Assembly (NCBI RefSeq): GCF_011297335.1
Contig: NZ_JAAOTJ010000004.1
Span: 62,001-126,000, forward strand
Origin: Catellatospora methionotrophica
Lineage (GTDB): Bacteria > Actinomycetota > Actinomycetes > Mycobacteriales > Micromonosporaceae
Length of the DNA: 64,000 nucleotides
Direction: 5' to 3'
The position numbers and the translations under genes were made by a program. The notes beneath the pieces are model-generated. The model worked only from the letters and a program-made list of their open reading frames with translations. It made no database searches and was not told where the DNA came from. Positions 1 to 64,000 of the stretch are shown in pieces. Position 1 is the stretch's first letter; the number at the start of each line of letters is the position of its first letter.

Positions 1-135
1 GTCGTTGGTGGTGCGCAGCGCGACCGCCCAGAGCCGGTCGCGGTGACGCCGGAAGAGCACCCCGAAGGCGTCGGGCTCGCCGTCCGCGTGCGCGGCCAGC
101 AGCTCGGCGTCCGTACGGGGGTCCTGCCCGGTCAC
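1..135 (-). CDS. sigM: ECF RNA polymerase sigma factor SigM (N-terminal part, cut by window edge)
   Basis: Only the first 45 codons lie in the window; the gene continues beyond base 1. The reading from GTG at 135 contains TDAELLAAHADGEPDAFGVL and RHRDRLWAVALRT, the characteristic sigma-70 region 2 opening of SigM-type ECF factors. SigM redirects RNA polymerase to envelope-stress or secretion promoters. The start overlaps the stop of the upstream pseudokinase gene by four bases (GTGA), so the two are probably translationally coupled. In mycobacteria sigM also lies next to the MurJ/pseudokinase gene, which supports the call. Region 4 and any anti-sigma partner are outside the window. Confidence 0.85.
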   Translation of the reverse strand, partial: MTGQDPRTDAELLAAHADGEPDAFGVLFRRHRDRLWAVALRTTND

Positions 136-1652
136 TGCACCTCTACTACGATCTCCTGCACGCCGACGCGGTAGGGGTACTGCGACTCGCTGGGGTCACG
201 CGGCAGGTCGGTGATCCAGACCAGCAGGTACTGGTACGGCGTCGAGGCGTCGGTGGAGAACACCATGGTGGTGCCGGAGTCCTTGCCGAAGGACTGGGAC
301 CCGGCGACCGGTTTGAAGGTCTCGACCAGGGACTTGTCGCCCGTCCGCGAGTCGGGCGCACCGGCCGAGCCGCCGAGCAGCGCCGCCGAGGCCCCGGGTG
401 CGGACAGCTGGAGCGTCACGCTGGACACCAGCTGCGGCTTGTCCAGGGTGATCAGGATGCCGATGCCCTTCTTGTTGCCCATGTTCGACTGCTTGTAGCC
501 GGTCGTCTTCCACAGCGTCTTCGGGTTGCCGTCGATCATGTTCGCGGCCTGGGTCGCGTTGTCGCGGTCTCCCACCGGTGCGACGATGCGCAGCTGGCTC
601 GCGGCCAGCGCGAGCGCCAGCGGCTGCGGTGCGGCCGAGGCGCTGACCGCGACCGCGGGATTGGTGGACGGCCGGGCCGACGGCGGATCGGTCGCGTCGG
701 CGTTGAGCGCCCGAACGGCCAGCACCAGACCGGACACGACCAGCGCGAGCGCGACGCCGCCGACGACCAGCAGCCGGGGCGTGGCCGCGCGGGGCGCGGG
801 CTCCGCCGGGGCGGTCTCGTCGGCGAAGCGCAGGGTGCCGTTGCCGCCGAACAGCATCCGGTCACCGGTGTCCAGACGGGCCAGCTCACCCGTGAGCACC
901 TGCGCCGTGGGCAGCGCCAGCTTCGGGTCGAGCAGGTCCATGACCAGGTCGTCGAGGTACGTGGGCACGCCTGCGCGCACCTGCCGCGGGGCGACCAGGG
1001 CGCCGGTGCTGTCACGGCGGCCGTCGGGCAGCGCGGTGACCCGGTCGGCCTCGGCGCGCGGCCAGTGGCCGGTGAGCATGAAGTAGGCCAGCGCGCCGAG
1101 GCTGCGTACGTCGGCCTCGTTGCTGGTGGTCGAGTCGACCCGGGCGTCGGCGAGCACGACGCGCCCGTCGGCGGCGACCAGGACCGTGCCGGGGTGCACG
1201 TTGCCGTGCGCCATCCCGCTGGCGTGCAGCGCGGACACCGCGTCGGCGACGGCGTGCAGCACCGAGGTGGTGCGCTCGGCGTCGAACGGGCCCTCGTCGG
1301 CGACCAGGTCGCGCAGGGCGGTGCCGTCGATCCACTCGCGGATCACATACGCCCGCTCGCCCTCGTCGATCGCGTCGTAGACGCCGATCAGGTTGCCGTG
1401 CACGACGCGGCTGGCGGTCACCGCGGCGGAAAGCATCTCCTCGGCGGAGGCTCCGCCCGGCGTACGCAGCACCAGAGCGACCGGACGGCGCAGCACGATG
1501 TCGACGCCGCGCCAGACCTGACGGCCCGCGCTGTCGTCGTTGACGTGCTCCTCAAGGCGGTAGCGTTCGGCCAGCACATCGCCGGCCGCAAGCCCGCCCA
1601 GAGGTCCGGCAGCGGATCCGGCCGCGCGTGGACCCTCGCCGACCTGGGTCAC
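132..1652 (-). CDS. Membrane-anchored serine/threonine pseudokinase with extracellular discoidin-like domain (MurJ partner type)
   Basis: Kinase-fold domain (about residues 30-285), one membrane span (about 300-320, LLVVGGVALALVVSGLVLAV), then an outer beta-sandwich-like domain to residue 506. All catalytic signatures are lost: no VAVK lysine (reads RPVALVLRT), the HRDLKPxN loop is HGNVHPGTVL, and DFG is replaced by ADARV, so it should not phosphorylate. This is the architecture fused to MurJ in Mycobacterium, where the pseudokinase recruits the FHA protein FhaA; here it is a separate gene. A GTG start at 1652 is preferred because AGGGAGGAC lies just upstream; TTG 1670 and ATG 1667 are in frame but would place that ribosome site inside the gene. 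Its stop overlaps sigM. Confidence 0.85.
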   Translation of the reverse strand: MTQVGEGPRAAGSAAGPLGGLAAGDVLAERYRLEEHVNDDSAGRQVWRGVDIVLRRPVALVLRTPGGASAEEMLSAAVTASRVVHGNLIGVYDAIDEGERAYVIREWIDGTALRDLVADEGPFDAERTTSVLHAVADAVSALHASGMAHGNVHPGTVLVAADGRVVLADARVDSTTSNEADVRSLGALAYFMLTGHWPRAEADRVTALPDGRRDSTGALVAPRQVRAGVPTYLDDLVMDLLDPKLALPTAQVLTGELARLDTGDRMLFGGNGTLRFADETAPAEPAPRAATPRLLVVGGVALALVVSGLVLAVRALNADATDPPSARPSTNPAVAVSASAAPQPLALALAASQLRIVAPVGDRDNATQAANMIDGNPKTLWKTTGYKQSNMGNKKGIGILITLDKPQLVSSVTLQLSAPGASAALLGGSAGAPDSRTGDKSLVETFKPVAGSQSFGKDSGTTMVFSTDASTPYQYLLVWITDLPRDPSESQYPYRVGVQEIVVEVQ

Positions 1653-1943
1653 CCCGTCCTCCCTCATCAAGCAGTCGCCCTCTATCAGCCCGGTTCGGAT
1701 TCGATCAGCCAGCTGGCGCGTGTCGAAGCCGTCACATTGTTGTCCGCTATCTAGAGAGCCTAGGCGCTCCGCTCGGTTGCCGAGTGCGACCTTACAGCTA
1801 TCCGACGAATCGGTGCACCGGCAAGGGGCCGGTTCACAGAACTCGAACGGATATCAGTCGCCGGTTCGGATACTCCGTGCGCGTGACCCAAAATCGCTAC
1901 GCTTCCTCCATATCGGGCAAAATATGTCAAGGGGACGTATCTG
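1653..1943. promoter_or_regulatory. Divergent intergenic region between pseudokinase and HerA-like gene
   Basis: About 290 bases with lower GC than the flanks. It must carry the promoters for the leftward pseudokinase-sigM pair and the rightward HerA-like gene. A GGGGA ribosome site (about 1931-1935) precedes the ATG at 1944. No confident -35/-10 pair or operator was recognised, and no gene is apparent in it. Confidence 0.5.
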
Positions 1944-3470
1944 ATGGTGGACGCGGCGGCGATCAAGACGGGGTACGCCTTCGACGGCCCGGCGCTCGAC
2001 CTGGGCGCGCTCGTCGGCGACGGAGGCAAGGCCGACCCCGGCTGCCCGGTCCGGGTGCCGCTGGCCATGCTCAACCGGCACGGACTGGTGGCCGGGGCCA
2101 CCGGCACCGGCAAGACCAAGACCCTCCAGGTGATGGCCGAACAGCTGTCCGCCGCGGGCGTGCCGGTCTTCCTCGCCGACATCAAGGGCGACGTCAGCGG
2201 TATGGCTGCCCCAGCCCTGCCCAGCGACCGGATCACCGAACGGATGGCCGAACTCGGCCAGCCCTGGACCCCGACGGCGTACCCCTGCGAATTCCTCACC
2301 CTCGGCGGCAAGGGCGTCGGCGTACCCGTAAGGGCCAGCATCACCGACTTCGGGCCGCTGCTGCTGGCCAAGGTCATGGACCTGACCGAGGTGCAGACCT
2401 CCTCGCTCAACCTGGTCTTCCACTTCGCCGACGCCAAGGGCCTGCCACTGGTCGACGTCAAGGACCTGCGCGCGGTGATCCAGTACCTGGTCTCCGACGA
2501 CGGCGCGGCAGAGCTCAAGAGCCTGGGCGGGCTGTCCAAGCAGACCGCGGGAGTGCTGCTGCGCGAGCTGATCGCGTTCACCGACGCCGGGGCGGACGCG
2601 TTCTTCGGCGAGCCCGAGTTCGCCACCACCGACCTGCTCCGCAACGCCCCGGACGGCCGCGGCATGGTCACCCTCCTGGAACTGCCCGGGGTGGTCGCCC
2701 AGCCCGCGCTGTTCTCGTCGTTCCTCATGTGGCTGCTGGCCGACCTCTACCAGGAGCTGCCCGAGGTCGGCGATCCGGACAAGCCCAAACTCGTGTTCTT
2801 CTTCGACGAGGCGCACCTGCTGTTCAGGGACGCGTCCAAGGCCTTCCTGGAGTCGATCACCCAGACGGTACGGCTGATCCGGTCCAAGGGCGTCGGCGTC
2901 TTCTTCGTCACGCAGACCCCCAAGGACGTGCACGCCGATGTGCTCGCCCAACTCGGCAGCCGCGTCCAGCACGCGCTGCGGGCGTACACCCCCGACGACG
3001 CGAAGGCGCTGAAGGCGACCGTGTCGACCTACCCGAAGTCGGAGTACGACCTGGAGGAGGTGCTCACCCAGCTCGGCACCGGCGAGGCGATCGTGACGGT
3101 GCTGAACGAGAAGGGCTCCCCCACCCCGGTCGCGTGGACCCGGCTGCGGGCGCCCCAGTCGCTGATGGCCGCCGTCGAGCCCGCGGTGATGGCGGCACTG
3201 GTCGCCGGATCGCCGCTGGGCGCGAAGTACAACGAACCGGTGGACCGGGAGTCGGCGTACGAGATGCTCGCCGCGCGGCTGGCCCCGCCACCCGCACCGG
3301 CCCCACCGGTGCCCGCGCAGGTCCCCGCTCCCCCGCCACCGGCCAAGGCCCAGCCGAACCTCGCCGAGCAGATCCTCGGCTCCAAAACCACCAAGCGCCT
3401 GCTCACCACAGCCGCCGCCGCGGCCGGCACCGCCATCATCCGCTCCATCTTCGGCACCCGCCGCCGCTGA
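1944..3470 (+). CDS. HerA-like/DUF853 family ATPase (YjgR type)
   Basis: A 508-residue P-loop ATPase. The Walker A motif GATGTGKTKT is near residue 52 and Walker B LVFFFDEAH near 284-292, followed by a sensor-like VFFVTQTP. This matches the DUF853/helicase HerA-like family, hexameric translocase ATPases related to HerA and FtsK; the family's cellular role is not settled. After about residue 450 comes a proline/alanine-rich linker and a basic C-terminal tail ending in GTRRR. There is no NurA-type nuclease neighbour, so a HerA-NurA end-resection pair is not indicated. The gene runs against its neighbours, standing alone between the pseudokinase and murJ, which are usually adjacent or fused in other actinobacteria. 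Confidence 0.85.
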   Translation: MVDAAAIKTGYAFDGPALDLGALVGDGGKADPGCPVRVPLAMLNRHGLVAGATGTGKTKTLQVMAEQLSAAGVPVFLADIKGDVSGMAAPALPSDRITERMAELGQPWTPTAYPCEFLTLGGKGVGVPVRASITDFGPLLLAKVMDLTEVQTSSLNLVFHFADAKGLPLVDVKDLRAVIQYLVSDDGAAELKSLGGLSKQTAGVLLRELIAFTDAGADAFFGEPEFATTDLLRNAPDGRGMVTLLELPGVVAQPALFSSFLMWLLADLYQELPEVGDPDKPKLVFFFDEAHLLFRDASKAFLESITQTVRLIRSKGVGVFFVTQTPKDVHADVLAQLGSRVQHALRAYTPDDAKALKATVSTYPKSEYDLEEVLTQLGTGEAIVTVLNEKGSPTPVAWTRLRAPQSLMAAVEPAVMAALVAGSPLGAKYNEPVDRESAYEMLAARLAPPPAPAPPVPAQVPAPPPPAKAQPNLAEQILGSKTTKRLLTTAAAAAGTAIIRSIFGTRRR

Positions 3471-3505
3471 TCCCACCCTCGCGCGGGACGGTCCGGTCCG
3501 GTTCG

Positions 3506-3541
3506 ACTCGGCTCGGCTCGGCTCGGCTCGGCTCGGCTCGG
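3506..3541. repeat. Pentanucleotide tandem array (GCTCG)n
   Basis: Six perfect GCTCG units (3511-3540) preceded by one diverged unit (ACTCG). The flanking bases 3486-3505 read as further decayed pentamers (GGTCC, GGTTC), suggesting slippage expansion of a longer ancestral array. It lies 35 bases after the stop of the HerA-like gene and directly before the long palindrome at 3547-3609. Confidence 0.9.
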
Positions 3542-3546
3542 GAGGA

Positions 3547-3609
3547 TGATCGCTGTTTCCGGTCAAAATCTGCGGTTGGACCGCACTATTCGACCCGAAA
3601 CAGTGATCA
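3547..3609. repeat. 63-base imperfect palindrome
   Basis: Two 31-base arms around base 3578, starting TGATCGCTGTTTCCGGTC and ending GACCCGAAACAGTGATCA, match at 24 of 31 positions. It could fold as a cruciform or RNA hairpin at the end of the HerA-like transcript. The GTTTC/GAAAC core is also found in the hairpins at 3652-3680 and 25515-25533, suggesting a small palindromic element family. Confidence 0.7.
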
Positions 3610-3651
3610 AGGCCGTCGTGCCCCACGCCCGGACCCTAGCGGGATACACGA

Positions 3652-3680
3652 AGGCCGCAGTTTCGGGGAAACTGCGGCCT
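3652..3680 (-). terminator. Hairpin terminator for murJ (13-bp perfect stem)
   Basis: Perfect 13-base arms (3652-3664 and 3668-3680) around a GGG loop, 23 bases beyond the murJ stop. There is no long T run, as is common in actinobacterial terminators. It may also stop rightward transcription from the HerA-like gene. Confidence 0.75.
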
Positions 3681-3703
3681 GGTGGAACGTGCGGAGAGTG
3701 GGG

Positions 3704-5452
3704 TCAGCGGCCGATCTTGCGGCGGATCATGCCCACGACGTCCTGGACCTCGCTGACCTTGAGGACGAGGGCTGCCGCGCCGTAGACGCCGCAGATCACG
3801 AGGCCGCCCGCGACCAGCGTGACCCACGCGGTGAAGGAGCTGACCGAGGACTGGGTCGCCCCCATGAACAGGAGCTTGACCGTGCCGTAGCCGGCTCCTG
3901 CGGCGATCACGGCGGCGATCGCGACCTTGCCGAGGGTGATCGAGATCCGGCGCAGGCCGATCAGGCCGATCCGGCGCTTGAGCAGGGTGGCCGACAGGAC
4001 CGCCGCGAAGACGTACGAGGCGGCGTTGCCGACCATCATGCCGACCGCGGTGGTGGCCGCCGCGAACGCGACCCACCAGCCCAGCTGGATCGACAGCCGC
4101 AGCGTGATCACCGGCAGGTTGAGCAGCGCCGGGGTGCGGGTGTCCTGCATCGAGTAGTAGCTGAAGTTGAACAGCTGGCTGATCGCGAACGGCAGCAGCG
4201 CGAGCCCGGCCATGGCGAGCACGGGCGCGGTCTCGATCGACGCCGTCCGGTCGACCTGGCCGCGCTCGAACAGCGCGATGGCGATCGGCAGGGCCAGCAC
4301 CAGGTAGGTGACCGCGATCGGGGCCAGCACCACGGTCACCATGCGGATGCCGCGGCTCAGGTCGGCGGCGATGTCCCCGGCCCGGCCGTCGGCCGCCGCG
4401 GCGCTCATCCGGGGCAGCAGCGCGGTGATGATCGAGACCGCCACGATGCCGTGCGCCATCATCATCAGCAGGAAGACGTTGTTGTAGATGATCGGGCCGG
4501 GGCCGTCGTCCTGGGTCCGGTTCAGCAGGTTGAACATGACCAGCAGGGCGAGCTGGTTGACGATCACGTAGCAGAACATCCAGCCGCCGACGCGGCCGAG
4601 GCTGCGCAGCCCGAGCTTGGCGAAGTCGAACCGCCAGCGCCAGCGGAAGCCAACCCCGCGCAGCGCGGGCATCAGCCCGATGGCCTGGACCACGATGCCG
4701 AGCAGTACGCCGCCGCCGAGCAGCAGGATCTGGCCGCGGGAGACCTCGGCGGCGTTCTTGACCGGGTCGCCGTGGTAGATCGTCAGGAAGACGACGCCGG
4801 TGCCGATCACCACCAGGTTGTTCAGGATCGGGGTCCACATGGGCGGAGCGAACCGCCCACGGGTGTTCAGCACCGCGCTGCACAGGCCGGTCAGGCCGTA
4901 GAAGAAGATCGTCGGCAGCATCAGGTACGACAGCGACGTGATCAGGTCCTGGTAGGCCTGGGGGGTGCCGCTCGCGTACGCCAGGGCGAGCAGGGGCGCG
5001 CAGATCACGGCCAGCACCGTGGTGATGCCGAGCACGATCACGGTCAGCGTGAGCAGCCGCTGGGTGAAGGCCTGGCCACGGTCGGCGTCGTTCTTACGGG
5101 CGCGGACCAGCATCGGCACCAGCACGCTGGACAGGATGCCGCCCAGCAGCAGCTCGTAGATCATCCCCGGGAAGATCTGCGCGGTCGTGTACGCGTCGCC
5201 CAGGGCGTACGTGCCCACGGCGGCGACCATCACGGCCGTACGCAGGAATCCTGTTCCCCGGCTGACCAGCGAGCCGACGGCCATCATGGCCGAGTTGCCC
5301 GCCGCGCCCTTGTACTCGTCCTCGAATGAGGGCTCGGCGGCGACCTCGATCTCCTCGGCGGGCAGCGCCGTCCCCACCACGCGCGGGATGACGGTGGTGT
5401 GGTCCTCGTCGACCGGGGGAAGACGATCGGGGGCTGTCATGGGATGCACCAT
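3704..5452 (-). CDS. murJ: Lipid II flippase MurJ (MviN)
   Basis: A 582-residue polytopic membrane protein of the MOP/MATE superfamily with about 14 predicted spans. It carries the MurJ signatures GNSAMMAVGSLVSRGTGFLR near residue 52 and FSYYSMQDTRTP near residue 433. MurJ moves lipid-linked peptidoglycan precursor from the inner to the outer face of the plasma membrane. The N-terminal 45 residues are acidic and cytoplasmic. Unlike the mycobacterial protein it has no fused pseudokinase; that function is encoded separately at 132-1652. ATG 5452 is used here; ATG 5440 (MTAPD) is an alternative and neither has a strong ribosome site. It is divergent from cca with only 46 bases between them. Confidence 0.93.
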   Translation of the reverse strand: MVHPMTAPDRLPPVDEDHTTVIPRVVGTALPAEEIEVAAEPSFEDEYKGAAGNSAMMAVGSLVSRGTGFLRTAVMVAAVGTYALGDAYTTAQIFPGMIYELLLGGILSSVLVPMLVRARKNDADRGQAFTQRLLTLTVIVLGITTVLAVICAPLLALAYASGTPQAYQDLITSLSYLMLPTIFFYGLTGLCSAVLNTRGRFAPPMWTPILNNLVVIGTGVVFLTIYHGDPVKNAAEVSRGQILLLGGGVLLGIVVQAIGLMPALRGVGFRWRWRFDFAKLGLRSLGRVGGWMFCYVIVNQLALLVMFNLLNRTQDDGPGPIIYNNVFLLMMMAHGIVAVSIITALLPRMSAAAADGRAGDIAADLSRGIRMVTVVLAPIAVTYLVLALPIAIALFERGQVDRTASIETAPVLAMAGLALLPFAISQLFNFSYYSMQDTRTPALLNLPVITLRLSIQLGWWVAFAAATTAVGMMVGNAASYVFAAVLSATLLKRRIGLIGLRRISITLGKVAIAAVIAAGAGYGTVKLLFMGATQSSVSSFTAWVTLVAGGLVICGVYGAAALVLKVSEVQDVVGMIRRKIGR

Positions 5453-5498
5453 ACCTGCGAACGGTCATGACCAGCCTCCCCAGTACGCTGGATGATCG

Positions 5499-6941
5499 AT
5501 GTCGCCCTCACCTGAACTCACCGCCGTCCAGCGCAACGCCGTCACCGAGCTGTTGCGCGTCTCACCCGTGGCCGATGAACTGGGCCGCCGCTTCGCCAAG
5601 GCCGGATTCGAGCTGCATCTGGTCGGCGGCTCGGTCCGCGACGCGCTGCTCGGCCGCCTCGGTGACGACCTCGACTTCTGCACCGACGCCCGCCCCGAGG
5701 ACACCCTCAAGATCGTCAAGGGCTGGGCCGAGGCGATCTGGGAGACCGGACGCGAGTTCGGCACCATCGGGTTGCAGCGCGACGGGCTCCGCCTGGAGAT
5801 CACCACGTACCGCGCGGAGTCCTACGACGGGGTCAGCCGCAACCCGCAGGTGCAGTACGGCGACAACCTGCACGACGACCTGGCGCGCCGCGACTTCACG
5901 GTCAACGCGATGGCGGTCAGCCTGCCCGGCCACGAGTTCGCCGACCCGTTCGGCGGGCTGGCCGACCTGGCCGCGCGGGTGATCCGTACGCCCGGCACCC
6001 CGGCCCAGTCGTTCGGCGACGACCCGCTGCGCATGCTGCGCGCCGCCCGGTTCGCCGCCCAGCTGCGCTTCGCCGTGGACCCGGCCGTCGTCACCGCCAT
6101 GGAGCGCATGGCCGAGGACCTGCGCCGGATCACCGCCGAGCGGATCCGGGACGAGTTCTCCAAGCTGATGCTCGGCGCGGACCCGGTCACCGGCCTGCGG
6201 CTGCTGGTCGACACCGGCCTGGCCGACCAGTTCCTGCCCGAGCTGGCGGGCCTCAAGCTGGAGATCGACGAGCACGCCCAGCACAAGGACGTGTACGAGC
6301 ACACCCTCAAGGTGGTCAGCAACGCCGTCGGTTTCGACACCGCCGACGGCGGCCCCGACCTGGTGCTGCGCCTGGCGGCGCTGCTGCACGACATCGGCAA
6401 GCCGGCCACCAAGGCGGTCGGCGGCGACGGCGGCGTCAGCTTCCACCACCACGAGATGGTCGGCGCGCGGATGTCGAAGTCACGGCTGAAGCTGCTCAAG
6501 TACCCCAAGGACGTGATCTCGCCGGTGGTCGCGCTGGTCGGGCTGCACCTGCGCTTCTACGGGTACGGCCGGGGCGAGTGGACCGACTCGGCGGTACGCC
6601 GCTACGTCACCGACGCGGGTGACCAGCTCGCCCGCCTGCACAAGCTCACCCGTTCCGACTGCACCACCCGCAACAGGCGCAAGGCGGCGCTGCTGGCCGC
6701 GGACTACGACGCGCTGGAAGTGCGCATCGCCCGCATCCAGGAGGAGGAGGACCTGGCGCGGGTCCGCCCGGACCTCGACGGCAACGCGATCATGGAACTG
6801 CTCGGCATCCCTGCCGGCCCGATCGTCGGCCGCGCCTGGAAGCACCTCAAGGAACTGCGCCTGGAACGGGGCCCCCTGGACCGGGACGAGGCCGAGGCCG
6901 AACTCCAGTCCTGGGCCCGCGCCGAGGGCCTCATCCCCTGA
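5499..6941 (+). CDS. cca: CCA tRNA nucleotidyltransferase
   Basis: 480 residues. The nucleotidyltransferase head has LVGGSVRDALLG (about 42-53) and the catalytic DLDF pair (about 58-61), then the GDDPLRMLRAARFAAQL neck and an HD domain with LLHDIGKPATK and HHHEMVGA. The enzyme adds or repairs the 3' CCA end of tRNAs; the fused HD domain is typical of actinobacterial members. Neighbouring murJ (divergent) matches the origin-flanking order of mycobacteria (pcnA near mviN). It ends 56 bases before the convergent MFS gene with no obvious long hairpin between them. Confidence 0.93.
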   Translation: MSPSPELTAVQRNAVTELLRVSPVADELGRRFAKAGFELHLVGGSVRDALLGRLGDDLDFCTDARPEDTLKIVKGWAEAIWETGREFGTIGLQRDGLRLEITTYRAESYDGVSRNPQVQYGDNLHDDLARRDFTVNAMAVSLPGHEFADPFGGLADLAARVIRTPGTPAQSFGDDPLRMLRAARFAAQLRFAVDPAVVTAMERMAEDLRRITAERIRDEFSKLMLGADPVTGLRLLVDTGLADQFLPELAGLKLEIDEHAQHKDVYEHTLKVVSNAVGFDTADGGPDLVLRLAALLHDIGKPATKAVGGDGGVSFHHHEMVGARMSKSRLKLLKYPKDVISPVVALVGLHLRFYGYGRGEWTDSAVRRYVTDAGDQLARLHKLTRSDCTTRNRRKAALLAADYDALEVRIARIQEEEDLARVRPDLDGNAIMELLGIPAGPIVGRAWKHLKELRLERGPLDRDEAEAELQSWARAEGLIP

Positions 6942-6997
6942 CCGGCCCATCCGTCCTCGGCTCCAGCAATGTGGGCGGGGGCGGGCGGGGCCTCGGG

Positions 6998-8434
6998 TCA
7001 GGGCTTGTGGAGGGGCTCGGTGGCGGCCGGTTCGGTCGGGTCCAGTGGAGTGGTGCCCGCGCTCGTGCTCGGGGCGGGCGCTCCGGACGTCGCCCGCGCG
7101 GTGGCGAACCAGTACCAGGCCGCGAGGAGGACGAAGGCCGTCGCGGTGATGACCAGGCCGAGCGCGGACCTGCCGTTCGGCGGCAGGGCGACCGCCGCCA
7201 CGAACAGGCCGGTGACGAAGCACAGGTTGAACGCCGTGTCGTTGACGCTGAAGATGCGGCCGCGGAACTCGTCGAGGCATTCGCGCTGGATTGTCGCGTC
7301 CACGATGATCTTCATGCTCTGCGAGGCGACGTTGACCAGGAACACGGCGACCAGCAGCAGCGGCGCGACGAACGGCAGCCCGAAGACCAGCACCACGACG
7401 CCGACCCCGGCGACGACCCCGCTCAGCCAGCGCCGCGCGTCCCACCAGCGGACCGCGAGCGGCGTGATCACGGCGGCCAGGGCCGCGCCGGCCGCGCCGG
7501 ACAGCACCACCAGCCCCAGCTGCCCCATCGACGTCGCCGCTCCGGACGACAGCTGCTCGGCGCGGTCGGTGGAGTGGCCGAAGTAGCGGCTGTAGAGCAG
7601 CAGCACCGCCAGCGTGAGCACGCCGTACAGCAGGCGGTAGGCCGATTGCAGCACCATGATCCGTAGCGCCTTGCGCCGTTGTGCCAGGTGCCGCGCTCCG
7701 CCGATCATGCCGCGGAACACCTCGCCCACGGCTGCGGTGAGCTTCGTGGTGGTGCGCTCGTGTGCCAGCGGGCCGAGCTCGTCGCGGCGGAAGAAGCGCC
7801 GGGCCAGCAGCCCGGAGACCAGGTAACCGAGGGCCGCCGTGGCCGCGATGAACCCGTACCCGTGCCGGTCGGTGCCGACCACCCCCAGCGCGACCACCGA
7901 CGCGGCGGTGAACAGGCCGATCGAGTAGCAAATCGTGCCCAGCGTGGAGGCGAGCGCGTTCGCCGGGACCAGCTTGCGCTCCTCCACCACGTGCGGCAGC
8001 GCTGCGGACAGGCCGGCCAGGAAGAACCGGTTGATCGCGATGACGATGAGGGCGCAGACCGCGAAGCCCAGGCCCTGCGCGCCGGACCACAGCAGCGCCG
8101 CCGCGGGCAGCACCATCGCGGCGCGGGCCAGGTTCGCGTTCGACAGCGACGCCCGGCGGTCCCAGCGGTCCAGGAGCACGCCGACGTACGGCCCGAGCAG
8201 CGAGTACGGCAGCAGCAGGATGGCGAACCCGGCCGCGATGGCGACCGGGCTGGACTGCCGGTCGGGGTTGAACAGCAGCGACCCGGCGAGCCCGGCCTGG
8301 AACCAGCCGTCGGCGATCTGGCTGGTCAGCCTCACGCCGAGCAGGCGCCGGAACGGCGCTCCGGCCAGGATCGCGCGCGAGGTCGCGGCGACCTTCGGCG
8401 TCGGCACGGTGTTCGGCATCACGGGGTGCGGCAC
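6998..8434 (-). CDS. MFS transporter
   Basis: 478 residues with about 12 hydrophobic spans. Loop 2-3 carries a motif-A-like LLDRWDRRASL, as in major facilitator antiporters. The central cytoplasmic loop (about 205-245) is basic and the C-terminal 35 residues are a Pro/Ala/Thr-rich tail. The family exports drugs or metabolites by proton exchange; no substrate can be read from sequence. GTG 8434 is preceded by GGTGG; ATG 8419 is an alternative. It is convergent with cca and separated from floT by a strong hairpin, so it is probably a single-gene unit. Confidence 0.8.
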   Translation of the reverse strand: MPHPVMPNTVPTPKVAATSRAILAGAPFRRLLGVRLTSQIADGWFQAGLAGSLLFNPDRQSSPVAIAAGFAILLLPYSLLGPYVGVLLDRWDRRASLSNANLARAAMVLPAAALLWSGAQGLGFAVCALIVIAINRFFLAGLSAALPHVVEERKLVPANALASTLGTICYSIGLFTAASVVALGVVGTDRHGYGFIAATAALGYLVSGLLARRFFRRDELGPLAHERTTTKLTAAVGEVFRGMIGGARHLAQRRKALRIMVLQSAYRLLYGVLTLAVLLLYSRYFGHSTDRAEQLSSGAATSMGQLGLVVLSGAAGAALAAVITPLAVRWWDARRWLSGVVAGVGVVVLVFGLPFVAPLLLVAVFLVNVASQSMKIIVDATIQRECLDEFRGRIFSVNDTAFNLCFVTGLFVAAVALPPNGRSALGLVITATAFVLLAAWYWFATARATSGAPAPSTSAGTTPLDPTEPAATEPLHKP

Positions 8435-8472
8435 GTCACCACCCTACGTGGCGCGGCAGGCCCGTACATGAA

Positions 8473-8516
8473 CGCTGCGGGCGTTCCGGTCGTCAACCAC
8501 CGGAACGCCCGCAGCG
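8473..8516. terminator. Strong hairpin between floT and the MFS gene
   Basis: Perfect 17-base arms at 8473-8489 and 8500-8516 around a 10-base loop, seven bases beyond the floT stop. Best read as the terminator of the leftward DUF6584-NfeD-flotillin transcript. Confidence 0.8.
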
Positions 8517-8522
8517 GACGGG

Positions 8523-10001
8523 TCACTCCTTGCTGCTGCCGGACCCGGTGACCTTGGCCAGCAGCGCGGGCAGGTCGATACCGGTCAGGTCGTTGCCGAG
8601 CTGCAGGCCCTGGGCCACGTTCGTGGCCACGGACTTGGTCAGCGAGCTCGCGCCGTCGGTGGAGATGACGGTCATCTTGTCGATCGCGCTCATCGGCGCG
8701 GACGCCGCGGCGACGACCTGCGGCAGCACCCGGACCAGCAGGTCGAGCACGGCCGCTTCGCCGTACTGCGCGAACGCCTCGGCCTTGAGACGCATCGCCT
8801 CGGCCTCGGACTGGCCCTTGGCCAGGATCGCGGCCGCGTCGGCGGTGCCTTCGCGCTCGACCGCGTCGGCGATGGCGGTACGCCGCCGCTGCTCGGCCTC
8901 ACCCTCCTTGGCGCCCTCGATCGCGTTGGCCTCGGCCAGCGCGGCACGGCGGGCCCGCTCGCCCTCACCGGTCAGGCGGGACTGCTCGGCCTGGGCCTGC
9001 GCGGCGGCGATGGTCGCCTGGCGAGCCGCGTCGGCGGCCAGCACCCGGGCGTTGCGGTCGGCCTCGGCCTCCTGCTCGACCTTGTACCGCGCCGCGTCGG
9101 CGGGCTTGCGCACCTCGGTGTCGAGCTGGCGCTGCTTGAGCTCGGCGTTCTGCTCGGCGACCTTGCGCTGCTCGGCGATGATCACCTGCTGGCGCTCGGC
9201 CTCGGCCAGCGGGCCGGCCGCGGCGGAGACGGCCTTCGCGGCGTCGATCTCGGCCTGGATGCCCGCCTGCTTGAGGGCCAGGTTGCGCTGCGCCTCGGCG
9301 ATCGACTCCTCGGCGAGCAGGCGGGCCTGCTCGGCCTGCTGGCGGGCCAGCGCCTCGGCGATGGCGGCGTCCTTGAGCACCCGGGCGGCCTCGGGCCGGC
9401 CCAGGTCCTGCAGGTACGAGCCTTCGGCCAGGATGTCCTGCAGTTGGAACGTGTCGAGCACCAGACCCTGGTTGGTCATCGAGTGCTCCGCCTCCTCCGC
9501 GACGGCGGAGGCGAACGCGGCCCGGTCCCGGATGATCTCCTCGATGGTGAGCCGGCCGACGATGGAGCGCAGCGCACCGGCCAGCACCTCGCGGGTGAAC
9601 TCCTCGATCTCGTTCTGCTGGTGCAGGAAGCGCTGGGCGGAGGCGCGGATGGCGTCCTCGGTGCCGCCGACCTTCACGATCGCGACGCCCTGCAGGTTGG
9701 CGCGAATGCCCTGCTTGCTCACCGCGCCCGTGATCTCGACATGGATACGGCGGCTGGACAGGTCGAGCACCTGCAGCTTCTGGACCACCGGCAGCACGAA
9801 CACCGAGGCGCCCATGACGACCTTCTGGCCGGACAGGTCGGTGGAGCGCGCGCCGTCGGCGGTCTCGGTGGTCCGGCCCTTGCGGCCGGTCACGATGAAC
9901 GCCTCGTTCGGCCCGGCCACCTTGATCCGGGACAGCACGAACAGGACGAGCAGGAGCACGAGCAGTACGCCGCCCGCGATAGCAATGGTGAGGGCTGTCA
10001 T
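8523..10001 (-). CDS. floT: Flotillin-like SPFH/Band 7 protein
   Basis: 492 residues. An N-terminal membrane anchor (about 5-25) is followed by an SPFH domain (about 28-200) and a long Ala/Glu/Arg-rich coiled coil (about 205-420) with repeated EAE/AEA stretches, then a short oligomerisation tail. Flotillins scaffold ordered membrane microdomains and influence membrane fluidity, secretion and signalling complexes. An NfeD-type gene lies 21 bases upstream on the same strand, the standard partner arrangement for bacterial flotillins. The hairpin just after the stop suggests it is the last gene of its operon. Confidence 0.9.
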   Translation of the reverse strand: MTALTIAIAGGVLLVLLLVLFVLSRIKVAGPNEAFIVTGRKGRTTETADGARSTDLSGQKVVMGASVFVLPVVQKLQVLDLSSRRIHVEITGAVSKQGIRANLQGVAIVKVGGTEDAIRASAQRFLHQQNEIEEFTREVLAGALRSIVGRLTIEEIIRDRAAFASAVAEEAEHSMTNQGLVLDTFQLQDILAEGSYLQDLGRPEAARVLKDAAIAEALARQQAEQARLLAEESIAEAQRNLALKQAGIQAEIDAAKAVSAAAGPLAEAERQQVIIAEQRKVAEQNAELKQRQLDTEVRKPADAARYKVEQEAEADRNARVLAADAARQATIAAAQAQAEQSRLTGEGERARRAALAEANAIEGAKEGEAEQRRRTAIADAVEREGTADAAAILAKGQSEAEAMRLKAEAFAQYGEAAVLDLLVRVLPQVVAAASAPMSAIDKMTVISTDGASSLTKSVATNVAQGLQLGNDLTGIDLPALLAKVTGSGSSKE

Positions 10002-10022
10002 TGCCTTCCTTCTATCAGGGAG

Positions 10023-10553
10023 CTACTGCTCCGGGACTTCTTGCACGATCACGCTGGTGTCGCTGACGGCAGCCGTCACGACGACCTTGGTGCCCAGCGG
10101 CACGGGGCGCTCGGCGCGGGCGGACAGCTTGACCGGCTGCCCGCCGATGCGTACGCGGACCTCGCCGAAGCCGCCGGCGGGAACGGGGGTGACCACCACG
10201 CCCCGGGTGCCGACGAGATCGGCGCGGGTGGGGGTGGCGTCGGTGCGCATGTTCGACATGCGTTTCACCAGGTAGCTGGCGAGAAAGGCGAGGGGTAGCG
10301 CGGCGAATATCGCGATGAACACCACCGCGGTGACGCCCAGGGCGTCGCCGGTGAGTTCGTTGACCACGGCCGCGCTGAAACCGAAGCCGCCGACGAGCGC
10401 GGCCAGCAGTTCCGTGGACACGAAGCCGTCGCCCAGGTCGAGGAGGTCACCGCCGAGCACGGCGACCGCCGCGATGACGATGCCTATTGCCCCGATGATC
10501 AGAAAGACCACTGTCGCCGTACCCACGCCGGGAACCGTAGCGACCTTGGTCAA
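10023..10553 (-). CDS. NfeD-like membrane protein with OB-fold
   Basis: 176 residues: three membrane spans (about 12-34, 45-65, 70-95) and a soluble beta-rich OB-fold (about 105-176, with LVGTRGVVVTPVPAGGFGEV). NfeD proteins are encoded with SPFH proteins and are thought to act with them in membrane-domain assembly. This is the short form lacking the ClpP-like protease domain. The start is uncertain: TTG 10553 opens the longest frame but its ribosome site (GGGGG) is too close, and internal GTG codons within the first 15 residues are possible. Confidence 0.8.
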   Translation of the reverse strand: MTKVATVPGVGTATVVFLIIGAIGIVIAAVAVLGGDLLDLGDGFVSTELLAALVGGFGFSAAVVNELTGDALGVTAVVFIAIFAALPLAFLASYLVKRMSNMRTDATPTRADLVGTRGVVVTPVPAGGFGEVRVRIGGQPVKLSARAERPVPLGTKVVVTAAVSDTSVIVQEVPEQ

Positions 10554-10587
10554 CCCCCATGCGGCCGCTACCGGGCCCGGCGGGTGC

Positions 10588-11085
10588 TCAGTCCGCGACC
10601 CAGCCGATGACCTTGATGGCGCCGATCCCGGCCAGCACCAGCGCGACGCCGATGACCACGAAGGTGAACAGGCACGGCACCACGACGCCGCGCTTCTTCG
10701 TGGGAGCCCGATAGGACCCGGCCCACTGGGTCGGTTTGCCCGAACGTTCTGCCTCTTCGGCCAGCTGCACCAGCCGTTGCGCCGCGGTCGCGGACAGGTG
10801 CACGGTGTCGCCTTGGAAGTGCAGCAGCCGCAGCCGCTGCCACGGATCGGGGTTGGCCTTGGCGAACGCCGTCAACTCCGCGTCGCGCACGTCGTCGGTC
10901 AGGAAACCCCACCGGCCCGCCTCCACGGGATTACCGGTCTGCCGGTAGATGGAGGAGAGCAGCGCACGGATGTCGATGTCGTCGGGAAGGACCGCCAGCA
11001 GGGTCCGCAGACGCTGCACAGCCAGATGGGTATGCCCGGCCGCGAGATCGGCGCGCACCCGGGCGAGTACGTCCGCCTTTGCCAC
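10588..11085 (-). CDS. DUF6584 family membrane-anchored protein (copy 1)
   Basis: 165 residues. The N-terminal helical part (about 1-100) has ADVLARVRADLAAGHTHLAV, LLSSIYRQTGNPVEAGRWGF and a tetratricopeptide-like look; one span lies near 135-158. It resembles DUF6584, an actinobacterial family of unknown function. A paralogue follows the same plan immediately upstream (11169-11630), evidence of tandem duplication. It sits 34 bases ahead of the NfeD-like gene, so it may be cotranscribed with NfeD and flotillin. Confidence 0.7.
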   Translation of the reverse strand: MAKADVLARVRADLAAGHTHLAVQRLRTLLAVLPDDIDIRALLSSIYRQTGNPVEAGRWGFLTDDVRDAELTAFAKANPDPWQRLRLLHFQGDTVHLSATAAQRLVQLAEEAERSGKPTQWAGSYRAPTKKRGVVVPCLFTFVVIGVALVLAGIGAIKVIGWVAD

Positions 11086-11168
11086 TCACTGATCCTTATG
11101 GACCGGTGGCATGTCACGCCAGGGGCATTTATAACGGCCGGGTCACAGATCACGCCGACGCTTGCGCG

Positions 11169-11630
11169 TTAGAAGATCCAGTCCAGCGCGGTCCGGGCAC
11201 CGACGATCACCAATGCGGACAGCGCGGCCAGCGTCGCGACGGCGGCGGCGGTCTGCAGCCGGGATCCACGGCGGGTATTCGGCTTCGGTGCCGGCGCCGA
11301 AGCCGCCAGCAGCGGGGCCAGCCGTACGCGGGAGACGTCGGTGGGGGCGGGGGTGCCGGTCGGCCAGCGCAGGGCATCGAGGCGGCGGTGCGCCGGGTAG
11401 CGGCCCTCGAAGGCTTCGAGTTCGCCCGGTTCGGCGTCGTCGTCCAGGTAGGACCAGCGGCCGGCTTCGACGGCGTTGCCGGTGGCCCGGTAGATCGCGG
11501 CTAGCCTGCGCCGCAGATCGAGGTCGGTGGGATGCGCGGCGACCAGGCTGTGCATGCGCTGGATCGCCGGATAGGTATGGCCACGTGACAGGTCCGTGGT
11601 CACCCGATCCATCAGATCTGACTTCCCCAT
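11169..11630 (-). CDS. DUF6584 family membrane-anchored protein (copy 2)
   Basis: 153 residues from ATG 11630, chosen because GTGGGGAC precedes it; a longer frame to 11666 lacks a ribosome site. It shares with copy 1 the sequence pattern GHTxxAxQRxxxLxAxxPxDxDxRxxLxxIYRxTGNxVEAGRW in the helical N-terminal half, but has a Pro/Ala-rich linker and a different C-terminal span (about 125-147). The function is unknown. The spacing to copy 1 is 83 bases. Confidence 0.7.
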   Translation of the reverse strand: MGKSDLMDRVTTDLSRGHTYPAIQRMHSLVAAHPTDLDLRRRLAAIYRATGNAVEAGRWSYLDDDAEPGELEAFEGRYPAHRRLDALRWPTGTPAPTDVSRVRLAPLLAASAPAPKPNTRRGSRLQTAAAVATLAALSALVIVGARTALDWIF

Positions 11631-11713
11631 GTCCCCACTATGCATATCAGCGGGCCGAGGGTCCATACATCGAGCGTGCCGTAAAGGTGCGCGTCAGCGG
11701 CCTATTGGTACAG

Positions 11714-11770
11714 ACGATGGCCTATCTACCGGGTGACGTACGTCAATTTCCCCAGTAGACAGGCCATCGT
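11714..11770. repeat. Nested palindrome downstream of ino1
   Basis: Outer 16-base arms (11714-11729 and 11755-11770) match at 15 of 16; the odd pair is a U-G wobble only when read leftward, so it suits a leftward RNA. The loop holds a separate perfect 12-base palindrome TGACGTACGTCA (11734-11745). It lies between ino1 and the second DUF6584 gene and may be a terminator, a leader structure or an operator. Confidence 0.6.
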
Positions 11771-11785
11771 GAGATGAATGAGTGT

Positions 11786-11812
11786 GCCCGCTCACACTTT
11801 TCAAGAGCGGGC
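11786..11812 (-). terminator. ino1 terminator hairpin
   Basis: GCCCGCTC and GAGCGGGC arms (8 bp) around an 11-base AT-rich loop, seven bases past the ino1 stop. Confidence 0.55.
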
Positions 11813-11818
11813 CCGAAA

Positions 11819-12898
11819 TCAACTATTTACGGAGCCCTTGATGAAGTTCTCGACCGACTCGTGCGCGTCGTGGTCGTTGTACTGCACCGGCGGCGACTTC
11901 ATGAAGTAGCTCGAAGCGGACAGCACCGGACCACCGATCTTGCGGTCGAGCGCGATCTTCGCGGCTCGCACGGCGTCGATGATGACACCGGCCGAGTTCG
12001 GCGAATCCCACACCTCGAGCTTGAGCTCGGCGTTGAGCGGGGTGTCACCGAACGAGCGGCCCTCCAGGCGGATGTAGGCCCACTTGCGGTCGTCGAGCCA
12101 CGGCACGTGGTCCGACGGGCCGATGTGCACGTCGCTCTTGGACATCTCGTGCGGGATCTGGGACGTCACCGACTGCGTCTTCGAGATCTTCTTCGAGATC
12201 AGGCGGTTGCGCTCCAGCATGTTCATGAAGTCCATGTTGCCGCCGAAGTTGAGCTGGTAAGTACGCAGCAGCTCCACGCCGCGGTCCTCGAACAGCTTCG
12301 CCAGGGCGCGGTGCACGATGGTGGCGCCGACCTGGCTCTTGATGTCGTCGCCGACGATCGGCAGGCCCGCGTCCTCGAACTTCTTGGCCCACACCGGGTC
12401 AGAGGCGATGAAGACCGGCAGCGCGTTCACGAAGGCGCAGCCCGCGTCGATCGCGGCCTGGGCGTAGAACTTGGCCGCCTGCTCCGAACCGACCGGCAGG
12501 TAGCAGACCACCACGTCGACCTCGGCGTCCTTGAGCGCCTTGACCACGTCGGCCGGGGCGTCGTCGGACTCCTCGACCATCTCGCGGTAGTACACGCCCA
12601 GGCCGTCCATGGTCGGGCCGCGCTGCACGGTGATGCCCGTGGGCGCCACGTCGCACAGCTTGATGGTGTTGTTCTCGCTGGCCACGATGGCCTCGGCGAG
12701 GTCCCGGCCGACCTTCTTGGCGTCGACGTCGAACGCGGCGACGAACTCGACGTCGCCGACGTGGTACCCCCCGAAGTCGACGTGCATCAGGCCGGGTACT
12801 CGCTCGGACGGGTTGGCGTCGCGGTAGTACTCCACGCCCTGGACCAGGGACGAGGCGCAGTTACCGACACCGACGATGGCAACGCGGACGGAGCCCAT
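11819..12898 (-). CDS. ino1: Inositol-3-phosphate synthase
   Basis: 359 residues. It converts glucose-6-phosphate to inositol-3-phosphate with NAD, feeding phosphatidylinositol and mycothiol. The N-terminal Rossmann loop [16 protein letters not shown], the [13 protein letters not shown] strand and NNTIKLCDV are typical of the actinobacterial short form, as are the C-terminal [12 protein letters not shown] and [15 protein letters not shown] 12898 is chosen because GGAGGCAGGAG sits directly upstream; the frame opens seven codons earlier at 12919. It follows padR on the same strand by 60 bases, the same pairing as Rv0046c/Rv0047c in Mycobacterium, so it is probably controlled by that regulator. 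Confidence 0.95.
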
Positions 12899-12958
12899 AG
12901 CTCCTGCCTCCTTCTTCATATGCGGGCGGACAGCCGATCGGCTGCGCCGCCCAACTCA

Positions 12959-13618
12959 CTAGGCGGAGTCGTCAGGGCCCGGTCGGGCCGTGAGCGGTCG
13001 TACGGAATCTGTGGTGCGCGGGCTCGGTCGGAGCTCGCCCTCGGCCCCGCGCGGCTGCGGGGTGCGGCCGGAGCGCTCGTTGGCGATGAGCTCCTCCAGC
13101 CAGCGGACCTCGCGGTCCGCGGCATCCAGGCCATGGCGCTGCAATTCCAGGGTGTACGCGTCGAGCCTTTCCGCGGCTCGGGCGAGCACCTCCCGGAAGC
13201 CCTCCCGGCGCTCCTCCACCTTGCGGCGGCGGCCCTCCAGGATGCGCAGGCGGATGTCGACGTCGGTGCGGGAGAAGAAGGCGAAGTGCACGCCGAACGC
13301 GGCGTCCTCGTATGCCTCCGGCCCCACCTGCGCCAGCAGGTCCTGGAACCGCTCCTTGCCCTCGGCCGTGATCTTGTAGACCACCCTGCCCCGTCGGCTG
13401 GTCAGCGGCGGCACGTCGGCGTCACCGGCCGGGGTCTCCCCGGCCTCGGTGATCCAGCCGGCGGTTTGCAGGCGTCGCAGTGTGGGGTAGAGAGAGCCGT
13501 AACTGATCGCCGCGCGGATCGCGCCCAGCTTGGTGCTGAGTTGCTTGCGCAGCTCATACCCATGCATCGGGGACTCATGCAGCAGGCCGAGGATGGCCAG
13601 GTCGAGCATGTCGGCCAC
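12959..13618 (-). CDS. PadR family transcriptional regulator
   Basis: 219 residues. The N-terminal winged helix (about 1-100) begins MLDLAILGLLHESPMHGYELRKQL and contains SYGSLYPTLRRLQTAGWI, diagnostic of PadR. A Vir-type helical dimerisation domain follows (about 105-190), then a disordered tail. PadR proteins are mostly repressors binding ATGTAT-ATACAT operators; such a site lies 37 bases upstream (13655-13679), implying autoregulation of a padR-ino1 operon. The ligand is unknown. Confidence 0.9.
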   Translation of the reverse strand: MADMLDLAILGLLHESPMHGYELRKQLSTKLGAIRAAISYGSLYPTLRRLQTAGWITEAGETPAGDADVPPLTSRRGRVVYKITAEGKERFQDLLAQVGPEAYEDAAFGVHFAFFSRTDVDIRLRILEGRRRKVEERREGFREVLARAAERLDAYTLELQRHGLDAADREVRWLEELIANERSGRTPQPRGAEGELRPSPRTTDSVRPLTARPGPDDSA

Positions 13619-13654
13619 CCCCTCTGATCGGTCTCGCGGTCTGGGTCGTCGTAC

Positions 13655-13679
13655 GCGATGTATCGCGCCGATACATCGC
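13655..13679. promoter_or_regulatory. Perfect PadR-type operator
   Basis: GCGATGTATCG (13655-13665) and CGATACATCGC (13669-13679) are perfect 11-base inverted arms around CGC. They contain the ATGTAT/ATACAT core reported for PadR sites. Placed 37 bases ahead of padR and 145 bases ahead of the divergent DUF5318-ponA pair, it could control either. Confidence 0.75.
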
Positions 13680-13823
13680 TACGTTAGAACGGTACGACGT
13701 GTCTAGGCAATACGCGGTGTGAACGATCACCAAGGAGGATGATCTTTGAGCGCTGGGCTTCGCCCTGGTCACGCTGTGTGACGGCGGTCGCGGCTCGCCG
13801 AACGAACGGTTACCCTGCTTTTC

Positions 13824-14291
13824 ATGCGCGCGCAGCAACGAGTCTCTGCGTCGCCTCGTGCCGCCCAGCGGCAGGGCGACGGATTCGTTGACTATTCCCT
13901 CCAGCGGCGTGCTCTGCTGCGTGAGGTGTACGCGGGGAGGGTGGGCACGTCAGAGGTGTGCGATGCCTCGCCCTACCTGAAGAGCGCGGCTCGCTTCCAC
14001 GGTGAGGCCACCGAGAACCGGTGCCCCATCTGCCGTCGCGAGTTCGTGATCAACGTGCACTACATTTATGGCGATCAGCTCAAGAATTCCGCGGGCCAGG
14101 CGCGTACGCGCGCCGAACTCGCGGTGCTGGCCGACACGCACGGTGAGTTCCAGGTCTACGTGGTCGAGGTGTGCCGCGGCTGTGACTGGAACCACCTCGT
14201 AGAGCAGTACCTCCTGGGACGCGCCCACAGGACAGCCCCCCAGCTGTCAGCGGCTGCCGCCACCGCCCCATCCCCGACCGGAACGGTGTGA
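13824..14291 (+). CDS. DUF5318 family protein with Cys4 zinc-binding pattern
   Basis: 155 residues, the homologue of Rv0049 by both sequence and position. It has YSLQRRALLREVYAGR near residue 25, then CPICRREFV (about 68) and VVEVCRGCDWNHL (about 115), two CxxC knuckles likely to bind zinc. The N-terminal 20 and C-terminal 20 residues look disordered. It ends three bases before the ponA start, so the two are almost certainly cotranscribed. The function is unknown; conserved linkage to ponA suggests a cell-wall link. Confidence 0.85.
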   Translation: MRAQQRVSASPRAAQRQGDGFVDYSLQRRALLREVYAGRVGTSEVCDASPYLKSAARFHGEATENRCPICRREFVINVHYIYGDQLKNSAGQARTRAELAVLADTHGEFQVYVVEVCRGCDWNHLVEQYLLGRAHRTAPQLSAAAATAPSPTGTV

Positions 14292-14294
14292 CAG

Positions 14295-17189
14295 ATGACT
14301 TCGTACGGCGATCCCAACGCCGGACACGGGTACGACGACGAGCAACACCGTCAGTCATACCCCGCTCCGGCGCAGAGTTCGGGCCGCGCCTCGGTGCCAT
14401 CCGACGACTACGGCTACGACTACTCGTCGAGCGACCAGGCGGACTACGGGCAATACCCCGCCAACAGCGGTGGATACCCGCCCCAGGGTGGCGGCTACGG
14501 CAGCGCTGACCAGCAGGGATACGGCGATCAGGGCTACGGCCAGGCCCCGGTGAACCCGCCGGTCAGCCCGGCTGCCGGGCGTGCCTCCGTCGGCGCGTCG
14601 GCAGGGCGGGCGACCGTCGGCGGCGTCGCCGGGCGGGCCAGCGTCGGTGCTCCGCCAGCCGGGCGCGCCAGTGTCGGCGGCGTCGCGGGCCGCGCCAGCG
14701 TGCGCCCCGCGGGCCTCGACATGGACGACCAGCCGGCCGGTGGCAAGGCCAAGGCGGGCGGCAAGCCCAAGAAGAAGAAGCGCAACAAGCTCACCATCGC
14801 GCTCGCGTCGGTGGCTGTGCTGATCATGCTCGCCGGTGGCGGGTTGATCGCGTTCACCAACTTCCTGAGCGGCGTGCCCAAGCCGGGTGAGTTCAAGCTG
14901 CAGGAGAACACCCTCATCTTCGCCTCCGACGGCAAGACGCAGGTGGCACAGCTCGGCACGGAGAACCGCCGCATCGTCGACATGACGGTGATGGACAAGA
15001 AGATCAAGGACACCCTCATCGCGGGTGAGGACCAGGACTTCTACAACCACGACGGCATCGACCTGTGGGGCATCGCCCGCGCCGCGTGGAACAACCTCAC
15101 CGGCGGCGCGACCCAGGGTGCCTCGACGATCACGCAGCAGTACGCGCGTGCCGCGGCGGACGACCTCGAGGTCACCTACGCCCGCAAGCTGCGCGAGGCG
15201 GTCTGGGCCCGCGAGCTGGAGCAGGATCACAGCAAGGACGAGATCCTCGGCTTCTACGTCAACACGGCCTACTTCGGCCGTGGCGCGACCGGGGTCGGCG
15301 CCGCCGCCAAGGCCTACTTCGGCGTCGAGGCGGAGAAGCTGACCATGGAGCAGGCGGCGGTGCTCGGCGCGGTGCTCAAGCAGCCGGAGCCGATGGGCTC
15401 GGCCAAGGGCTACGACCCGCAGAACGACGAGGCCGCTGCCAAGGACCGCTGGAACTACGTGCTCAACAGCGTGGTGAAGATGAACACCGGCGTGACCCAG
15501 GCCGAGGTGGACGCGGTCAAGGCCAAGGGCTACCCGAAGGTGCTCACCTTCACCCCCGGCGGCAAGAACAACGCCACCTGGGGCATCAAGGGTTCCAGCA
15601 CCGGTCCGGTCGTCAACTACATCCGTAAGGAGATGGAGACTCCGGCGGTCCAGAAGGCGCTGGAGGCCATCGGCGTCAAGGACTGGAAGAACGGCGGCCT
15701 CAAGATCACGCTGACCATCAACGCCAAGGCACAGGCGGAGCTGGAGAAGCGGATGTACCGGGAGTACACGGTCCAGGAGATCTGCAAGGACACCAAGACC
15801 AAGAAGCAGATCCTGTTCACCCTCGCCGAGGACGGCAAGACGAGGATCGGCAAGGACGGCAAGCCGCTGTCCACCGACCCGAAGAAGGTCGCCTGCCGGT
15901 CCGAGGTCACCAAGGTGACCGACAAGACGACCTCGCTGCTGAACAAGTACCCCAAGAACGTCACGGCGGCTGCCGTCTCCATCGACCCGCAGACGGGCGG
16001 GGTGCTCGCCTACTACGGCGGCATGGACGGCACCACGTATGACAAGGCGGGCAAGAACGGCGAGGGCGGCCCGTACGTCAGCGGCGGCCACTCCCCCGCC
16101 TCGTCCTTCAAGATCTACACGCTCGCCGCGGCCGTCAAGGCTGGCATCTCGGTGGACTCCCACTGGGATCCGACGCCGTTCAAGCCCTACAAGGGCGGTT
16201 CGGAGATCCGCAACGCGGGCCGGGACGGCAACGACGCCGGTTGCGACAAGAACTGCAGCCTCGCGGTCATGGCGCAGAAGTCCTTCAACGTGCCGTTCTA
16301 CAAGGTCACCGAGAAGATCACCCCGGGCAAGGTTGTCGATATGGCGGCCAAGGCCGGCGTCACGATGATGTGGGACAACAACGACAAGGGCCACGACCTC
16401 ACCAAGGGCGACCCGAGCAAGCTGGGTCCGAACCCGTTCTTCAACCACGTGGGCTTCGGCCAGTACCCGATCACGGTGCTCGACCACGCGTCCGGCATCT
16501 CGACGTTCGCGGCCAACGGCATCTATCGCGCACCGCACTTCATCGCGAAGGTCGAGCGCAAGGTGACCGAGGACGGTAAGACCGTGTGGAAGCCGGTGCC
16601 CGGCACCGGGCCGAACACCAAGGGCGTGGAGCGCATCGAGCCGCGCATCGTCGGCGAGGTCAACGCCGTGCTCAAGAACTACAGCGGCACCAAGCTCAGC
16701 GGTCGCGACTCGGTCTCCAAGTCGGGTACCTGGCAGGCCAGCGACAACTTCGCGGGGGAGAACTCCAGCGCCTGGTACGTCGGCTACACGCCGCAGATCG
16801 CTACCGCGGTTTGGGTCGGCAACTACCTGCACGAGTCGGAGCCGATCAGGGATCCGGGTGGCAACAAGATCGGCAGTGGCAACCTGCCGAAGACCATCTG
16901 GACCCAGTTCATGAACAAGGCCGACGACGTCATGGGCTTCAAGCCCAAGCCGATCGAGGTCGGCTGCGGCGGCTGCATCGGCGACCCCGACGTCGGCGAC
17001 GGCAAGGAGACCACTCCCACGCCGGACCCGAACGCCTGCGCCGCCAACCCGCAGGCACCGGGCTGCGAGAACCAGCCCAACCCGGGTGACCCGGGTAACC
17101 CGGGCAACAACCCGAACCCGACCCCGACGCCGTCGGGCACCCGCGGCAACGGGATCTGCATCCCGAAACCCGGCAAACCGTGTCCATGA
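14295..17189 (+). CDS. ponA: Bifunctional class A penicillin-binding protein
   Basis: 964 residues. A long cytoplasmic Gly/Tyr/Ser-rich head (1-160) contains five near-repeats of GRASVG (95-136), then a basic KKKK stretch and one span (166-190). The GT51 glycosyltransferase domain follows, with EDQDFYNHDGIDLWGI (catalytic Glu245) and GASTITQQYAR. The transpeptidase domain has SSFK (Ser603-Lys606), SFN and KSGT (Lys809). The tail is Thr/Pro/Asn-rich. It polymerises and cross-links peptidoglycan outside the membrane. It matches Mycobacterium ponA1 in context (DUF5318 upstream, mannosyltransferase downstream). The insertion around residues 480-560, rich in Lys/Asp/Thr, is longer than in many homologues. 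Confidence 0.95.
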   Translation: MTSYGDPNAGHGYDDEQHRQSYPAPAQSSGRASVPSDDYGYDYSSSDQADYGQYPANSGGYPPQGGGYGSADQQGYGDQGYGQAPVNPPVSPAAGRASVGASAGRATVGGVAGRASVGAPPAGRASVGGVAGRASVRPAGLDMDDQPAGGKAKAGGKPKKKKRNKLTIALASVAVLIMLAGGGLIAFTNFLSGVPKPGEFKLQENTLIFASDGKTQVAQLGTENRRIVDMTVMDKKIKDTLIAGEDQDFYNHDGIDLWGIARAAWNNLTGGATQGASTITQQYARAAADDLEVTYARKLREAVWARELEQDHSKDEILGFYVNTAYFGRGATGVGAAAKAYFGVEAEKLTMEQAAVLGAVLKQPEPMGSAKGYDPQNDEAAAKDRWNYVLNSVVKMNTGVTQAEVDAVKAKGYPKVLTFTPGGKNNATWGIKGSSTGPVVNYIRKEMETPAVQKALEAIGVKDWKNGGLKITLTINAKAQAELEKRMYREYTVQEICKDTKTKKQILFTLAEDGKTRIGKDGKPLSTDPKKVACRSEVTKVTDKTTSLLNKYPKNVTAAAVSIDPQTGGVLAYYGGMDGTTYDKAGKNGEGGPYVSGGHSPASSFKIYTLAAAVKAGISVDSHWDPTPFKPYKGGSEIRNAGRDGNDAGCDKNCSLAVMAQKSFNVPFYKVTEKITPGKVVDMAAKAGVTMMWDNNDKGHDLTKGDPSKLGPNPFFNHVGFGQYPITVLDHASGISTFAANGIYRAPHFIAKVERKVTEDGKTVWKPVPGTGPNTKGVERIEPRIVGEVNAVLKNYSGTKLSGRDSVSKSGTWQASDNFAGENSSAWYVGYTPQIATAVWVGNYLHESEPIRDPGGNKIGSGNLPKTIWTQFMNKADDVMGFKPKPIEVGCGGCIGDPDVGDGKETTPTPDPNACAANPQAPGCENQPNPGDPGNPGNNPNPTPTPSGTRGNGICIPKPGKPCP

Positions 17190-17200
17190 CGATCGGTTGA

Positions 17201-17234
17201 ACGAAGAGGGACCCCCGCGGGGGTCCCTCTTCGT
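17201..17234 (+). terminator. ponA terminator, 17-bp perfect palindrome
   Basis: ACGAAGAGGGACCCCCG (17201-17217) is followed immediately by its exact complement (17218-17234), 11 bases after the ponA stop. Confidence 0.9.
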
Positions 17235-17400
17235 CTGTCCGGGCATTGACGACGCGGGCGATTCCTTGGCGCACGTCCCGGATTCTTTACGATCGGCCAT
17301 ACCAGCCGGCTGTCGAGCTCCAGCGATGTGGACGTCGTGATGTCATGCACGAAACCATGCCGTCGATGCACCTCGTGCGGAATGAGTGAGCGAAGTTCTG

Positions 17401-17814
17401 TTAGGCGTAGTACTCGCAGTGGCCGCCGTCTCTGACCTTCCAGACGATGTTGTCTCGCGTCTCACGGCCGTAGACGCCGTCCGCGCTGATGCCTACCTGA
17501 GTCTGCACCTGGATGAGGGCCGTGCGGGTTGCTGCATCGAAGGAGTTGCTCTGTGCGATGTTCTTGCCGTAGCAAACTCGCAGAGCCGTCTTCAGCACGC
17601 CGACTCCGTTGCTGTGGTCCCCGCTGCGCAGGGTGCAGTTGACCCCGGTAGTGCTGTTCTTGGGAATGTACTGAGGAAAGCCGTTGCGATTGTTGACGGT
17701 TCCGCTGACGTTGCAAACCGGATCGGCAGCTTGAGCAGGCGAAGCGACACCAAGGATGGTCGCCGTCACCGACAATGCGAACAACCCGGGGATCAACTTG
17801 GTTTTTCGGGGCAC
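17401..17814 (-). CDS. Small secreted peptidoglycan-binding-domain protein
   Basis: 137 residues. A Sec signal peptide (1-29, ending SPAQAA) precedes a domain with GVGVLKTALRVCYG, SFDAATRTALIQVQTQVG and ISADGVYGRETRD, which resembles the PG_binding_1 fold. Four cysteines could form two disulfides after export. GTG 17814 has AAAGG eight bases upstream. Its base composition is visibly more AT-rich than that of neighbouring genes and it interrupts the ponA-mannosyltransferase order, so it may be a later arrival. No catalytic domain is attached; it may act as a wall-binding effector or inhibitor. Confidence 0.75.
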   Translation of the reverse strand: MPRKTKLIPGLFALSVTATILGVASPAQAADPVCNVSGTVNNRNGFPQYIPKNSTTGVNCTLRSGDHSNGVGVLKTALRVCYGKNIAQSNSFDAATRTALIQVQTQVGISADGVYGRETRDNIVWKVRDGGHCEYYA

Positions 17815-18257
17815 GGCGATGACCTTTCGAATAGGCGTAGATCCTAAATGGATTGGCCAATCTTAATTGTCGAGGGACTCGCGTACCACCCTCCTAGCGT
17901 TGGTTCATATTTATGATGATCATGGACTTAACCAGGAAATACGCCGCAGAATAGATCGCTTGGAAGAAGTGTGCTGTTTGCCATCGCGGGAAAGGTTCTC
18001 ACCGCTGCTGTCCTCTCAGGTGCTTCCTTACGCATCTCGACGGCTCGTCTGTTGATCGGTGCCACGGCAGCCGGGGGCATCCGGTGAATGCGTGGCCGAC
18101 CGACCGCTACGCGTCGGCACTATCGCGACCACTCGGGGACACGGGCAGGCCGCAAACGGTGCCACTCCGCCGATAAGCTCGGCGTAAACGAAGTTCGGCT
18201 CGCCAAGCTGAGCCTTGACCTGGTTCTTCGACGGGCATTGAGGCAGGATGACGGGCT
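17815..18257. other. AT-richer intergenic stretch
   Basis: About 440 bases with no convincing gene; the first 240 are markedly AT-richer than the genome. It contains the ribosome site for the secreted protein and a perfect 12-base palindrome GATTGGCCAATC (17851-17862), possibly an operator for that gene. The remainder must hold the promoter of the GT87 gene starting at 18258. A 62-codon rightward frame (17867-18055) has no ribosome site or recognisable features and is not called. Confidence 0.5.
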
Positions 18258-19685
18258 ATGAGTGATGTTCGTGAGCACGTGGTGTCGCCCGCCGGGGAGG
18301 ACGGCTTCGTCCGGGGGCTCAGCGAGGCGATCGGCGGACCGCGCGGCGAGCATGCCGTGCCGGAGACGCCCTCGCGCGGCGGCCGGTTCTGGACGGCCGC
18401 GCGGATCGTGCTCGCGCTCACCTGCCTGACCCTGGCACTGCACTGGGTCCAGAAGTCGCCCTGCCGCGACGGCGCCTGGGCCGACCACAGCCAGTACACC
18501 AATTTCTGCTACACCGACGTGCTGGCGCTGTACTACGCCGAGCACCTCAACGAGGGCGCGGTGCCCTACGTCGACTACCCGGTCGAGTACCCGGTGCTGA
18601 CCGGCGCGTTCATGGGCGTGCTGGGGCTGCCGATCCACGCGCTCGGTGAGAAGAACAGCGCGATCCCGCAGGCGACGCTGTTCTACGACGCCAATGCGTT
18701 CGTGCTCAGCCTGTTCGCCATCGCCTCGGTCGCCATGATCCTGTCACTGCGGCGGCGCAGACCCTGGGACGCGGCATTGTTCGCGCTGTCCCCCGTGCTG
18801 CTGGTCACCGCGACGGTCAACTGGGACATGCTGGCCATCGTGCTGGCGGTGGCCGGCATCTGGCTGTGGGCGAAGAAGTATCCGGCCGCGGCGGGGGTGA
18901 TGCTGGGTCTCGGTATGGCGGCGAAACTCTGGCCGGCCTTCCTGTTCCTGCCGATCCTGATCGTGGCGATACGGTCGAAGCAGTACGCGGCGCTGGTCAA
19001 CTCGGTGGCGGCCGGTGTCATCGCCTGGCTGGCGGTGAACGTGCCGGTCATGTTGATCAACTTCGACAACTGGCGGCGCTTCCTCGACCTCAACTCCGAA
19101 CGCATCATCGACTGGGGCACCTCCTGGTACGTCGCCCGCCACTTCGACCCGTTCGGGCTGGAACTGTGGAACGACGTGCCCGCGGTGACGAACCTGTCGC
19201 TGGGGGTGTTCCTGCTGTGCTGCGTGGGCCTGCTGGTGTTCGGGCTGCGGGTCGAGACGCCGCCTCGGCTGGCGCAGCTGGCGTTCCTGGTCGTGGCGAT
19301 CTTCCTGATCACCAACAAGGTGTGGTCGCAGCAGTTCACGCTGTGGCTGCTGCCGCTGCTGGTGCTGGCCCGCCCGAAGTGGCCCGCGTTCCTGGCCTGG
19401 CAGCTCGCCGAGGTCTGCTACTTCCTCGCCTTCTACGGCGAGCTGATGGGCGCCTCCGGCAAGCAGGTCTTCCCCGAGGGTGTGTTCATCTTCGCCTCGG
19501 TGCTGCGGCTGTCCACCGTGATGCTGCTCGTGGTGCTGGTCATCCGCGACATGGTGCGCCCCGAACTGGACGTGGTGCGGCGCACGTACGCCGACTCGCC
19601 CACTCCCGACCCGGACGGCGGCCCGGCAAACGACCCGCCCGAGGACGAGCGGGCGAAGGACGGGCTGGTCCCCGCCGTCGCCTAG
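18258..19685 (+). CDS. GT87/DUF2029 family membrane glycosyltransferase
   Basis: 475 residues with about ten spans after a cytoplasmic head (1-48). Features of polyprenyl-phosphate-dependent GT-C mannosyltransferases include the loop VPYVDYPVEYPVLTGAFMG after the first span and GLGMAAKLWPAFLFLPI. It is the positional counterpart of Rv0051 downstream of ponA1. It probably transfers a sugar from a lipid carrier to an envelope glycan outside the membrane. The C-terminal 45 residues are acidic and disordered. Two other DUF2029-like proteins occur in the window (30674 and 37104). Confidence 0.8.
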   Translation: MSDVREHVVSPAGEDGFVRGLSEAIGGPRGEHAVPETPSRGGRFWTAARIVLALTCLTLALHWVQKSPCRDGAWADHSQYTNFCYTDVLALYYAEHLNEGAVPYVDYPVEYPVLTGAFMGVLGLPIHALGEKNSAIPQATLFYDANAFVLSLFAIASVAMILSLRRRRPWDAALFALSPVLLVTATVNWDMLAIVLAVAGIWLWAKKYPAAAGVMLGLGMAAKLWPAFLFLPILIVAIRSKQYAALVNSVAAGVIAWLAVNVPVMLINFDNWRRFLDLNSERIIDWGTSWYVARHFDPFGLELWNDVPAVTNLSLGVFLLCCVGLLVFGLRVETPPRLAQLAFLVVAIFLITNKVWSQQFTLWLLPLLVLARPKWPAFLAWQLAEVCYFLAFYGELMGASGKQVFPEGVFIFASVLRLSTVMLLVVLVIRDMVRPELDVVRRTYADSPTPDPDGGPANDPPEDERAKDGLVPAVA

Positions 19686-19705
19686 CAGCCGCAGACGAGA
19701 TGAAC

Positions 19706-19741
19706 GAGCCCCCGCCACCCGGAAACGGGTGACGGGGGCTC
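19706..19741. terminator. Bidirectional hairpin terminator
   Basis: Sixteen-base arms (19706-19721 and 19726-19741) with one mismatch around a GAAA tetraloop, between the convergent GT87 gene and the membrane protein gene. Confidence 0.8.
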
Positions 19742-19758
19742 CGTCGTTGCTGCCTGCC

Positions 19759-21633
19759 CTACGACAGGGTGAAGACGACCGCGTCGGGGGCGTCGACGCG
19801 TTCGATGCCGAGGCCGTCGGCGGGGGCGGTCAGGGCCGGCTCGTACGGCGTGCCCTTGGCTTCCTCGCGGAGCACCAGCACGGTCTTGACGCCGAGCTCG
19901 CGCAGCCGGTTCACGCTGGCCTGGTCCGGGAACGTCTTGGTCAGCTCCCGGATCTCGCCGAGCGTGGCGGGGGTGAAGCCGCTGTTGCCGTTGACGATCG
20001 GCGCCATCCGGTCCGTCGACCAGACCATCACCTTCATGTCCGTCAGCGGGTCGCTCGGCAGGACCAGCATCGGCGCCTGCGCGGTGGCCATGGACTGCGG
20101 TTGCAGCGGCACCACCGGGTGCTCGGTCACGTTCAGGCCCTCGACGATCACCAGCAGCAGCGGCAGGAAGGTGGCCAGGCGCAGCAGCGGGTGCGGGCGG
20201 GACGGCACCCGGTCCTCGGCGACCGTCTTGGCCTGCTCGACGAAGGCGGTCACCGCCCCGGCGGCCAGGATGGCCAGCAGCAGCGTGGTCCAGATGATCA
20301 GGCGCCCGGGGGTGCGGATGCCGCTCCAGCCGGGAAGGATGTCGTACAGCGTCATGTAGCCGGGGCGGCCGCCGACGAACTTCGTGCCCATCGCCAGGAT
20401 CACCGTCAGCACGACGCCGCCGAACAGCAGCAGCCGCTGGCGCAGGGTCCAGATCGACATGATCAGCCCGGCGAAGGCCAGGCCGTAGAGCACGAACCCG
20501 GGCAGCAGGCTGGTCTCCCCCGCCGCCCAGCCCAGCGCCTCGCGGGCGCCGGAGTGCGCCTCGCCCCACGGCATCGACTGGGCGGGGCTGGTGAAGAAGC
20601 CGAGGAGCGGCGGGGAGTACCAGCTGACCTCGACGTCGGAGCGCTCGGCGTACGGGTGCAGTTCCAGGACCTTGAAGTAGGCCAGTGCCATCAGGCCGCC
20701 GGTCGCGGCGAAGATCAGGCCGCCGGCCGCGTCGAAGGACAGCAGCTTCCAGCCGAACGGCTTCGGCTCGCTCCAGAACCACTTCCGGCGCACGAAGTAC
20801 GTGATCACGCTGACCAGCACGATGCCCGCCAGCGCGTACGCAAAGGGCAGGCCGATGCCGAAGCCGAGGCTGATCTGCCAGGCGGCGACCAGCCAGCCCG
20901 CCAGTGCCCAGCCGGGCTTGCGCAGCTCGGGGCGGTAGCCGTGGCGCAGCGAGTAACCGTGGCCGCGGGCCAGCATGGCCAGCGCGAGGGCGATGCCGCC
21001 GACCGACATCACGTGCATGTGCCCGGCCTGGGCGAGCCGCCACGGTGCGTACGCGAACGCCGCGCCCGCCACGGCCGCCCCGGTCTTGCCCGAGCCGAGC
21101 TGCCGCACCAGCACGTACGCGCCGAAGAAGGCGAGCGCGTGCAGCAGCACGTACATCACGTTGTAGCGGACCAGGGCGGCTTCGAGCCCGGTGCCGAACA
21201 GGCCGGCCGGGGCGTAGCCGAGCAGGGTGTCGGAGAAGGCGAAGCTGTACTTCTCCGGGTAGAAGCTGTTGGAGTTCCACAGCTGGGACCAGTCGCTCTT
21301 GAGCACATGCCCGGACCAGGCCATCTGCCACGCCTGCAGCGTGGGATCGCCGGTGTCCTGCGGGATCGTGTACGCCGCGTAGCGCAGGGTGGGCCAGGTC
21401 ATGGCGACGGCCAGCGCGAGCGAGGCGTACATGGCCAGCGCCCACTCGTGCAGCAGCGCATACCGGACACCCCGTAGCACGCGGCGCGGCCGGGTCGGGC
21501 TCTCCTCCTCCGCCGCCGGGCTGAACCGGGCGAAGGCGTCCTCCTCGACCGGCTCGGGTGCGGCGTGGCGGGGGGCAACCGGTTCCTTGACGGCGGTCGG
21601 CTCCTTGGCGGGCGCGGCGTCGGTCCCGTTCAC
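19759..21633 (-). CDS. Large polytopic membrane protein, GT-C-like
   Basis: 624 residues. A disordered cytoplasmic head (1-60) is followed by about 11 spans and a soluble C-terminal domain (about 500-624). The first outer loop (IPQDTGDPTLQAWQMAW, then LWNSNSFYPEKYSFAFSD) resembles GT-C glycosyltransferases and YfhO-like proteins, with an acidic pair after span 1. It may glycosylate envelope material, but no family was firmly identified. Its stop is separated from the convergent GT87 gene by the hairpin at 19706-19741, and its start lies 10 bases after the stop of nfo on the same strand, so nfo and this gene are probably cotranscribed. Confidence 0.65.
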   Translation of the reverse strand: MNGTDAAPAKEPTAVKEPVAPRHAAPEPVEEDAFARFSPAAEEESPTRPRRVLRGVRYALLHEWALAMYASLALAVAMTWPTLRYAAYTIPQDTGDPTLQAWQMAWSGHVLKSDWSQLWNSNSFYPEKYSFAFSDTLLGYAPAGLFGTGLEAALVRYNVMYVLLHALAFFGAYVLVRQLGSGKTGAAVAGAAFAYAPWRLAQAGHMHVMSVGGIALALAMLARGHGYSLRHGYRPELRKPGWALAGWLVAAWQISLGFGIGLPFAYALAGIVLVSVITYFVRRKWFWSEPKPFGWKLLSFDAAGGLIFAATGGLMALAYFKVLELHPYAERSDVEVSWYSPPLLGFFTSPAQSMPWGEAHSGAREALGWAAGETSLLPGFVLYGLAFAGLIMSIWTLRQRLLLFGGVVLTVILAMGTKFVGGRPGYMTLYDILPGWSGIRTPGRLIIWTTLLLAILAAGAVTAFVEQAKTVAEDRVPSRPHPLLRLATFLPLLLVIVEGLNVTEHPVVPLQPQSMATAQAPMLVLPSDPLTDMKVMVWSTDRMAPIVNGNSGFTPATLGEIRELTKTFPDQASVNRLRELGVKTVLVLREEAKGTPYEPALTAPADGLGIERVDAPDAVVFTLS

Positions 21634-21643
21634 AGGTTCCCCT

Positions 21644-22429
21644 CTACTGCTGTGCGCGCAGGTACGCGATGTCGGCGGACTGGCCCTCCACCCCGCCGGG
21701 CGTCTCCACCACGGCGGGCGCGCCGGCGGCGCGCACGACGGCGGCCACCAGCTCGGGGTCGATCATCCCGGGTTCAATGCTCTTGACTGTCAGATTGTCG
21801 TGCCGATCGCGGCCGGAGTCGAATCCGTCTCGCGATCCGTTCGCATGCACCAGGTCGATGCGCCCGGTGATGGACTTCACCCGGTCGACGATGTCGAGCA
21901 GTTCCTCGCCGCCCGCGTGGGCGTGGCAGGTGTCCAGGCAGAAGCCGACGTTGAAGTCGCCGACCGCGTCCCACAGCCGGGCCAGCTCGTCGAAGCGCCG
22001 CGCGCAGGCGTTGTCGCCGCCGGCGGTGTTCTCGATCAGGACCCGGACGGGCAGCCCGCCGTCGTCGTGGGCCTTCTGCAGCGCCTTGCGCCAGTTGTCG
22101 ATGCCGACCGCGACGTCCTCGCCCTTGTTGACGTGCCCGCCGTGCACGATGAGGCCGCTGGCGCCCACCGTGGCCGCCGCGGCGGCGTGCTGGCCGAGCA
22201 GTTTGCGGCTGGGGATGCGGATCCGGTTGTTGGTCGATGCGAGATTGAGCACATAGGGGGCGTGCACGAAGATCTCGACCGAACTGGCCCGCAGCGCGTC
22301 GGCGTCCGGCCGCGCCTCCGGCGCCTTCCAGCCCTGTGGATCGGCGAGGAAGAACTGCACGACGTCGGCGTTTCGCGCGGTCGCCTCAGCTAGTGGATCT
22401 TCATAATCGACGTGAGCCCCGATAAGCAT
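21644..22429 (-). CDS. nfo: Endonuclease IV (AP endonuclease, deoxyribonuclease IV)
   Basis: 261 residues in a TIM-barrel fold. Metal-ligand motifs are in order: [60 protein letters not shown] and VETPGG. The enzyme cleaves 5' of abasic sites in base-excision repair using three zinc ions. The frame stays open far upstream, but ATG 22429 ([12 protein letters not shown]) matches the family's N-terminus; the ribosome site there is weak. Divergent from the surface-protein gene at 22611. Confidence 0.9.
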
Positions 22430-22610
22430 TCGACCAGTATTACCGCTCCGCTCCGCACGCGCTCGGGTCGCGAGCGCAACCGGAGCCGGTTTGTTGCGTT
22501 GATTTCTATGCCGCACCGTGCTCCCCCAGCCGGGGACCTTGCGGGGCGTGCCTCCTCGCCCCCCGCGAGGCGACCAGATCCGGGGCGCACGCCCCAAGGG
22601 GAGATGCGCA

Positions 22611-23447
22611 ATGTCGTACGCCATCCGTCGGCGAGCCGCGGCCTTCGCGGCGGCCGGCCTTCTCGCTGGCCTGCCGTTGCTGGGTGCGGGCCAGGCGATG
22701 GCCGCCGAGCCCGAGGCCGCGCCCGGCGTCAGCTTCGACGGCGGCGGTCTGGGCCTGCTGCTGTGCGGCTCGAAGCCCGCCACCGCCAAGATCACCGTCC
22801 CTGCCGAGTCCAAGGTGCGGCTCACCAACGGGCTGGGCCAGGGCGCGACGCTGCAGATCGACGGCAAGGACAGCGCGGCGGTCGCCGACGGCGAGACGGT
22901 GGAGGTCCAGTTCCACCGGGGGCCGGTCAAGGTCGCCATGGTGCCCGAGTGCCTGCTGAACCTGAACCCGACCTTCGAGCCGCTGACCGTGGACGTGGTG
23001 AACCGCTCGACGTCCACCCCGCCGAGCAGTGGCAACAGTGGCGGCGGTCAGGGCAGCGGGTCGACGCCGAGCAAGAAGCCGTCGGCCAAGCCCAGCCCCA
23101 CCAAGGGTGCGAGCCAGTCGTCCGGCGGCAACCGCCAGACCAGCCCCGCCGGGTCGCCGGACAACACCGACGAGACGGTGGACGTGCCGGACCCTTCAGG
23201 CGCCCCGCTGTTCGAGGAGCCGCCCGTGGCGGGTGCCGACGGTGAACCCGCGCCCGAGGAGTCGCCGAACGGCTCGGTGGTCGGCAGTTCGAACAAGATC
23301 GAAACGCGCGACGCGAAACTGGTTTCATCCGACAAGGGTCCAATCGGACTTCTAGCAATTATCGCGACAGTGTGTGTCGTTGGTGTCGCAGCCGGGGCAA
23401 TCCGCGCTATTATCGCTCAGCGAGCAACTCGGGCAGAGTTCGCGTAG
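22611..23447 (+). CDS. Exported surface protein with C-terminal membrane anchor
   Basis: 278 residues. A signal peptide (1-31, ending AMAAEP) leads to a compact beta-rich region (about 35-120, with [13 protein letters not shown] and [11 protein letters not shown] whose cysteines could pair), a long Ser/Pro/Gly/Lys linker (120-235) and a C-terminal span (about 243-268) followed by basic residues. There is no LPXTG sorting motif, so anchoring is by the membrane span. ATG 22611 has GGGGAG eight bases upstream. No enzymatic domain is recognised. Confidence 0.7.
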
Positions 23448-23460
23448 AATATTAAATACT

Positions 23461-23544
23461 CCGCGGGGCGTCTCTCTCCAACATCGTCGGTGTGGTCGTT
23501 CCTCCCCAGGTCCCACCCAGCAGTTCGGATAGAGCGCCCCGCGG
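23461..23544. other. Long-range stem: possible structured RNA
   Basis: CCGCGGGGCG (23461-23470) is the exact complement of CGCCCCGCGG (23535-23544), and the next inner segments (CTCTCTCC and GGATAGAG) pair with one mismatch, giving roughly 18 bp closing a 45-base loop. It lies between the surface-protein stop and the rpsF operon. It does not fit tRNA or 6C RNA. Confidence 0.45.
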
Positions 23545-23555
23545 TCCTCCTCACG

Positions 23556-23589
23556 AGACGCGGCCACCGGATCCCCGGCGGCCGCGTCT
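23556..23589 (+). terminator. Hairpin terminator upstream of rpsF operon
   Basis: AGACGCGGCC and GGCCGCGTCT arms (10 bp) with an inner CCGG/CCGG pairing, followed by TCTTT. It probably ends the surface-protein transcript. Confidence 0.55.
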
Positions 23590-23654
23590 TCTTTCGTGTG
23601 TCCAGATCCCGACCCGCGTGGCCCGCCGGGGACGGCGGCGGCGAGGGCGGGCGG

Positions 23655-23675
23655 CCGACCAGGTAACATGGTCGG
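23655..23675 (+). promoter_or_regulatory. Putative rpsF operon promoter inside an inverted repeat
   Basis: CCGACC (23655-23660) and GGTCGG (23670-23675) flank AGGTAACAT, in which TAACAT (23664-23669) fits a -10 hexamer (TAnnnT). No clear -35 was seen. Confidence 0.4.
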
Positions 23676-23783
23676 GTTCCGTGTGCCGCGGGCCTATCCC
23701 GCGGCATTCGCATGGAACGACGCAGACCTCCTGCTACGGACAGTCCGTAGCCGAAGGGGCCGGTCACCGGCCCCGCCAAGCCC
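23676..23783 (+). promoter_or_regulatory. Structured leader of the rpsF operon (candidate S6:S18 autoregulatory site)
   Basis: Three consecutive hairpins precede the rpsF ribosome site. The first pairs GTTCC/GGAAC outside CCGCGGG/CCCGCGG (23676-23718). The second is GCTACGGA/TCCGTAGC, and the third GGGGCCGG/CCGGCCCC around TCA. A CCGAA sequence joins the last two. Many bacteria regulate rpsF-rpsR through an S6:S18-binding leader with a CCG bulge; identity here is inference from position and structure. Confidence 0.4.
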
Positions 23784-23801
23784 ATAGGAGGTGAGTACGT
23801 C

Positions 23802-24092
23802 TTGCGTCACTACGAAGTAATGGTGATCCTCGACCCCAGTCTCGAGGAGCGCACCGTCGCCCCGTCCCTGGACACGTACCTCAACGTGATCCGCACGTCG
23901 GGTGGTTCGGTCGAGAAGCTCGACGTGTGGGGCCGTCGCCGGCTCTCGTTCGAGATCAACAAGAAGGCCGAGGGCATCTACGCCGTCATCGACCTGCAGG
24001 CCACGCCTGCGGCCGTTGCCGAGCTGGACCGCCAGCTGCGACTCAACGAGTCCGTGCTGCGCACCAAGGTCATCCGTCCGGAAGTTCGCTGA
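23802..24092 (+). CDS. rpsF: 30S ribosomal protein S6
   Basis: 96 residues, starting [18 protein letters not shown] and containing [19 protein letters not shown], typical of bacterial S6. It binds S18 on the platform of the 30S subunit. The start is TTG at 23802, eight bases after a strong AGGAGGTG. It is first in the rpsF-ssb-rpsR-rplI operon. Confidence 0.97.
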
Positions 24093-24190
24093 CCTTCCCG
24101 ACACCCGCGTTGCCCGGACCACTTCACGTGTGCTGTCGCATCCCTGTGGGAACCTTTGCGGCAGAACAAATGTGAACCGAGGAGAAGGTC

Positions 24191-24709
24191 ATGGCTGGAG
24201 AAACCACCATCACGGTCATCGGCAATCTTGTCGACGACCCTGAGCTGCGCTTCACCCCGTCGGGTGCGGCTGTGGCGAAGTTCCGTCTCGCTTCGACCCC
24301 CCGCACGCTGGACCGCGCGTCCGGCGAGTGGAAGGACGGCGAGCCGCTGTTCCTGTCCTGCAACATGTGGCGGCAGATGGCGGAGAACGTAGCCGAGTCG
24401 CTGCAGAAGGGCTCTCGCGTCATCGTCTCCGGACGGCTGCGTCAGCGGTCGTACGAGACGAAGGAAGGCGAGAAGCGCACGGTCTACGAGCTGGAAGTCG
24501 ACGAGATCGGCCCGTCGCTGCGGTATGCCACGGCGAAGGTGCAGAAGATGTCGCGTTCCGGCGGCGGCGGCGGTGGGGGCTACGGCTCCGGCTCCAGCGG
24601 CGGCGGCAACAACTCCGGCGGCGGCGGAGGCTTCTCCGACGACCCGTGGGCGACGGCTGCTCCCGCAGGCGGTTCGGGTGGCAATTTCGACGACGAGCCA
24701 CCGTTCTGA
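24191..24709 (+). CDS. ssb: Single-stranded DNA-binding protein
   Basis: 172 residues. The OB-fold (1-115) has [25 protein letters not shown] and [17 protein letters not shown]; a Gly/Ser-rich linker follows, and the acidic tip DDEPPF recruits partner proteins. It coats single-stranded DNA in replication and repair. GAGGAGAAGG lies ahead of ATG 24191. The position between rpsF and rpsR is conserved in most bacteria. Confidence 0.97.
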
Positions 24710-24761
24710 CAGGTGACCGTGCACGGTCCCCGGTCAGTGGAAACAGACTGAGGTAGAGATC

Positions 24762-25001
24762 ATGGCGAAGGCTGCGGCCCTGCGCAAACCGAAGAAGAAG
24801 GTGAACCCGCTCGACAAGGAGGGGATCACCTACATCGACTACAAGGACACCGCGCTGCTGCGCAAGTTCATCTCCGACCGCGGCAAGATCCGCGCGCGAC
24901 GGGTGACCGGCGTTACCACGCAGCAGCAGCGGCAGATCGCTCGGGCGGTCAAGAACGCCCGCGAGATGGCGCTCCTGCCGTACACCACCACCGGTCGCTG
25001 A
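24762..25001 (+). CDS. rpsR: 30S ribosomal protein S18
   Basis: 79 residues with the S18 core [20 protein letters not shown] and [20 protein letters not shown]. The N-terminus lacks the CxxC zinc pattern seen in some paralogues (it reads [11 protein letters not shown]), so this is the zinc-free form. It pairs with S6 on the 30S platform. The rplI start follows 14 bases after its stop. Confidence 0.97.
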
Positions 25002-25015
25002 GAGGAGGGCACCTG

Positions 25016-25465
25016 ATGAAGATCATTCTTACGCACGAGGTGTCCGGTCTCGGCACGCCCGGTGACATCGTTGAGGTCAAGGACGGCTTCGGCCGTAACT
25101 ACCTGCTCCCCCAGGGTTTCGCGATCCTGTGGACCAAGGGCGCGGAGAAGCAGGTCGAGTCGATCAAGCGGGCCCGCGGGGCCCGTGACGTTCGCGACCT
25201 GGGTCACGCCAACGAGATCAAGGCGCAGCTCGAGGGCCTGAAGGTCACCCTGTCGGCGCGCGCCGGCCAGGGCGGCCGCCTGTTCGGCTCGGTCACCGCG
25301 AACGAGGTCGCCGAGGCGGTCAAGTCCGCTGGTGGCCCGGCGCTGGACAAGCGCAAGATCGAGCTGCCGACGGTCATCAAGTCGACCGGCGGCTACACGG
25401 TGCAGATCAAGCTGCACTCGGACGTGACCGCCAAGTTCAACCTGAACGTGGTCGCCTCCAAGTAA
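25016..25465 (+). CDS. rplI: 50S ribosomal protein L9
   Basis: 149 residues. The N-terminal rRNA-binding domain MKIILTHEVSGLGTPGDIVEVK with NYLLPQGFA is linked by a long helix (about 40-75) to the C-terminal domain (about 80-149, LFGSVTANEVAEAV). GAGAGGAGG precedes ATG 25016. It is last in the operon, followed by a 20-bp hairpin. Confidence 0.97.
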   Translation: MKIILTHEVSGLGTPGDIVEVKDGFGRNYLLPQGFAILWTKGAEKQVESIKRARGARDVRDLGHANEIKAQLEGLKVTLSARAGQGGRLFGSVTANEVAEAVKSAGGPALDKRKIELPTVIKSTGGYTVQIKLHSDVTAKFNLNVVASK

Positions 25466-25474
25466 CCCGTCACA

Positions 25475-25518
25475 CCGCAGAAGACCCCCGGACCACCAGG
25501 TCCGGGGGTCTTCTGCGG
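25475..25518 (+). terminator. rplI operon terminator, 20-bp perfect stem
   Basis: Arms 25475-25494 and 25499-25518 are perfectly complementary around ACCA, nine bases after the rplI stop. It stands between convergent genes and may act in both directions. Confidence 0.92.
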
Positions 25519-25533
25519 TTTCGGGGAAACCGC
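25515..25533. repeat. GTTTC-GGG-GAAAC hairpin
   Basis: GCGGTTTC (25515-25522), GGG loop, GAAACCGC (25526-25533). It overlaps the last four bases of the rplI terminator. It has the same core and loop as the murJ terminator (GCAGTTTC/GAAACTGC), with a compensating A-T to G-C change. A half copy, TTTCCCCGAAACCG, lies near 25560-25573. Confidence 0.65.
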
Positions 25534-25593
25534 GGTCACATCGCGTTCGATTCCAGCACTTTCCCCGAAACCGATGGCCCCGACTCGTCCTGA

Positions 25594-27039
25594 TCAGGAC
25601 AGGCGCTGGGCGCGGTTGACGAGGTCGGCGAGGTCGTCGACGGCGCGTTCGTCCAGGCGGCCGGCCGCCTCGTCGGCGATCTTCGCGAGGTCGGCCAGGT
25701 TCACGTCCCGGGAGCCGTCACCGCCGCGCAGCGCCACGGCGAGGAACGCCGCCGCGTAGCACACCCGCAGCCGCACGTCGGCAGCCGCGAAGTCCGCGGA
25801 CAGGTCGCCGACCGCGACCGACTCGTACGCCTCGGACGGCTGCTTCGTGGCCGGGTCCAGCCACCGCACCCGCACCTCCGCCACCCGGCCGCTCGCCTCG
25901 GGCTTCAGCCGCACCAGGTAGAGGGCGGTCACCGCGTGACCCGGTCCGACCTCGCCGCCGTCGACCTTGTCGTTGCGGAAGTCGTCGTCGGCGACCTGGC
26001 GGTTCTCGTACCCGATGAGCTCGTACGACGCGACGGTCTTGGTGTCGAACTGGACCTGCGCCTTGGCGTCCATCGCCCGCAGGTCCAGCGTGGCGGGCAG
26101 CCTGCGGACGAAGATGTCGCGGGCCTGGCGGCGCTCGGACACGTACACCACGAAGCCGTCACCGCGGTCGGCCAGCTTCTCCATCAGCTCGTCGCCGTAG
26201 TCGCTGCCGACGCCCACACCCAGCAGCGCGATCTGCTTGTCGGCCTCCTCGCGGACCTGGCGCAGCATCCGGTCGGCGTCGGTGGTGCCGGTGTTGGCCA
26301 GGCCGTCGGACAGCAGGATGACCCGGTTGCTGTACCCCTCCCGGAACCCGTCGCGCGCCGTCCGGTAGCCGGTGACCAGCCCGTCGCCGAGATTGGTACT
26401 GCCACCGGCCTTCAGCGAGTCGATGGCGGCGTGCAAACGCTCCTTCTCCGACACCCGGGTCATCTCGCGGACCAGCTTGGCCTTGTCGTTGAAGGTCACG
26501 ATGGCCACCGCGTCGGCGGGCCGCAACTGGTCGACGAGCGTATGCAGGGCGTCCTGCACCAGGCCGAGGCGGTCGGGGTCGTCCATGGAGCCGGACACGT
26601 CGATGACGAACGTGAGCGCGGCGTTCTTGCGCTGCTCGCTGTCCTCGCCGCGGGTCTGCAGGCCGACGCGCAGCAGCCGGGTCTCGCGGGAGGCCTCGTG
26701 CGAGGCGGGCAGCCGCGAGCCGTCCACGTGCACCGCGAAGCCGTCGCCCTTCGGCTGCGGGTAGTGCTGGTCGAACGCGTTGACGAACTCCTCGGGGCGC
26801 ACCGTGTCCGGGTCCGGGCGGCGGCCGTCGCGCAGGCGCCCGGCGGTGTAGTCGTACGAGGCGGTGTCGATGTCGAGGGCGAACGTGGACAGGTCGTCTC
26901 TGGAGGGGTGCTGTGGGCCCGTCTCGTTCTGCGCGCCGTCGCCGCGCGGGTGTGGGGCGCTGTCCGGCGCGCGGTCCGAGCCGCACGCGGTCAGGGCCAG
27001 CAGCGTACAGAGCACGACGGCGGAGCTCTTCAGTCTCAT
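25594..27039 (-). CDS. VWA-domain lipoprotein (YfbK type)
   Basis: 481 residues. A lipoprotein signal ends in the lipobox LTAC (Cys19). A conserved N-terminal segment (about 50-95, FALDIDTASYDYTAGRLRDG) leads to a von Willebrand A domain with the MIDAS motif DVSGSMDD near residue 145 and LSDGLANTG further on. A C-terminal domain (about 320-481) matches the DUF3520-type region of YfbK proteins. It is expected on the outer membrane face, binding a partner through Mg2+ at the MIDAS. It is convergent with rplI. The role is unknown. Confidence 0.85.
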   Translation of the reverse strand: MRLKSSAVVLCTLLALTACGSDRAPDSAPHPRGDGAQNETGPQHPSRDDLSTFALDIDTASYDYTAGRLRDGRRPDPDTVRPEEFVNAFDQHYPQPKGDGFAVHVDGSRLPASHEASRETRLLRVGLQTRGEDSEQRKNAALTFVIDVSGSMDDPDRLGLVQDALHTLVDQLRPADAVAIVTFNDKAKLVREMTRVSEKERLHAAIDSLKAGGSTNLGDGLVTGYRTARDGFREGYSNRVILLSDGLANTGTTDADRMLRQVREEADKQIALLGVGVGSDYGDELMEKLADRGDGFVVYVSERRQARDIFVRRLPATLDLRAMDAKAQVQFDTKTVASYELIGYENRQVADDDFRNDKVDGGEVGPGHAVTALYLVRLKPEASGRVAEVRVRWLDPATKQPSEAYESVAVGDLSADFAAADVRLRVCYAAAFLAVALRGGDGSRDVNLADLAKIADEAAGRLDERAVDDLADLVNRAQRLS

Positions 27040-27208
27040 CGGGGCCTCCCGTGAAGCCGGTCCGGGCCGGATGATTCCGGCCGGGTCGGATACCGGACTT
27101 CATAGCAAGCGCATTGATGATCATTTACCGCATCTGTGGCGCACCTGAGATGAAAGCGGAACCGGTCGTGACCAAACCGTGCGCTCGCCGTGATGTAGGC
27201 AGAATGCC

Positions 27209-27871
27209 TCAGATGATGCTGAGCAGGACCGTGGTCGCGCCGCCCGCCACCACGGCCGAGCAGAATCCGATGGTGGCCGGTCGCCAGCTGTCGCTCGCCC
27301 AGCGCAGCACCGCCGCCATGGCCAGCGCGCCGAGCAGCGCCAGGCCCCAGCGCGGGGAACCGGCGATGAGATCACCGAGCGCGGCCGAGCGGGCCGACTC
27401 ACAGCCGCCGAGCCCGGCCGCCACGCAGGCCGCGTCGGGTTCGCCGGACAGCAGCAGGGCCCGCACGATCAGCACGAGCAGCGGCACGGCGTAGAAGCCC
27501 GACGCCCACAGCAGCGCGGTCCAGTAGTCGCGCTCGGTGCGGTGCGGCTCCTCACGGCGGTCGCCGTAGCCGGTGCGCACCTCGGGGGTGTCGGTGAGGT
27601 TGTCGGGCCAGCGGTCGTCGTAACCGTCGTAGCTCTCACCGGTGACGTAGGTGTGGAAGCCGGCGTCGGCGGCCTGGCCGTAGTCGTTCGCGTGGCCGTA
27701 GTCCGCGGCCGAGCCCGAGTCGTCGGCGGTGCCGTACCGGTCGACGGCGTTGCGCTGCCGGGGGATGGTGGGGTCCGCCGGACCCGGCCAGCCGCCAGCT
27801 CTGACGTTGGGTGCACCGTGCTGCGGCGCTCCCCAGCCGTCGCCCTGCGCCGGCCACTCCGGATATCCCAC
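27209..27871 (-). CDS. Membrane protein with long disordered N-terminus
   Basis: About 220 residues if GTG 27871 is the start. The N-terminal 120 residues are hydrophilic and rich in Gly, Asp, Tyr and Pro with no fold apparent. After an acidic/basic stretch (YGDRREEPHRTERDYW) come three spans (about 133-155, 178-195, 198-218). The frame stays open to 27994, but the extra 41 residues are basic and unlike the rest. No ribosome site is convincing at either start. The family is not recognised. It is divergent from dnaB across the DnaA-box region. Confidence 0.5.
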   Translation of the reverse strand: MGYPEWPAQGDGWGAPQHGAPNVRAGGWPGPADPTIPRQRNAVDRYGTADDSGSAADYGHANDYGQAADAGFHTYVTGESYDGYDDRWPDNLTDTPEVRTGYGDRREEPHRTERDYWTALLWASGFYAVPLLVLIVRALLLSGEPDAACVAAGLGGCESARSAALGDLIAGSPRWGLALLGALAMAAVLRWASDSWRPATIGFCSAVVAGGATTVLLSII

Positions 27872-28000
27872 GGTGGGAGCCTGGCGGAGACCGATATCCC
27901 AGGCAATCCCCCGAACCGGCGAGAATCGGCAGATGGCGATCTTATGGCGTACGCCACGCCGAGGTGAAAATCTTGGAAAGAATCTTGTTTGCACAGGCTG

Positions 28001-28127
28001 TGTGGAGAGAAACAGCAGCTCAAGCGGTTATCCACAGGCTGTGGGGGAAAGTTGTCCACAGTCTGTGCACAGGGTCCCCCACAGGCCTGGGCGGGTTGTC
28101 CACAGGTTGCCCCCAGCCTCATCCACC
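28001..28127. promoter_or_regulatory. DnaA-box cluster upstream of dnaB
   Basis: Three perfect boxes of the actinobacterial consensus TTRTCCACA on the + strand: TTATCCACA 28029-28037, TTGTCCACA 28053-28061 and TTGTCCACA 28096-28104. Near matches are CTCTCCACA (reverse, 28001-28009), the palindromic TGTGCACA (28065-28072), TCCCCCACA (28076-28084) and TCATCCACC (28119-28127). They sit 65-190 bases ahead of the dnaB start. Confidence 0.8.
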
Positions 28128-28192
28128 GAGGTGTTTGTGCGGGGTGATTCACGCGCCTAGGGTCAATCGAATCGGGTTCTGAGGGAGGCGCC

Positions 28193-29593
28193 GTGACATC
28201 GGTCGGGGACGGCGTACGCGGGCAGTTCACCGCGGTCCAGGCAGCCCCGGCGGCCGAACAGGTGCCCTTCGAGAAGACTCCCCCGCAGGACGTGGCGGCG
28301 GAGCAGTGCGTGCTCGGCGGCATGCTGCTGTCCAAGGACGCCATCGCCGACGTCGTCGAGATCCTGCGGGCCAACGACTTCTACCGCCCCGCCCACTCCA
28401 CCGTCTTCGACGCCGTGCTCGGCCTCTACGGCCGCGGCGAGCCCGCCGACGCGATCACCGTCGCGGCGGTGCTGGAGAGCGCGGGCGACCTGGCCCGCAT
28501 CGGCGGTGCGCCGTACCTGCACACGCTCATCTCGACGGTGCCGACCGCGGCCAACGCCTCCTACTACGCCCGCATCGTCAGCGAGCGCGCCGTGCTGCGC
28601 CGCCTGGTCGAGGCCGGCACGAAGATCGTGCAACTGGGCTACGGCTCGGCGGCGGGCTCCGGCCGCGACGTCGACGACGTGGTCGACCTCGCCCAGCAGG
28701 CCATCTACGACGTGACCGAGCGCCGGGTCAGCGAGGACTTCGCGATCCTGGCCGACATGATCCAGCCGACTCTCGACGAGATCGAGGCGGTGGGCGCGGC
28801 CGACGGCAGCATGCGCGGCGTGCCGACCGGCTTCAGCGACCTGGACCGCCTCCTCAGCGGCCTCCAGCCCGGCCAGCTGATCATCGTGGCCGGGCGACCT
28901 GGCTTGGGAAAGTCAACGGCGTCAATGGATTTCGCCCGGCACGCTGCGGTTCGAGCCGACATGGCGAGTGCGATCTTCTCGCTGGAAATGTCGAAGACCG
29001 AGATCGTGATGCGTCTGCTGTCGGCCGAGGCGCGGGTGCCGCTGCATGTGCTGCGCTCCGGGCAGCTGTCCGACGACGACTGGACCAAGCTCGCCCGCTG
29101 CATGGGCGAGATCTCCGAGGCGCCGATCTTCGTCGACGACACGCCCAACATGAACCTGATGGAGATCCGGGCCAAGGCGCGCCGCCTCAAGCAGCGGCAC
29201 AACCTGAAGCTGATCGTCGTCGACTACCTCCAGCTGATGAGCTCGCCGAAGAAGACCGAGAGCCGCCAGCAGGAGGTCTCCGAGCTGTCGCGTGGCCTGA
29301 AACTGCTGGCCAAGGAGGTCGAGTGCCCGGTGATCGCGGTCAGCCAGCTGAACCGTGGCCCCGAGCAGCGCACCGACAAGCGCCCGCAGCTGTCCGACCT
29401 TCGTGAGTCGGGCTCGATCGAGCAGGACGCCGACGTCGTGATCCTGCTGCACCGCGACGACTACTACGACAAGGAGTCGCCGCGCGCGGGCGAGGCGGAC
29501 TTCATCGTGGCCAAGCACCGTAACGGCCCCACCGACACCATCACCGTCGCCGCGCAGCTGCACTTCTCGCGCTTCGTGGACATGGCGATCTGA
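28193..29593 (+). CDS. dnaB: Replicative DNA helicase DnaB
   Basis: 466 residues. The N-terminal collar domain (about 20-140) is followed by a RecA-like motor with Walker A GRPGLGKST (about 232-240), IFSLEMSK, LIVVDYLQLMSS and QLNRGPEQR. It unwinds the chromosome at the fork as a hexamer. No intein interrupts it, unlike the mycobacterial dnaB. GTG 28193 follows GAGGGAGG. DnaA boxes upstream suggest control by the initiator. Confidence 0.97.
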   Translation: MTSVGDGVRGQFTAVQAAPAAEQVPFEKTPPQDVAAEQCVLGGMLLSKDAIADVVEILRANDFYRPAHSTVFDAVLGLYGRGEPADAITVAAVLESAGDLARIGGAPYLHTLISTVPTAANASYYARIVSERAVLRRLVEAGTKIVQLGYGSAAGSGRDVDDVVDLAQQAIYDVTERRVSEDFAILADMIQPTLDEIEAVGAADGSMRGVPTGFSDLDRLLSGLQPGQLIIVAGRPGLGKSTASMDFARHAAVRADMASAIFSLEMSKTEIVMRLLSAEARVPLHVLRSGQLSDDDWTKLARCMGEISEAPIFVDDTPNMNLMEIRAKARRLKQRHNLKLIVVDYLQLMSSPKKTESRQQEVSELSRGLKLLAKEVECPVIAVSQLNRGPEQRTDKRPQLSDLRESGSIEQDADVVILLHRDDYYDKESPRAGEADFIVAKHRNGPTDTITVAAQLHFSRFVDMAI

Positions 29594-29606
29594 CCGCAGG
29601 CCCGGC

Positions 29607-30002
29607 ATGGTGCGCAGGCAGTGGGACGTGCTCGCGGTGATCTCCGCGGGCGGCGTGCTCGGCGCGCTGGCCCGCTACGCGGTCAGCCGGGCGCTGCCGC
29701 CCTCCCCCACCGGGTTCCCGTGGGGGATCTTCCTGGTCAACGTCACCGGCTGCATGCTGATCGGGGTGCTGATGGCGCTGGTCGCGCACGTGTGGCCGGG
29801 GCGGCGGCTGCTGCGGCCGTTCCTCGGCACCGGCGTGCTGGGCGGGTACACCACGTTCTCCGCCTATACCGTCGACATCGTGCGGTTGGCCGACGCCGGA
29901 GCGGCCACCGTCGCGGCGGCGTACCTGGTGGGCACGCTGCTGGTCGCGTTGCCGGCGGTGTACGGCGGGATGGTGGTGACCAGATGGCTGGTACGACGGT
30001 GA
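29607..30002 (+). CDS. crcB: Fluoride channel/exporter CrcB (Fluc), first copy
   Basis: 131 residues with four spans. [32 protein letters not shown] and [15 protein letters not shown] are the Fluc signatures (central Na+ region and the TTFS phenylalanine track). Fluc proteins form dual-topology dimers that let fluoride leave the cell. It starts 13 bases after dnaB and its stop overlaps the DUF190 gene (GTGA). Paired with a second copy at 30330, it may form a heterodimer. Confidence 0.9.
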
Positions 30003-30307
30003 ACGGCCTGCGGCTGACGGTGCTGGTCGGGGAGGGCGACCGGTGGCGGCACCGCCCGATGTACACCGAGATCGTGCACCGGGCCCACGCGGCGGGGCTG
30101 GCCGGGGCGTCGGTGCTGCGCGGCGTAGAGGGGTTCGGCACGCACTCGCGCATCCATACCGACCGGTTGCTGTCGCTGGCCGAGGAGCTGCCGATGATGG
30201 TCGTCATCGTGGACGCCGAGGAGCGGGTTCGCGGCTTCCTGCCGCAGCTCGCCGAACTGAGCCTGGAGGGGCTGGTCATGCTGGACCCGGTCGAGGTCGT
30301 GCGGTGA
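29999..30307 (+). CDS. DUF190 domain protein (fluoride module)
   Basis: 102 residues from GTG 29999, chosen for its four-base overlap with crcB and agreement with the family N-terminus ([13 protein letters not shown]); ATG 29984 is an alternative. It contains [26 protein letters not shown] and [10 protein letters not shown], typical of this small PII-like ferredoxin-fold family. DUF190 genes are regularly found between crcB genes and are thought to be regulatory or accessory in fluoride or ion handling; the biochemical role is not established. Confidence 0.85.
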
Positions 30308-30329
30308 GCGGGCGCAGCGAGCAGCGGCG

Positions 30330-30692
30330 ATGACCGTCCTGCTGGTGGCGCTGGGCGCCGCCGTCGGCGCGCCGCTGCGCTACCTGGTGGACCGGGCGGT
30401 GCAGGCCCGGCACGACGCGGTCTTCCCGTGGGGCACGTTCACCGTGAACGTGGTGGGTTCGTTCCTGCTCGGCCTGCTGACCGGCGGGGCGCTGGCCGGG
30501 GTCGTGTCAGGTGAGGTGTCGGCGCTGGTCGGCACCGGGTTCTGCGGCGCGCTGACGACGTACTCGACCTTCGGCTACGAGACGGTCAAGCTCGTCGAGG
30601 CGGGCGCCTTCGGGCAGGCTTTCGCCAACGTCGCCGTCAGCGTGACGACCGGCGTGGCCGCCGCCGCGGCCGGTTACGCCCTGACCGTCTGA
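30330..30692 (+). CDS. crcB: Fluoride channel/exporter CrcB (Fluc), second copy
   Basis: 120 residues, four spans, with GAPLRYLVDRAVQ, GTFTVNVVGSFLLGLL and GFCGALTTYSTFGYET. The GN in the canonical fold is VNVVGS here. Two adjacent, divergent crcB genes are common in Gram-positive bacteria and usually act together as a heterodimer. Its last 19 bases overlap the end of the convergent GT87 gene. Confidence 0.9.
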   Translation: MTVLLVALGAAVGAPLRYLVDRAVQARHDAVFPWGTFTVNVVGSFLLGLLTGGALAGVVSGEVSALVGTGFCGALTTYSTFGYETVKLVEAGAFGQAFANVAVSVTTGVAAAAAGYALTV

Positions 30693-31981
30693 CCGGGTGG
30701 TGCCGGGCGCAGCGGGAGCGACCAGAGGGCGAAGGCTGCCGGGTAGAGCAGGTAGCCGAAGCGGGTGGCGGGCATCAGCATGATCGCGATGAGCAGGCCG
30801 GTCGCGGTGATCAGGGCCGCCGCACCGGCGTCGCGGGGTGGGCGGCGCAGCAGCCACAGACCGACGGCCAGGCCGCCGAGCAGCAGCAGCGCCAGGGCCA
30901 CCAACCGCCCGCCGGGCACGTGCTGGGCGATGAGGTAGCCGAGCAGCGGTGAGGCGGCCGGGCTGGTGACCAGGCCGTGGCCGGTCGGGAAGAGGACCAC
31001 GTTCTCCAGGAACGCCCTCGGCTCGACCAGCAGCGCCGGGAGCAGGGTCAGCACAGGCAGCCCGGCGGCCCCGGCGGCATACCGGCCACCGCGCCCGCGC
31101 ACGAGGGCGTACGCGCCGAGCACCAGGGCGATCGGCCACGCCAGCAGTTTCATCGCCGCGGCGGCGCCCACCGCGACACCGGCCCAGCCGAACCGGTCGC
31201 GGGCGGCGAGCGCGAACGCCAGCAGGCACAGGGCCAGCACCGGCAGGTCGTCGCCGCCGGTGGCCAGGGTCAGCGCGCACAGCGGGAGCACGGTCGCGGC
31301 CTGCACGGCACGTACCAGCAGTGCGTCGCGCGAGGCGGTGCCGTCGCGCAGCAGCCGCGCGGCCAGCGCCACGGCGAGCGCGGTGACCAGCGCGAACCAG
31401 ATCCGGGCGTCGGTCCACCAGGCGTCGCCGAAGACCGCGCGGGGCAGCCCGAACACCGACATGCCCGGCTGGTACGGCGTGTAGCCGAGCAGCGGGTCCG
31501 GCAGCGCGGCGATGCCGTCGCGCCCGAGGTAGGGCGTGCCGCTGTCAAGCAGCCGGTGAGCTGACGCCTCGACGACGAGCACCTCCTCCTGCGCCCGCCC
31601 GCTCGCCCCGCCCGCGCGCGCCACGGCCTGCGCGACGAGTGGCACGAGCGTGACCGCCACCCACGTTCCCGCGACGACCCACGCGCGGGTGACCGGATCG
31701 GCGCGGCGGCGCAGCGCGAGCTGGAGCAGGACGGCGAGGGCAGCGGCGGCGTAGCCCCAGACGGCGACCGCGCCCCAGGCGCGGTGGGAGGTCAGCGTTG
31801 ACGAGGTCGCGGTGAACCAGGCGAACAGCGCGGACAGCGCGTACAGGCCGAGGTCGGCGGCTAGCCCGTGCGCGGCGCGGTCGACCGACCGCCAGATCCG
31901 GCCGGGCGCGCTGGGCACGCCGTCGGCCCCGGGGAACGCGGCGGCGTCGTGCGCCGCCGTGCCGGTGATCTGCTCGCTCAT
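30674..31981 (-). CDS. GT87/DUF2029-like membrane protein
   Basis: 435 residues with about ten spans. A GT-C style outer loop (YLGRDGIAALPDPLLGYTPYQPG) follows the early spans; GAAAAMKLLAWPIALVLG parallels the AAKLWP motif of the GT87 gene at 18258. Probably an envelope glycosyltransferase using a polyprenyl sugar donor, though substrates are unknown. Its ATG overlaps the stop of the GGDEF gene by four bases (ATGA), so expression is coupled. The frame continues far upstream through the GGDEF gene as a shadow; ATG 31981 is the sensible start. Confidence 0.7.
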   Translation of the reverse strand: MSEQITGTAAHDAAAFPGADGVPSAPGRIWRSVDRAAHGLAADLGLYALSALFAWFTATSSTLTSHRAWGAVAVWGYAAAALAVLLQLALRRRADPVTRAWVVAGTWVAVTLVPLVAQAVARAGGASGRAQEEVLVVEASAHRLLDSGTPYLGRDGIAALPDPLLGYTPYQPGMSVFGLPRAVFGDAWWTDARIWFALVTALAVALAARLLRDGTASRDALLVRAVQAATVLPLCALTLATGGDDLPVLALCLLAFALAARDRFGWAGVAVGAAAAMKLLAWPIALVLGAYALVRGRGGRYAAGAAGLPVLTLLPALLVEPRAFLENVVLFPTGHGLVTSPAASPLLGYLIAQHVPGGRLVALALLLLGGLAVGLWLLRRPPRDAGAAALITATGLLIAIMLMPATRFGYLLYPAAFALWSLPLRPAPPGQTVRA

Positions 31982-34089
31982 GCCGTGGAGTCTGACACCC
32001 GCTCGCCGCCGCCCGTGCCGGTGGTCCGGGAGATCCGGCCGGGGTTGCGCTTGGCGGGCATCCGGACGACCGCGGTCGGGTCGTGCAGTGGATCGGCCAG
32101 CCGGACCGGGCCGTCGTCGGCGCTGACCAGGGCGAGCACCTCGTCGAGGGGCATCGGCTTGGCGAACAGGTGTCCCTGCCCGGCGGTGCAGCCCAGGTCC
32201 CACAGCATGCGCCGCTGGCTCTCGCGCTCCACGCCCTCGGCGACGACCAGCAGGTCGAGATGGCGGCCCAGCTCCAGGTGGGAGCGGACCACGGCCGCGG
32301 CGCTGGGCGTGTTCTCCATCTGCATGACGAACGAGCGGTCGATCTTCAGTTCCTTGGCGGGCACCCGGGACAGCACCGACAGCGAGGAGTATCCGGTGCC
32401 GAAGTCGTCCAGCGCGATCATGCCGCCGACGACGAGCCGGGCCCGGTCGGCGGTGTCGTTGTCGGGGGCGTACGAGGCGACCGAGCATCCGGTCCGCTTG
32501 GCCTGGTACATCGCGATGTCGGCACGGCGCAGCAGCTCCACGAAGCCGCCCTCGCTCGGGGCGGTGGCCACCCCGGCGCTGGCGGACACGACCAGCGGCA
32601 TGCCGTCGACGTCGACGGGTTCGTGCAGCGTGGAGAGCAGGTGCTCGGCCTGGTACAGCGCGAGCGCGGGCGCGGGCAGCTGGCGCAGCAGCACCGCGAA
32701 CTCGTCGCCGCCAAGCCGGGTGACCAGCGCCTCGGGACCCGCGGCCGCGGACAGCCGCTGCGCCACGGCGATCAGCACCTGGTCGCCCGCGGCGTGTCCG
32801 AGGGCGTCGTTGACGTCCTTGAAGTGGTTGAGGTCGAGCACCAGCAGCGCGGTCACGCCCCGCCCGCCGCGGCGGCGGTCGAGGGCGTCCTCGGTGTCCA
32901 GCTGCAGTCGCCGCCGGTTGGGCAGGCCGGTGAGCAGATCGTGGGTGGCGTCGTGCTGATGCTGTCCGGCCAGGTGCTCCAGCTGGGCGTACGAGGTGGC
33001 GTTGCGGATGGCGGTGCAGAGCGCGCCGGCGAACGCCCGCAGCGTGAACTGCTCCCGCTCGGACAGCGCGACCGGGGCCTGGAAGCACAGGCGCAGCTCG
33101 CCGACGCGCTCGCCGTCGTTGTCCCCGACCAGCGCGACGACGGCCGTGGTGTCGGGGTCGACGGTGCCCTGGTCGGGCGCCGCGTGGTAGGTGATCTCGC
33201 CCTGGCTGCCGCGGACGAGCTGCTGCGCGCCGTCCAGGGATACCTCGATCTCGACCCGGTCCGCGGAGAACAGCCGTGCTCCGTTGTGGACCGCCGTGTG
33301 CAGCACGGTCTCCATCTGCACGACGTTCATGGCGTCGGTCGCCTCGGCCAGCTGCTGCCAGGCCAGGCGTTCGGCGCGGGCGCGCAGCTTGCCGCGGTAG
33401 GTCAGCTGGAGGCTGAGCACGATCGCCGGGATGGCGATGAGCAGCTGCGGCTCCTGGGACAGCACGGCAAGGGCGAGCACCGCGACGGCGAACCGGACGA
33501 CCGCGGCGATGACGCGCAGGTCGAGGTGGGCCAGGAAGCGGTCTCGGGCGCGGGTCCGGCTGGCGAGTGCGATGACCGGCGTGACCAGGAGTTCGTCGGC
33601 GAGGAAGGCCGCGGCGAACGCGATGGCCAGCAGCTGGAGGTGGGCGAGGGGTTCGGTGGCCACGCTGCCGTTGATGTTGACGATCAGTGCGGCGATCGCG
33701 CACGTGATGGTCTGCTTGGCCACCGCGAAGGCGAACTTCAGCGGACCGGGCTGCGGGCGCTGGATCACCTTGACGATGAAGGTGCCCGCGGTGGCGCAGA
33801 TGATCGCCCAGTGCACGGGCAGCAGCACGGCGGCGACGAGCAGGGCGGCGTCGGCCCAGTGCACCGACTGCAGGTTGGACCGGATGCGGACGTGCACCTG
33901 GGCCAGGGAGGTGAGCGTCACCAGCCCGGTCAGTGCGACGACCTGCATGAGCTGGTCGAAGGCGGCCGGATGGAGCACGGCGACGGTGACGGCCGCGAGC
34001 AGCACGAGGGCGGCCGAACACGCAACGAGACCGACGAGCAGGCGTAGCTGCCGGTCGGTCTGCTGCGAGGATGATCTCTGGCCGGTCAC
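31978..34089 (-). CDS. Membrane diguanylate cyclase (GGDEF) with internally deleted EAL domain
   Basis: 703 residues. About six membrane spans (1-215), a GAF-like region (about 235-365), then a GGDEF domain (about 385-545) with intact RLGGDEFAVLL, so it should make cyclic di-GMP. The next domain starts only at IALDDFGTGYSSL (about 560) and continues with LKIDRSFV and VVAEGVE. The first roughly 150 residues of an EAL phosphodiesterase, including the EAL motif, the catalytic Asn and the ExTE glutamate, are absent with the frame preserved. Phosphodiesterase activity is therefore not expected. Coupled to the following GT87 gene. Confidence 0.88.
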   Translation of the reverse strand: MTGQRSSSQQTDRQLRLLVGLVACSAALVLLAAVTVAVLHPAAFDQLMQVVALTGLVTLTSLAQVHVRIRSNLQSVHWADAALLVAAVLLPVHWAIICATAGTFIVKVIQRPQPGPLKFAFAVAKQTITCAIAALIVNINGSVATEPLAHLQLLAIAFAAAFLADELLVTPVIALASRTRARDRFLAHLDLRVIAAVVRFAVAVLALAVLSQEPQLLIAIPAIVLSLQLTYRGKLRARAERLAWQQLAEATDAMNVVQMETVLHTAVHNGARLFSADRVEIEVSLDGAQQLVRGSQGEITYHAAPDQGTVDPDTTAVVALVGDNDGERVGELRLCFQAPVALSEREQFTLRAFAGALCTAIRNATSYAQLEHLAGQHQHDATHDLLTGLPNRRRLQLDTEDALDRRRGGRGVTALLVLDLNHFKDVNDALGHAAGDQVLIAVAQRLSAAAGPEALVTRLGGDEFAVLLRQLPAPALALYQAEHLLSTLHEPVDVDGMPLVVSASAGVATAPSEGGFVELLRRADIAMYQAKRTGCSVASYAPDNDTADRARLVVGGMIALDDFGTGYSSLSVLSRVPAKELKIDRSFVMQMENTPSAAAVVRSHLELGRHLDLLVVAEGVERESQRRMLWDLGCTAGQGHLFAKPMPLDEVLALVSADDGPVRLADPLHDPTAVVRMPAKRNPGRISRTTGTGGGERVSDSTA

Positions 34090-34275
34090 ATCGGACTTCT
34101 TCCGTCTAGAGACAGATCGTCGTGAGTGCCGACAGCCTATGCGATTTTCAGTTCCAGTCGGTGGTACGCATCTGCGCCTCCCTTAGAAGCATCCCCGCGC
34201 TTGCCAAGTTCTGATGCAGAGCGTAGTTTCTGCACGGTCGATTTCTAGTAGAGGGTTCACATTTCAAATAACTGT

Positions 34276-34306
34276 GGCGATTTATCACGATTAGTGGTGA
34301 GTCGCC
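34276..34306 (+). promoter_or_regulatory. Leader hairpin upstream of moaCB
   Basis: GGCGATTTATCAC (34276-34288), loop GATTA, GTGGTGAGTCGCC (34294-34306): a 13-bp stem in which three pairs are U-G wobbles only in the + strand RNA. This fits an RNA element in the moaCB leader. The rest of 34090-34359 is AT-richer and must hold promoters for moaCB and, divergently, the GGDEF gene; no confident hexamers were recognised. Confidence 0.5.
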
Positions 34307-34359
34307 TACGCGCTGTGTTCACTTCCAGTCTTCGCCCAGCAAGCAACTAGGCTCATGTC

Positions 34360-35406
34360 GTGACAGAAGGAACGCCAGCCCCCTCACCTCATCTGACTCA
34401 TGTGGATTCTCGCGGCGAGGCGCGGATGGTCGACGTCGCGGGCAAGGAGATCACGCTGCGTGCCGCCGTCGCGGCGGGACGTGTGGTCACCACGCGTGAC
34501 GTGCTCGACCTGCTGCGCGGGCGGGGCGTGCCGAAGGGCGACGCGCTCGGCGTGGCCCGGCTCGCCGGCATCATGGCCGCCAAGCGCACTCCCGATCTCA
34601 TCCCGCTGTGCCATCCCATCGCCATTCACGGCGTCACGGTGGACCTCACCGTCACCGACGACGGTGTCGACATCCGGGCGACCGTCCGCACCGCAGACCG
34701 TACCGGTGTCGAGATGGAGGCTCTGACCAGCGTCGCCGCGGCCGGACTCGCGCTCATCGACATGATCAAAGCGGTGGATCCTGCGGCGTCGATCGACGGC
34801 GTGCGGGTGCTGCGCAAGGAGGGCGGCAAGACCGGCCTCTGGGAACGCGAAGCCATGCCCGCGCTTTCCCGGCAGAGCCCCGCGCCAAACCTCACGGGGC
34901 CTGACACCGGGCCGCCCCGGGTCGTGGTGATCGTCGCGTCGACCCGCGCGGCCACCGGGGTGTACGAGGACCGGGGCGGCCCGCTGCTCGCCGACGGGCT
35001 GCGGGCCTTCGGCTGCGAGGTGGGCGACGTCGTCGTGGTGCCCGACGGCGCACCCGTACGCGAGGCGCTGCGCGCGGCACTGGACACCCGCCCCGACGCG
35101 ATCGTCACCACCGGCGGCACCGGGATCAGCCCGACCGACCGCACCCCGGACATGACCCGTGAACTGCTCGACTACGAGGTCCCCGGCATCGCCGACGCGG
35201 TACGCGGCAGCGGCGCGACCCCGCTCGCGGCGCTCTCGCGCGGCGTCACCGGGGTGGCCGGGCGGACCCTCGTGGTCAACCTGCCCGGCTCGACCGGCGG
35301 GGTGCGCGACGGGCTGACCGTGCTGGCCCAGGTGCTGCCGCACGCCGTGGAACAGCTGCGCGGCGCGGACCATCCGGCCTCGGCCACCCGAGGCACCGAG
35401 GTCTAG
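34360..35406 (+). CDS. moaCB: Bifunctional MoaC-MoaB/MogA molybdopterin biosynthesis protein
   Basis: 348 residues. The MoaC half (1-165) has the motif RMVDVAGKEITLRAAVAAG, PLCHPIAI, TGVEMEALTSVAAAGLALIDM and the catalytic KEGGKTG. The MogA/MoaB half (about 185-340) has TTGGTGISPTDRTPD and LPGSTGG. The first half makes cyclic pyranopterin monophosphate; the second adenylylates molybdopterin. The fusion is known in actinobacteria. GTG 34360 is used because an upstream ATG runs into a stop. moeA follows after nine bases. Confidence 0.93.
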   Translation: MTEGTPAPSPHLTHVDSRGEARMVDVAGKEITLRAAVAAGRVVTTRDVLDLLRGRGVPKGDALGVARLAGIMAAKRTPDLIPLCHPIAIHGVTVDLTVTDDGVDIRATVRTADRTGVEMEALTSVAAAGLALIDMIKAVDPAASIDGVRVLRKEGGKTGLWEREAMPALSRQSPAPNLTGPDTGPPRVVVIVASTRAATGVYEDRGGPLLADGLRAFGCEVGDVVVVPDGAPVREALRAALDTRPDAIVTTGGTGISPTDRTPDMTRELLDYEVPGIADAVRGSGATPLAALSRGVTGVAGRTLVVNLPGSTGGVRDGLTVLAQVLPHAVEQLRGADHPASATRGTEV

Positions 35407-35415
35407 GGTCGAATC

Positions 35416-36606
35416 ATGTCGACCGCTCCTGAGGACTGGGTTTCGGCGCGGCGCGCCGTGCACGCGGCGGGCTGGCGGGCGCAGCTCGCCCCGGTGACCG
35501 TCCCGCTGGCCGAGGCCGACGGGCTGACCCTGGCCACCGCGCTGGCGCCGCGCAGCGATCTGCCCGCGTTCCCGACGTCGAGCGTCGACGGCTGGGCGCT
35601 GCGCGGCCGGGGCCCGTGGCGGATCACCGGCCGGGTGCTGGCAGGCAGTGTGCCCGCGCCGCTGACCGGTGACGGCGTCGCGGTCGAGATCGCGACCGGG
35701 GCGATGGTGCCCGAGGGGACCGAGGCGATCCTGCGGGTCGAGCACTCCACCCGCAGCGGGGACCTGGTCGACGGCACCCCGAAGACCGAGCAGGAATGGC
35801 GGATGCCCGGCGAGGAGGCCCGCGCCGGAGAGCCGCTGCTGCCCGCCGGCACGCCGGTCACCCCGGCGGTGATCGGCTTGGCCGCGTCCTGCGGGCACGA
35901 CACGCTGCCGGTGCGCCCCGCGCCCCGCGCCGCGATGCTGGTCTTCGGCGACGAGCTGCTGACCTCGGGACCGCCCGCCGACGGGCGGATCCGCGACGCG
36001 CTGGGCCCGTCGGTCCCGGCGTACCTGCGGCGGCTGGGGGTGGCCTGCCGGCCCGCGACCCCGCCGATCAAGGACACGCTCGACGCGCACGTCGAGGCCC
36101 TGCGGACGGCCCTGGACAGCGGTGTCGACCTGGTCTGCACGACCGGCGGCACGATGCACGGCCCCGTCGACCACCTGCACCCGGCGCTGACCGAGCTCGG
36201 CGCGGCGTACGTGGTGAACACCGTGGCGGTGCGCCCCGGTTTCCCGATGCTGATCGCCGCGATCCCGCACGGTGGGCGGCCCCGGTTCATCGCCGGGCTG
36301 CCCGGCAACCCGCAGTCGGCCGTGGTGGCGCTGGTGTCGCTGGTCGTCCCCCTGCTGGCCGGGCTGGCAGGGCGGCCCGAGCCGACCCTGCCGCGGGTCA
36401 CCCTGGGCGAGCCGGTGCCGGGCCGCGGCGACTACACCCACCTGGCGCTGGTACGGATCGACCCGGTCGACGGCCTGGCCCGGCCGGTGTCCCACGTGGG
36501 CTCGGCGATGCTGCGCGGCCTGGCCGGCGCGAGGGGGTTCGCGGTCATCCCGCCGGGGGCCAGTGGCCGCGCCGGTGACGAGGTCGAACTGGTGGAGGTC
36601 CCGTGA
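35416..36606 (+). CDS. moeA: Molybdopterin molybdenumtransferase MoeA
   Basis: 396 residues. Order of features: TSSVDGWALRG (domain for ligand binding), TGAMVPEGTEAILRVE, VFGDELL, TTGGTMHGPVDHL (MPT-binding loop), LPGNPQSAVV, and a C-terminal beta-barrel. It inserts molybdate into adenylylated molybdopterin. The canonical D of VDGYAxR is kept. Some variation in the loop (TTGGTMHGP rather than TTGGVSMG) marks it as a diverged actinobacterial member. Its stop overlaps the moaE start by four bases. Confidence 0.88.
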   Translation: MSTAPEDWVSARRAVHAAGWRAQLAPVTVPLAEADGLTLATALAPRSDLPAFPTSSVDGWALRGRGPWRITGRVLAGSVPAPLTGDGVAVEIATGAMVPEGTEAILRVEHSTRSGDLVDGTPKTEQEWRMPGEEARAGEPLLPAGTPVTPAVIGLAASCGHDTLPVRPAPRAAMLVFGDELLTSGPPADGRIRDALGPSVPAYLRRLGVACRPATPPIKDTLDAHVEALRTALDSGVDLVCTTGGTMHGPVDHLHPALTELGAAYVVNTVAVRPGFPMLIAAIPHGGRPRFIAGLPGNPQSAVVALVSLVVPLLAGLAGRPEPTLPRVTLGEPVPGRGDYTHLALVRIDPVDGLARPVSHVGSAMLRGLAGARGFAVIPPGASGRAGDEVELVEVP

Positions 36607-37025
36607 ACCGCGTCGTCTGGCTTGAACTGACCACGGACGCCCTGGATGTGGCGCAGCACGAGGCTGCCGTGGCCGACCCCCGCGCGGGCGCGGTGGTGAG
36701 CTTCGCGGGGGTGGTCCGCGACCACGACCATGGCCGGTCCGTGGCCACACTCACCTACGAGGCGCATCCGAGCGCGGTCGACGTGCTGCGCGAGGTCGCC
36801 CAGGAGCTGGCCGACGATCCCGACGTGTACGCGGTCGCGGTGTCCCACCGGTTCGGCCCGCTGAAGATCGGGGACGTCGCGCTGGCCGCCGCGGTCTCCA
36901 CCGCGCACCGCGCTGCGGCCTTCAACGCGTGCGCGCGGCTCGTCGACCTGGTCAAGCAGCGCCTGCCCATCTGGAAGCACCAGACCTTCACCGACGGCAC
37001 CGACGAGTGGGTCAACTGCCCCTGA
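36603..37025 (+). CDS. moaE: Molybdopterin synthase catalytic subunit MoaE
   Basis: 140 residues with AGAVVSFAGVVRDHDHGR, YEAHPSAV, VAVSHRFGPLKIGDVALA, the C-terminal catalytic lysine segment LPIWKHQTFTDG and WVNCP. It transfers sulfur from MoaD thiocarboxylate to cyclic pyranopterin monophosphate. Its MoaD partner is encoded 9 kb away (45901-46149). GTG start within GTGA overlap with moeA. Last gene of the unit. Confidence 0.93.
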   Translation: MNRVVWLELTTDALDVAQHEAAVADPRAGAVVSFAGVVRDHDHGRSVATLTYEAHPSAVDVLREVAQELADDPDVYAVAVSHRFGPLKIGDVALAAAVSTAHRAAAFNACARLVDLVKQRLPIWKHQTFTDGTDEWVNCP

Positions 37026-37046
37026 CGCCGCCGCGTCCTGCTGCGA

Positions 37047-37098
37047 AAACAGGGAAACTGCTGCCTCCCGTACGCCGGAGGCAGCAGTTTCCCTGTTT
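37047..37098. terminator. Bidirectional terminator, 22-bp perfect stem
   Basis: Arms 37047-37068 and 37077-37098 are perfectly complementary around an eight-base loop, between convergent moaE and the GT87-like gene. The arms include CAGGGAAACTG/CAGTTTCCCTG, similar in core to the hairpins at 3652 and 25515. Confidence 0.92.
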
Positions 37099-37103
37099 CG
37101 GTG

Positions 37104-38540
37104 TCAGTGCTCGGCCGGTGCGCCCGCGGTGGCGGGAGCGGGGGCCGGGGTGTCGGTGCGGCGGGTGACCGGGAGCGGGCGGGCGACGGGCACGCGCTGG
37201 GGCGTGGTGCCGCCGAACGCGGGCTCGGCGCCGGGTCGCGACGGCAGCGCCGCGACCAGCACGATCAGCGCGATGGCCAGCGAGTTCTCGGCCAGCATGC
37301 CGAACAGCCCGTCGGCGTAGTGCGACACCGCCGGGGCCTGGTGCTCGTACGGCCAGATCGGCGAGATCAGGAACAGCAAGTAGAGCCCGATCGCGGCGCC
37401 CGCGTGCCGTGCGCCGACCAGCGCCGGGAACCAGATCGGCTCCCGCAGCCCCGGCGTGGACCGCCCGCGCGCCGCCAGCCCGCGACCGGCCGCCCGGCGG
37501 CGCAGCGCCTGGTCGGCGAGCGCGATGACGGCGGGCACGACCCAGACCAGGTGGTGCGTCCAGGAGATCGGGCTGACCACGTTCGCGGTCAGGCCGACCA
37601 GGGTGAACGCGATCAGCTCGTCGCCCTCGGAGTGTGCCGCCGCGGCGCGGGTCAGCCCGACCGCGAGCAGCACCAGCGCGAACGCGATCCAGAGCGGGCT
37701 GGGCGCGGTCGCGGTGTCGTACAGCCGCGACAGCAGCCCGGCCAGGGACTGGTTCGGCGTCATGTCCGCCACGCCGACCCGCTCCGTCTGGAAGATCACG
37801 CTGCCCCAGTACAGGGCCGACTCGTGCGGGACGATCACCCAGGCGGCGGCGGTGGCGACCAGGCCGGAAGCGGTGGCCGTGAGCGCTGCTCGCCACTGCT
37901 TGCTGACCAGGAAGTACACGATGAACAACGCGGGCGTCAGCTTGATCGCCATGGCGATGCCGACGCCGACGCCCGCCCAGCGCCAGCCGCGGCGCAGGGC
38001 CACCAGGTCGGTCATGATGAGCGCGAACAGCAGCAGGTTCACCTGTCCGAAGCCGAGCGTCTCGCGCACCGGCTCGATGGCGGCGAACAGCGGCAGCGCG
38101 ACGGCGACGGTCATCCAGCGCGGCCAGCCGCACCGGTCGGCGACCGGGATCAGCAGCGCGGCCAGCACCATGCCCAGCGCGACCAGGCCGAAGACCATGT
38201 TGAACAGTCCCGCGGCGGACGGTGTGAGGGCGGCCATCGGCAGCATCAGCAGCGCCGCGAACGGCGGGTACGTGAACCCGAGGGTCGTGTCGGGAGCGAT
38301 GAACTCGTACAGCTCGCCGCCGCCGCTCCACCACACCACCGCGCCGTGATAGATCTTCATGTCGAAGAAGTCGTACCACCGTCCGAAGTTCTGCTCCGTC
38401 ACCCAGGCGGCGTAGCAGATGGCGGCGACGATGCCGACTCGGACGAGCGTGCGACGATCCCACTGCGGGGATCTCCAGTCACGGATGAAGCGGGGGATCC
38501 TGGTGAGGCGGGGCTGACTGCCAACGCCGGGTGCCGGCAT
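37104..38540 (-). CDS. GT87/DUF2029 family mannosyltransferase-like membrane protein
   Basis: 478 residues with about 11 spans. Features of alpha-1,2-mannosyltransferase relatives: FFDMKIYHGAVVWW and TLGFTYPPFAALLMLPMA in the first outer loop, GFGQVNLLLFALIMTDL, GIAMAIKLTPALFIVYFL and VSPISWTHHLVWV. It resembles mycobacterial PimE-type GT-C enzymes acting on phosphoinositol mannosides, although the exact acceptor is not shown by sequence. ATG 38540 follows GAAGGAGGTGG; the open frame continues to 38687 but lacks this support. Confidence 0.82.
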   Translation of the reverse strand: MPAPGVGSQPRLTRIPRFIRDWRSPQWDRRTLVRVGIVAAICYAAWVTEQNFGRWYDFFDMKIYHGAVVWWSGGGELYEFIAPDTTLGFTYPPFAALLMLPMAALTPSAAGLFNMVFGLVALGMVLAALLIPVADRCGWPRWMTVAVALPLFAAIEPVRETLGFGQVNLLLFALIMTDLVALRRGWRWAGVGVGIAMAIKLTPALFIVYFLVSKQWRAALTATASGLVATAAAWVIVPHESALYWGSVIFQTERVGVADMTPNQSLAGLLSRLYDTATAPSPLWIAFALVLLAVGLTRAAAAHSEGDELIAFTLVGLTANVVSPISWTHHLVWVVPAVIALADQALRRRAAGRGLAARGRSTPGLREPIWFPALVGARHAGAAIGLYLLFLISPIWPYEHQAPAVSHYADGLFGMLAENSLAIALIVLVAALPSRPGAEPAFGGTTPQRVPVARPLPVTRRTDTPAPAPATAGAPAEH

Positions 38541-38852
38541 GGCGTCGCCACCTCCTTCAAGGGGTCGGGTCTCGGCATCGTCGCGCGGCGACGATCCTCG
38601 GCCGGGCCGTTCGTGTCTGCTGAGCAGCCTAGAACGGCGCACCACTCCAGTACCTCCCGTGTTACCCGACCGTGTCCGATCCCACACGACTTTGCGACAT
38701 TTCTAGCTGGTTAACGCAGCCTGCGAAGTTAAGGTGATTGGCGTCACACCATCACCTCTGGCTGGGAAAACGCACTCTCTGTATGTCGCAACGGCACAGC
38801 GGGGAACGAAGAAACGCCGATGTCCGGCCCCTCCCCGTGCTGCGTACCCGCA
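38541..38852. other. Intergenic region, leader of the GT87-like gene
   Basis: About 310 bases without a gene. It contains the strong ribosome site of the leftward GT87-like gene, a perfect hairpin ATCGTCGC-GCG-GCGACGAT (38577-38595) that would lie in its leader, and an inverted pair AGGTGAT (38732-38738)/ATCACCT (38751-38757) that could be an operator. The 3' end of the DoxX-like gene adjoins; no clear terminator was seen for the upstream gene. Confidence 0.4.
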
Positions 38853-39374
38853 TCAACCGAGATGTAACTGTTCCGTCGCCTTCTGCTGTGCCTTGCGCAG
38901 CGACTTCTGGGCCGACTTCTGCGCGTGGTGAACGGCCTTGCGCCCGCGCCAGCCGAGGCTGGGCGAACCGGCCGTGTCGACGGCGGCCAGTAGCAGGCCG
39001 GCCAGCAGCCCGAGGTTCTTGGCGAAGTGCACCAGCTCGTCGTTGCGCCGCTCAGGGTTCTCGATGCGCCAGAACGGGTGCCCGACCAGCGTGGCCGGGA
39101 TGAGGGTGCCCGCCAGCAGGGCGGCGGCGGGCCGGGGCGCGGTGCCGGTGGCCAGCATCGCCCCGGCGACGACCTGCACCCCGGCGTTGACCCGGACCAG
39201 GGTCTTGGTCTCGGTGGGCAGTCGCGAGTCCACGGCTTCCAGCAGGGGCACGACCTGCTCCGCGAGAGGCTCCGCCTTGACGGCGTACCGGTCGGGTTTC
39301 AGCAGCGCCTGCGCCCCGGCGGCGATGAACAGGCCGCCGAGCAGGGCGCGGGCTACCCCTCGTACTGGTCTCAT
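38853..39374 (-). CDS. DoxX family membrane protein
   Basis: 173 residues from ATG 39374. Spans include ALLGGLFIAAGAQALLK, VVAGAMLATG, AALLAGTLIPATLVGHPFW and NLGLLAGLLLAAVD. The order GLFIAAG, VGHPFWRIENPERRN and FAKNLGLLAGL is typical of actinobacterial DoxX-like proteins. The C-terminal 35 residues are basic, Ala/Lys/Gln-rich and probably helical in the cytoplasm. DoxX proteins are associated with redox or thiol stress complexes in some actinobacteria. It follows a small membrane-anchored gene by 10 bases. Confidence 0.8.
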   Translation of the reverse strand: MRPVRGVARALLGGLFIAAGAQALLKPDRYAVKAEPLAEQVVPLLEAVDSRLPTETKTLVRVNAGVQVVAGAMLATGTAPRPAAALLAGTLIPATLVGHPFWRIENPERRNDELVHFAKNLGLLAGLLLAAVDTAGSPSLGWRGRKAVHHAQKSAQKSLRKAQQKATEQLHLG

Positions 39375-39384
39375 ACCGCCATTA

Positions 39385-39864
39385 TCAGGGACGTTCGCCC
39401 ATGCAAAGGACGAAATCCAAACCCTCCAGCTCACTGTCGAAGAAGTAGTGGTACCGGTAGTTCTTCACGTCGGCGCACTCGCCCGTGTCGCTGGTGGCGT
39501 CGAATCGCGCCAGCACCTCCAGGGCGCCGGGCGAGCATTCGGTGAGCACCAGCTCGGGGTCCTTCTCGGTGCCCTGGTTGGCCACGCAGTCACCCGGCTG
39601 GGCGAACCGCGCGGTGCGCGGCGGCCCGGAGGGGGTGGCCGTGGCGACCGGGATCGGCGGGGCGTCGGCGCCGAAGGGGTTCGGCACGATCTTGAGCACG
39701 ACGAGTACGCCGATGAAGATCAGCAGAGATGCCAGCAGCAGCGCGATGCCGATGATCGCGGGGCCTCGGCCGCCCATGCGCGGCCGGGGTGGCGGCTGCA
39801 CGATCGGCAGCAGCTCGGTCGGCTGCGCCAGGGGCTCGGACGGGTATCGGTCAGGGGTGTGCAA
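39385..39864 (-). CDS. Small membrane-anchored protein, LppU/SCO3897-like
   Basis: About 159 residues. A proline-rich cytoplasmic head (1-30) is followed by one span (about 34-58) and an outer domain with GDCVANQG, VLTECSPGA, GECADV and FVLCMGE; four cysteines in this pattern resemble LppU-like septum-formation-type domains. TTG 39864 is chosen with GGAG upstream; no ATG or GTG nearby gives a better start. Divergent from the prepilin peptidase. The function is unknown. Confidence 0.6.
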   Translation of the reverse strand: MHTPDRYPSEPLAQPTELLPIVQPPPRPRMGGRGPAIIGIALLLASLLIFIGVLVVLKIVPNPFGADAPPIPVATATPSGPPRTARFAQPGDCVANQGTEKDPELVLTECSPGALEVLARFDATSDTGECADVKNYRYHYFFDSELEGLDFVLCMGERP

Positions 39865-39918
39865 AGCGGGGCTCCGCGGGGACGAGATCGGGGTGCGTGC
39901 CAAGGTACCGTGCGCGAC

Positions 39919-40671
39919 ATGCCCCTCGATTCCTCCATCCCGATGTTGTCGGTGACCGCGGGTGCAATCCTGGGCGCGCTGACCCCCCGGGTGGCGTATC
40001 GGCTGTCGGTGGCCTGGGGCGAGCCCACGCTGACCGGCTGTGCGCAGTGCGGTGGACCGTTCGCGGCGGGGCGGGCCGGGTGGTGGGCGTTCGCGGCCCG
40101 GTGCGCCTCGTGCGGTGTACGCCAGGGGCCGAGTCCATGGTGGACGGTGCCGGTGGGCGCGCTCGCGGCCGGGGCGACCGCGCTGAGCCTCGCCGGGAAG
40201 GGCTGGGCGCTGGCCGCCGGGCTGCTGCTCTGCGCCACCGGCGTGCTGCTGGCGGCGATCGACCTGGCGGTGCAGCGCCTGCCCGACCCCGTCGTGTGGC
40301 GCCTGGCCGTGGCCGTCGCGGCACTGCTGGCGATCGCGGCGGCGACCGGCGGCGGCTGGTCCGCGTACGCCCGCGCCCTGGGCGGAGGGGCGGCCCTGCT
40401 GGCCGCCTACGGCCTGCTCGCCCTGCTGACCGGCGGCCAGTTCGGCCTCGGCGACGCGAAGGTGGCGGGCGTGGCCGGCCTGCTGCTCGGCTGGATCGGC
40501 TGGCCCGCGGTCCTGGCCGGCGGCATGTTCGGGCTGTTCCTGAACGGCCTCACCGCGATCGTCCTGCTCGCCCTGCGCCGCGTGACCTGGCGCGGTTCCC
40601 TCCCCATGGGCCCCGCCCTCCTCACCGGTTTCCTCCTGGCCCTGCTCGCCACAACCCTCCCCCTCGACTAG
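39919..40671 (+). CDS. Prepilin peptidase (A24 family)
   Basis: 250 residues with about seven spans. The N-terminal cytoplasmic loop has two cysteine pairs (CAQC, CASC) as in PilD, and the two aspartates expected for aspartic catalysis appear as AAIDLAVQRLPDP (about 114) and FGLGDAKVAGVAG (about 178). It cleaves leader peptides from pilin-like proteins; no pilus genes lie in the window. ATG 39919 is used; GTG 39910 in the same frame has slightly better upstream sequence (AAGG). Confidence 0.85.
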   Translation: MPLDSSIPMLSVTAGAILGALTPRVAYRLSVAWGEPTLTGCAQCGGPFAAGRAGWWAFAARCASCGVRQGPSPWWTVPVGALAAGATALSLAGKGWALAAGLLLCATGVLLAAIDLAVQRLPDPVVWRLAVAVAALLAIAAATGGGWSAYARALGGGAALLAAYGLLALLTGGQFGLGDAKVAGVAGLLLGWIGWPAVLAGGMFGLFLNGLTAIVLLALRRVTWRGSLPMGPALLTGFLLALLATTLPLD

Positions 40672-40719
40672 AAGGAAGGGCACCTTCCCATCGCCATACG
40701 TGGTGGAAGGGCCCCTTCT
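40670..40719. terminator. Hairpin between prepilin peptidase and LuxR regulator
   Basis: AGAAGGAAGGGCACCTTCCCA (40670-40690) pairs imperfectly with TGGAAGGGCCCCTTCT (40704-40719). It begins inside the TAG stop of the peptidase and probably terminates both convergent transcripts. Confidence 0.55.
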
Positions 40720-40776
40720 CAAGGCTGCAAGGGTGCTGAGCCGGGGCGCAGCCTGCGGAGGCAGGTGTCGACCGGC

Positions 40777-41391
40777 TCAGATCAGGAACAGCCGGGCTGC
40801 GGCCTGCAGGGCCTGGGTGCGGTTGTGCACGCCGAGCTTGTCGTAGAGCCGCGCCACGTAGGTGCGCACCGTCGACTCGGTCAGTCGCATGCGCACCGCG
40901 ATCGCGGCCAGGCTGCCACCGGTGCTCAGCTGATGCAGGATCTGCTCCTCGCGCGGGCTGAGCGCGGTGGACCGGGTCCGGCGGCGGGCCATCGCCTCGG
41001 CGAGGTTGGGCGCGGTGAACGAGGCCGGGGCCGCCGCCGCGTGCCGCACCGCCGACATCAGCAGCTCGACCGGCGCGGTACGGGGCAGGTATGCCGACAG
41101 CCCGGCCTGCAGCGCCTGCAACAGCAGCCCGTCCTCGGTGGGCCCGGTGAGCACCAGCCCGAGCTGCGGACGGACGGTGCGCAGCTCGGCGGCCAGCTGC
41201 AACCCGCCCTGGCCGGGCACGGCGACGTCGATGCTGACCACGTCCGGATCGAGCGTGCCGAGCAGGTCGCGGGTCTCCTCCCCGGTCGCGGCCTGACCGA
41301 TCAGGTCGATGTCCGGAGAGGCCGCGCAGGCGGCGCCGTATCCCAGCCGCACCAGCGTGACAGGGTCAACCGCGATCAGCTTCACCGGCAA
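40777..41391 (-). CDS. NarL/LuxR family response regulator
   Basis: 204 residues. The receiver domain (1-115) has the phosphoacceptor region DVVSIDVAVPG with Asp near 54 and a switch LVLTGPTEDG. A LuxR helix-turn-helix follows (about 140-200): LSPREEQILHQLSTGGS, RMRLTESTVRTYVARLYDKLGVHNRTQAL. No sensor kinase is adjacent. TTG 41391 has GAGGAG six bases upstream and gives the family's usual N-terminus; GTG 41385 is also possible. Confidence 0.85.
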   Translation of the reverse strand: MPVKLIAVDPVTLVRLGYGAACAASPDIDLIGQAATGEETRDLLGTLDPDVVSIDVAVPGQGGLQLAAELRTVRPQLGLVLTGPTEDGLLLQALQAGLSAYLPRTAPVELLMSAVRHAAAAPASFTAPNLAEAMARRRTRSTALSPREEQILHQLSTGGSLAAIAVRMRLTESTVRTYVARLYDKLGVHNRTQALQAAARLFLI

Positions 41392-41499
41392 AGGGGACTC
41401 CTCGTGACGCCGCGGACACTTCCGTCCTACTGAGCGTCGCCGGACGCGCCGGTGTCACTGCCCTGTCACCGCGCTCGGCCGTTCGGTCGTCCCCGCTGG

Positions 41500-44538
<3,039 letters not shown>

Positions 44539-44603
44539 GCAGCATCCTGACATGTTCGACGGGTCCGGCGGCACCCGCCACGCGCGTCAGTGAGAGTTGT
44601 TAC

Positions 44604-45887
44604 CTACATCGCGCGCAGTTCGACCAATGTGATATCCGGCGGTGCGCCGACCCGCACCGGCGGGCCCCAGAACCCGGCGCCGTTGGTCACGTACACCTTC
44701 GTGCCGTCGACCTCGCCGAGCCCCGAGATGACCGGCTGCTGCAGGGCCGCGATCAGGTTGAACGGCACCATCTGACCGCCGTGGGTGTGCCCGGACAGCT
44801 GCAGGTCCACACCGTGCTTCGCGGCCTCGAACGCCTGGATCGGCTGGTGCGCCAGCAGCACCACGGGCTTGCCCGGGTCGCGGCCGTCGAGCGTCTTGGC
44901 GAAGTCCGGACCGCCCTCGCCGAGGTCGCCGCCGCTGACGTCGTTGACCCCGGCCAGGGTCAGCCCCCGGATGTCGAGCCGCTCGTTCTGCAGCGGCCGC
45001 ATGCCCAGGCGGTCGACCTCGACCAGCCACTCCTCGGCCCCGGAGAAGTACTCGTGGTTGCCGGTGACGAAGTAAGCGCCGTCGCGCGAGCGCAGGTCGG
45101 CCAGCGGCGCGGCCTCGTCGCCCAGCTCTTCGACGGTGCCGTCGACCAGGTCGCCCGCGACGGCGATCAGGTCGGGGCTCAGGCCGTTGATGGAGCGCAC
45201 GATGCGGCGGCTGTGCTCGACACCGGTCAGCGGGCCCAGGTGGATGTCGCTGACCAGGGCGATCTTGTAGCCGTCCATGCTGCGGGGGAGCTTGGCGAGG
45301 GGGATCTGGACACGCTTGAGCACCGGGTCGCCGAGCGCCGTCTTCACGCCGTACGCGGTGATGCCGGTGGCGGTCAGCCCGGCGAAGATCGCCGCGCTGC
45401 GCGCGATGAGCAGCCGTCGGCTCGGGTCGGCCGGTCCGGCGACCTCGGCCGGGCTCTCAGCGGCCGGGGGCAGGCCGGGCTCGGCGAGCATGGTCTGCGA
45501 TGCGGCGGACCCGGTGCCGGCGGGGGCGGTCGCGGCGTCGTGGCTGGTGGCCGGGGTACGGTCGGCGGCCGGGCGGCGGGCCCAGGTGCGGTTGGCGATC
45601 ACCCGGGGGATCTCCAGCACCAGCAGCGTGACCAGCAGGTAGAACAGGACGGCCAGCCACATGTAGCCGACCAGCGGGATGACCCAGGACGCCTTCGCGC
45701 CGACCGCCCGCGGCACGATGAACGCCGCCAGCAGGGCGACCGCCAGCGCGATGATCGCGATCCCGCCGATCCGGCGGCCGCGCTTCGTCGTGGTGGTGTC
45801 CTTGACCAGGCGCTTGTACAGGTACCAGTGGATCGGGCCGACGACGATCAGCACCAGGCCGAAGAACATCAGCGCTTGCAGCACCAC
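44604..45887 (-). CDS. Membrane-anchored metallophosphoesterase (YkuE type)
   Basis: 427 residues. Four N-terminal spans (about 1-110) and a linker precede a further hydrophobic segment (about 160-180), then a calcineurin-like domain with the full metal-ligand set: VSDIHLG, AGDLVDG, TGNHEYF, AHQP and SGHTHGGQ. It lies 13 bases after moaD on the same strand. Members hydrolyse phosphate esters such as UDP-diacylglucosamine or lipid phosphates outside or at the membrane; the substrate here is unknown. GTG 45887 follows AAAGGA. Confidence 0.85.
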   Translation of the reverse strand: MVLQALMFFGLVLIVVGPIHWYLYKRLVKDTTTTKRGRRIGGIAIIALAVALLAAFIVPRAVGAKASWVIPLVGYMWLAVLFYLLVTLLVLEIPRVIANRTWARRPAADRTPATSHDAATAPAGTGSAASQTMLAEPGLPPAAESPAEVAGPADPSRRLLIARSAAIFAGLTATGITAYGVKTALGDPVLKRVQIPLAKLPRSMDGYKIALVSDIHLGPLTGVEHSRRIVRSINGLSPDLIAVAGDLVDGTVEELGDEAAPLADLRSRDGAYFVTGNHEYFSGAEEWLVEVDRLGMRPLQNERLDIRGLTLAGVNDVSGGDLGEGGPDFAKTLDGRDPGKPVVLLAHQPIQAFEAAKHGVDLQLSGHTHGGQMVPFNLIAALQQPVISGLGEVDGTKVYVTNGAGFWGPPVRVGAPPDITLVELRAM

Positions 45888-45900
45888 GGGGGTTTTCCTT

Positions 45901-46149
45901 TCACCCGCCGGCGAAGGGCGGGAGCACGTCCACGGTCACGCCGGAGGGAAGCGGCGCGCGGCGGTCGTGCCAGGCTAGCCCGTCAACCAGAAAGCTGGCT
46001 GAAAGCAGCACCCGGCCCAGACCGTCCCCGTGCGCGGCGCTGAGTTCCTTGATCAGCTGGGTGAGGTCCTGCCCCGCGGGCAGCTCCTCCTCGGTGACGC
46101 CCGCGGCCGCGCGGGCTCCGGCGAAGTAGCGAATCGTGATCACAGTCAT
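45901..46149 (-). CDS. moaD: Molybdopterin synthase sulfur carrier MoaD
   Basis: 82 residues with a ubiquitin-like fold (MTVITIRYFAGARAAAGV) ending in the required GG. The C-terminal thiocarboxylate donates sulfur to MoaE. ATG 46149 overlaps the moaA stop by four bases; the longer frame to 46227 has no support. The start of the metallophosphoesterase follows after 13 bases. Confidence 0.9.
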   Translation of the reverse strand: MTVITIRYFAGARAAAGVTEEELPAGQDLTQLIKELSAAHGDGLGRVLLSASFLVDGLAWHDRRAPLPSGVTVDVLPPFAGG

Positions 46150-47150
46150 CCCCCGATGGCGGACATGGGGCGTACAGGCTGGAGGAACTGCGGGTCGTCG
46201 ATGCCGTGGCCGGGCAGCTTGCCCCACATCGCCGCCCGCCAGCGCACGGCGATCTCCTCATCATCGGCCCCACCGCGCAGCAGCTCGCGCAGATCGGTCT
46301 CCCCGGTCGCGAACAGGCAGTTGCGCACCTGGCCGTCGGCGGTGAGCCGGGTCCGGTCGCAGTCGCCGCAGAACGGCCTGGTCACCGAGCCGATCACGCC
46401 CACCTTCGCCGGGCCGCCGTTCACCAGCCAGGTCTCGGCCGGGGCGCCCGCCCGCTCGGCCGGGTCGGGGCTGAGGTCGAACGCGGCCTCCAGCGACGCC
46501 AGGATCTCGTCCGCGGTGATCATCTGGTCACGGCTCCAGCCGTGCTGGGCGTCGAGCGGCATCTGCTCGATGAAGCGCAGCTCGTACCCGTGCGCGAGCG
46601 CGAAACGCAGCAGCGCCGGGCCCTCGTCGTCGTTGATCCCGCGTAGCAGCACCGCGTTGAGCTTGACCGGGGTCAGCCCGGCCGCGGCGGCGGCGGACAG
46701 GCCGTCGATCACGTCGTCGAAGCGGCGGCGCAGCGCGATCGTGGCGAACCGGTCCGGGTCGATGGTGTCCAGCGAGACGTTGACCCGGTCCAGCCCGGCG
46801 TCGCGCAGCGGCGCGGCGAGCCGGGCCAGCCCGATGCCGTTGGTGGTCACGGACAGCTTCGGCCGGGGGGTGAGCGCGGCGCTGCCAGCCACGATGCCGA
46901 CGATGCCGGGGCGCAGCAGCGGCTCGCCGCCGGTGAAGCGCACCTCCTCGACGCCGAGCCGGGTCACCGCGACGGTGATCAGCCGCAGCACCTCGTCGTC
47001 GGTCAGGATCTCCTGCTTGGGCAGCCAGGGCAGCCCTTCCGGGGGCATACAGTACGAACAGCGCAGATTGCACCGATCCGTCAGCGAAACCCGCAGATCC
47101 ACGGCACGGCGTCCGTACCGGTCGATCAGGCCAGGCTCGACAGAGGTCAC
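46146..47150 (-). CDS. moaA: GTP 3',8-cyclase MoaA (radical SAM)
   Basis: 334 residues. The N-terminal cluster motif is SLTDRCNLRCSYCMPPEG (Cys near 26, 30, 33), with FTGGEPLLRPGIV for SAM binding. The C-terminal second cluster has CGDCDRTRLTADGQVRNC and ends in GG, the conserved functional tail of MoaA. It catalyses the first step of molybdenum cofactor synthesis. GTG 47150. It forms a coupled moaA-moaD pair separate from moaCB-moeA-moaE. Confidence 0.95.
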   Translation of the reverse strand: MTSVEPGLIDRYGRRAVDLRVSLTDRCNLRCSYCMPPEGLPWLPKQEILTDDEVLRLITVAVTRLGVEEVRFTGGEPLLRPGIVGIVAGSAALTPRPKLSVTTNGIGLARLAAPLRDAGLDRVNVSLDTIDPDRFATIALRRRFDDVIDGLSAAAAAGLTPVKLNAVLLRGINDDEGPALLRFALAHGYELRFIEQMPLDAQHGWSRDQMITADEILASLEAAFDLSPDPAERAGAPAETWLVNGGPAKVGVIGSVTRPFCGDCDRTRLTADGQVRNCLFATGETDLRELLRGGADDEEIAVRWRAAMWGKLPGHGIDDPQFLQPVRPMSAIGG

Positions 47151-47280
47151 CCCACGAACCTATCGCGTCACAATCGAAATGCGGTGGCCCACCGTCACCT
47201 GGCAACGCAAGCTCAGCCGCAGGCGCGCGCTCATCCTGCGCGAGCACGCCTCGGCCCACCCCCCATCTCACGCCCCACCT

Positions 47281-47346
47281 GCCGCAACTCTTAAAGAGTC
47301 GCGGCCTCAACCGGTCCCCGAGGGCGCAACTCGTTAAGAGTTGCGC
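47281..47346. repeat. Dispersed palindromic element, copy A
   Basis: Two adjacent palindromes: GCCGCAACTCTTAAAGAGTCGCGGC (47281-47305) and GCGCAACTCGTTAAGAGTTGCGC (47324-47346, perfect nine-base arms). They share the core CGCAACTCTTAA and can also pair with each other. The core recurs at 56007-56068. Placed just beyond the FN3K-like gene's stop, it may terminate that transcript. The rest of 47151-47399 shows no gene. Confidence 0.75.
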
Positions 47347-47399
47347 CGCGATCTTGGCGGGGGAGGCGGCGGTTTCGTGGAAAGGGCGGTGACGTTGGG

Positions 47400-48302
47400 T
47401 CAGGTGGTGAGGGGGAGGCAGGTGGTGGTGGTGTCGCGGACGCCCGGGGCGAAGGCCGCGCCGAAGAGGGCGGTGTGGAGGAGGTACATGGAGAGCTGGT
47501 GGAGGGGGACGCGGTCGGTCCAGCCGTCGGCGGGTGGCCAGGTCTCGGCGTACGAGGCGAGGATGCGGTCGAGGAACGGCGCGCCGCCCCACAGCCGCAG
47601 GTAGGCCAGGTCGGTCTCGCGGTGGCCGCCGTGCGCCGCGGGGTCGACGACCCGGCACCGGCCGTCGGCGCCCCAGAGCAGGTTGCCGGTCCACAGGTCG
47701 CCGTGGATGCGGGCGGGCGGCTCGTCGCCGCCGACGCGGTCGAGCCCGGCCAGGACCCGTTCCACGCGGGCCGCGTCGCCGGGCTCCAGCGCACCCCGGT
47801 CCACCGACAGCCGCAGGTACGCGGCCAGCCTGCGCTCGCCGTACCACGCGTGCCACGGGCCGGGGTGCGGTGTGTTGTCCATCGGCGCGGACCCGTGGAA
47901 CCCCGGCCAGGGCGCGCCGAACGCGGTCGCCCCGGCGCGGTGCAGCCCGGCCAGTGCCCGCCCGAACTCCTCGGCCGCCGCTGCCGAGGGCTGCCCGTGC
48001 TCGATCCACGCCATGCCGAGCAGGTCCGGGGAGTCCACCAGCACCTCGGGCACCGCGACGGTGCCGGTCTCGGCGAGCCAGCGCAGCCCGTTCGCCTCGG
48101 CGGCGAAGAAGCCGTCCGGGGCCCGCCCCGCCGCCTCGGGCCAGGATTTGGTGAAGATCGACTCGCCGTCGTCGAAGGTCAGGCGGCTGGTGTGGCAGAT
48201 CGAGCCGCCGTCGACGGGTGTCTCCCGGATCCGCTGATGGTGCAGGAAGGTCGGCAGCAGGTGCGGATGCGCGCGCAGGTAGGCCAGGTCCACGGGTCCC
48301 AT
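47400..48302 (-). CDS. Fructosamine kinase family phosphotransferase
   Basis: 300 residues, protein-kinase-like fold. FTKSWPEAA provides the ATP lysine region, EANGLRWLAETG the N-lobe helix, ARIHGDLWTGNLLWG the catalytic loop (Asp near 206) and VVDPAAHGGHRETDLA the metal-binding segment; these spacings match FN3K-related bacterial kinases. Such enzymes phosphorylate ketoamine or similar small molecules to repair glycated products; the substrate here is not proven. ATG 48302. Confidence 0.85.
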   Translation of the reverse strand: MGPVDLAYLRAHPHLLPTFLHHQRIRETPVDGGSICHTSRLTFDDGESIFTKSWPEAAGRAPDGFFAAEANGLRWLAETGTVAVPEVLVDSPDLLGMAWIEHGQPSAAAAEEFGRALAGLHRAGATAFGAPWPGFHGSAPMDNTPHPGPWHAWYGERRLAAYLRLSVDRGALEPGDAARVERVLAGLDRVGGDEPPARIHGDLWTGNLLWGADGRCRVVDPAAHGGHRETDLAYLRLWGGAPFLDRILASYAETWPPADGWTDRVPLHQLSMYLLHTALFGAAFAPGVRDTTTTCLPLTT

Positions 48303-48352
48303 TCTGGGCCGTCGCCCCGCATCCGCCTCGCGGGCGTGCCTCGGCGCGCCTC

Positions 48353-48450
48353 AGCCAGCCATTTCCCGGATCCCGCGCGGACAGGCCCGATCCCGCACCC
48401 CGACCGTCCGCGACCAGCGCCGTTCGGCATGGAGCCAGCCATTTCCCGGA
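48353..48450. repeat. 18-base direct repeat pair
   Basis: AGCCAGCCATTTCCCGGA occurs at 48353-48370 and again at 48433-48450, with 62 bases between. It lies between the FN3K-like and DUF4192 genes and could be a regulatory pair for the former or remnant of duplication. Confidence 0.65.
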
Positions 48451-48469
48451 AAGCGAGGCCCGGAACGGC

Positions 48470-49507
48470 CTACAGTGCGGGCCACGGCCCGAGGCTGCCC
48501 GGGGAGACACCCTGTTCGAGCGCCTCGGTGAGCAGATGCGCCAGCGAGTACGCCGGGTCGGCCGCCAGCGCCCGCCGCAGCGCCGCACCGGCCAGCACGC
48601 CCTGGCCCGAGCGCCACGCGCACCAGGCCAGCAGGCTCGCCATGGGTGCCAGCAGTGCGGGCTCGCCGCGCCGGGTGAGGTCCAGCCAGAGGTCCAGCTG
48701 CCAGGGCTCGGCGTCGCTGTGCTGCCAGGCGTGGTCGCGGCAGCGCAGGTCCAGCAGGAGCACGGTGAGCCAGGCGGCCTCGTCGTCGTCGAGCCGCCCG
48801 CCTGCCGCGGCGATCCGCAGCGCGTCGTCGACCGCAGCCGTCCCGGCCCGCACCAGCCGCTCGTCGGCCGTGCCTTCGCCCTGGCGGGCCGTACCTGGCC
48901 GGTCCGGATCCGTCTGGTCCAACGCGGCCGCGCTGTCGCCGAGCAGTGCCGTCAGTCGCAGTTCGGCGCGGTCGACGGCCTGGGTCATCGCGATCGCGGC
49001 CAGCCCGCCGACCGGCCGGACCAGCTGCTCCACCGAGGCGCGGTCGGGCTGGGCGACCAGGCCCTCGTAGGTGGCGATGGCGGCCGCCGCCGTCGTACTC
49101 AGGTCGAACGGCGCGCCGCCGGGCGGCGTGCAGTCGTCGCACTGCAGGCAGCGGTATCGATCGCCGAAGTGCAGCAGCACCTCCCGCACGTGGTAGCCGC
49201 GGGCGTCGAGAGCGTCGGCGACGTCGCGGGTCGTCTGGGCTGCCGAGGGGTCGGGGCCGTACCCGACCAGCATCACCGACGTGATCGCGGCTCGTCTTCG
49301 GCCGGCGGCCGCGAGCAGCCGGCTCAGCTGGCGCACCGTCACGCCGCGGGGCCGGCCGAGGTCGGTGCGCGCGGCGACGCAGATCCGCCGGTCGGCCAGG
49401 CCCAGCACGACGATGCTGTCCGCCGGGTGGAAGCCGAGCAGGTAGGGCACGTAGCCGAGCAGGTCCGTGCGCTCGGTGAGGGTGTAGGTCGGGGAGTCGG
49501 TCGCCAT
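48470..49507 (-). CDS. DUF4192 family protein
   Basis: 345 residues from ATG 49507. The N-terminal half has LLGYVPYLLGFHPADSIVVLGL, a hallmark of the actinobacterial DUF4192 family, and YRCLQCDDCTPPGG with three cysteines. The C-terminal half is helical, with an arginine/tryptophan-rich LLAWCAWRSGQGVLAGAAL segment. The function is unknown. The frame is open well upstream of 49507 as a shadow of neighbours. Divergent from the mobA-like gene. Confidence 0.85.
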   Translation of the reverse strand: MATDSPTYTLTERTDLLGYVPYLLGFHPADSIVVLGLADRRICVAARTDLGRPRGVTVRQLSRLLAAAGRRRAAITSVMLVGYGPDPSAAQTTRDVADALDARGYHVREVLLHFGDRYRCLQCDDCTPPGGAPFDLSTTAAAAIATYEGLVAQPDRASVEQLVRPVGGLAAIAMTQAVDRAELRLTALLGDSAAALDQTDPDRPGTARQGEGTADERLVRAGTAAVDDALRIAAAGGRLDDDEAAWLTVLLLDLRCRDHAWQHSDAEPWQLDLWLDLTRRGEPALLAPMASLLAWCAWRSGQGVLAGAALRRALAADPAYSLAHLLTEALEQGVSPGSLGPWPAL

Positions 49508-49604
49508 GTGCGGCAGCCTTCCCAGGGGAACGCGACGGGGCCAGCGATGATCGCTAACCTGTGGATGACACGCCGGTCCATCCACAGGGGCGGGGAGCAG
49601 GCCG

Positions 49605-50231
49605 ATGATCTCGTACGCGGCGATGGTGCTGGCAGGAGGCGCTGCGCGCCGGATGGGCGGGGTCGCCAAACCGCTGCTGCCCGTCGGCGGGGTGCCGATG
49701 CTGCGCCGGGTGCTGGCAGCCGTCGTCGACGCGAGCCCGCTGGTCGTCGTCGGGCCGCCGGAGCTCGCCCCCGCATTGCCCGCCGGGGCGGTGCTGACCC
49801 GCGAGGATCCGCCCGGTGGCGGGCCGGTCGCGGCGGTCGCCGCGGGCGCGGCGGGGCTGGCCGCGGCCGGAGCGGCCGACCGGGTGCTCGTCGTCGCCGC
49901 CGACCTGCCGTTCCTGACGCGTGAGGCGGTGACGGCACTGCTCGCCGTGGACGCGGACGTGGTGATGTTCACCGACGCGGACGGGCGGCGGCAGCACCTG
50001 TGCGCGGCGTGGCGGCTCGGCGCGCTGCGGGCTGCGCTGCCCGCGCAGCCGCACGGCGCTCCGATGCGGGTCCTGCTGGGGCACGCCGAGGTCGCCGAGC
50101 TGCCGTGGGCCGGTGCCGGTCCGGAGCCGTGGTATGACTGCGACACCCCGGACGAACTGCGCCAGGCCGAGGCGGCGCAGTTGCGTGCGGATCCGACGAG
50201 CGGTCCGCACCGCGCGGACGCGGGCTCGTGA
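49605..50231 (+). CDS. mobA: MobA-like nucleotidyltransferase
   Basis: 208 residues with VLAGGAARRMGGVAKPLLPVGG (nucleotide-binding loop) and VVAADLPFLTREAV. This fits the molybdenum cofactor guanylyltransferase family, which attaches GMP to molybdopterin. Linked moa/moe genes in the window support that role over other NTP transferases. ATG 49605 has GGGGAG upstream. It overlaps the DUF6457 gene by four bases (GTGA), a frequent pairing. Confidence 0.75.
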   Translation: MISYAAMVLAGGAARRMGGVAKPLLPVGGVPMLRRVLAAVVDASPLVVVGPPELAPALPAGAVLTREDPPGGGPVAAVAAGAAGLAAAGAADRVLVVAADLPFLTREAVTALLAVDADVVMFTDADGRRQHLCAAWRLGALRAALPAQPHGAPMRVLLGHAEVAELPWAGAGPEPWYDCDTPDELRQAEAAQLRADPTSGPHRADAGS

Positions 50232-50500
50232 GCACCACGGGCGAGGAGAGGCCATTGAGCGTGGACCTGCACGACTTCACCGAGGCGGCGTGTGCCGAGC
50301 TGGGCGTGCCCCGCGCGGACGTGGACGTGACGATGGTGCTGGACCTGGCCCGGGAGGTGGCGCACCACGCGGTGCGGCCCGGTGCGCCGGTCGGGGCGTA
50401 CCTGCTGGGGCTGGCGGTCGGGCGGGGCGGTGACCCGCAGGAGCTGGCGGCCCGGCTGACCGCCCTGGCGCACCGGCTCGCCGTGCCCGATCCAGACTGA
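50228..50500 (+). CDS. DUF6457 small protein, MobA partner
   Basis: 90 residues, mostly helical: LHDFTEAACAELGV, VLDLAREVAHHAVRPGAPVGAYLLGLAVG. DUF6457 is found fused to or beside MobA-like proteins in actinobacteria, where it may aid cofactor maturation. GTG 50228 lies within the mobA stop; an alternative GTG at the SVDLHDF position (10 codons in) has AGAGG upstream. Confidence 0.75.
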   Translation: MSTTGEERPLSVDLHDFTEAACAELGVPRADVDVTMVLDLAREVAHHAVRPGAPVGAYLLGLAVGRGGDPQELAARLTALAHRLAVPDPD

Positions 50501-50664
50501 CGTCGCGGGCGTGTGGCGGACATCGACGGGCGGCGCAAGACCGGGAACGGTCCAAAGGCCGACTTCGCGAATCAGTTTCCGGTCGGTAGTGTCTCGGTGA
50601 CAGAGAACCCAGGTATGTCCGTCGGCGTGCCCGGATAGACCAGGTTCGACGAGGAGGCTCACCA

Positions 50665-51693
50665 ATGTCGGAACTGTCGAACCCCCACCTGGCCGAGGCC
50701 GGGCTGCTCGACGAACCCACCACCGCCGACCTGCATGCGAAGGTCACCGAGGCCTGGCGGGAGTTCGCCCGAGCCCTGGCCGCGGCCCTGCCCACGCTGC
50801 CCGTCGGCACCGAACTGGAACTCGCGCTCGACCCGACCGCGTCGGGCACCGGCTCCGCCGTGTACGGCGTGAGCGTGGAGTGCGTGGAGGACGGGTCGCT
50901 GCAGGCGCGGGCGGTCAGCAACGCGAACCTGCCCGAGGGCTTCCGGCTGGAGCGGACCGCGATCGCGGCGATGGTCGCGCTGGGCTGGTCGCCGCCGGGC
51001 GTGCTGGCCGGGTCGCGGGAGAACTTCGGCACCACCGGGGCCGCGGACGCGCTGGCCGGAATGATCACGCGAACGCTGCGCGACGTGTACGGCGCACCGC
51101 ACCCCGCGTTCCTCGTCTACGAGGCGCACGACCGCGAGGAGGAGCCGGTCGCCATCGAGCCGCTGGGCACCGCGCGGCACGAGTCGACGGTGGACGCGTT
51201 CCTGCCCTCGATCGACTCCCTCGACGCGAGCGGGCTGGACCTGGCCGACCGGGTGCGGATCGTGGTCTCCGCGATGCTCAAGTCCGACCCGGACGAGCTG
51301 CAGGTGGACGGCGACGGCGACATCGGCATCCGGGCCGGTTCGGCGATGGTGTTCGTCCGCGTACGCGAGAATCCGCCGCTGATCGACGTGTTCTCGCCGG
51401 TGCTGACCGAGATCGAGCCGACCGAGAAGCTGTTCGTGAAGCTGTCCGACCTGACCAACCGCATGCCGATCGGCCGCCTCTACTGCACCGCCGGCACGGT
51501 CTGGGCCTCGATCCCGGTGTTCGGCCGCGACTTCCAGGCCAGCCATCTGGCCCTGGCGATCCAGGTGATGACCGGGCTCGCCGACGAGCTGGACGACCGC
51601 CTGCACGGCGAGTTCGGCGGCAAGCGCTTCTTCGGCGAGGGCGACAAGTCCGCGGCCAGCACCCCCGAAGCTCGCATCGGCCAGTACCTCTGA
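50665..51693 (+). CDS. YbjN/TY-Chap-like protein with proteasome-type GQYL C-terminus
   Basis: 342 residues. The N-terminal part (1-150) and the C-terminal part (about 185-330, SAMVFVRVRENPPLIDVFSPVL, ASIPVFGRDFQASHLALAI) resemble YbjN / type III chaperone-like (TY-Chap) folds, considered peptide-binding chaperones. The final residues read PEARIGQYL, identical in the last four to Bpa (55430-55960) and to mycobacterial Mpa and Bpa, where GQYL docks into the 20S proteasome. ATG 50665 has GAGGAGG upstream. No adjacent protease gene. The proteasome link is inference. Confidence 0.8.
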   Translation: MSELSNPHLAEAGLLDEPTTADLHAKVTEAWREFARALAAALPTLPVGTELELALDPTASGTGSAVYGVSVECVEDGSLQARAVSNANLPEGFRLERTAIAAMVALGWSPPGVLAGSRENFGTTGAADALAGMITRTLRDVYGAPHPAFLVYEAHDREEEPVAIEPLGTARHESTVDAFLPSIDSLDASGLDLADRVRIVVSAMLKSDPDELQVDGDGDIGIRAGSAMVFVRVRENPPLIDVFSPVLTEIEPTEKLFVKLSDLTNRMPIGRLYCTAGTVWASIPVFGRDFQASHLALAIQVMTGLADELDDRLHGEFGGKRFFGEGDKSAASTPEARIGQYL

Positions 51694-51702
51694 CCTGCTG
51701 AC

Positions 51703-51736
51703 AAAGCTGGGCGGGCCGCGGCCCGCCCAGCTTTTT
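51703..51736. terminator. Terminator with T-tract, 16-bp perfect palindrome
   Basis: AAAGCTGGGCGGGCCG (51703-51718) is followed by its exact complement (51719-51734) and TTTTT through 51736. It is one of the few classical terminators in this window. It separates the YbjN-like gene from the convergent beta-propeller lipoprotein gene. Confidence 0.93.
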
Positions 51737-51748
51737 CGCGCGTACGGC

Positions 51749-53587
51749 TCAGAGCGCGACCTGAGCGAGCACGGCGCCGCCCGACAGGGTCGTGGCCATG
51801 GCCGCGGTGTCCGACACGACCCAGAGCGTGTCGCCGACGATCAGGCTGCGGCGCGGGTAGCCACCGGGCTTGACCTCGCCGACCCTGTCCAGCGAGCCGG
51901 AGTTCACCCGGTACAGCAGCGCACCGGCGCGCTGCTGTGCGTCGTAGGCGGTGTACGGGACGACCAGCAGGCCGGTCGCGGGCCAGTACAGGAACGCGTG
52001 CGGGTCGTACTCGGCCTCGCTCCAGCCGCCCGGGATCTTCTCCTGGTCGAGCCGCTTCGCGTCCGCGCCGCCGACGTCGAACAGCGACACCTGCAACCCG
52101 GACACCCGACCCTGGTCGGACGCGTCCTGGCCGACCCCGATCAGCCGGCCGTCGGCGACCGGGTGCAGGTAACTGCTGTAGCCGGGGATCTTCAGTTCCC
52201 CGGTGAGCACCGGGCGGGCCGGGTCGCGCAGGTCGATCGTGTAGAGCGGGTCGGTCTGCCGGAAGGTGACCACGTACCCGGCCGGGCCGAGGAAGCGCAC
52301 GGCGTAGATCTGCTCCCCCTTGCCCAGGCCCCCGAGCTTGCCGAGCGGCTGGAGCTGCCCGCCGTCGCGACGCAGGGTGTACACCGCGGACTCGGTCCGC
52401 TGGTTCCGGCCGCCCCGCTGGCCGCTGGTGGTGGCGACGCGCAGGACGTCCTCGTGCTCGCTCAGCGAGTACTGGCTGAGCAGGTGGCCGGGCACGCTGC
52501 CGGAGGCGGCGAAGACCGGGCGCGGACCGGTGACGTCGAACAGGTACAGCTCGGTGCGGTCCTTGGCCTGATCACCCCGCCAGGTCTCGTCATGGGCGAG
52601 GTAGAGGTGGCCGCCGGTGCCGTACACGGTCCGCGCGTCGGCGAGCACCGCCGTGGGCAGGCCGTCGCCGAGCGCCGCCCGGTTCAGGTCGAAGCTGAGC
52701 ACCGTCACCAGAGCGGTGCCGCTGAACTCGGCAGGCCTGCTGACCTGCCCGCAGTCGACCCGCCCACCGGTCCCGTCCGCGGTGTACGCGGGCAGCCAGC
52801 GCTCCAGCGGCGTGCTGTCGATGACCTTCCGGTTGGCGGCGAGGCGCTCGGCGTCGGTGGCCTTCTCCAGCCAGGTGAAATCGATCATCGGGTGCGAGGT
52901 CACCACCACGCGGGCGGTGCCGTCGGCCAGCCGGGCGTCGGTCAGCTCGGCGCCGATCTCGTACTCGCCGGTGATCCGGGGCGCGCCGGTCAGGTCGACC
53001 AGCCGGACCCGGGTCGCGGATGGGCCGCGCATCGGCACCCGCGCGTCGGCGAGCCCGTCGTAGGCGGTCATCGCGTGCACGGAGGTGAGTACCAGGGCGC
53101 GGTCGCCCTGCAGGAACAGCTGGTGCTGGCCGTAGCCCAGGTGCAGCGAGCCGGTCGCGCGCCGGGTGATCGGGTCGATGACCCGCAGCGTCTCGTTGAC
53201 CACGGTCACGATGCGACGGCCGTCGGTCTTGACGATGTCCGGCTCGTCGACTCCCGCCTCGTGCGTGTTGGTGCCGGAGTACGCCGTGGTGGAGCCGCCG
53301 TCCGCCGCCCGTCCGGCGTCCGCGGTGGCCGACTGGGCGCGCGCGAGGAAAGCCTGCGCGCCGCCGGGCAGGCCCCACGGGGTCACTGCGCGCTTGGCGG
53401 CTTCGCGGACCGACTCCAGCAGGCCGTCGCAGGAGTCGTACGACACCAGGCGCAGCAGCGGCGCGGGTCCTGGGGCGGGGCGGTCCGCGATCGCGCCCCC
53501 GCCGGCGGCCGTGCAGCCGGCCAGGGACAACGTGGTGAGCAGGCAGAGCACGCTTCGTCTCATGACCGTGTTCGACGCGCGGATCAT
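51749..53587 (-). CDS. Beta-propeller domain lipoprotein
   Basis: 612 residues. Lipobox LAGC at residue 25 after a signal with basic n-region (MIRASNTVMRRSVL). Mature protein: a helical segment (about 45-95) with CDGLLESVREAAK, then GVDEPDIVKTDGRRIVTV and repeated beta-blade units to the C-terminus, as in the secreted DUF COG4880-type proteins. The function is unknown; probably an extracellular binding or scaffold protein. ATG 53587 has GGGGAG upstream; ATG 53563 does not. Confidence 0.85.
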   Translation of the reverse strand: MIRASNTVMRRSVLCLLTTLSLAGCTAAGGGAIADRPAPGPAPLLRLVSYDSCDGLLESVREAAKRAVTPWGLPGGAQAFLARAQSATADAGRAADGGSTTAYSGTNTHEAGVDEPDIVKTDGRRIVTVVNETLRVIDPITRRATGSLHLGYGQHQLFLQGDRALVLTSVHAMTAYDGLADARVPMRGPSATRVRLVDLTGAPRITGEYEIGAELTDARLADGTARVVVTSHPMIDFTWLEKATDAERLAANRKVIDSTPLERWLPAYTADGTGGRVDCGQVSRPAEFSGTALVTVLSFDLNRAALGDGLPTAVLADARTVYGTGGHLYLAHDETWRGDQAKDRTELYLFDVTGPRPVFAASGSVPGHLLSQYSLSEHEDVLRVATTSGQRGGRNQRTESAVYTLRRDGGQLQPLGKLGGLGKGEQIYAVRFLGPAGYVVTFRQTDPLYTIDLRDPARPVLTGELKIPGYSSYLHPVADGRLIGVGQDASDQGRVSGLQVSLFDVGGADAKRLDQEKIPGGWSEAEYDPHAFLYWPATGLLVVPYTAYDAQQRAGALLYRVNSGSLDRVGEVKPGGYPRRSLIVGDTLWVVSDTAAMATTLSGGAVLAQVAL

Positions 53588-53608
53588 GTTCCCGGCTCCC
53601 CGGCGCCG

Positions 53609-54040
53609 TCAGTCGACCAGGCGGGACAGGACGATCATGCTGCGGGTGCTGGTGATGAACGGCTCGGCCCGCAGCCGCTCCAGGGCCTGCTCCAGGTGCG
53701 AGATGTCGGCCGCGCGCAGGTGCACCAGCGCGTCGGCCTCGCCGGAGACGGTGTACGCCCCGACCACCTCGGGGTGGCGGCGGGTGGCCATCGTGATCTG
53801 CGCGGGCGTGGTGCGCCCGGTGCAGAACAGCTCGACGAAGGCCTCCGTGCCGCCACCCACCGCCGCCGGATCCACGACGGCGGTGAAGCCCTTGATCACC
53901 CCACCGGAGCGCAGCCGGTCAACGCGTCGCTTGACAGCTGGTGCTGACAGCGACACCACCATGCCGATCTCGGCGTACGTGGTGCGCGCGTCGCTCAAGA
54001 GCGCGGCGATTATTCGCTGGTCAACGTCGTCCAACTGCAC
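53609..54040 (-). CDS. Lrp/AsnC family regulator
   Basis: 143 residues from GTG 54040. The N-terminal helix-turn-helix (about 4-60, LDDVDQRIIAALLSDARTTYAEIG and SAPAVKRRVDRLRSGGVI) is joined to a RAM ligand-binding domain (about 65-140). Lrp proteins respond to amino acids and wrap DNA as octamers. The start overlaps the stop of the solute-binding lipoprotein gene by one base (TAGTG), a coupled pair. This suggests a shared ligand, though that is inference. Confidence 0.85.
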   Translation of the reverse strand: MQLDDVDQRIIAALLSDARTTYAEIGMVVSLSAPAVKRRVDRLRSGGVIKGFTAVVDPAAVGGGTEAFVELFCTGRTTPAQITMATRRHPEVVGAYTVSGEADALVHLRAADISHLEQALERLRAEPFITSTRSMIVLSRLVD

Positions 54041-55236
54041 TACCCGAGGGTAGCGAGGTCGCTGATCAGCACGTTCGACAGGATGGGGCCGTCCTTCTCC
54101 ACCTTGCGCAGATACCACTTCTGCTGCGGGGAGCGCTGCTGGTTGAACTGCCAGTTGCCGCGGGGGCTGATCACCTGGCCGACGCTCGACAGCAGGGTGT
54201 TGACCTTCGGGGCGCTGAGCGTGCCGTCGCCGGCGAGCGTCAGCGCCTGGTCGAGCACCGCGGCGGCGTCGTACGCGGCGACCGCGAACGCCGTGGGAGA
54301 GCGCTGGAACTTGGCCTGGAACAACGACGAGAACGTGTGGTTGGCCAGGTTGTTCAGGTCGGCGGAGTAGTGCATCGCGGTGAACAGCCCGCGCGCGCCC
54401 TCGCCGAGCTCGTCGAGTGCCTTGCCCTCGGCGATCGAGCCGGGGGCGTACAGCTCGACGTCGCTGCCGGGGGTCAGCCCGGCCTGCTTGAGCGCGGCCA
54501 TGAACTTGGTGATGTGCGAGCTGGGCAGGTTGCAGAAGATCGCCCGCGGGTTCTTGTCCGCGATCTGCCCCGCGTACGACGCGTAGTCGGCGGTGGCCGG
54601 CTTGATGCCGGACTTCACCGTGATGGGCTCCTGCGCGCCGTTGCCGTACACGCTGGTGAAGCCGAGCATCAGCTCCGCGCCCGCGGTGCCGGGCACCGTG
54701 ATGAGGCTGACCTTGCCGCTGCCGTTGCCGAGCCGCCGCCGCAGGTAGTGCGCGATGGCCAGGGCCGGCTCGTCGGTGAGGTATGACGTGCGCCAGATGT
54801 ACGGGGCGCTGGGCATCTCGGCGGGCGAGGCGTGCGCGGCCAGCAGCGGCACCTTGGCCTCTTCGACCCGGTCGCGGATCGCGGGCAGCAGGTCCGGGTT
54901 GGCCACGCCGACCACGGCGAGCACCTGGGCCTTGTACAGGTCTTCCAGTGCCGCCGCGCCGCTCTTGGTGGTCTCGCCCTCGTCGGCCATCTCGATGCGC
55001 ACCGCGCGGCCGCCGAGCTTGCCGTCGTGCAGGTCCAGGTAGAGCTTGAAACCCAGTTCGAGGTCGGCGCCGACCTCCTTGTTCGCTCCGGTGGCCGGGA
55101 CGAGCAGACCGATGCTGACGCCGCTGCGCTCGCTGCTCGTGCCGGGGCTGGAGCAGCCCGCGAGGCCGCCGGTCACGCCCGCAACGCCAGCGCCGGTCAG
55201 CAGACCGAGCAGCTTGCGACGGTCAAGGCCGTCCAA
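54040..55236 (-). CDS. Branched-chain-type solute-binding lipoprotein
   Basis: 398 residues. Tat-like signal with RRKLLGLLTG and lipobox LAGC (Cys near 27). The mature part is a type I periplasmic-binding fold: SIGLLVPATGANKEVG, DLHDGKLGGRAVRIEMADEG, VLAVVGVANPDLLPAI and LYAPGSIAEGKALDEL. The family binds amino acids or similar for ABC uptake, but no permease or ATPase gene is adjacent, so it may be a sensor or use distant partners. TTG 55236 is chosen with GGAGG six bases upstream. Confidence 0.85.
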   Translation of the reverse strand: MDGLDRRKLLGLLTGAGVAGVTGGLAGCSSPGTSSERSGVSIGLLVPATGANKEVGADLELGFKLYLDLHDGKLGGRAVRIEMADEGETTKSGAAALEDLYKAQVLAVVGVANPDLLPAIRDRVEEAKVPLLAAHASPAEMPSAPYIWRTSYLTDEPALAIAHYLRRRLGNGSGKVSLITVPGTAGAELMLGFTSVYGNGAQEPITVKSGIKPATADYASYAGQIADKNPRAIFCNLPSSHITKFMAALKQAGLTPGSDVELYAPGSIAEGKALDELGEGARGLFTAMHYSADLNNLANHTFSSLFQAKFQRSPTAFAVAAYDAAAVLDQALTLAGDGTLSAPKVNTLLSSVGQVISPRGNWQFNQQRSPQQKWYLRKVEKDGPILSNVLISDLATLG

Positions 55237-55429
55237 TGTGTCCTCCAGGGTGACTTCGGCCGGACGCGCGTACCGGTGGCACGGCCGTGGGGGTGACGCC
55301 AAAGATGTGGGCGCGCGGTCTTATGACCCACTGTGGCGTTCTACCGTGTCCCGGCACTCCCGTCAATGATCAACATAGGCCCGCGTCTCGGGATCTAGGA
55401 TGGGTGGGTTCGACGCTGAGGAGGTCGTG

Positions 55430-55960
55430 GTGAGTCAGCAGCATCCCGAGGAGAAGAGTGTCGTGGTCGTCGGTCCGGACGGGCAGCCCATCGGCACGGT
55501 CGAGGTCAATCATGACGGTGCCATCGGGGGTGAGGAGGACCCGGGCCGTCTCATCGAGCAACCCGCCAAGGTCATGCGGATCGGTAGCATGATCAAACAG
55601 CTGCTCGAAGAGGTGCGCGCGGCACCCCTGGACGAGGCGGGCCGCCAGCGCCTGGTGGAGATCCACCGCCGCTCGATCGTCGAGCTGGAGGACGGACTGT
55701 CCCCCGAGCTCCGCGACGAGCTGGAGCGGATCTCCGTCGACTTCACCGAGGGCGCCACGCCGTCGGAGTCGGAGCTGCGCATCGCGCACGCCCAGCTCGT
55801 CGGCTGGCTGGAAGGCCTCTTCCACGGCATCCAGGCCGCCCTGGTGGCCCAGCAGATGGCCGCCCGCATGCAGCTGGAGCACATGCGCAACATGCCGGCC
55901 CTACCCCCCGGCACCCACCCCGACCCCACCAAATCCACCAGCACCGGCCAATACCTCTAA
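55430..55960 (+). CDS. bpa: Bacterial proteasome activator Bpa (PafE)
   Basis: 176 residues. VMRIGSMIKQLLEEVRAAPLDEAGRQRL, SIVELEDGLSPELRDEL and ELRIAHAQLVGWLEGLFHGIQAALVAQQMAARMQL form the helical ring-forming core. The C-terminus TSTGQYL is the HbYX-like motif that opens the 20S gate. Bpa is an ATP-independent activator that feeds unfolded proteins to the proteasome. GTG 55430 is chosen with GAGGAGG upstream; ATG 55400 is in frame but would put that site inside. Confidence 0.92.
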   Translation: MSQQHPEEKSVVVVGPDGQPIGTVEVNHDGAIGGEEDPGRLIEQPAKVMRIGSMIKQLLEEVRAAPLDEAGRQRLVEIHRRSIVELEDGLSPELRDELERISVDFTEGATPSESELRIAHAQLVGWLEGLFHGIQAALVAQQMAARMQLEHMRNMPALPPGTHPDPTKSTSTGQYL

Positions 55961-56006
55961 CCCCACCAGCCCCACCCGACCCACCCCGGGCCGCCAGCCC
56001 TCCGGT

Positions 56007-56068
56007 CGCAACTCTTAAAGACTCGCGCCTTCCGTGAGATGGAGAGGCGCGACTCTTTAAGAGTTGCG
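56007..56068. repeat. Dispersed palindromic element, copy B (24-bp stem)
   Basis: Arms 56007-56030 and 56045-56068 pair at 23 of 24 positions around a 14-base loop. The outer core CGCAACTCTTAAAGA is the same as in the element at 47281-47346. Between convergent bpa and the HAD gene it will serve as a bidirectional terminator. Confidence 0.85.
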
Positions 56069-56124
56069 GCAAGGGGTGGGGCCGGGGGGCGGAGGCCGGG
56101 CGGGATGGGGCTGGCCGGGGTGGG

Positions 56125-57030
56125 TCAGGTGGTGCGTTTGAGGAGGTCGTCGAGGTAGACGGCTACGCCGTCGCGGTCGTTGGAGAGGGTCACCTCGTCG
56201 GCGAGGGCCAGGATCTCGGGGTGGGCGTTGGCCACGGCGACGCGGTGGCCGGCCCACTCGAACATCGGGATGTCGTTGGGCATGTCCCCGAAGACCAGCA
56301 CGTCGGCCGCGTCGATGCCCAGTTCGGCGGCGACCACGGCCAGGCCGGTGGCCTTGTCGACCCCGGGCGGGGTGATCTCCACCCAGCCCAGCCCCGAGTG
56401 CGTGAACGCGGCGACCTCCGGCGAGACCAGACCCCGTGCGGTACGCAGCAGCGTGTCCGAGTCCGTGTCGTCGGTCTTCACGAACGCCTTGATGACGTCG
56501 TAGCAGAGCGACTCCTCGCGCGGCCGGAACTTCAGGTCGTCCGGGTACGGCCAGTCGTCGACCTCGTCGCCCCACAGCGGCGCGCGCTGCGCGTCCAGCA
56601 CCTCGACCAGCAGCTTCACCCGGCCGAGCCGGTTCTCCAGCGCCTCGACCAGCCCCGCCACCACCGGACCGGGCAGCCGCGCGTCGCGCAGCACCCGCGG
56701 TGCGGACGGGTCGCGCAGGTCCAGCACCCGCCCGCCACCGCCGAGCACCAGCAGGTCCGCGTGCGGCAGGTCGATCCGACTCAGCTCCTCCAGCCGGGGA
56801 CCGCGGCCGGTGGCGCCCACGATGGGCACCCCGGCCGCGCGTACCCGGTCGAAGACGGCATGGGTGAAACCGCTGACGGTCTCGTCCGACCGGACGACGG
56901 TGCCGTCCAGGTCGGTGGCGACCAGCTTCGGCAGCCTCTGCGGTCGCAGCTCGTCACCGGGCGACTGCGTGCGGTCGGCCGCGTCCTGTTCCGGCACTTC
57001 GACGTGCCCCGAACCCCCGTGGTCGGGCAC
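56125..57030 (-). CDS. HAD family hydrolase (Cof type)
   Basis: 301 residues from GTG 57030. Motif I VATDLDGTVVRSDE (about 40-53), motif II VGATGRGP, a type II cap domain (about 120-225) and motif IV FGDMPNDIPMFEWAGHRVAVANAHPE. Cof-type phosphatases act on sugar phosphates or similar. The start overlaps or abuts serS (gap five bases), so it is cotranscribed with it. The first 35 residues are unconserved and the actual start may be further in. Confidence 0.88.
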   Translation of the reverse strand: MPDHGGSGHVEVPEQDAADRTQSPGDELRPQRLPKLVATDLDGTVVRSDETVSGFTHAVFDRVRAAGVPIVGATGRGPRLEELSRIDLPHADLLVLGGGGRVLDLRDPSAPRVLRDARLPGPVVAGLVEALENRLGRVKLLVEVLDAQRAPLWGDEVDDWPYPDDLKFRPREESLCYDVIKAFVKTDDTDSDTLLRTARGLVSPEVAAFTHSGLGWVEITPPGVDKATGLAVVAAELGIDAADVLVFGDMPNDIPMFEWAGHRVAVANAHPEILALADEVTLSNDRDGVAVYLDDLLKRTT

Positions 57031-57035
57031 GCCGT

Positions 57036-58307
57036 TCAGGCCCCTGCCTTGACGGGCTCCAGCACGTCGCGGCCGCCCACGAAGGGCTGCAGCGCCTTGG
57101 GCACCCGCACCGAGCCGTCCGGCTGCTGGTGCTGCTCCAGGAGCGCCACGAGCATGCGGGTCGTGGCCAGCGTGCCGTTGAGCGTCGCCGCGGTCTGGGT
57201 CCGGCCGTCGGCGTCGCGGAAGCGGGTGTTCAGGCGGCGGGCCTGGAACGTGGTGCAGTTGGAGGTCGAGGTGACCTCCATGTACCGGTTCTGGGTCGGC
57301 AGCCAGGCCTCGCAGTCGTACTTGCGCGCCGCCGACGAGCCGAGGTCGCCCGCGGCCACGTCGATCACCCGGTAGGCCAGCTCCAGCTTGCCGAGCATCT
57401 CCTCCTCCCACGCCAGCAGGCGCAGGTGCTCCTCGGCGGCATCGGCCGGGTCGCAGTACGAGAACATCTCGACCTTGTCGAACTGGTGCACCCGGATGAT
57501 GCCGCGGGTGTCCTTGCCGTACGAGCCCGCCTCCCGGCGGAAGCAGCTCGACCACCCGGCGTAGCGCTGCGGCCCGGTGGCCAGGTTCAGGATCTCGTCC
57601 TTGTGGTACGCCGCGAGCGGCACCTCGCTCGTGCCGACCAGGTACAGGTCGTCGGCAGGCAGGTGGTAGACCTCGGCGGCGTGCGAGCCCAGGAAACCGG
57701 TGCCCTCCATCGACTCCGGCTTGACCAGCACCGGCGGGATCATCGGCGTGAACCCGGCCTCGACCGACTGCCACAGTCCCATCTGCAGCAGGCCGAGCTG
57801 CAGCAGCGCGCCCACCCCGGTCATGTAGTAGAAGCGGGCGCCCGACACCTTCGCGCCGCGCTCGGTGTCGATCGCCCCGAGCAGCTCGCCGATGGCCAGG
57901 TGGTCACGCGGGGCGTCGAAGACCGGGCGCTCGCCGACCTCGCGCAGCACGACGTAGTCGTCCTCGCCGCCGCCGGGCGCGCCGTCCTGCACCACGTTCG
58001 CGATCGCGAACTGCGCGGCCCGCAGCGCCTGGTCGGCCTCGTTGACCGCGGCCTCGGCAGCCTTCACCTCGGCGGCGAGGTCCTTGGTGCGGGCCAGCAG
58101 CGCGGCCTTCTCGTCGCCGGCCGCCTTCGGCATCAGCTTGCCGAGCTGTTTCTGCTCGCCGCGCAGCGCCTCGAAGGACGCCACCGCGGACCGCCTCGCC
58201 TCGTCGGCGCGCAGCAGGTCGTCGACGCTGTCGACGGAGTCGCCGCGCAGGCGCTGGCTGGCTCGTACGGTCTCGGGGTCCTCGCGGAGCAGACGCAGAT
58301 CAATCAC
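57036..58307 (-). CDS. serS: Seryl-tRNA synthetase
   Basis: 423 residues. The N-terminal coiled-coil tRNA-binding arm (about 1-105, [12 protein letters not shown] and [21 protein letters not shown]) precedes a class II catalytic core with motif 2 [29 protein letters not shown] and motif 3 [19 protein letters not shown]. It charges tRNA-Ser and tRNA-Sec. GTG 58307. The vicinity of pheA and a zincin matches the mycobacterial arrangement. Confidence 0.96.
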
Positions 58308-58344
58308 GTCGAAAAGCGTACCGGCCCGCGTTCGGAGCTTCGCG

Positions 58345-59016
58345 TCAGTATTGCCGTAAGAACGGCGCGGCGGTGGTGACGGTCAATTCGATGTCGCCCG
58401 GCTCGTGGTCGTCGTCGTCTTCGGAGTCGGCGTGTGCGGCCGCGTGCCGCCCGCCGGGCGGCTCCGGTTCGCTGCGCAGCGCCGACAGCATGGCCAGGCC
58501 CAGCAGCGCGACCGCCACGAGCCCCGCCCACATGCCGCGCCCGGGGCTGGAGGTGAAGCGCGACAGCAGCTCCTGGTTCATGAACCCGCCGAAGACCCGC
58601 GGCAGCTCACTGGTCGAACTCAGCACGCTCGCCGCGGCCGCCAGCACCACCGCGAGCACGGCCGAGGTGCCGAGTGCGGCCATCCGTGCGACCGCACGGG
58701 CCACGGCCGGACCGCCCAGCGCCACCGCGATCGACGCGCCGAGCAGCATGAGCCCGGCCAGGTAAGGCGTGCCGCCGGTGGTCGACCAGACCGAGCTGGT
58801 CACCTGAGGGATGCTGGCGAAATATTCGTCGCCGGAGCGGGTGGTGTCGATGATCTGCCACTCGCCGACCAGCGATGCGATGGCCGCCGCGCCGCCGAGC
58901 ACGACGAGACCCGTGGTCAGCCGGGAGCCTGTCGCCATCGCGCGCCAGCCGGGCCGGTCGCGGGTCACCGCAGCCGGGGCCGGGCCGAACTCCACCACAT
59001 CGAGTTCCTCGGACAT
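58345..59016 (-). CDS. Membrane protein of unknown function
   Basis: 223 residues. Four spans (about 33-50, 85-105, 112-130, 160-180) separated by an outer loop with [26 protein letters not shown], then an acidic tail ([11 protein letters not shown]) ending in FLRQY. No family was recognised. It lies between serS and an AIM24 gene and shares orientation with both. ATG 59016. Confidence 0.6.
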
Positions 59017-59047
59017 GGGCGCATCATGCCACGCGAAGTTGAGAAAA

Positions 59048-59074
59048 CGGGCCCCTCCACGAGGGAGGGACCCG
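59048..59074 (-). terminator. AIM24 terminator hairpin
   Basis: CGGGCCCCTCC and GGAGGGACCCG pair with one mismatch around ACGAG; it lies 22 bases after the AIM24 stop. Confidence 0.6.
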
Positions 59075-59095
59075 CTGTCAGAACGGTGCGGCCGG

Positions 59096-59824
59096 TCAGT
59101 TGCCGAGCAGACCGCCCAGCACTCCGCCCTGTTGCTGCTGCTGGCCGCCCGCGATGCCCGCCGGGGGCTCCTCGGACGGCTGCACCACGACGAAGCCCTG
59201 GCCCTGGAAGCTCATCGTGAACGCCTCACCCGTGCTGCGGCCCAGCAGGGTGCCGATGCCGAGCTGCTCGGCGCGGTGGTAGCCGGTCTGCAGGTTGGCC
59301 GACCAGCAGATCGCCGCCTGGGGGTCGGCGTAGGTGGGGGCGTCGACGGTCAGCACGACCGGGGTGCCCTTGGTGGTGATGGCGATCCGGCCCTGGCCCG
59401 AGAAGACGCAGTTGAACAGGCCTGCCGAGGAGAACATGCCCATACCCTGGACCATCTTGATGTCGTAGTTCAGCGTCGACTCGAAGGCCAGCACGTTGGT
59501 GCCGTTGACGCTGAGGGCGTCGCCGGGGCCCAGGTCGATCAGGTGCACATCCGCAGCACGGTCGGCCAGGAACACGTCACCACGGCCGGACAGCTTCATC
59601 AGCGGTACGCCCTCACCGGTGATCTTGCTCTTGAGCCACTTGGCCGCGCCACCGGAACCTAGCGCCTGGAACTGCACCTGGCCCTGGTAGGCAACCATCG
59701 CGCCGGTGCGCGCCATGACCTCGCCGTTCAGCTCGATCTTCAGCATCTTCGAGTTCTGCAGCGTCAGACCAGGAGTCGTGGACTCCTTCTCGAGGTTCTC
59801 GGCAGCGAAGAGTGCGCTCTGCAT
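59096..59824 (-). CDS. AIM24 family protein
   Basis: 242 residues with the beta-helix-like repeats of AIM24: MLKIELNGEVMARTGAMVAYQG, VPLMKLSGRGDVFLADRAADVHLIDL, LNYDIKMVQGMGMFSSAGLFNCVFSGQG. The C-terminal 25 residues are Gly/Gln-rich. The family's role in bacteria is not known; mitochondrial members help membrane organisation. ATG 59824 has GGAGG eight bases upstream; the frame to 59905 does not. Confidence 0.88.
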   Translation of the reverse strand: MQSALFAAENLEKESTTPGLTLQNSKMLKIELNGEVMARTGAMVAYQGQVQFQALGSGGAAKWLKSKITGEGVPLMKLSGRGDVFLADRAADVHLIDLGPGDALSVNGTNVLAFESTLNYDIKMVQGMGMFSSAGLFNCVFSGQGRIAITTKGTPVVLTVDAPTYADPQAAICWSANLQTGYHRAEQLGIGTLLGRSTGEAFTMSFQGQGFVVVQPSEEPPAGIAGGQQQQQGGVLGGLLGN

Positions 59825-59925
59825 GTCGTCAGCCTCCATGAAAAACGGGGGTGGAGAAACGCACCGAGCGTAGTTGACCTGCACAAGAATGCACGTCGGC
59901 TTCACGACAGGCTTCGGCCTGCGGC

Positions 59926-60279
59926 TCAGCCCCAGCCGAGGTCGTGCAGGCGGTGGTCGTCGATGCCGAAGTGGTGGGCGATCTCGTGTACCACGGTGAC
60001 CGCGACCTCCTCGACGACGTCGTCGTCGGTGTCGCAGATGCGCAGGATCGGGTTGCGGTAGATGGTGATCCGGTCGGGCAGCACTCCCGCGTAGTCCCAG
60101 CCCCGGTCGGTGAGCGCGTGCCCCTCGTACAGGCCGAGCAGTTCGGGCTCGCCGGGCGGCGACTCGTCCTCCACCAGGATGACGACGTTGCGCATCAGGT
60201 TGAGCAGCTCCTGCGGGACCTCGTCGAGAGCGTCGGCGACCAGCTCCTCGAAGCGTTCCCGGCTCATCTCGACCGGCAT
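59926..60279 (-). CDS. Small zincin metallopeptidase
   Basis: 117 residues. The active site HEIAHHFGIDDHRLHDLGWG provides HExxHxxGxxD. The N-terminal part begins MSRERFEELVADALDEVP and includes LLGLYEGHALTDR, typical of the actinobacterial DUF1025-like metallopeptidase family (Rv3836 type). It is adjacent to pheA (two-base gap) and near serS as in Mycobacterium. No substrate is known. Confidence 0.88.
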   Translation of the reverse strand: MPVEMSRERFEELVADALDEVPQELLNLMRNVVILVEDESPPGEPELLGLYEGHALTDRGWDYAGVLPDRITIYRNPILRICDTDDDVVEEVAVTVVHEIAHHFGIDDHRLHDLGWG

Positions 60280-60281
60280 CG

Positions 60282-61238
60282 TCAGGACAGCTCGCCCCGG
60301 CGTAGCCGGCCCAGCCAGGCCGCCGCGTCGGTGTAGTCGGGGTCGGACAGTCCCGCCGGTGGCGGCACCGGCCGCTCGGGCGTTCCGCCGGGCAGGCCCG
60401 CCCGGGGGTACGAGCCGAGGAAGCGCACCCCGGCGCAGATGCGGCGCAGGCCCTGCAGCGCCTCGCCGACCCGCGCCTCGGCGACGTGCCCGGTGCAGTC
60501 GAGGAAGAAGACGTACCGGCCGAGCCGCTCGCCGGTCGGGCGGGACTCGATCCGGGTCAGGTTCACCCCGCGTACGGCCAGTTCGGTGAGGACCGCGAGC
60601 AGCGCGCCGACTCGGTCGTGGGAGATCCACACGGCCAGCGAGGTGAGGTCGTTGCCGGTCGGCTCCGGCGGCGTGCCCGGCCGCGCCAGCAGCACGAACC
60701 GCGTCGCGGCGTCCGGATGGTCGGCGATCTTGTCGGCGAGCCGGGTCAGGCCGAACCGCTGGATGGCGATCGGCGCGCAGATCGCGGCGTCGACCTCACC
60801 TGCGGCAGCGGCGGCCGCGGCCGCTCCGTTGGACAGCACGTCGATCACCGTCGCGTCCTGCGCGTACGCCCGCAGCCAGCCGCGGCACTGGGTCGACGCC
60901 TGCGGGTGCGCCGCGATCGAGCGCACGTCGGCCAGCGTGGTGGTGGCCCGCGCGGCGAGCACGAACTCCACCGGGATCACCACCTCCCGCGTGATCACCA
61001 GTGGGTCGCCGTCGACCAGTTCGTCCAGGGTCACCCCGACCGCGCCGCCGATCGAGTTCTCCCACGGCACGAGCGCCGCGTCGGCGTCCCCTGCACGTAC
61101 GGCTTCCAGCGCCTCGGGCACGCTGCGCGCCGGGGTGCGGATCCCCCGCACCGCCGCCGGGACGGTAAGCAGCGCCTGCTCGGCGAAGGTGCTCTCCGGG
61201 CCGAGATAGACGAAACGCGTAGGCGGAACTCCAGGCAT
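60282..61238 (-). CDS. pheA: Prephenate dehydratase
   Basis: 318 residues. The catalytic domain has YLGPESTFAEQALL, VPWENSIGGAVGVTLDEL, AHPQASTQCRGWL and DAATRFVLLARPG (TRF motif); the regulatory ACT domain (about 205-285) includes GVNLTRIESRPTGERLGRYVFFLDC, which binds phenylalanine for feedback control. It makes phenylpyruvate from prephenate. An extra tail of about 35 residues follows the ACT domain. ATG 61238. Confidence 0.95.
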   Translation of the reverse strand: MPGVPPTRFVYLGPESTFAEQALLTVPAAVRGIRTPARSVPEALEAVRAGDADAALVPWENSIGGAVGVTLDELVDGDPLVITREVVIPVEFVLAARATTTLADVRSIAAHPQASTQCRGWLRAYAQDATVIDVLSNGAAAAAAAAGEVDAAICAPIAIQRFGLTRLADKIADHPDAATRFVLLARPGTPPEPTGNDLTSLAVWISHDRVGALLAVLTELAVRGVNLTRIESRPTGERLGRYVFFLDCTGHVAEARVGEALQGLRRICAGVRFLGSYPRAGLPGGTPERPVPPPAGLSDPDYTDAAAWLGRLRRGELS

Positions 61239-61280
61239 GAGATCAGCCTAGTGCGGTGAGCGCCGCACGCGTGGCCGCGG

Positions 61281-61796
61281 TCAGCAGCCGGCGGCGATGC
61301 GCAGGCCGGGCGGGGCGAGGTTGCGGACCTCCACGGTGCAGATGTCGGTGCCCGCGGTGACCAGGTCGAGCGAGGCGGGCGCACCCTTGGTCACGACCTG
61401 CAGCGGCTCCCGGCCGGACACGGTGAGCACGCTGTACTGCCAGGTGCCCGCGCAGACGGGGGGCCTGGTCACGGTGACCGTGCCGGAGTTGGGCAGCACC
61501 GAGGACTTGCGGCGCACCGCCGCGATGATCTGATCGCCGCTGGGGCGGCCCTGGCAGTCGGTGACGGTCAGTTCGGGGAACGGGCCGGGGCTGCTCGGCG
61601 GGGCTGACGGCGGCAGGCTGAAGCTGGGCGGCAGGGTCACCGCGCTGGGTGACACGGACGGCTGCGGCACGGTGCCGCCGGGCTTCGGCTGCAGCTCGGG
61701 CGGCACCCCACAGCCGCTGAGCAGAGCCACTCCGGCCAGGCACGCGATGGTGAGCAGTGAGGCCGGGTAGGACGGACGGGTTCGACGCAGGGGCAT
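61281..61796 (-). CDS. Small lipoprotein of unknown function
   Basis: 171 residues. Signal with lipobox LLSGC (Cys near 25), then a Pro/Ser/Val linker (28-72) and a beta-rich domain (75-171) with three cysteines (VTDCQGRPSG, PPVCAGTWQYSVLTV, DICTVEV and a C-terminal AAGC). No family recognised. It lies 42 bases ahead of pheA on the same strand. ATG 61796 has no strong ribosome site. Confidence 0.65.
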   Translation of the reverse strand: MPLRRTRPSYPASLLTIACLAGVALLSGCGVPPELQPKPGGTVPQPSVSPSAVTLPPSFSLPPSAPPSSPGPFPELTVTDCQGRPSGDQIIAAVRRKSSVLPNSGTVTVTRPPVCAGTWQYSVLTVSGREPLQVVTKGAPASLDLVTAGTDICTVEVRNLAPPGLRIAAGC

Positions 61797-61833
61797 GGGC
61801 AACGAGACTAGCGCGCGTCGGCCATACCGGCGG

Positions 61834-62262
61834 TCATACCGCTGCAAAGAAACTGAGCGAACCGACGACCTGGCCGCTCTGCCACAGCGGCGTGGAGACG
61901 GCGTCGAGGGTGCGGCTGGGCGCACCCTGCGCGCCGCGCACCCGCAGCAGCCCGCGCGCCGGGCGCTTGGAGGTGAGCGCGAGCAGTGGGGGGATCTGCT
62001 CGCGCTCTGCTTCACCCAGCTCGTTGCCGGCGGCGGTGAAGTCGATCAGGCACAGCACGTCGCGTACGTGGTGACCGGCCAGCTCACTGGGGCGCTCCAC
62101 CGAGAGCAGCCGGATCCAGGCGGTCGAGGCGGCGACGATGACACCGCTCGCGTCGATGACCAAACACGACTCCTCGGCCGAGGAGACCGGGACCGACCAG
62201 CTGTGCAGCGGGTCGACGGCGATCGGCTCCAACGGGGAGAGGGAGAGCTCGATGTGGGTCAT
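61834..62262 (-). CDS. PAS-domain-like protein
   Basis: 142 residues. CLVIDASGVIVAASTAWIRLL, LAGHHVRDVL and TPLWQSGQVVGSLSFF form the pattern of a single PAS fold: strand, helix F, then beta-sheet. It has no output domain, so it may act as a sensor partner. It is 11 bases after the NERD-like gene on the same strand, probably cotranscribed. Confidence 0.65.
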   Translation of the reverse strand: MTHIELSLSPLEPIAVDPLHSWSVPVSSAEESCLVIDASGVIVAASTAWIRLLSVERPSELAGHHVRDVLCLIDFTAAGNELGEAEREQIPPLLALTSKRPARGLLRVRGAQGAPSRTLDAVSTPLWQSGQVVGSLSFFAAV

Positions 62263-62273
62263 CGCTGCTCACG

Positions 62274-63002
62274 TTACCCGCGCGCAGTGCCCTTGTCACC
62301 GGGGGCGGCGCCCTCCGGATGCCAGGTGTAACCGCTGCCCGCGGCGTGCGGCTGATTGACCCAGATCGCGGGGTTGCGGGCCACCTGCGACAGCTTCTCG
62401 GCGGTCGTGCCGGTGATCCGGCGGCCGGTGGAGTCGAGCACCCTGTCGAGCTCGCGGTACGAGGTGACGATGCATTCCTTGGGCAGGCCGTTGACGCTGA
62501 TCGGTCCACTGCCGACGAAGGCGAGCACCGCGAACACCTTGATGTCCTGGCCGACCGCGGCGGAGATCGCCTTCGCGGCCCGCTTGGCGTCGCGCCGGGC
62601 CTGCGAGATGTACGGCGGCCGGCGGCCGCTGATCTGCACCACGTCCCCGGCGATGAGCACGCGGCTGCGTCCGTGCTGCGCGAGGCTGACGCTGAAGATG
62701 CCACCGGGGCCGATGGCCAGGAAGCCCGCGCTGGACGGCGGGGTCTTGGCCGACTTCTCGGCGGTCGGCGTCTGACTGGTGAGCAGGTCGTGCGGCCACT
62801 CAATGACGTGCCAGTCCCGGCCGAGGCGGTGCACCGCGCGGTTCTCGGCGGCGGACATGCGCCGCACGGCGCGGCGGCGGCGGGCCCAGTCGATGGGGGA
62901 CCCGGGCGGCGGGGCGGTGTCTGGTCCTGACGGCACCGGCAGGCTCGGGGAGCGTCCGAAGGTCGGGCGCGGGAAGGGCGCACGATCGGGGTAGACGGTC
63001 AT
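62274..63002 (-). CDS. NERD-like nuclease-related protein
   Basis: 242 residues. A Pro/Arg-rich head (1-45) precedes AAENRAVHRLGRDWHVIEWPHD, GFLAIGPGGIFSVSLAQHGRSRV, QARRDAKRAAKAI and KVFAVLAFVGSGP; order and spacing resemble the NERD (nuclease-related) fold of the restriction-endonuclease superfamily. The usual GxExxV/D-x-K catalytic pattern is not clear, so activity is doubtful. ATG 63002 has GGAGG seven bases upstream. Confidence 0.6.
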   Translation of the reverse strand: MTVYPDRAPFPRPTFGRSPSLPVPSGPDTAPPPGSPIDWARRRRAVRRMSAAENRAVHRLGRDWHVIEWPHDLLTSQTPTAEKSAKTPPSSAGFLAIGPGGIFSVSLAQHGRSRVLIAGDVVQISGRRPPYISQARRDAKRAAKAISAAVGQDIKVFAVLAFVGSGPISVNGLPKECIVTSYRELDRVLDSTGRRITGTTAEKLSQVARNPAIWVNQPHAAGSGYTWHPEGAAPGDKGTARG

Positions 63003-63049
63003 GGTGTGCCTCCGGGTGGAACAGACACGCATTGAGTTAGGTGTCCCTT

Positions 63050-63079
63050 ACCGTACGTGTTGTTTTATCGATGTGTCAG
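63050..63079 (-). promoter_or_regulatory. Putative promoter of the NERD-PAS genes
   Basis: Read leftward: CTGACA (63079-63074) and TACGGT (63055-63050) with 18 bases between, close to housekeeping sigma consensus, 48 bases ahead of ATG 63002. Confidence 0.4.
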
Positions 63080-63230
63080 GGGGCAAATCTGGCACTCAGC
63101 ACGAATGAATAGATGAATGTCCGATTCAGCTTCATTCCCTGGGGCTCATCCGGCAGGTCTGCCATCTCAGCACCCACGAGATCTTCACGTGCCGGACGGA
63201 GGCTCGGTGGGCACATCGTGGGACACGGCG

Positions 63231-63260
63231 CCGCCCGTGCCACCGGAGCAGCACGGGCGG
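63231..63260 (-). terminator. DUF5926 terminator hairpin
   Basis: CCGCCCGTGC (63231-63240) and GCACGGGCGG (63251-63260), a perfect 10-bp stem with a 10-base loop, 25 bases after the DUF5926 stop. Confidence 0.65.
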
Positions 63261-63285
63261 ACCGAAACGTACGTGAAAGAGCAGG

Positions 63286-64000
63286 TCAGCGCAGGGTGAG
63301 CTGGCGGCCGAGCAGGCCCTGCCGCGCCCGGCGCTCGTCCTGCGTGAGCGGGGCGTCGACGGCCTTCGCCGCGGCGTACCGCGTCGCGACCGCGGCCAGC
63401 GGCTCCTCCCAGTCCCCGGCCTCCGGGGCCGACGGCAGGTCCCACACCGGCACGAGCAGCCCGTGCGCCCGGAACATCCCGGCGAACTTGGTCTGCTCGG
63501 TGAGCTTCAGCTCCCCCGCCGCGCTCAGCCGGGCCAGCGCGTTGAGCGCCACGTCCTCGCTGTCGGGCAGGACCCAGCGCACGTGCGACTTCTCCGGAAC
63601 CCGGCACCAGTACGCCGACGGTGCGGCGGCCATCCGCACGGTCGGGTACACCGAGGCGTTGGCGGCGTCCAGCGACGCCGAGACCTCGGCGTCGCGCTCC
63701 TGGTCGGCGTCGAGCCAGAAGTCGAAGCCGTCGTACACCGTGACGTCCAGCGGCGCGTTGACCAGCAGATCCGCCAGGCGCGGGCCCTCGCCGGGCAGCG
63801 GGGGCACGTTCACCGGCGCGCCGGGCTCGCCCTCCAGCGCGCACAGCAGCGCCACGGCCAGGTCGCGGTTCACGTCACCGGAGCGCTCGTGCCGCTGCAG
63901 GCCGAGCAGGATCCGGCCGTCGGTCTTGGTCAGCGCGGGCCACGCCATCGGCAGGATGGTGGCCAGGACGACCTGCCGGTCGCCGTACTTCTCGACGTAC
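63286..64000 (-). CDS. DUF5926 family protein (N-terminus beyond the window)
   Basis: The frame is open to the window edge; the visible upstream part reads YVEKYGDRQVVLATILPMAW, so the start lies outside. It contains DGRILLGLQRHERSGDVNRDLA, VYDGFDFWLDADQE and FRAHGLLVPVWDLP, matching the actinobacterial DUF5926 family of unknown function. An adjacent pheA/serS region is typical of Streptomyces as well. Stop at 63286, followed by a hairpin. Confidence 0.82.
   Translation of the reverse strand, partial: YVEKYGDRQVVLATILPMAWPALTKTDGRILLGLQRHERSGDVNRDLAVALLCALEGEPGAPVNVPPLPGEGPRLADLLVNAPLDVTVYDGFDFWLDADQERDAEVSASLDAANASVYPTVRMAAAPSAYWCRVPEKSHVRWVLPDSEDVALNALARLSAAGELKLTEQTKFAGMFRAHGLLVPVWDLPSAPEAGDWEEPLAAVATRYAAAKAVDAPLTQDERRARQGLLGRQLTLR

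Follow-up and report, generated by a model that had tools for sequence, protein, structure and literature searches.

A two-domain TY-Chap protein of Catellatospora with a conserved G[QM]YL end is a probable partner of the actinobacterial proteasome

P0001, a two-domain TY-Chap protein encoded in a 64,000-nucleotide stretch of Catellatospora methionotrophica DNA (hereafter the window), probably represents an unrecognised family of proteasome partners, as judged from its sequence and those of its orthologues. Its C-terminal tail is likely to dock on the α ring of the 20S particle, and we consider it reasonably probable that P0001-type proteins serve the actinobacterial proteasome as accessory factors, in which a client-binding fold with a tethered 20S-docking tail would hold or deliver clients. 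A sequence-only reading of the same DNA had proposed docking from the last residues, PEARIGQYL, ahead of a TGA stop. Translation of positions 50665–51693 agrees with that reading in coordinates, ending and stop: the protein closes with STPEARIGQYL, followed by TGA at 51691–51693. The YbjN/TY-Chap-like identity that it gave to P0001 also holds, since both domains lie well above the Pfam cut-offs of 27 (TY-Chap1, 146 bits; TY-Chap3, 93.6 bits). Among solved structures, the best match of the TY-Chap1 region in a profile search is the YbjN structure 2plg (E 0.0046). Pfam searches of P0001 up to E 0.1 gave no BPA domain (PF10759), no AAA+ ATPase domain and no PAC2-type domain (as in Pba1-Pba2 and PbaB); NCBIfam likewise gave no AAA+ ATPase domain and holds no model matching TY-Chap proteins of this kind.

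Table 1 Features of P0001 and its surroundings, with the loci behind two comparisons
Feature	Position or loci	Strand	Basis
P0001, two-domain TY-Chap protein, 342 aa, ATG start	50665..51693	+	translation, Pfam
TY-Chap3 domain, residues 29-150	50749..51114	+	Pfam PF22552, E 1.7e-26
TY-Chap1 domain, residues 192-324 (YbjN / type III secretion chaperone superfamily)	51238..51636	+	Pfam PF22551, E 6.5e-43
P0001 variable linker, residues 325-338	51637..51678	+	comparison of 80 orthologues
P0001 C-terminal tail GQYL (G[QM]YL in family; docking putative)	51679..51690	+	80/80 named orthologues
Bpa (bacterial proteasome activator, PafE), ends TSTGQYL	55400..55960	+	Pfam BPA E 2.3e-71
ARC and tailed TY-Chap in genus g114	L207, L209, L253-L257		
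Varied Bpa ends	L154, L170, L267-L288		

The tail is conserved wherever a close orthologue was found. We surveyed 61 genomes (own, genus, family and order), of which 35 gave a match and 33, the own genome included, held a close orthologue. The end is G[QM]YL in 33/33 of these, with 13 GQYL and 17 GMYL in 30 of them and GMYL in the other three. A set of named orthologues, the best 80 of 206 relatives and all from Micromonosporaceae, overlaps with the surveyed genomes, so that the two counts are not additive; here too every protein ends in G[MQ]YL (71 GMYL, 9 GQYL), and the penultimate Tyr and terminal Leu that mark GQYL/HbYX-tailed proteasome interactors are thus present in 80/80. Within these best 80 of 206, the closest relatives of P0001 are Catellatospora species (87–94% identity), and only the Catellatospora clade shows strict GQYL (Catellatospora itself, six; Allorhizocola, Rhizocola and Catelliglobosispora), the other genera reading GMYL. 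GMYL is a textbook hydrophobic-Tyr-X (HbYX) end. Two papers, both citing Jastrab 2015, report that the Q of the known factors is dispensable (PMC6017811 and PMC12288473, in excerpt). The sequence-only reading had made conservation of GQYL among homologues one test of its proposal; that expectation is borne out once GMYL is counted, and in its strict form it extends to 9/80 orthologues, those of the one clade.

The residues ahead of the tail behave differently from the tail itself. The linker, counted from the FFGE-type motif at the end of the TY-Chap1 domain, is 11–19 aa long and occurs in 57 distinct versions among the best 80 of 206. The 58 distinct stretches formed by the last 25 residues all share G, Y and L, with either M or Q at position −3, and an Arg six residues from the end (−6) is nearly fixed (57/58). 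Given the invariant G, Y and L and the nearly fixed Arg, the family end is best written R-x-G-[MQ]-Y-L, the R-x part being usual. At the DNA level the tail shows synonymous changes (GGC/GGG/GGT, TAC/TAT, CTC/CTG/CTA/TTG), and each of the three stop codons occurs. An end that stays fixed behind 57 linkers while its codons change silently indicates that selection acts on the tail peptide.

We compared this pattern with the other genes of the same loci. The 80 loci contain 1115 coding-like ORFs. A YL end closes 147 of them, 79 being TY-Chap and 68 Bpa, as against 0/968 of the others, counts that are not independent, since orthologues recur across the loci. C-terminal ends were also compared for 14 gene families over the 80 loci, 13 of which had enough loci. 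Fixed ends were found in TY-Chap (two endings in 80), in Bpa (GQYL, 75/75) and in MoaA (AIGG, 61/61), whose C-terminal end is functional; the end of a periplasmic binding protein is nearly fixed (ATLG in 57/64 loci), and the other nine families have varied ends. That the TY-Chap ending is a functionless coincidence inherited within one clade is extremely improbable and already contradicted by conservation. The narrow range of strict GQYL among the best 80 of 206 would suit such an origin, as would the frequency of HbYX ends, which make up 0.72% of bacterial proteins, mostly from proteasome-less species (PMC11475706, in excerpt). However, the tail is fixed over its many linkers with silent codon changes, none of the 968 control ORFs ends in YL, and tails are spread over nine families, two changes at least being forced on the tree described below.

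The raw number of GQYL-stop matches in DNA was rejected as evidence. The window contains two, against 0.02 expected from shuffles, and the genome three, which are the ends of three real genes: ARC/Mpa (on contig C14, named a proteasome ATPase by NCBIfam), P0001 and Bpa. A reversed control pattern gave seven matches genome-wide, so that the count in itself proves nothing; GMYL-stop was sought in the own genome and gave no match. The strong evidence for the tail is its conservation in orthologues rather than the GQYL-stop count, and with it the observation stands on firmer ground than the sequence-only reading had claimed.

The gene for Bpa lies downstream of P0001; its distance of about 3.7 kb and its GQYL end are as the sequence-only reading had stated. 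The further statement of that reading that the two genes do not form one operon is correct, because minus-strand genes separate them, encoding a beta-propeller protein, an AsnC-type regulator and a periplasmic binding protein. Upstream of P0001 is a DUF4192 gene (Pfam) in divergent orientation. In 75 of the 80 named loci bpa follows the TY-Chap gene within 10 kb, in 74 of them sharing its strand, and in the remaining five the contig ends 1.2–6.0 kb downstream of the TY-Chap gene, before any bpa. Three genomes (G014, G022 and G030) have the TY-Chap gene and bpa far apart, and the TY-Chap tail is still kept. Among the neighbours, the AsnC-type regulator gene (53612–54118 in the window) is present between the TY-Chap and bpa genes in 78/80 named loci and has the highest median identity of those measured (82%); its C-terminal end varies. 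No ADP-ribosylglycohydrolase was found among the tested neighbours of P0001.

The partner to which such a tail would bind is encoded in nearly all of these genomes. prcB scored above cut-off in 60/61 surveyed genomes, including the own genome (G000), in which prcA adjoins prcB, so that the host encodes a 20S particle; the nearest solved chain to the prcA product is 1q5q, from Rhodococcus. Bpa was found in 61/61. In 30 chosen genomes, ARC ends in GQYL in 28/28, whereas Bpa, present in 24, differs between families (GQYL in 10, GPYL in 8, GMYL in 5 and GQYI in 1); one Catellatospora Bpa (G008) ends in GPYL. Because Bpa orthologues themselves bear them, the TY-Chap variants GMYL and xPYL are natural ends of a known activator family. 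Docking is supported by the presence of prcB, prcA and an ARC ending in GQYL in the own genome, and by the finding that a hexapeptide with GQYL, at 200 µM, itself opened the gate and supported degradation (PMC10415612, in excerpt).

We searched for TY-Chap1 (PF22551) in 393 genomes of the class, of which 54 gave a match (66 rows), and read the ends of 65 rows, all except G352:C189. Twelve of the 65 end in YL (families f1, f24, f29, f32, f35 and f42), the endings being IGGYL, NGGYL, ASPYL, DGLYL and AGGYL in addition to GMYL and GQYL. In three further genomes the end is GMYL (f13), GLYL (f10) or tailless (f12). When orthologues were sought around f42 and f35, SPYL was met four times, EPYL once, GGYL once (f40), GLYL twice and GMYL once, three of these nine genes being already counted among the PF22551 rows; the remaining weak matches of these searches had no such YL end. 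Tailed TY-Chap1 proteins thus occur in nine families (f1, f10, f13, f24, f29, f32, f35, f40 and f42), eight of them beyond Micromonosporaceae, and the tail is borne by both two-domain and single-domain forms behind different linkers. On a tree of 48 TY-Chap1 domains (39 of the 65 read rows and nine others), the tail needs four changes, two of them forced by starred branches, compared with about 15.5 for shuffled labels; the 26 omitted rows, with partial, divergent or near-duplicate domains, are all tailless, an omission that biases the tree towards clustering. The tree is compatible with one origin of the tail as well as with several. Three Micromonosporaceae genomes (L176, L177 and L178) encode an additional TY-Chap1 protein, whose long C-terminal part has, on visual inspection, a repeat-like look; these paralogues carry other C-terminal extensions and no docking tail.

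The distribution is also patchy. Of the 26 other genera of Micromonosporaceae, each represented by one surveyed genome, five lack the gene: it is missing from the near-complete genomes G021, G023 and G024, all with prcB and Bpa, and from the less complete G012 and G015. Other families of the order have a close orthologue in 1/24 genomes, and single-domain tailed forms occur in 5/14 genomes of genus g114 (f42) and in 3/37 of f35. Presence or absence of the proteasome, a comparison proposed in the sequence-only reading, discriminates weakly, as prcB is carried by all but one of the 61 surveyed genomes. In prcB-positive genomes, 12/59 TY-Chap1 proteins are tailed and 47/59 tailless, as against 0/6 tailed in prcB-negative genomes, a difference that is not significant (about 0.28, one-sided). 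Outside the actinobacteria, a gammaproteobacterial TY-Chap3+TY-Chap1 homologue (28.6% identity over 71% of the query; L320:2851-3801, plasmid OZ026885.1 of Candidatus Methylocalor cossyra) stops shortly after the domain, without a tail; its host presumably has no proteasome. Transposase, recombinase, phosphohydrolase and HNH endonuclease genes are its plasmid neighbours. A phage or plasmid origin was considered and rejected: a search of viral contigs gave no relative, and the plasmid collection gave only this one tailless homologue.

Taken with the linkage to bpa in 75/80 loci, the tailless gammaproteobacterial homologue and the far-apart tailed TY-Chap1 lineages lend further support to the proposal that the tail docks on the proteasome, which is, at the level of sequence, well supported by strict conservation behind a variable linker and by variants matching Bpa ends. 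It is quite unlikely that the conserved tail binds something else, be it a different protease, a partner protein or, in auto-inhibition, the peptide groove of the protein itself. Self-binding would be possible in a family predicted to bind peptides (PMC9503650, in excerpt), and most TY-Chap1 proteins of prcB-positive genomes manage without a tail. However, GQYL, GMYL and xPYL are natural Bpa ends, and the recurrence of the tail after differing linkers, on proteins with one domain and with two, together with its absence from the gammaproteobacterial homologue, also speaks against another target.

Five genomes of genus g114 in f42 (G200, G276, G435, G480 and G484) encode ARC and a tailed TY-Chap and gave no Bpa match; prcB was checked in two of the five, G200 and G276. 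Bpa is said to occur in every proteasome-bearing actinobacterium (PMC8223512, in excerpt), with which these genomes sit badly. Because the tail is kept where the two genes are far apart and in the Bpa-less g114 genomes, the comparison indicates that the tailed TY-Chap is not simply dependent on Bpa.

On the accessory-factor reading, the tandem of two YbjN/type III secretion-chaperone-like domains would bind clients, as the fold family suggests: a resemblance to type III secretion chaperones is described for YbjN-type proteins (PMC5398634, in excerpt), and TY-Chap domains are predicted peptide-binding chaperones (PMC9503650, in excerpt). A flexible, variable tether would carry the conserved G[QM]YL end, and this end would, on strong sequence grounds, occupy the pockets that 20S α subunits form between them, in the manner of the ARC/Mpa and Bpa tails. 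P0001 might then hold clients at the α ring and deliver them without ATP, a role suggested by its fold family, and might conceivably help to open the gate without ATP, much as archaeal PbaB. PbaB is a non-ATPase chaperone that holds unfolded protein and, bound via HbYX ends, is a proteasome activator (PMC3605417, in excerpt), and on our best reading it would be the functional analogue of P0001.

A docked tail could also serve a different use. P0001 would then act like Pba1-Pba2, as a chaperone for assembly or for the gate, or would compete with ARC and Bpa and restrict their access to the α ring; this is the main rival, and we regard it as unlikely. Bacterial 20S is not known to need dedicated chaperones for assembly in vitro, and the absence of the gene from several proteasome-bearing relatives argues against an essential assembly role. 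In its favour, a single chain with two YbjN-type domains could take the place of a dimer, tailed TY-Chap occurs without any Bpa found in 5/5 f42 genomes, and HbYX-tailed chaperones of that kind exist in eukaryotes and archaea (PMC3605417, in excerpt). By analogy, client delivery seems the better of the two uses for a docking TY-Chap. Counting against the accessory-factor reading as a whole are the patchy distribution and the 47/59 TY-Chap1 proteins of prcB-positive genomes that are tailless, and likewise the number of tails, since known proteasome ring activators present 6 or 12 and a TY-Chap chain one.

P0001 shares features with several known systems and differs from each of them. Bpa/PafE resembles it in a variable linker that leads to a C-terminal G[QMP]YL, in the lack of an ATPase domain, and in place, given the spacing and linkage of the two genes; unlike P0001 with its two TY-Chap domains, Bpa is a four-helix protein that forms a twelve-membered ring (PMC10415612, in excerpt). 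Mpa/ARC has the same GQYL C-terminus in the same genome but is an AAA+ ATPase, whereas no ATPase domain was matched in P0001. Archaeal PbaB and eukaryotic Pba1-Pba2 (PAC1-PAC2) are, like P0001, non-ATPase proteins with an HbYX-type tail (PMC3605417, in excerpt); they belong to another protein family, to which P0001 has no Pfam match. TY-Chap1/TY-Chap3 proteins of the YbjN, type III secretion chaperone superfamily share both domains, but those described in excerpts of PMC9503650 belong to ADP-ribosylglycohydrolase conflict systems, with no proteasome tail mentioned there. Cpa, a Cdc48-like protein of actinobacteria, is a proteasome interactor, as we propose for P0001, but is an AAA ATPase without a GQYL/HbYX end (PMC6017811, PMC8223512 and PMC12288473, in excerpt).

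In excerpts of three sources, Mpa/ARC and Bpa are the only bacterial factors described with a GQYL end (PMC8223512, PMC12288473 and PMC6017811). Bpa was discovered by a scan for HbYX ends in the M. tuberculosis genome only (PMC4254994, in excerpt), and that scan may not have met the tailed TY-Chap family. For actinobacteria the ProEnd database gives a total of 982 HbYX proteins; YbjN is absent from the main text of that paper (PMC11475706), and the sequence may still be in its data tables. In the open-access journal literature searched, we found no link between TY-Chap/YbjN and the proteasome, and no third GQYL-type bacterial factor.

Tentatively, we suggest that TY-Chap proteins with G[QMLGP]YL-type tails could form a third class of docking factors, secretion-chaperone-fold adaptors feeding chosen clients to the 20S particle without ATP, with the tail fixed on the fold in several actinobacterial lineages, including one genus in which no Bpa was found. 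The routes by which substrates reach the bacterial proteasome without Pup are poorly known; if the suggestion is right, a widely kept chaperone-fold protein would provide a new and directly testable one, and bacteria, like archaea with PbaB, would have put the HbYX solution to use again on a new scaffold. The clients are perhaps damaged or ADP-ribosylated proteins, given the other contexts of the family. The motif to be searched for widens from GQYL to [G/S/E]xYL.

An AIM24 gene lies near bpa in the window (59099–59905), and in family f29 a tailed single-domain TY-Chap gene is close to an AIM24 gene (L205:3-1944). The closeness of AIM24 to the tailed TY-Chap in the one case and to bpa in the other may reflect an old shared neighbourhood.
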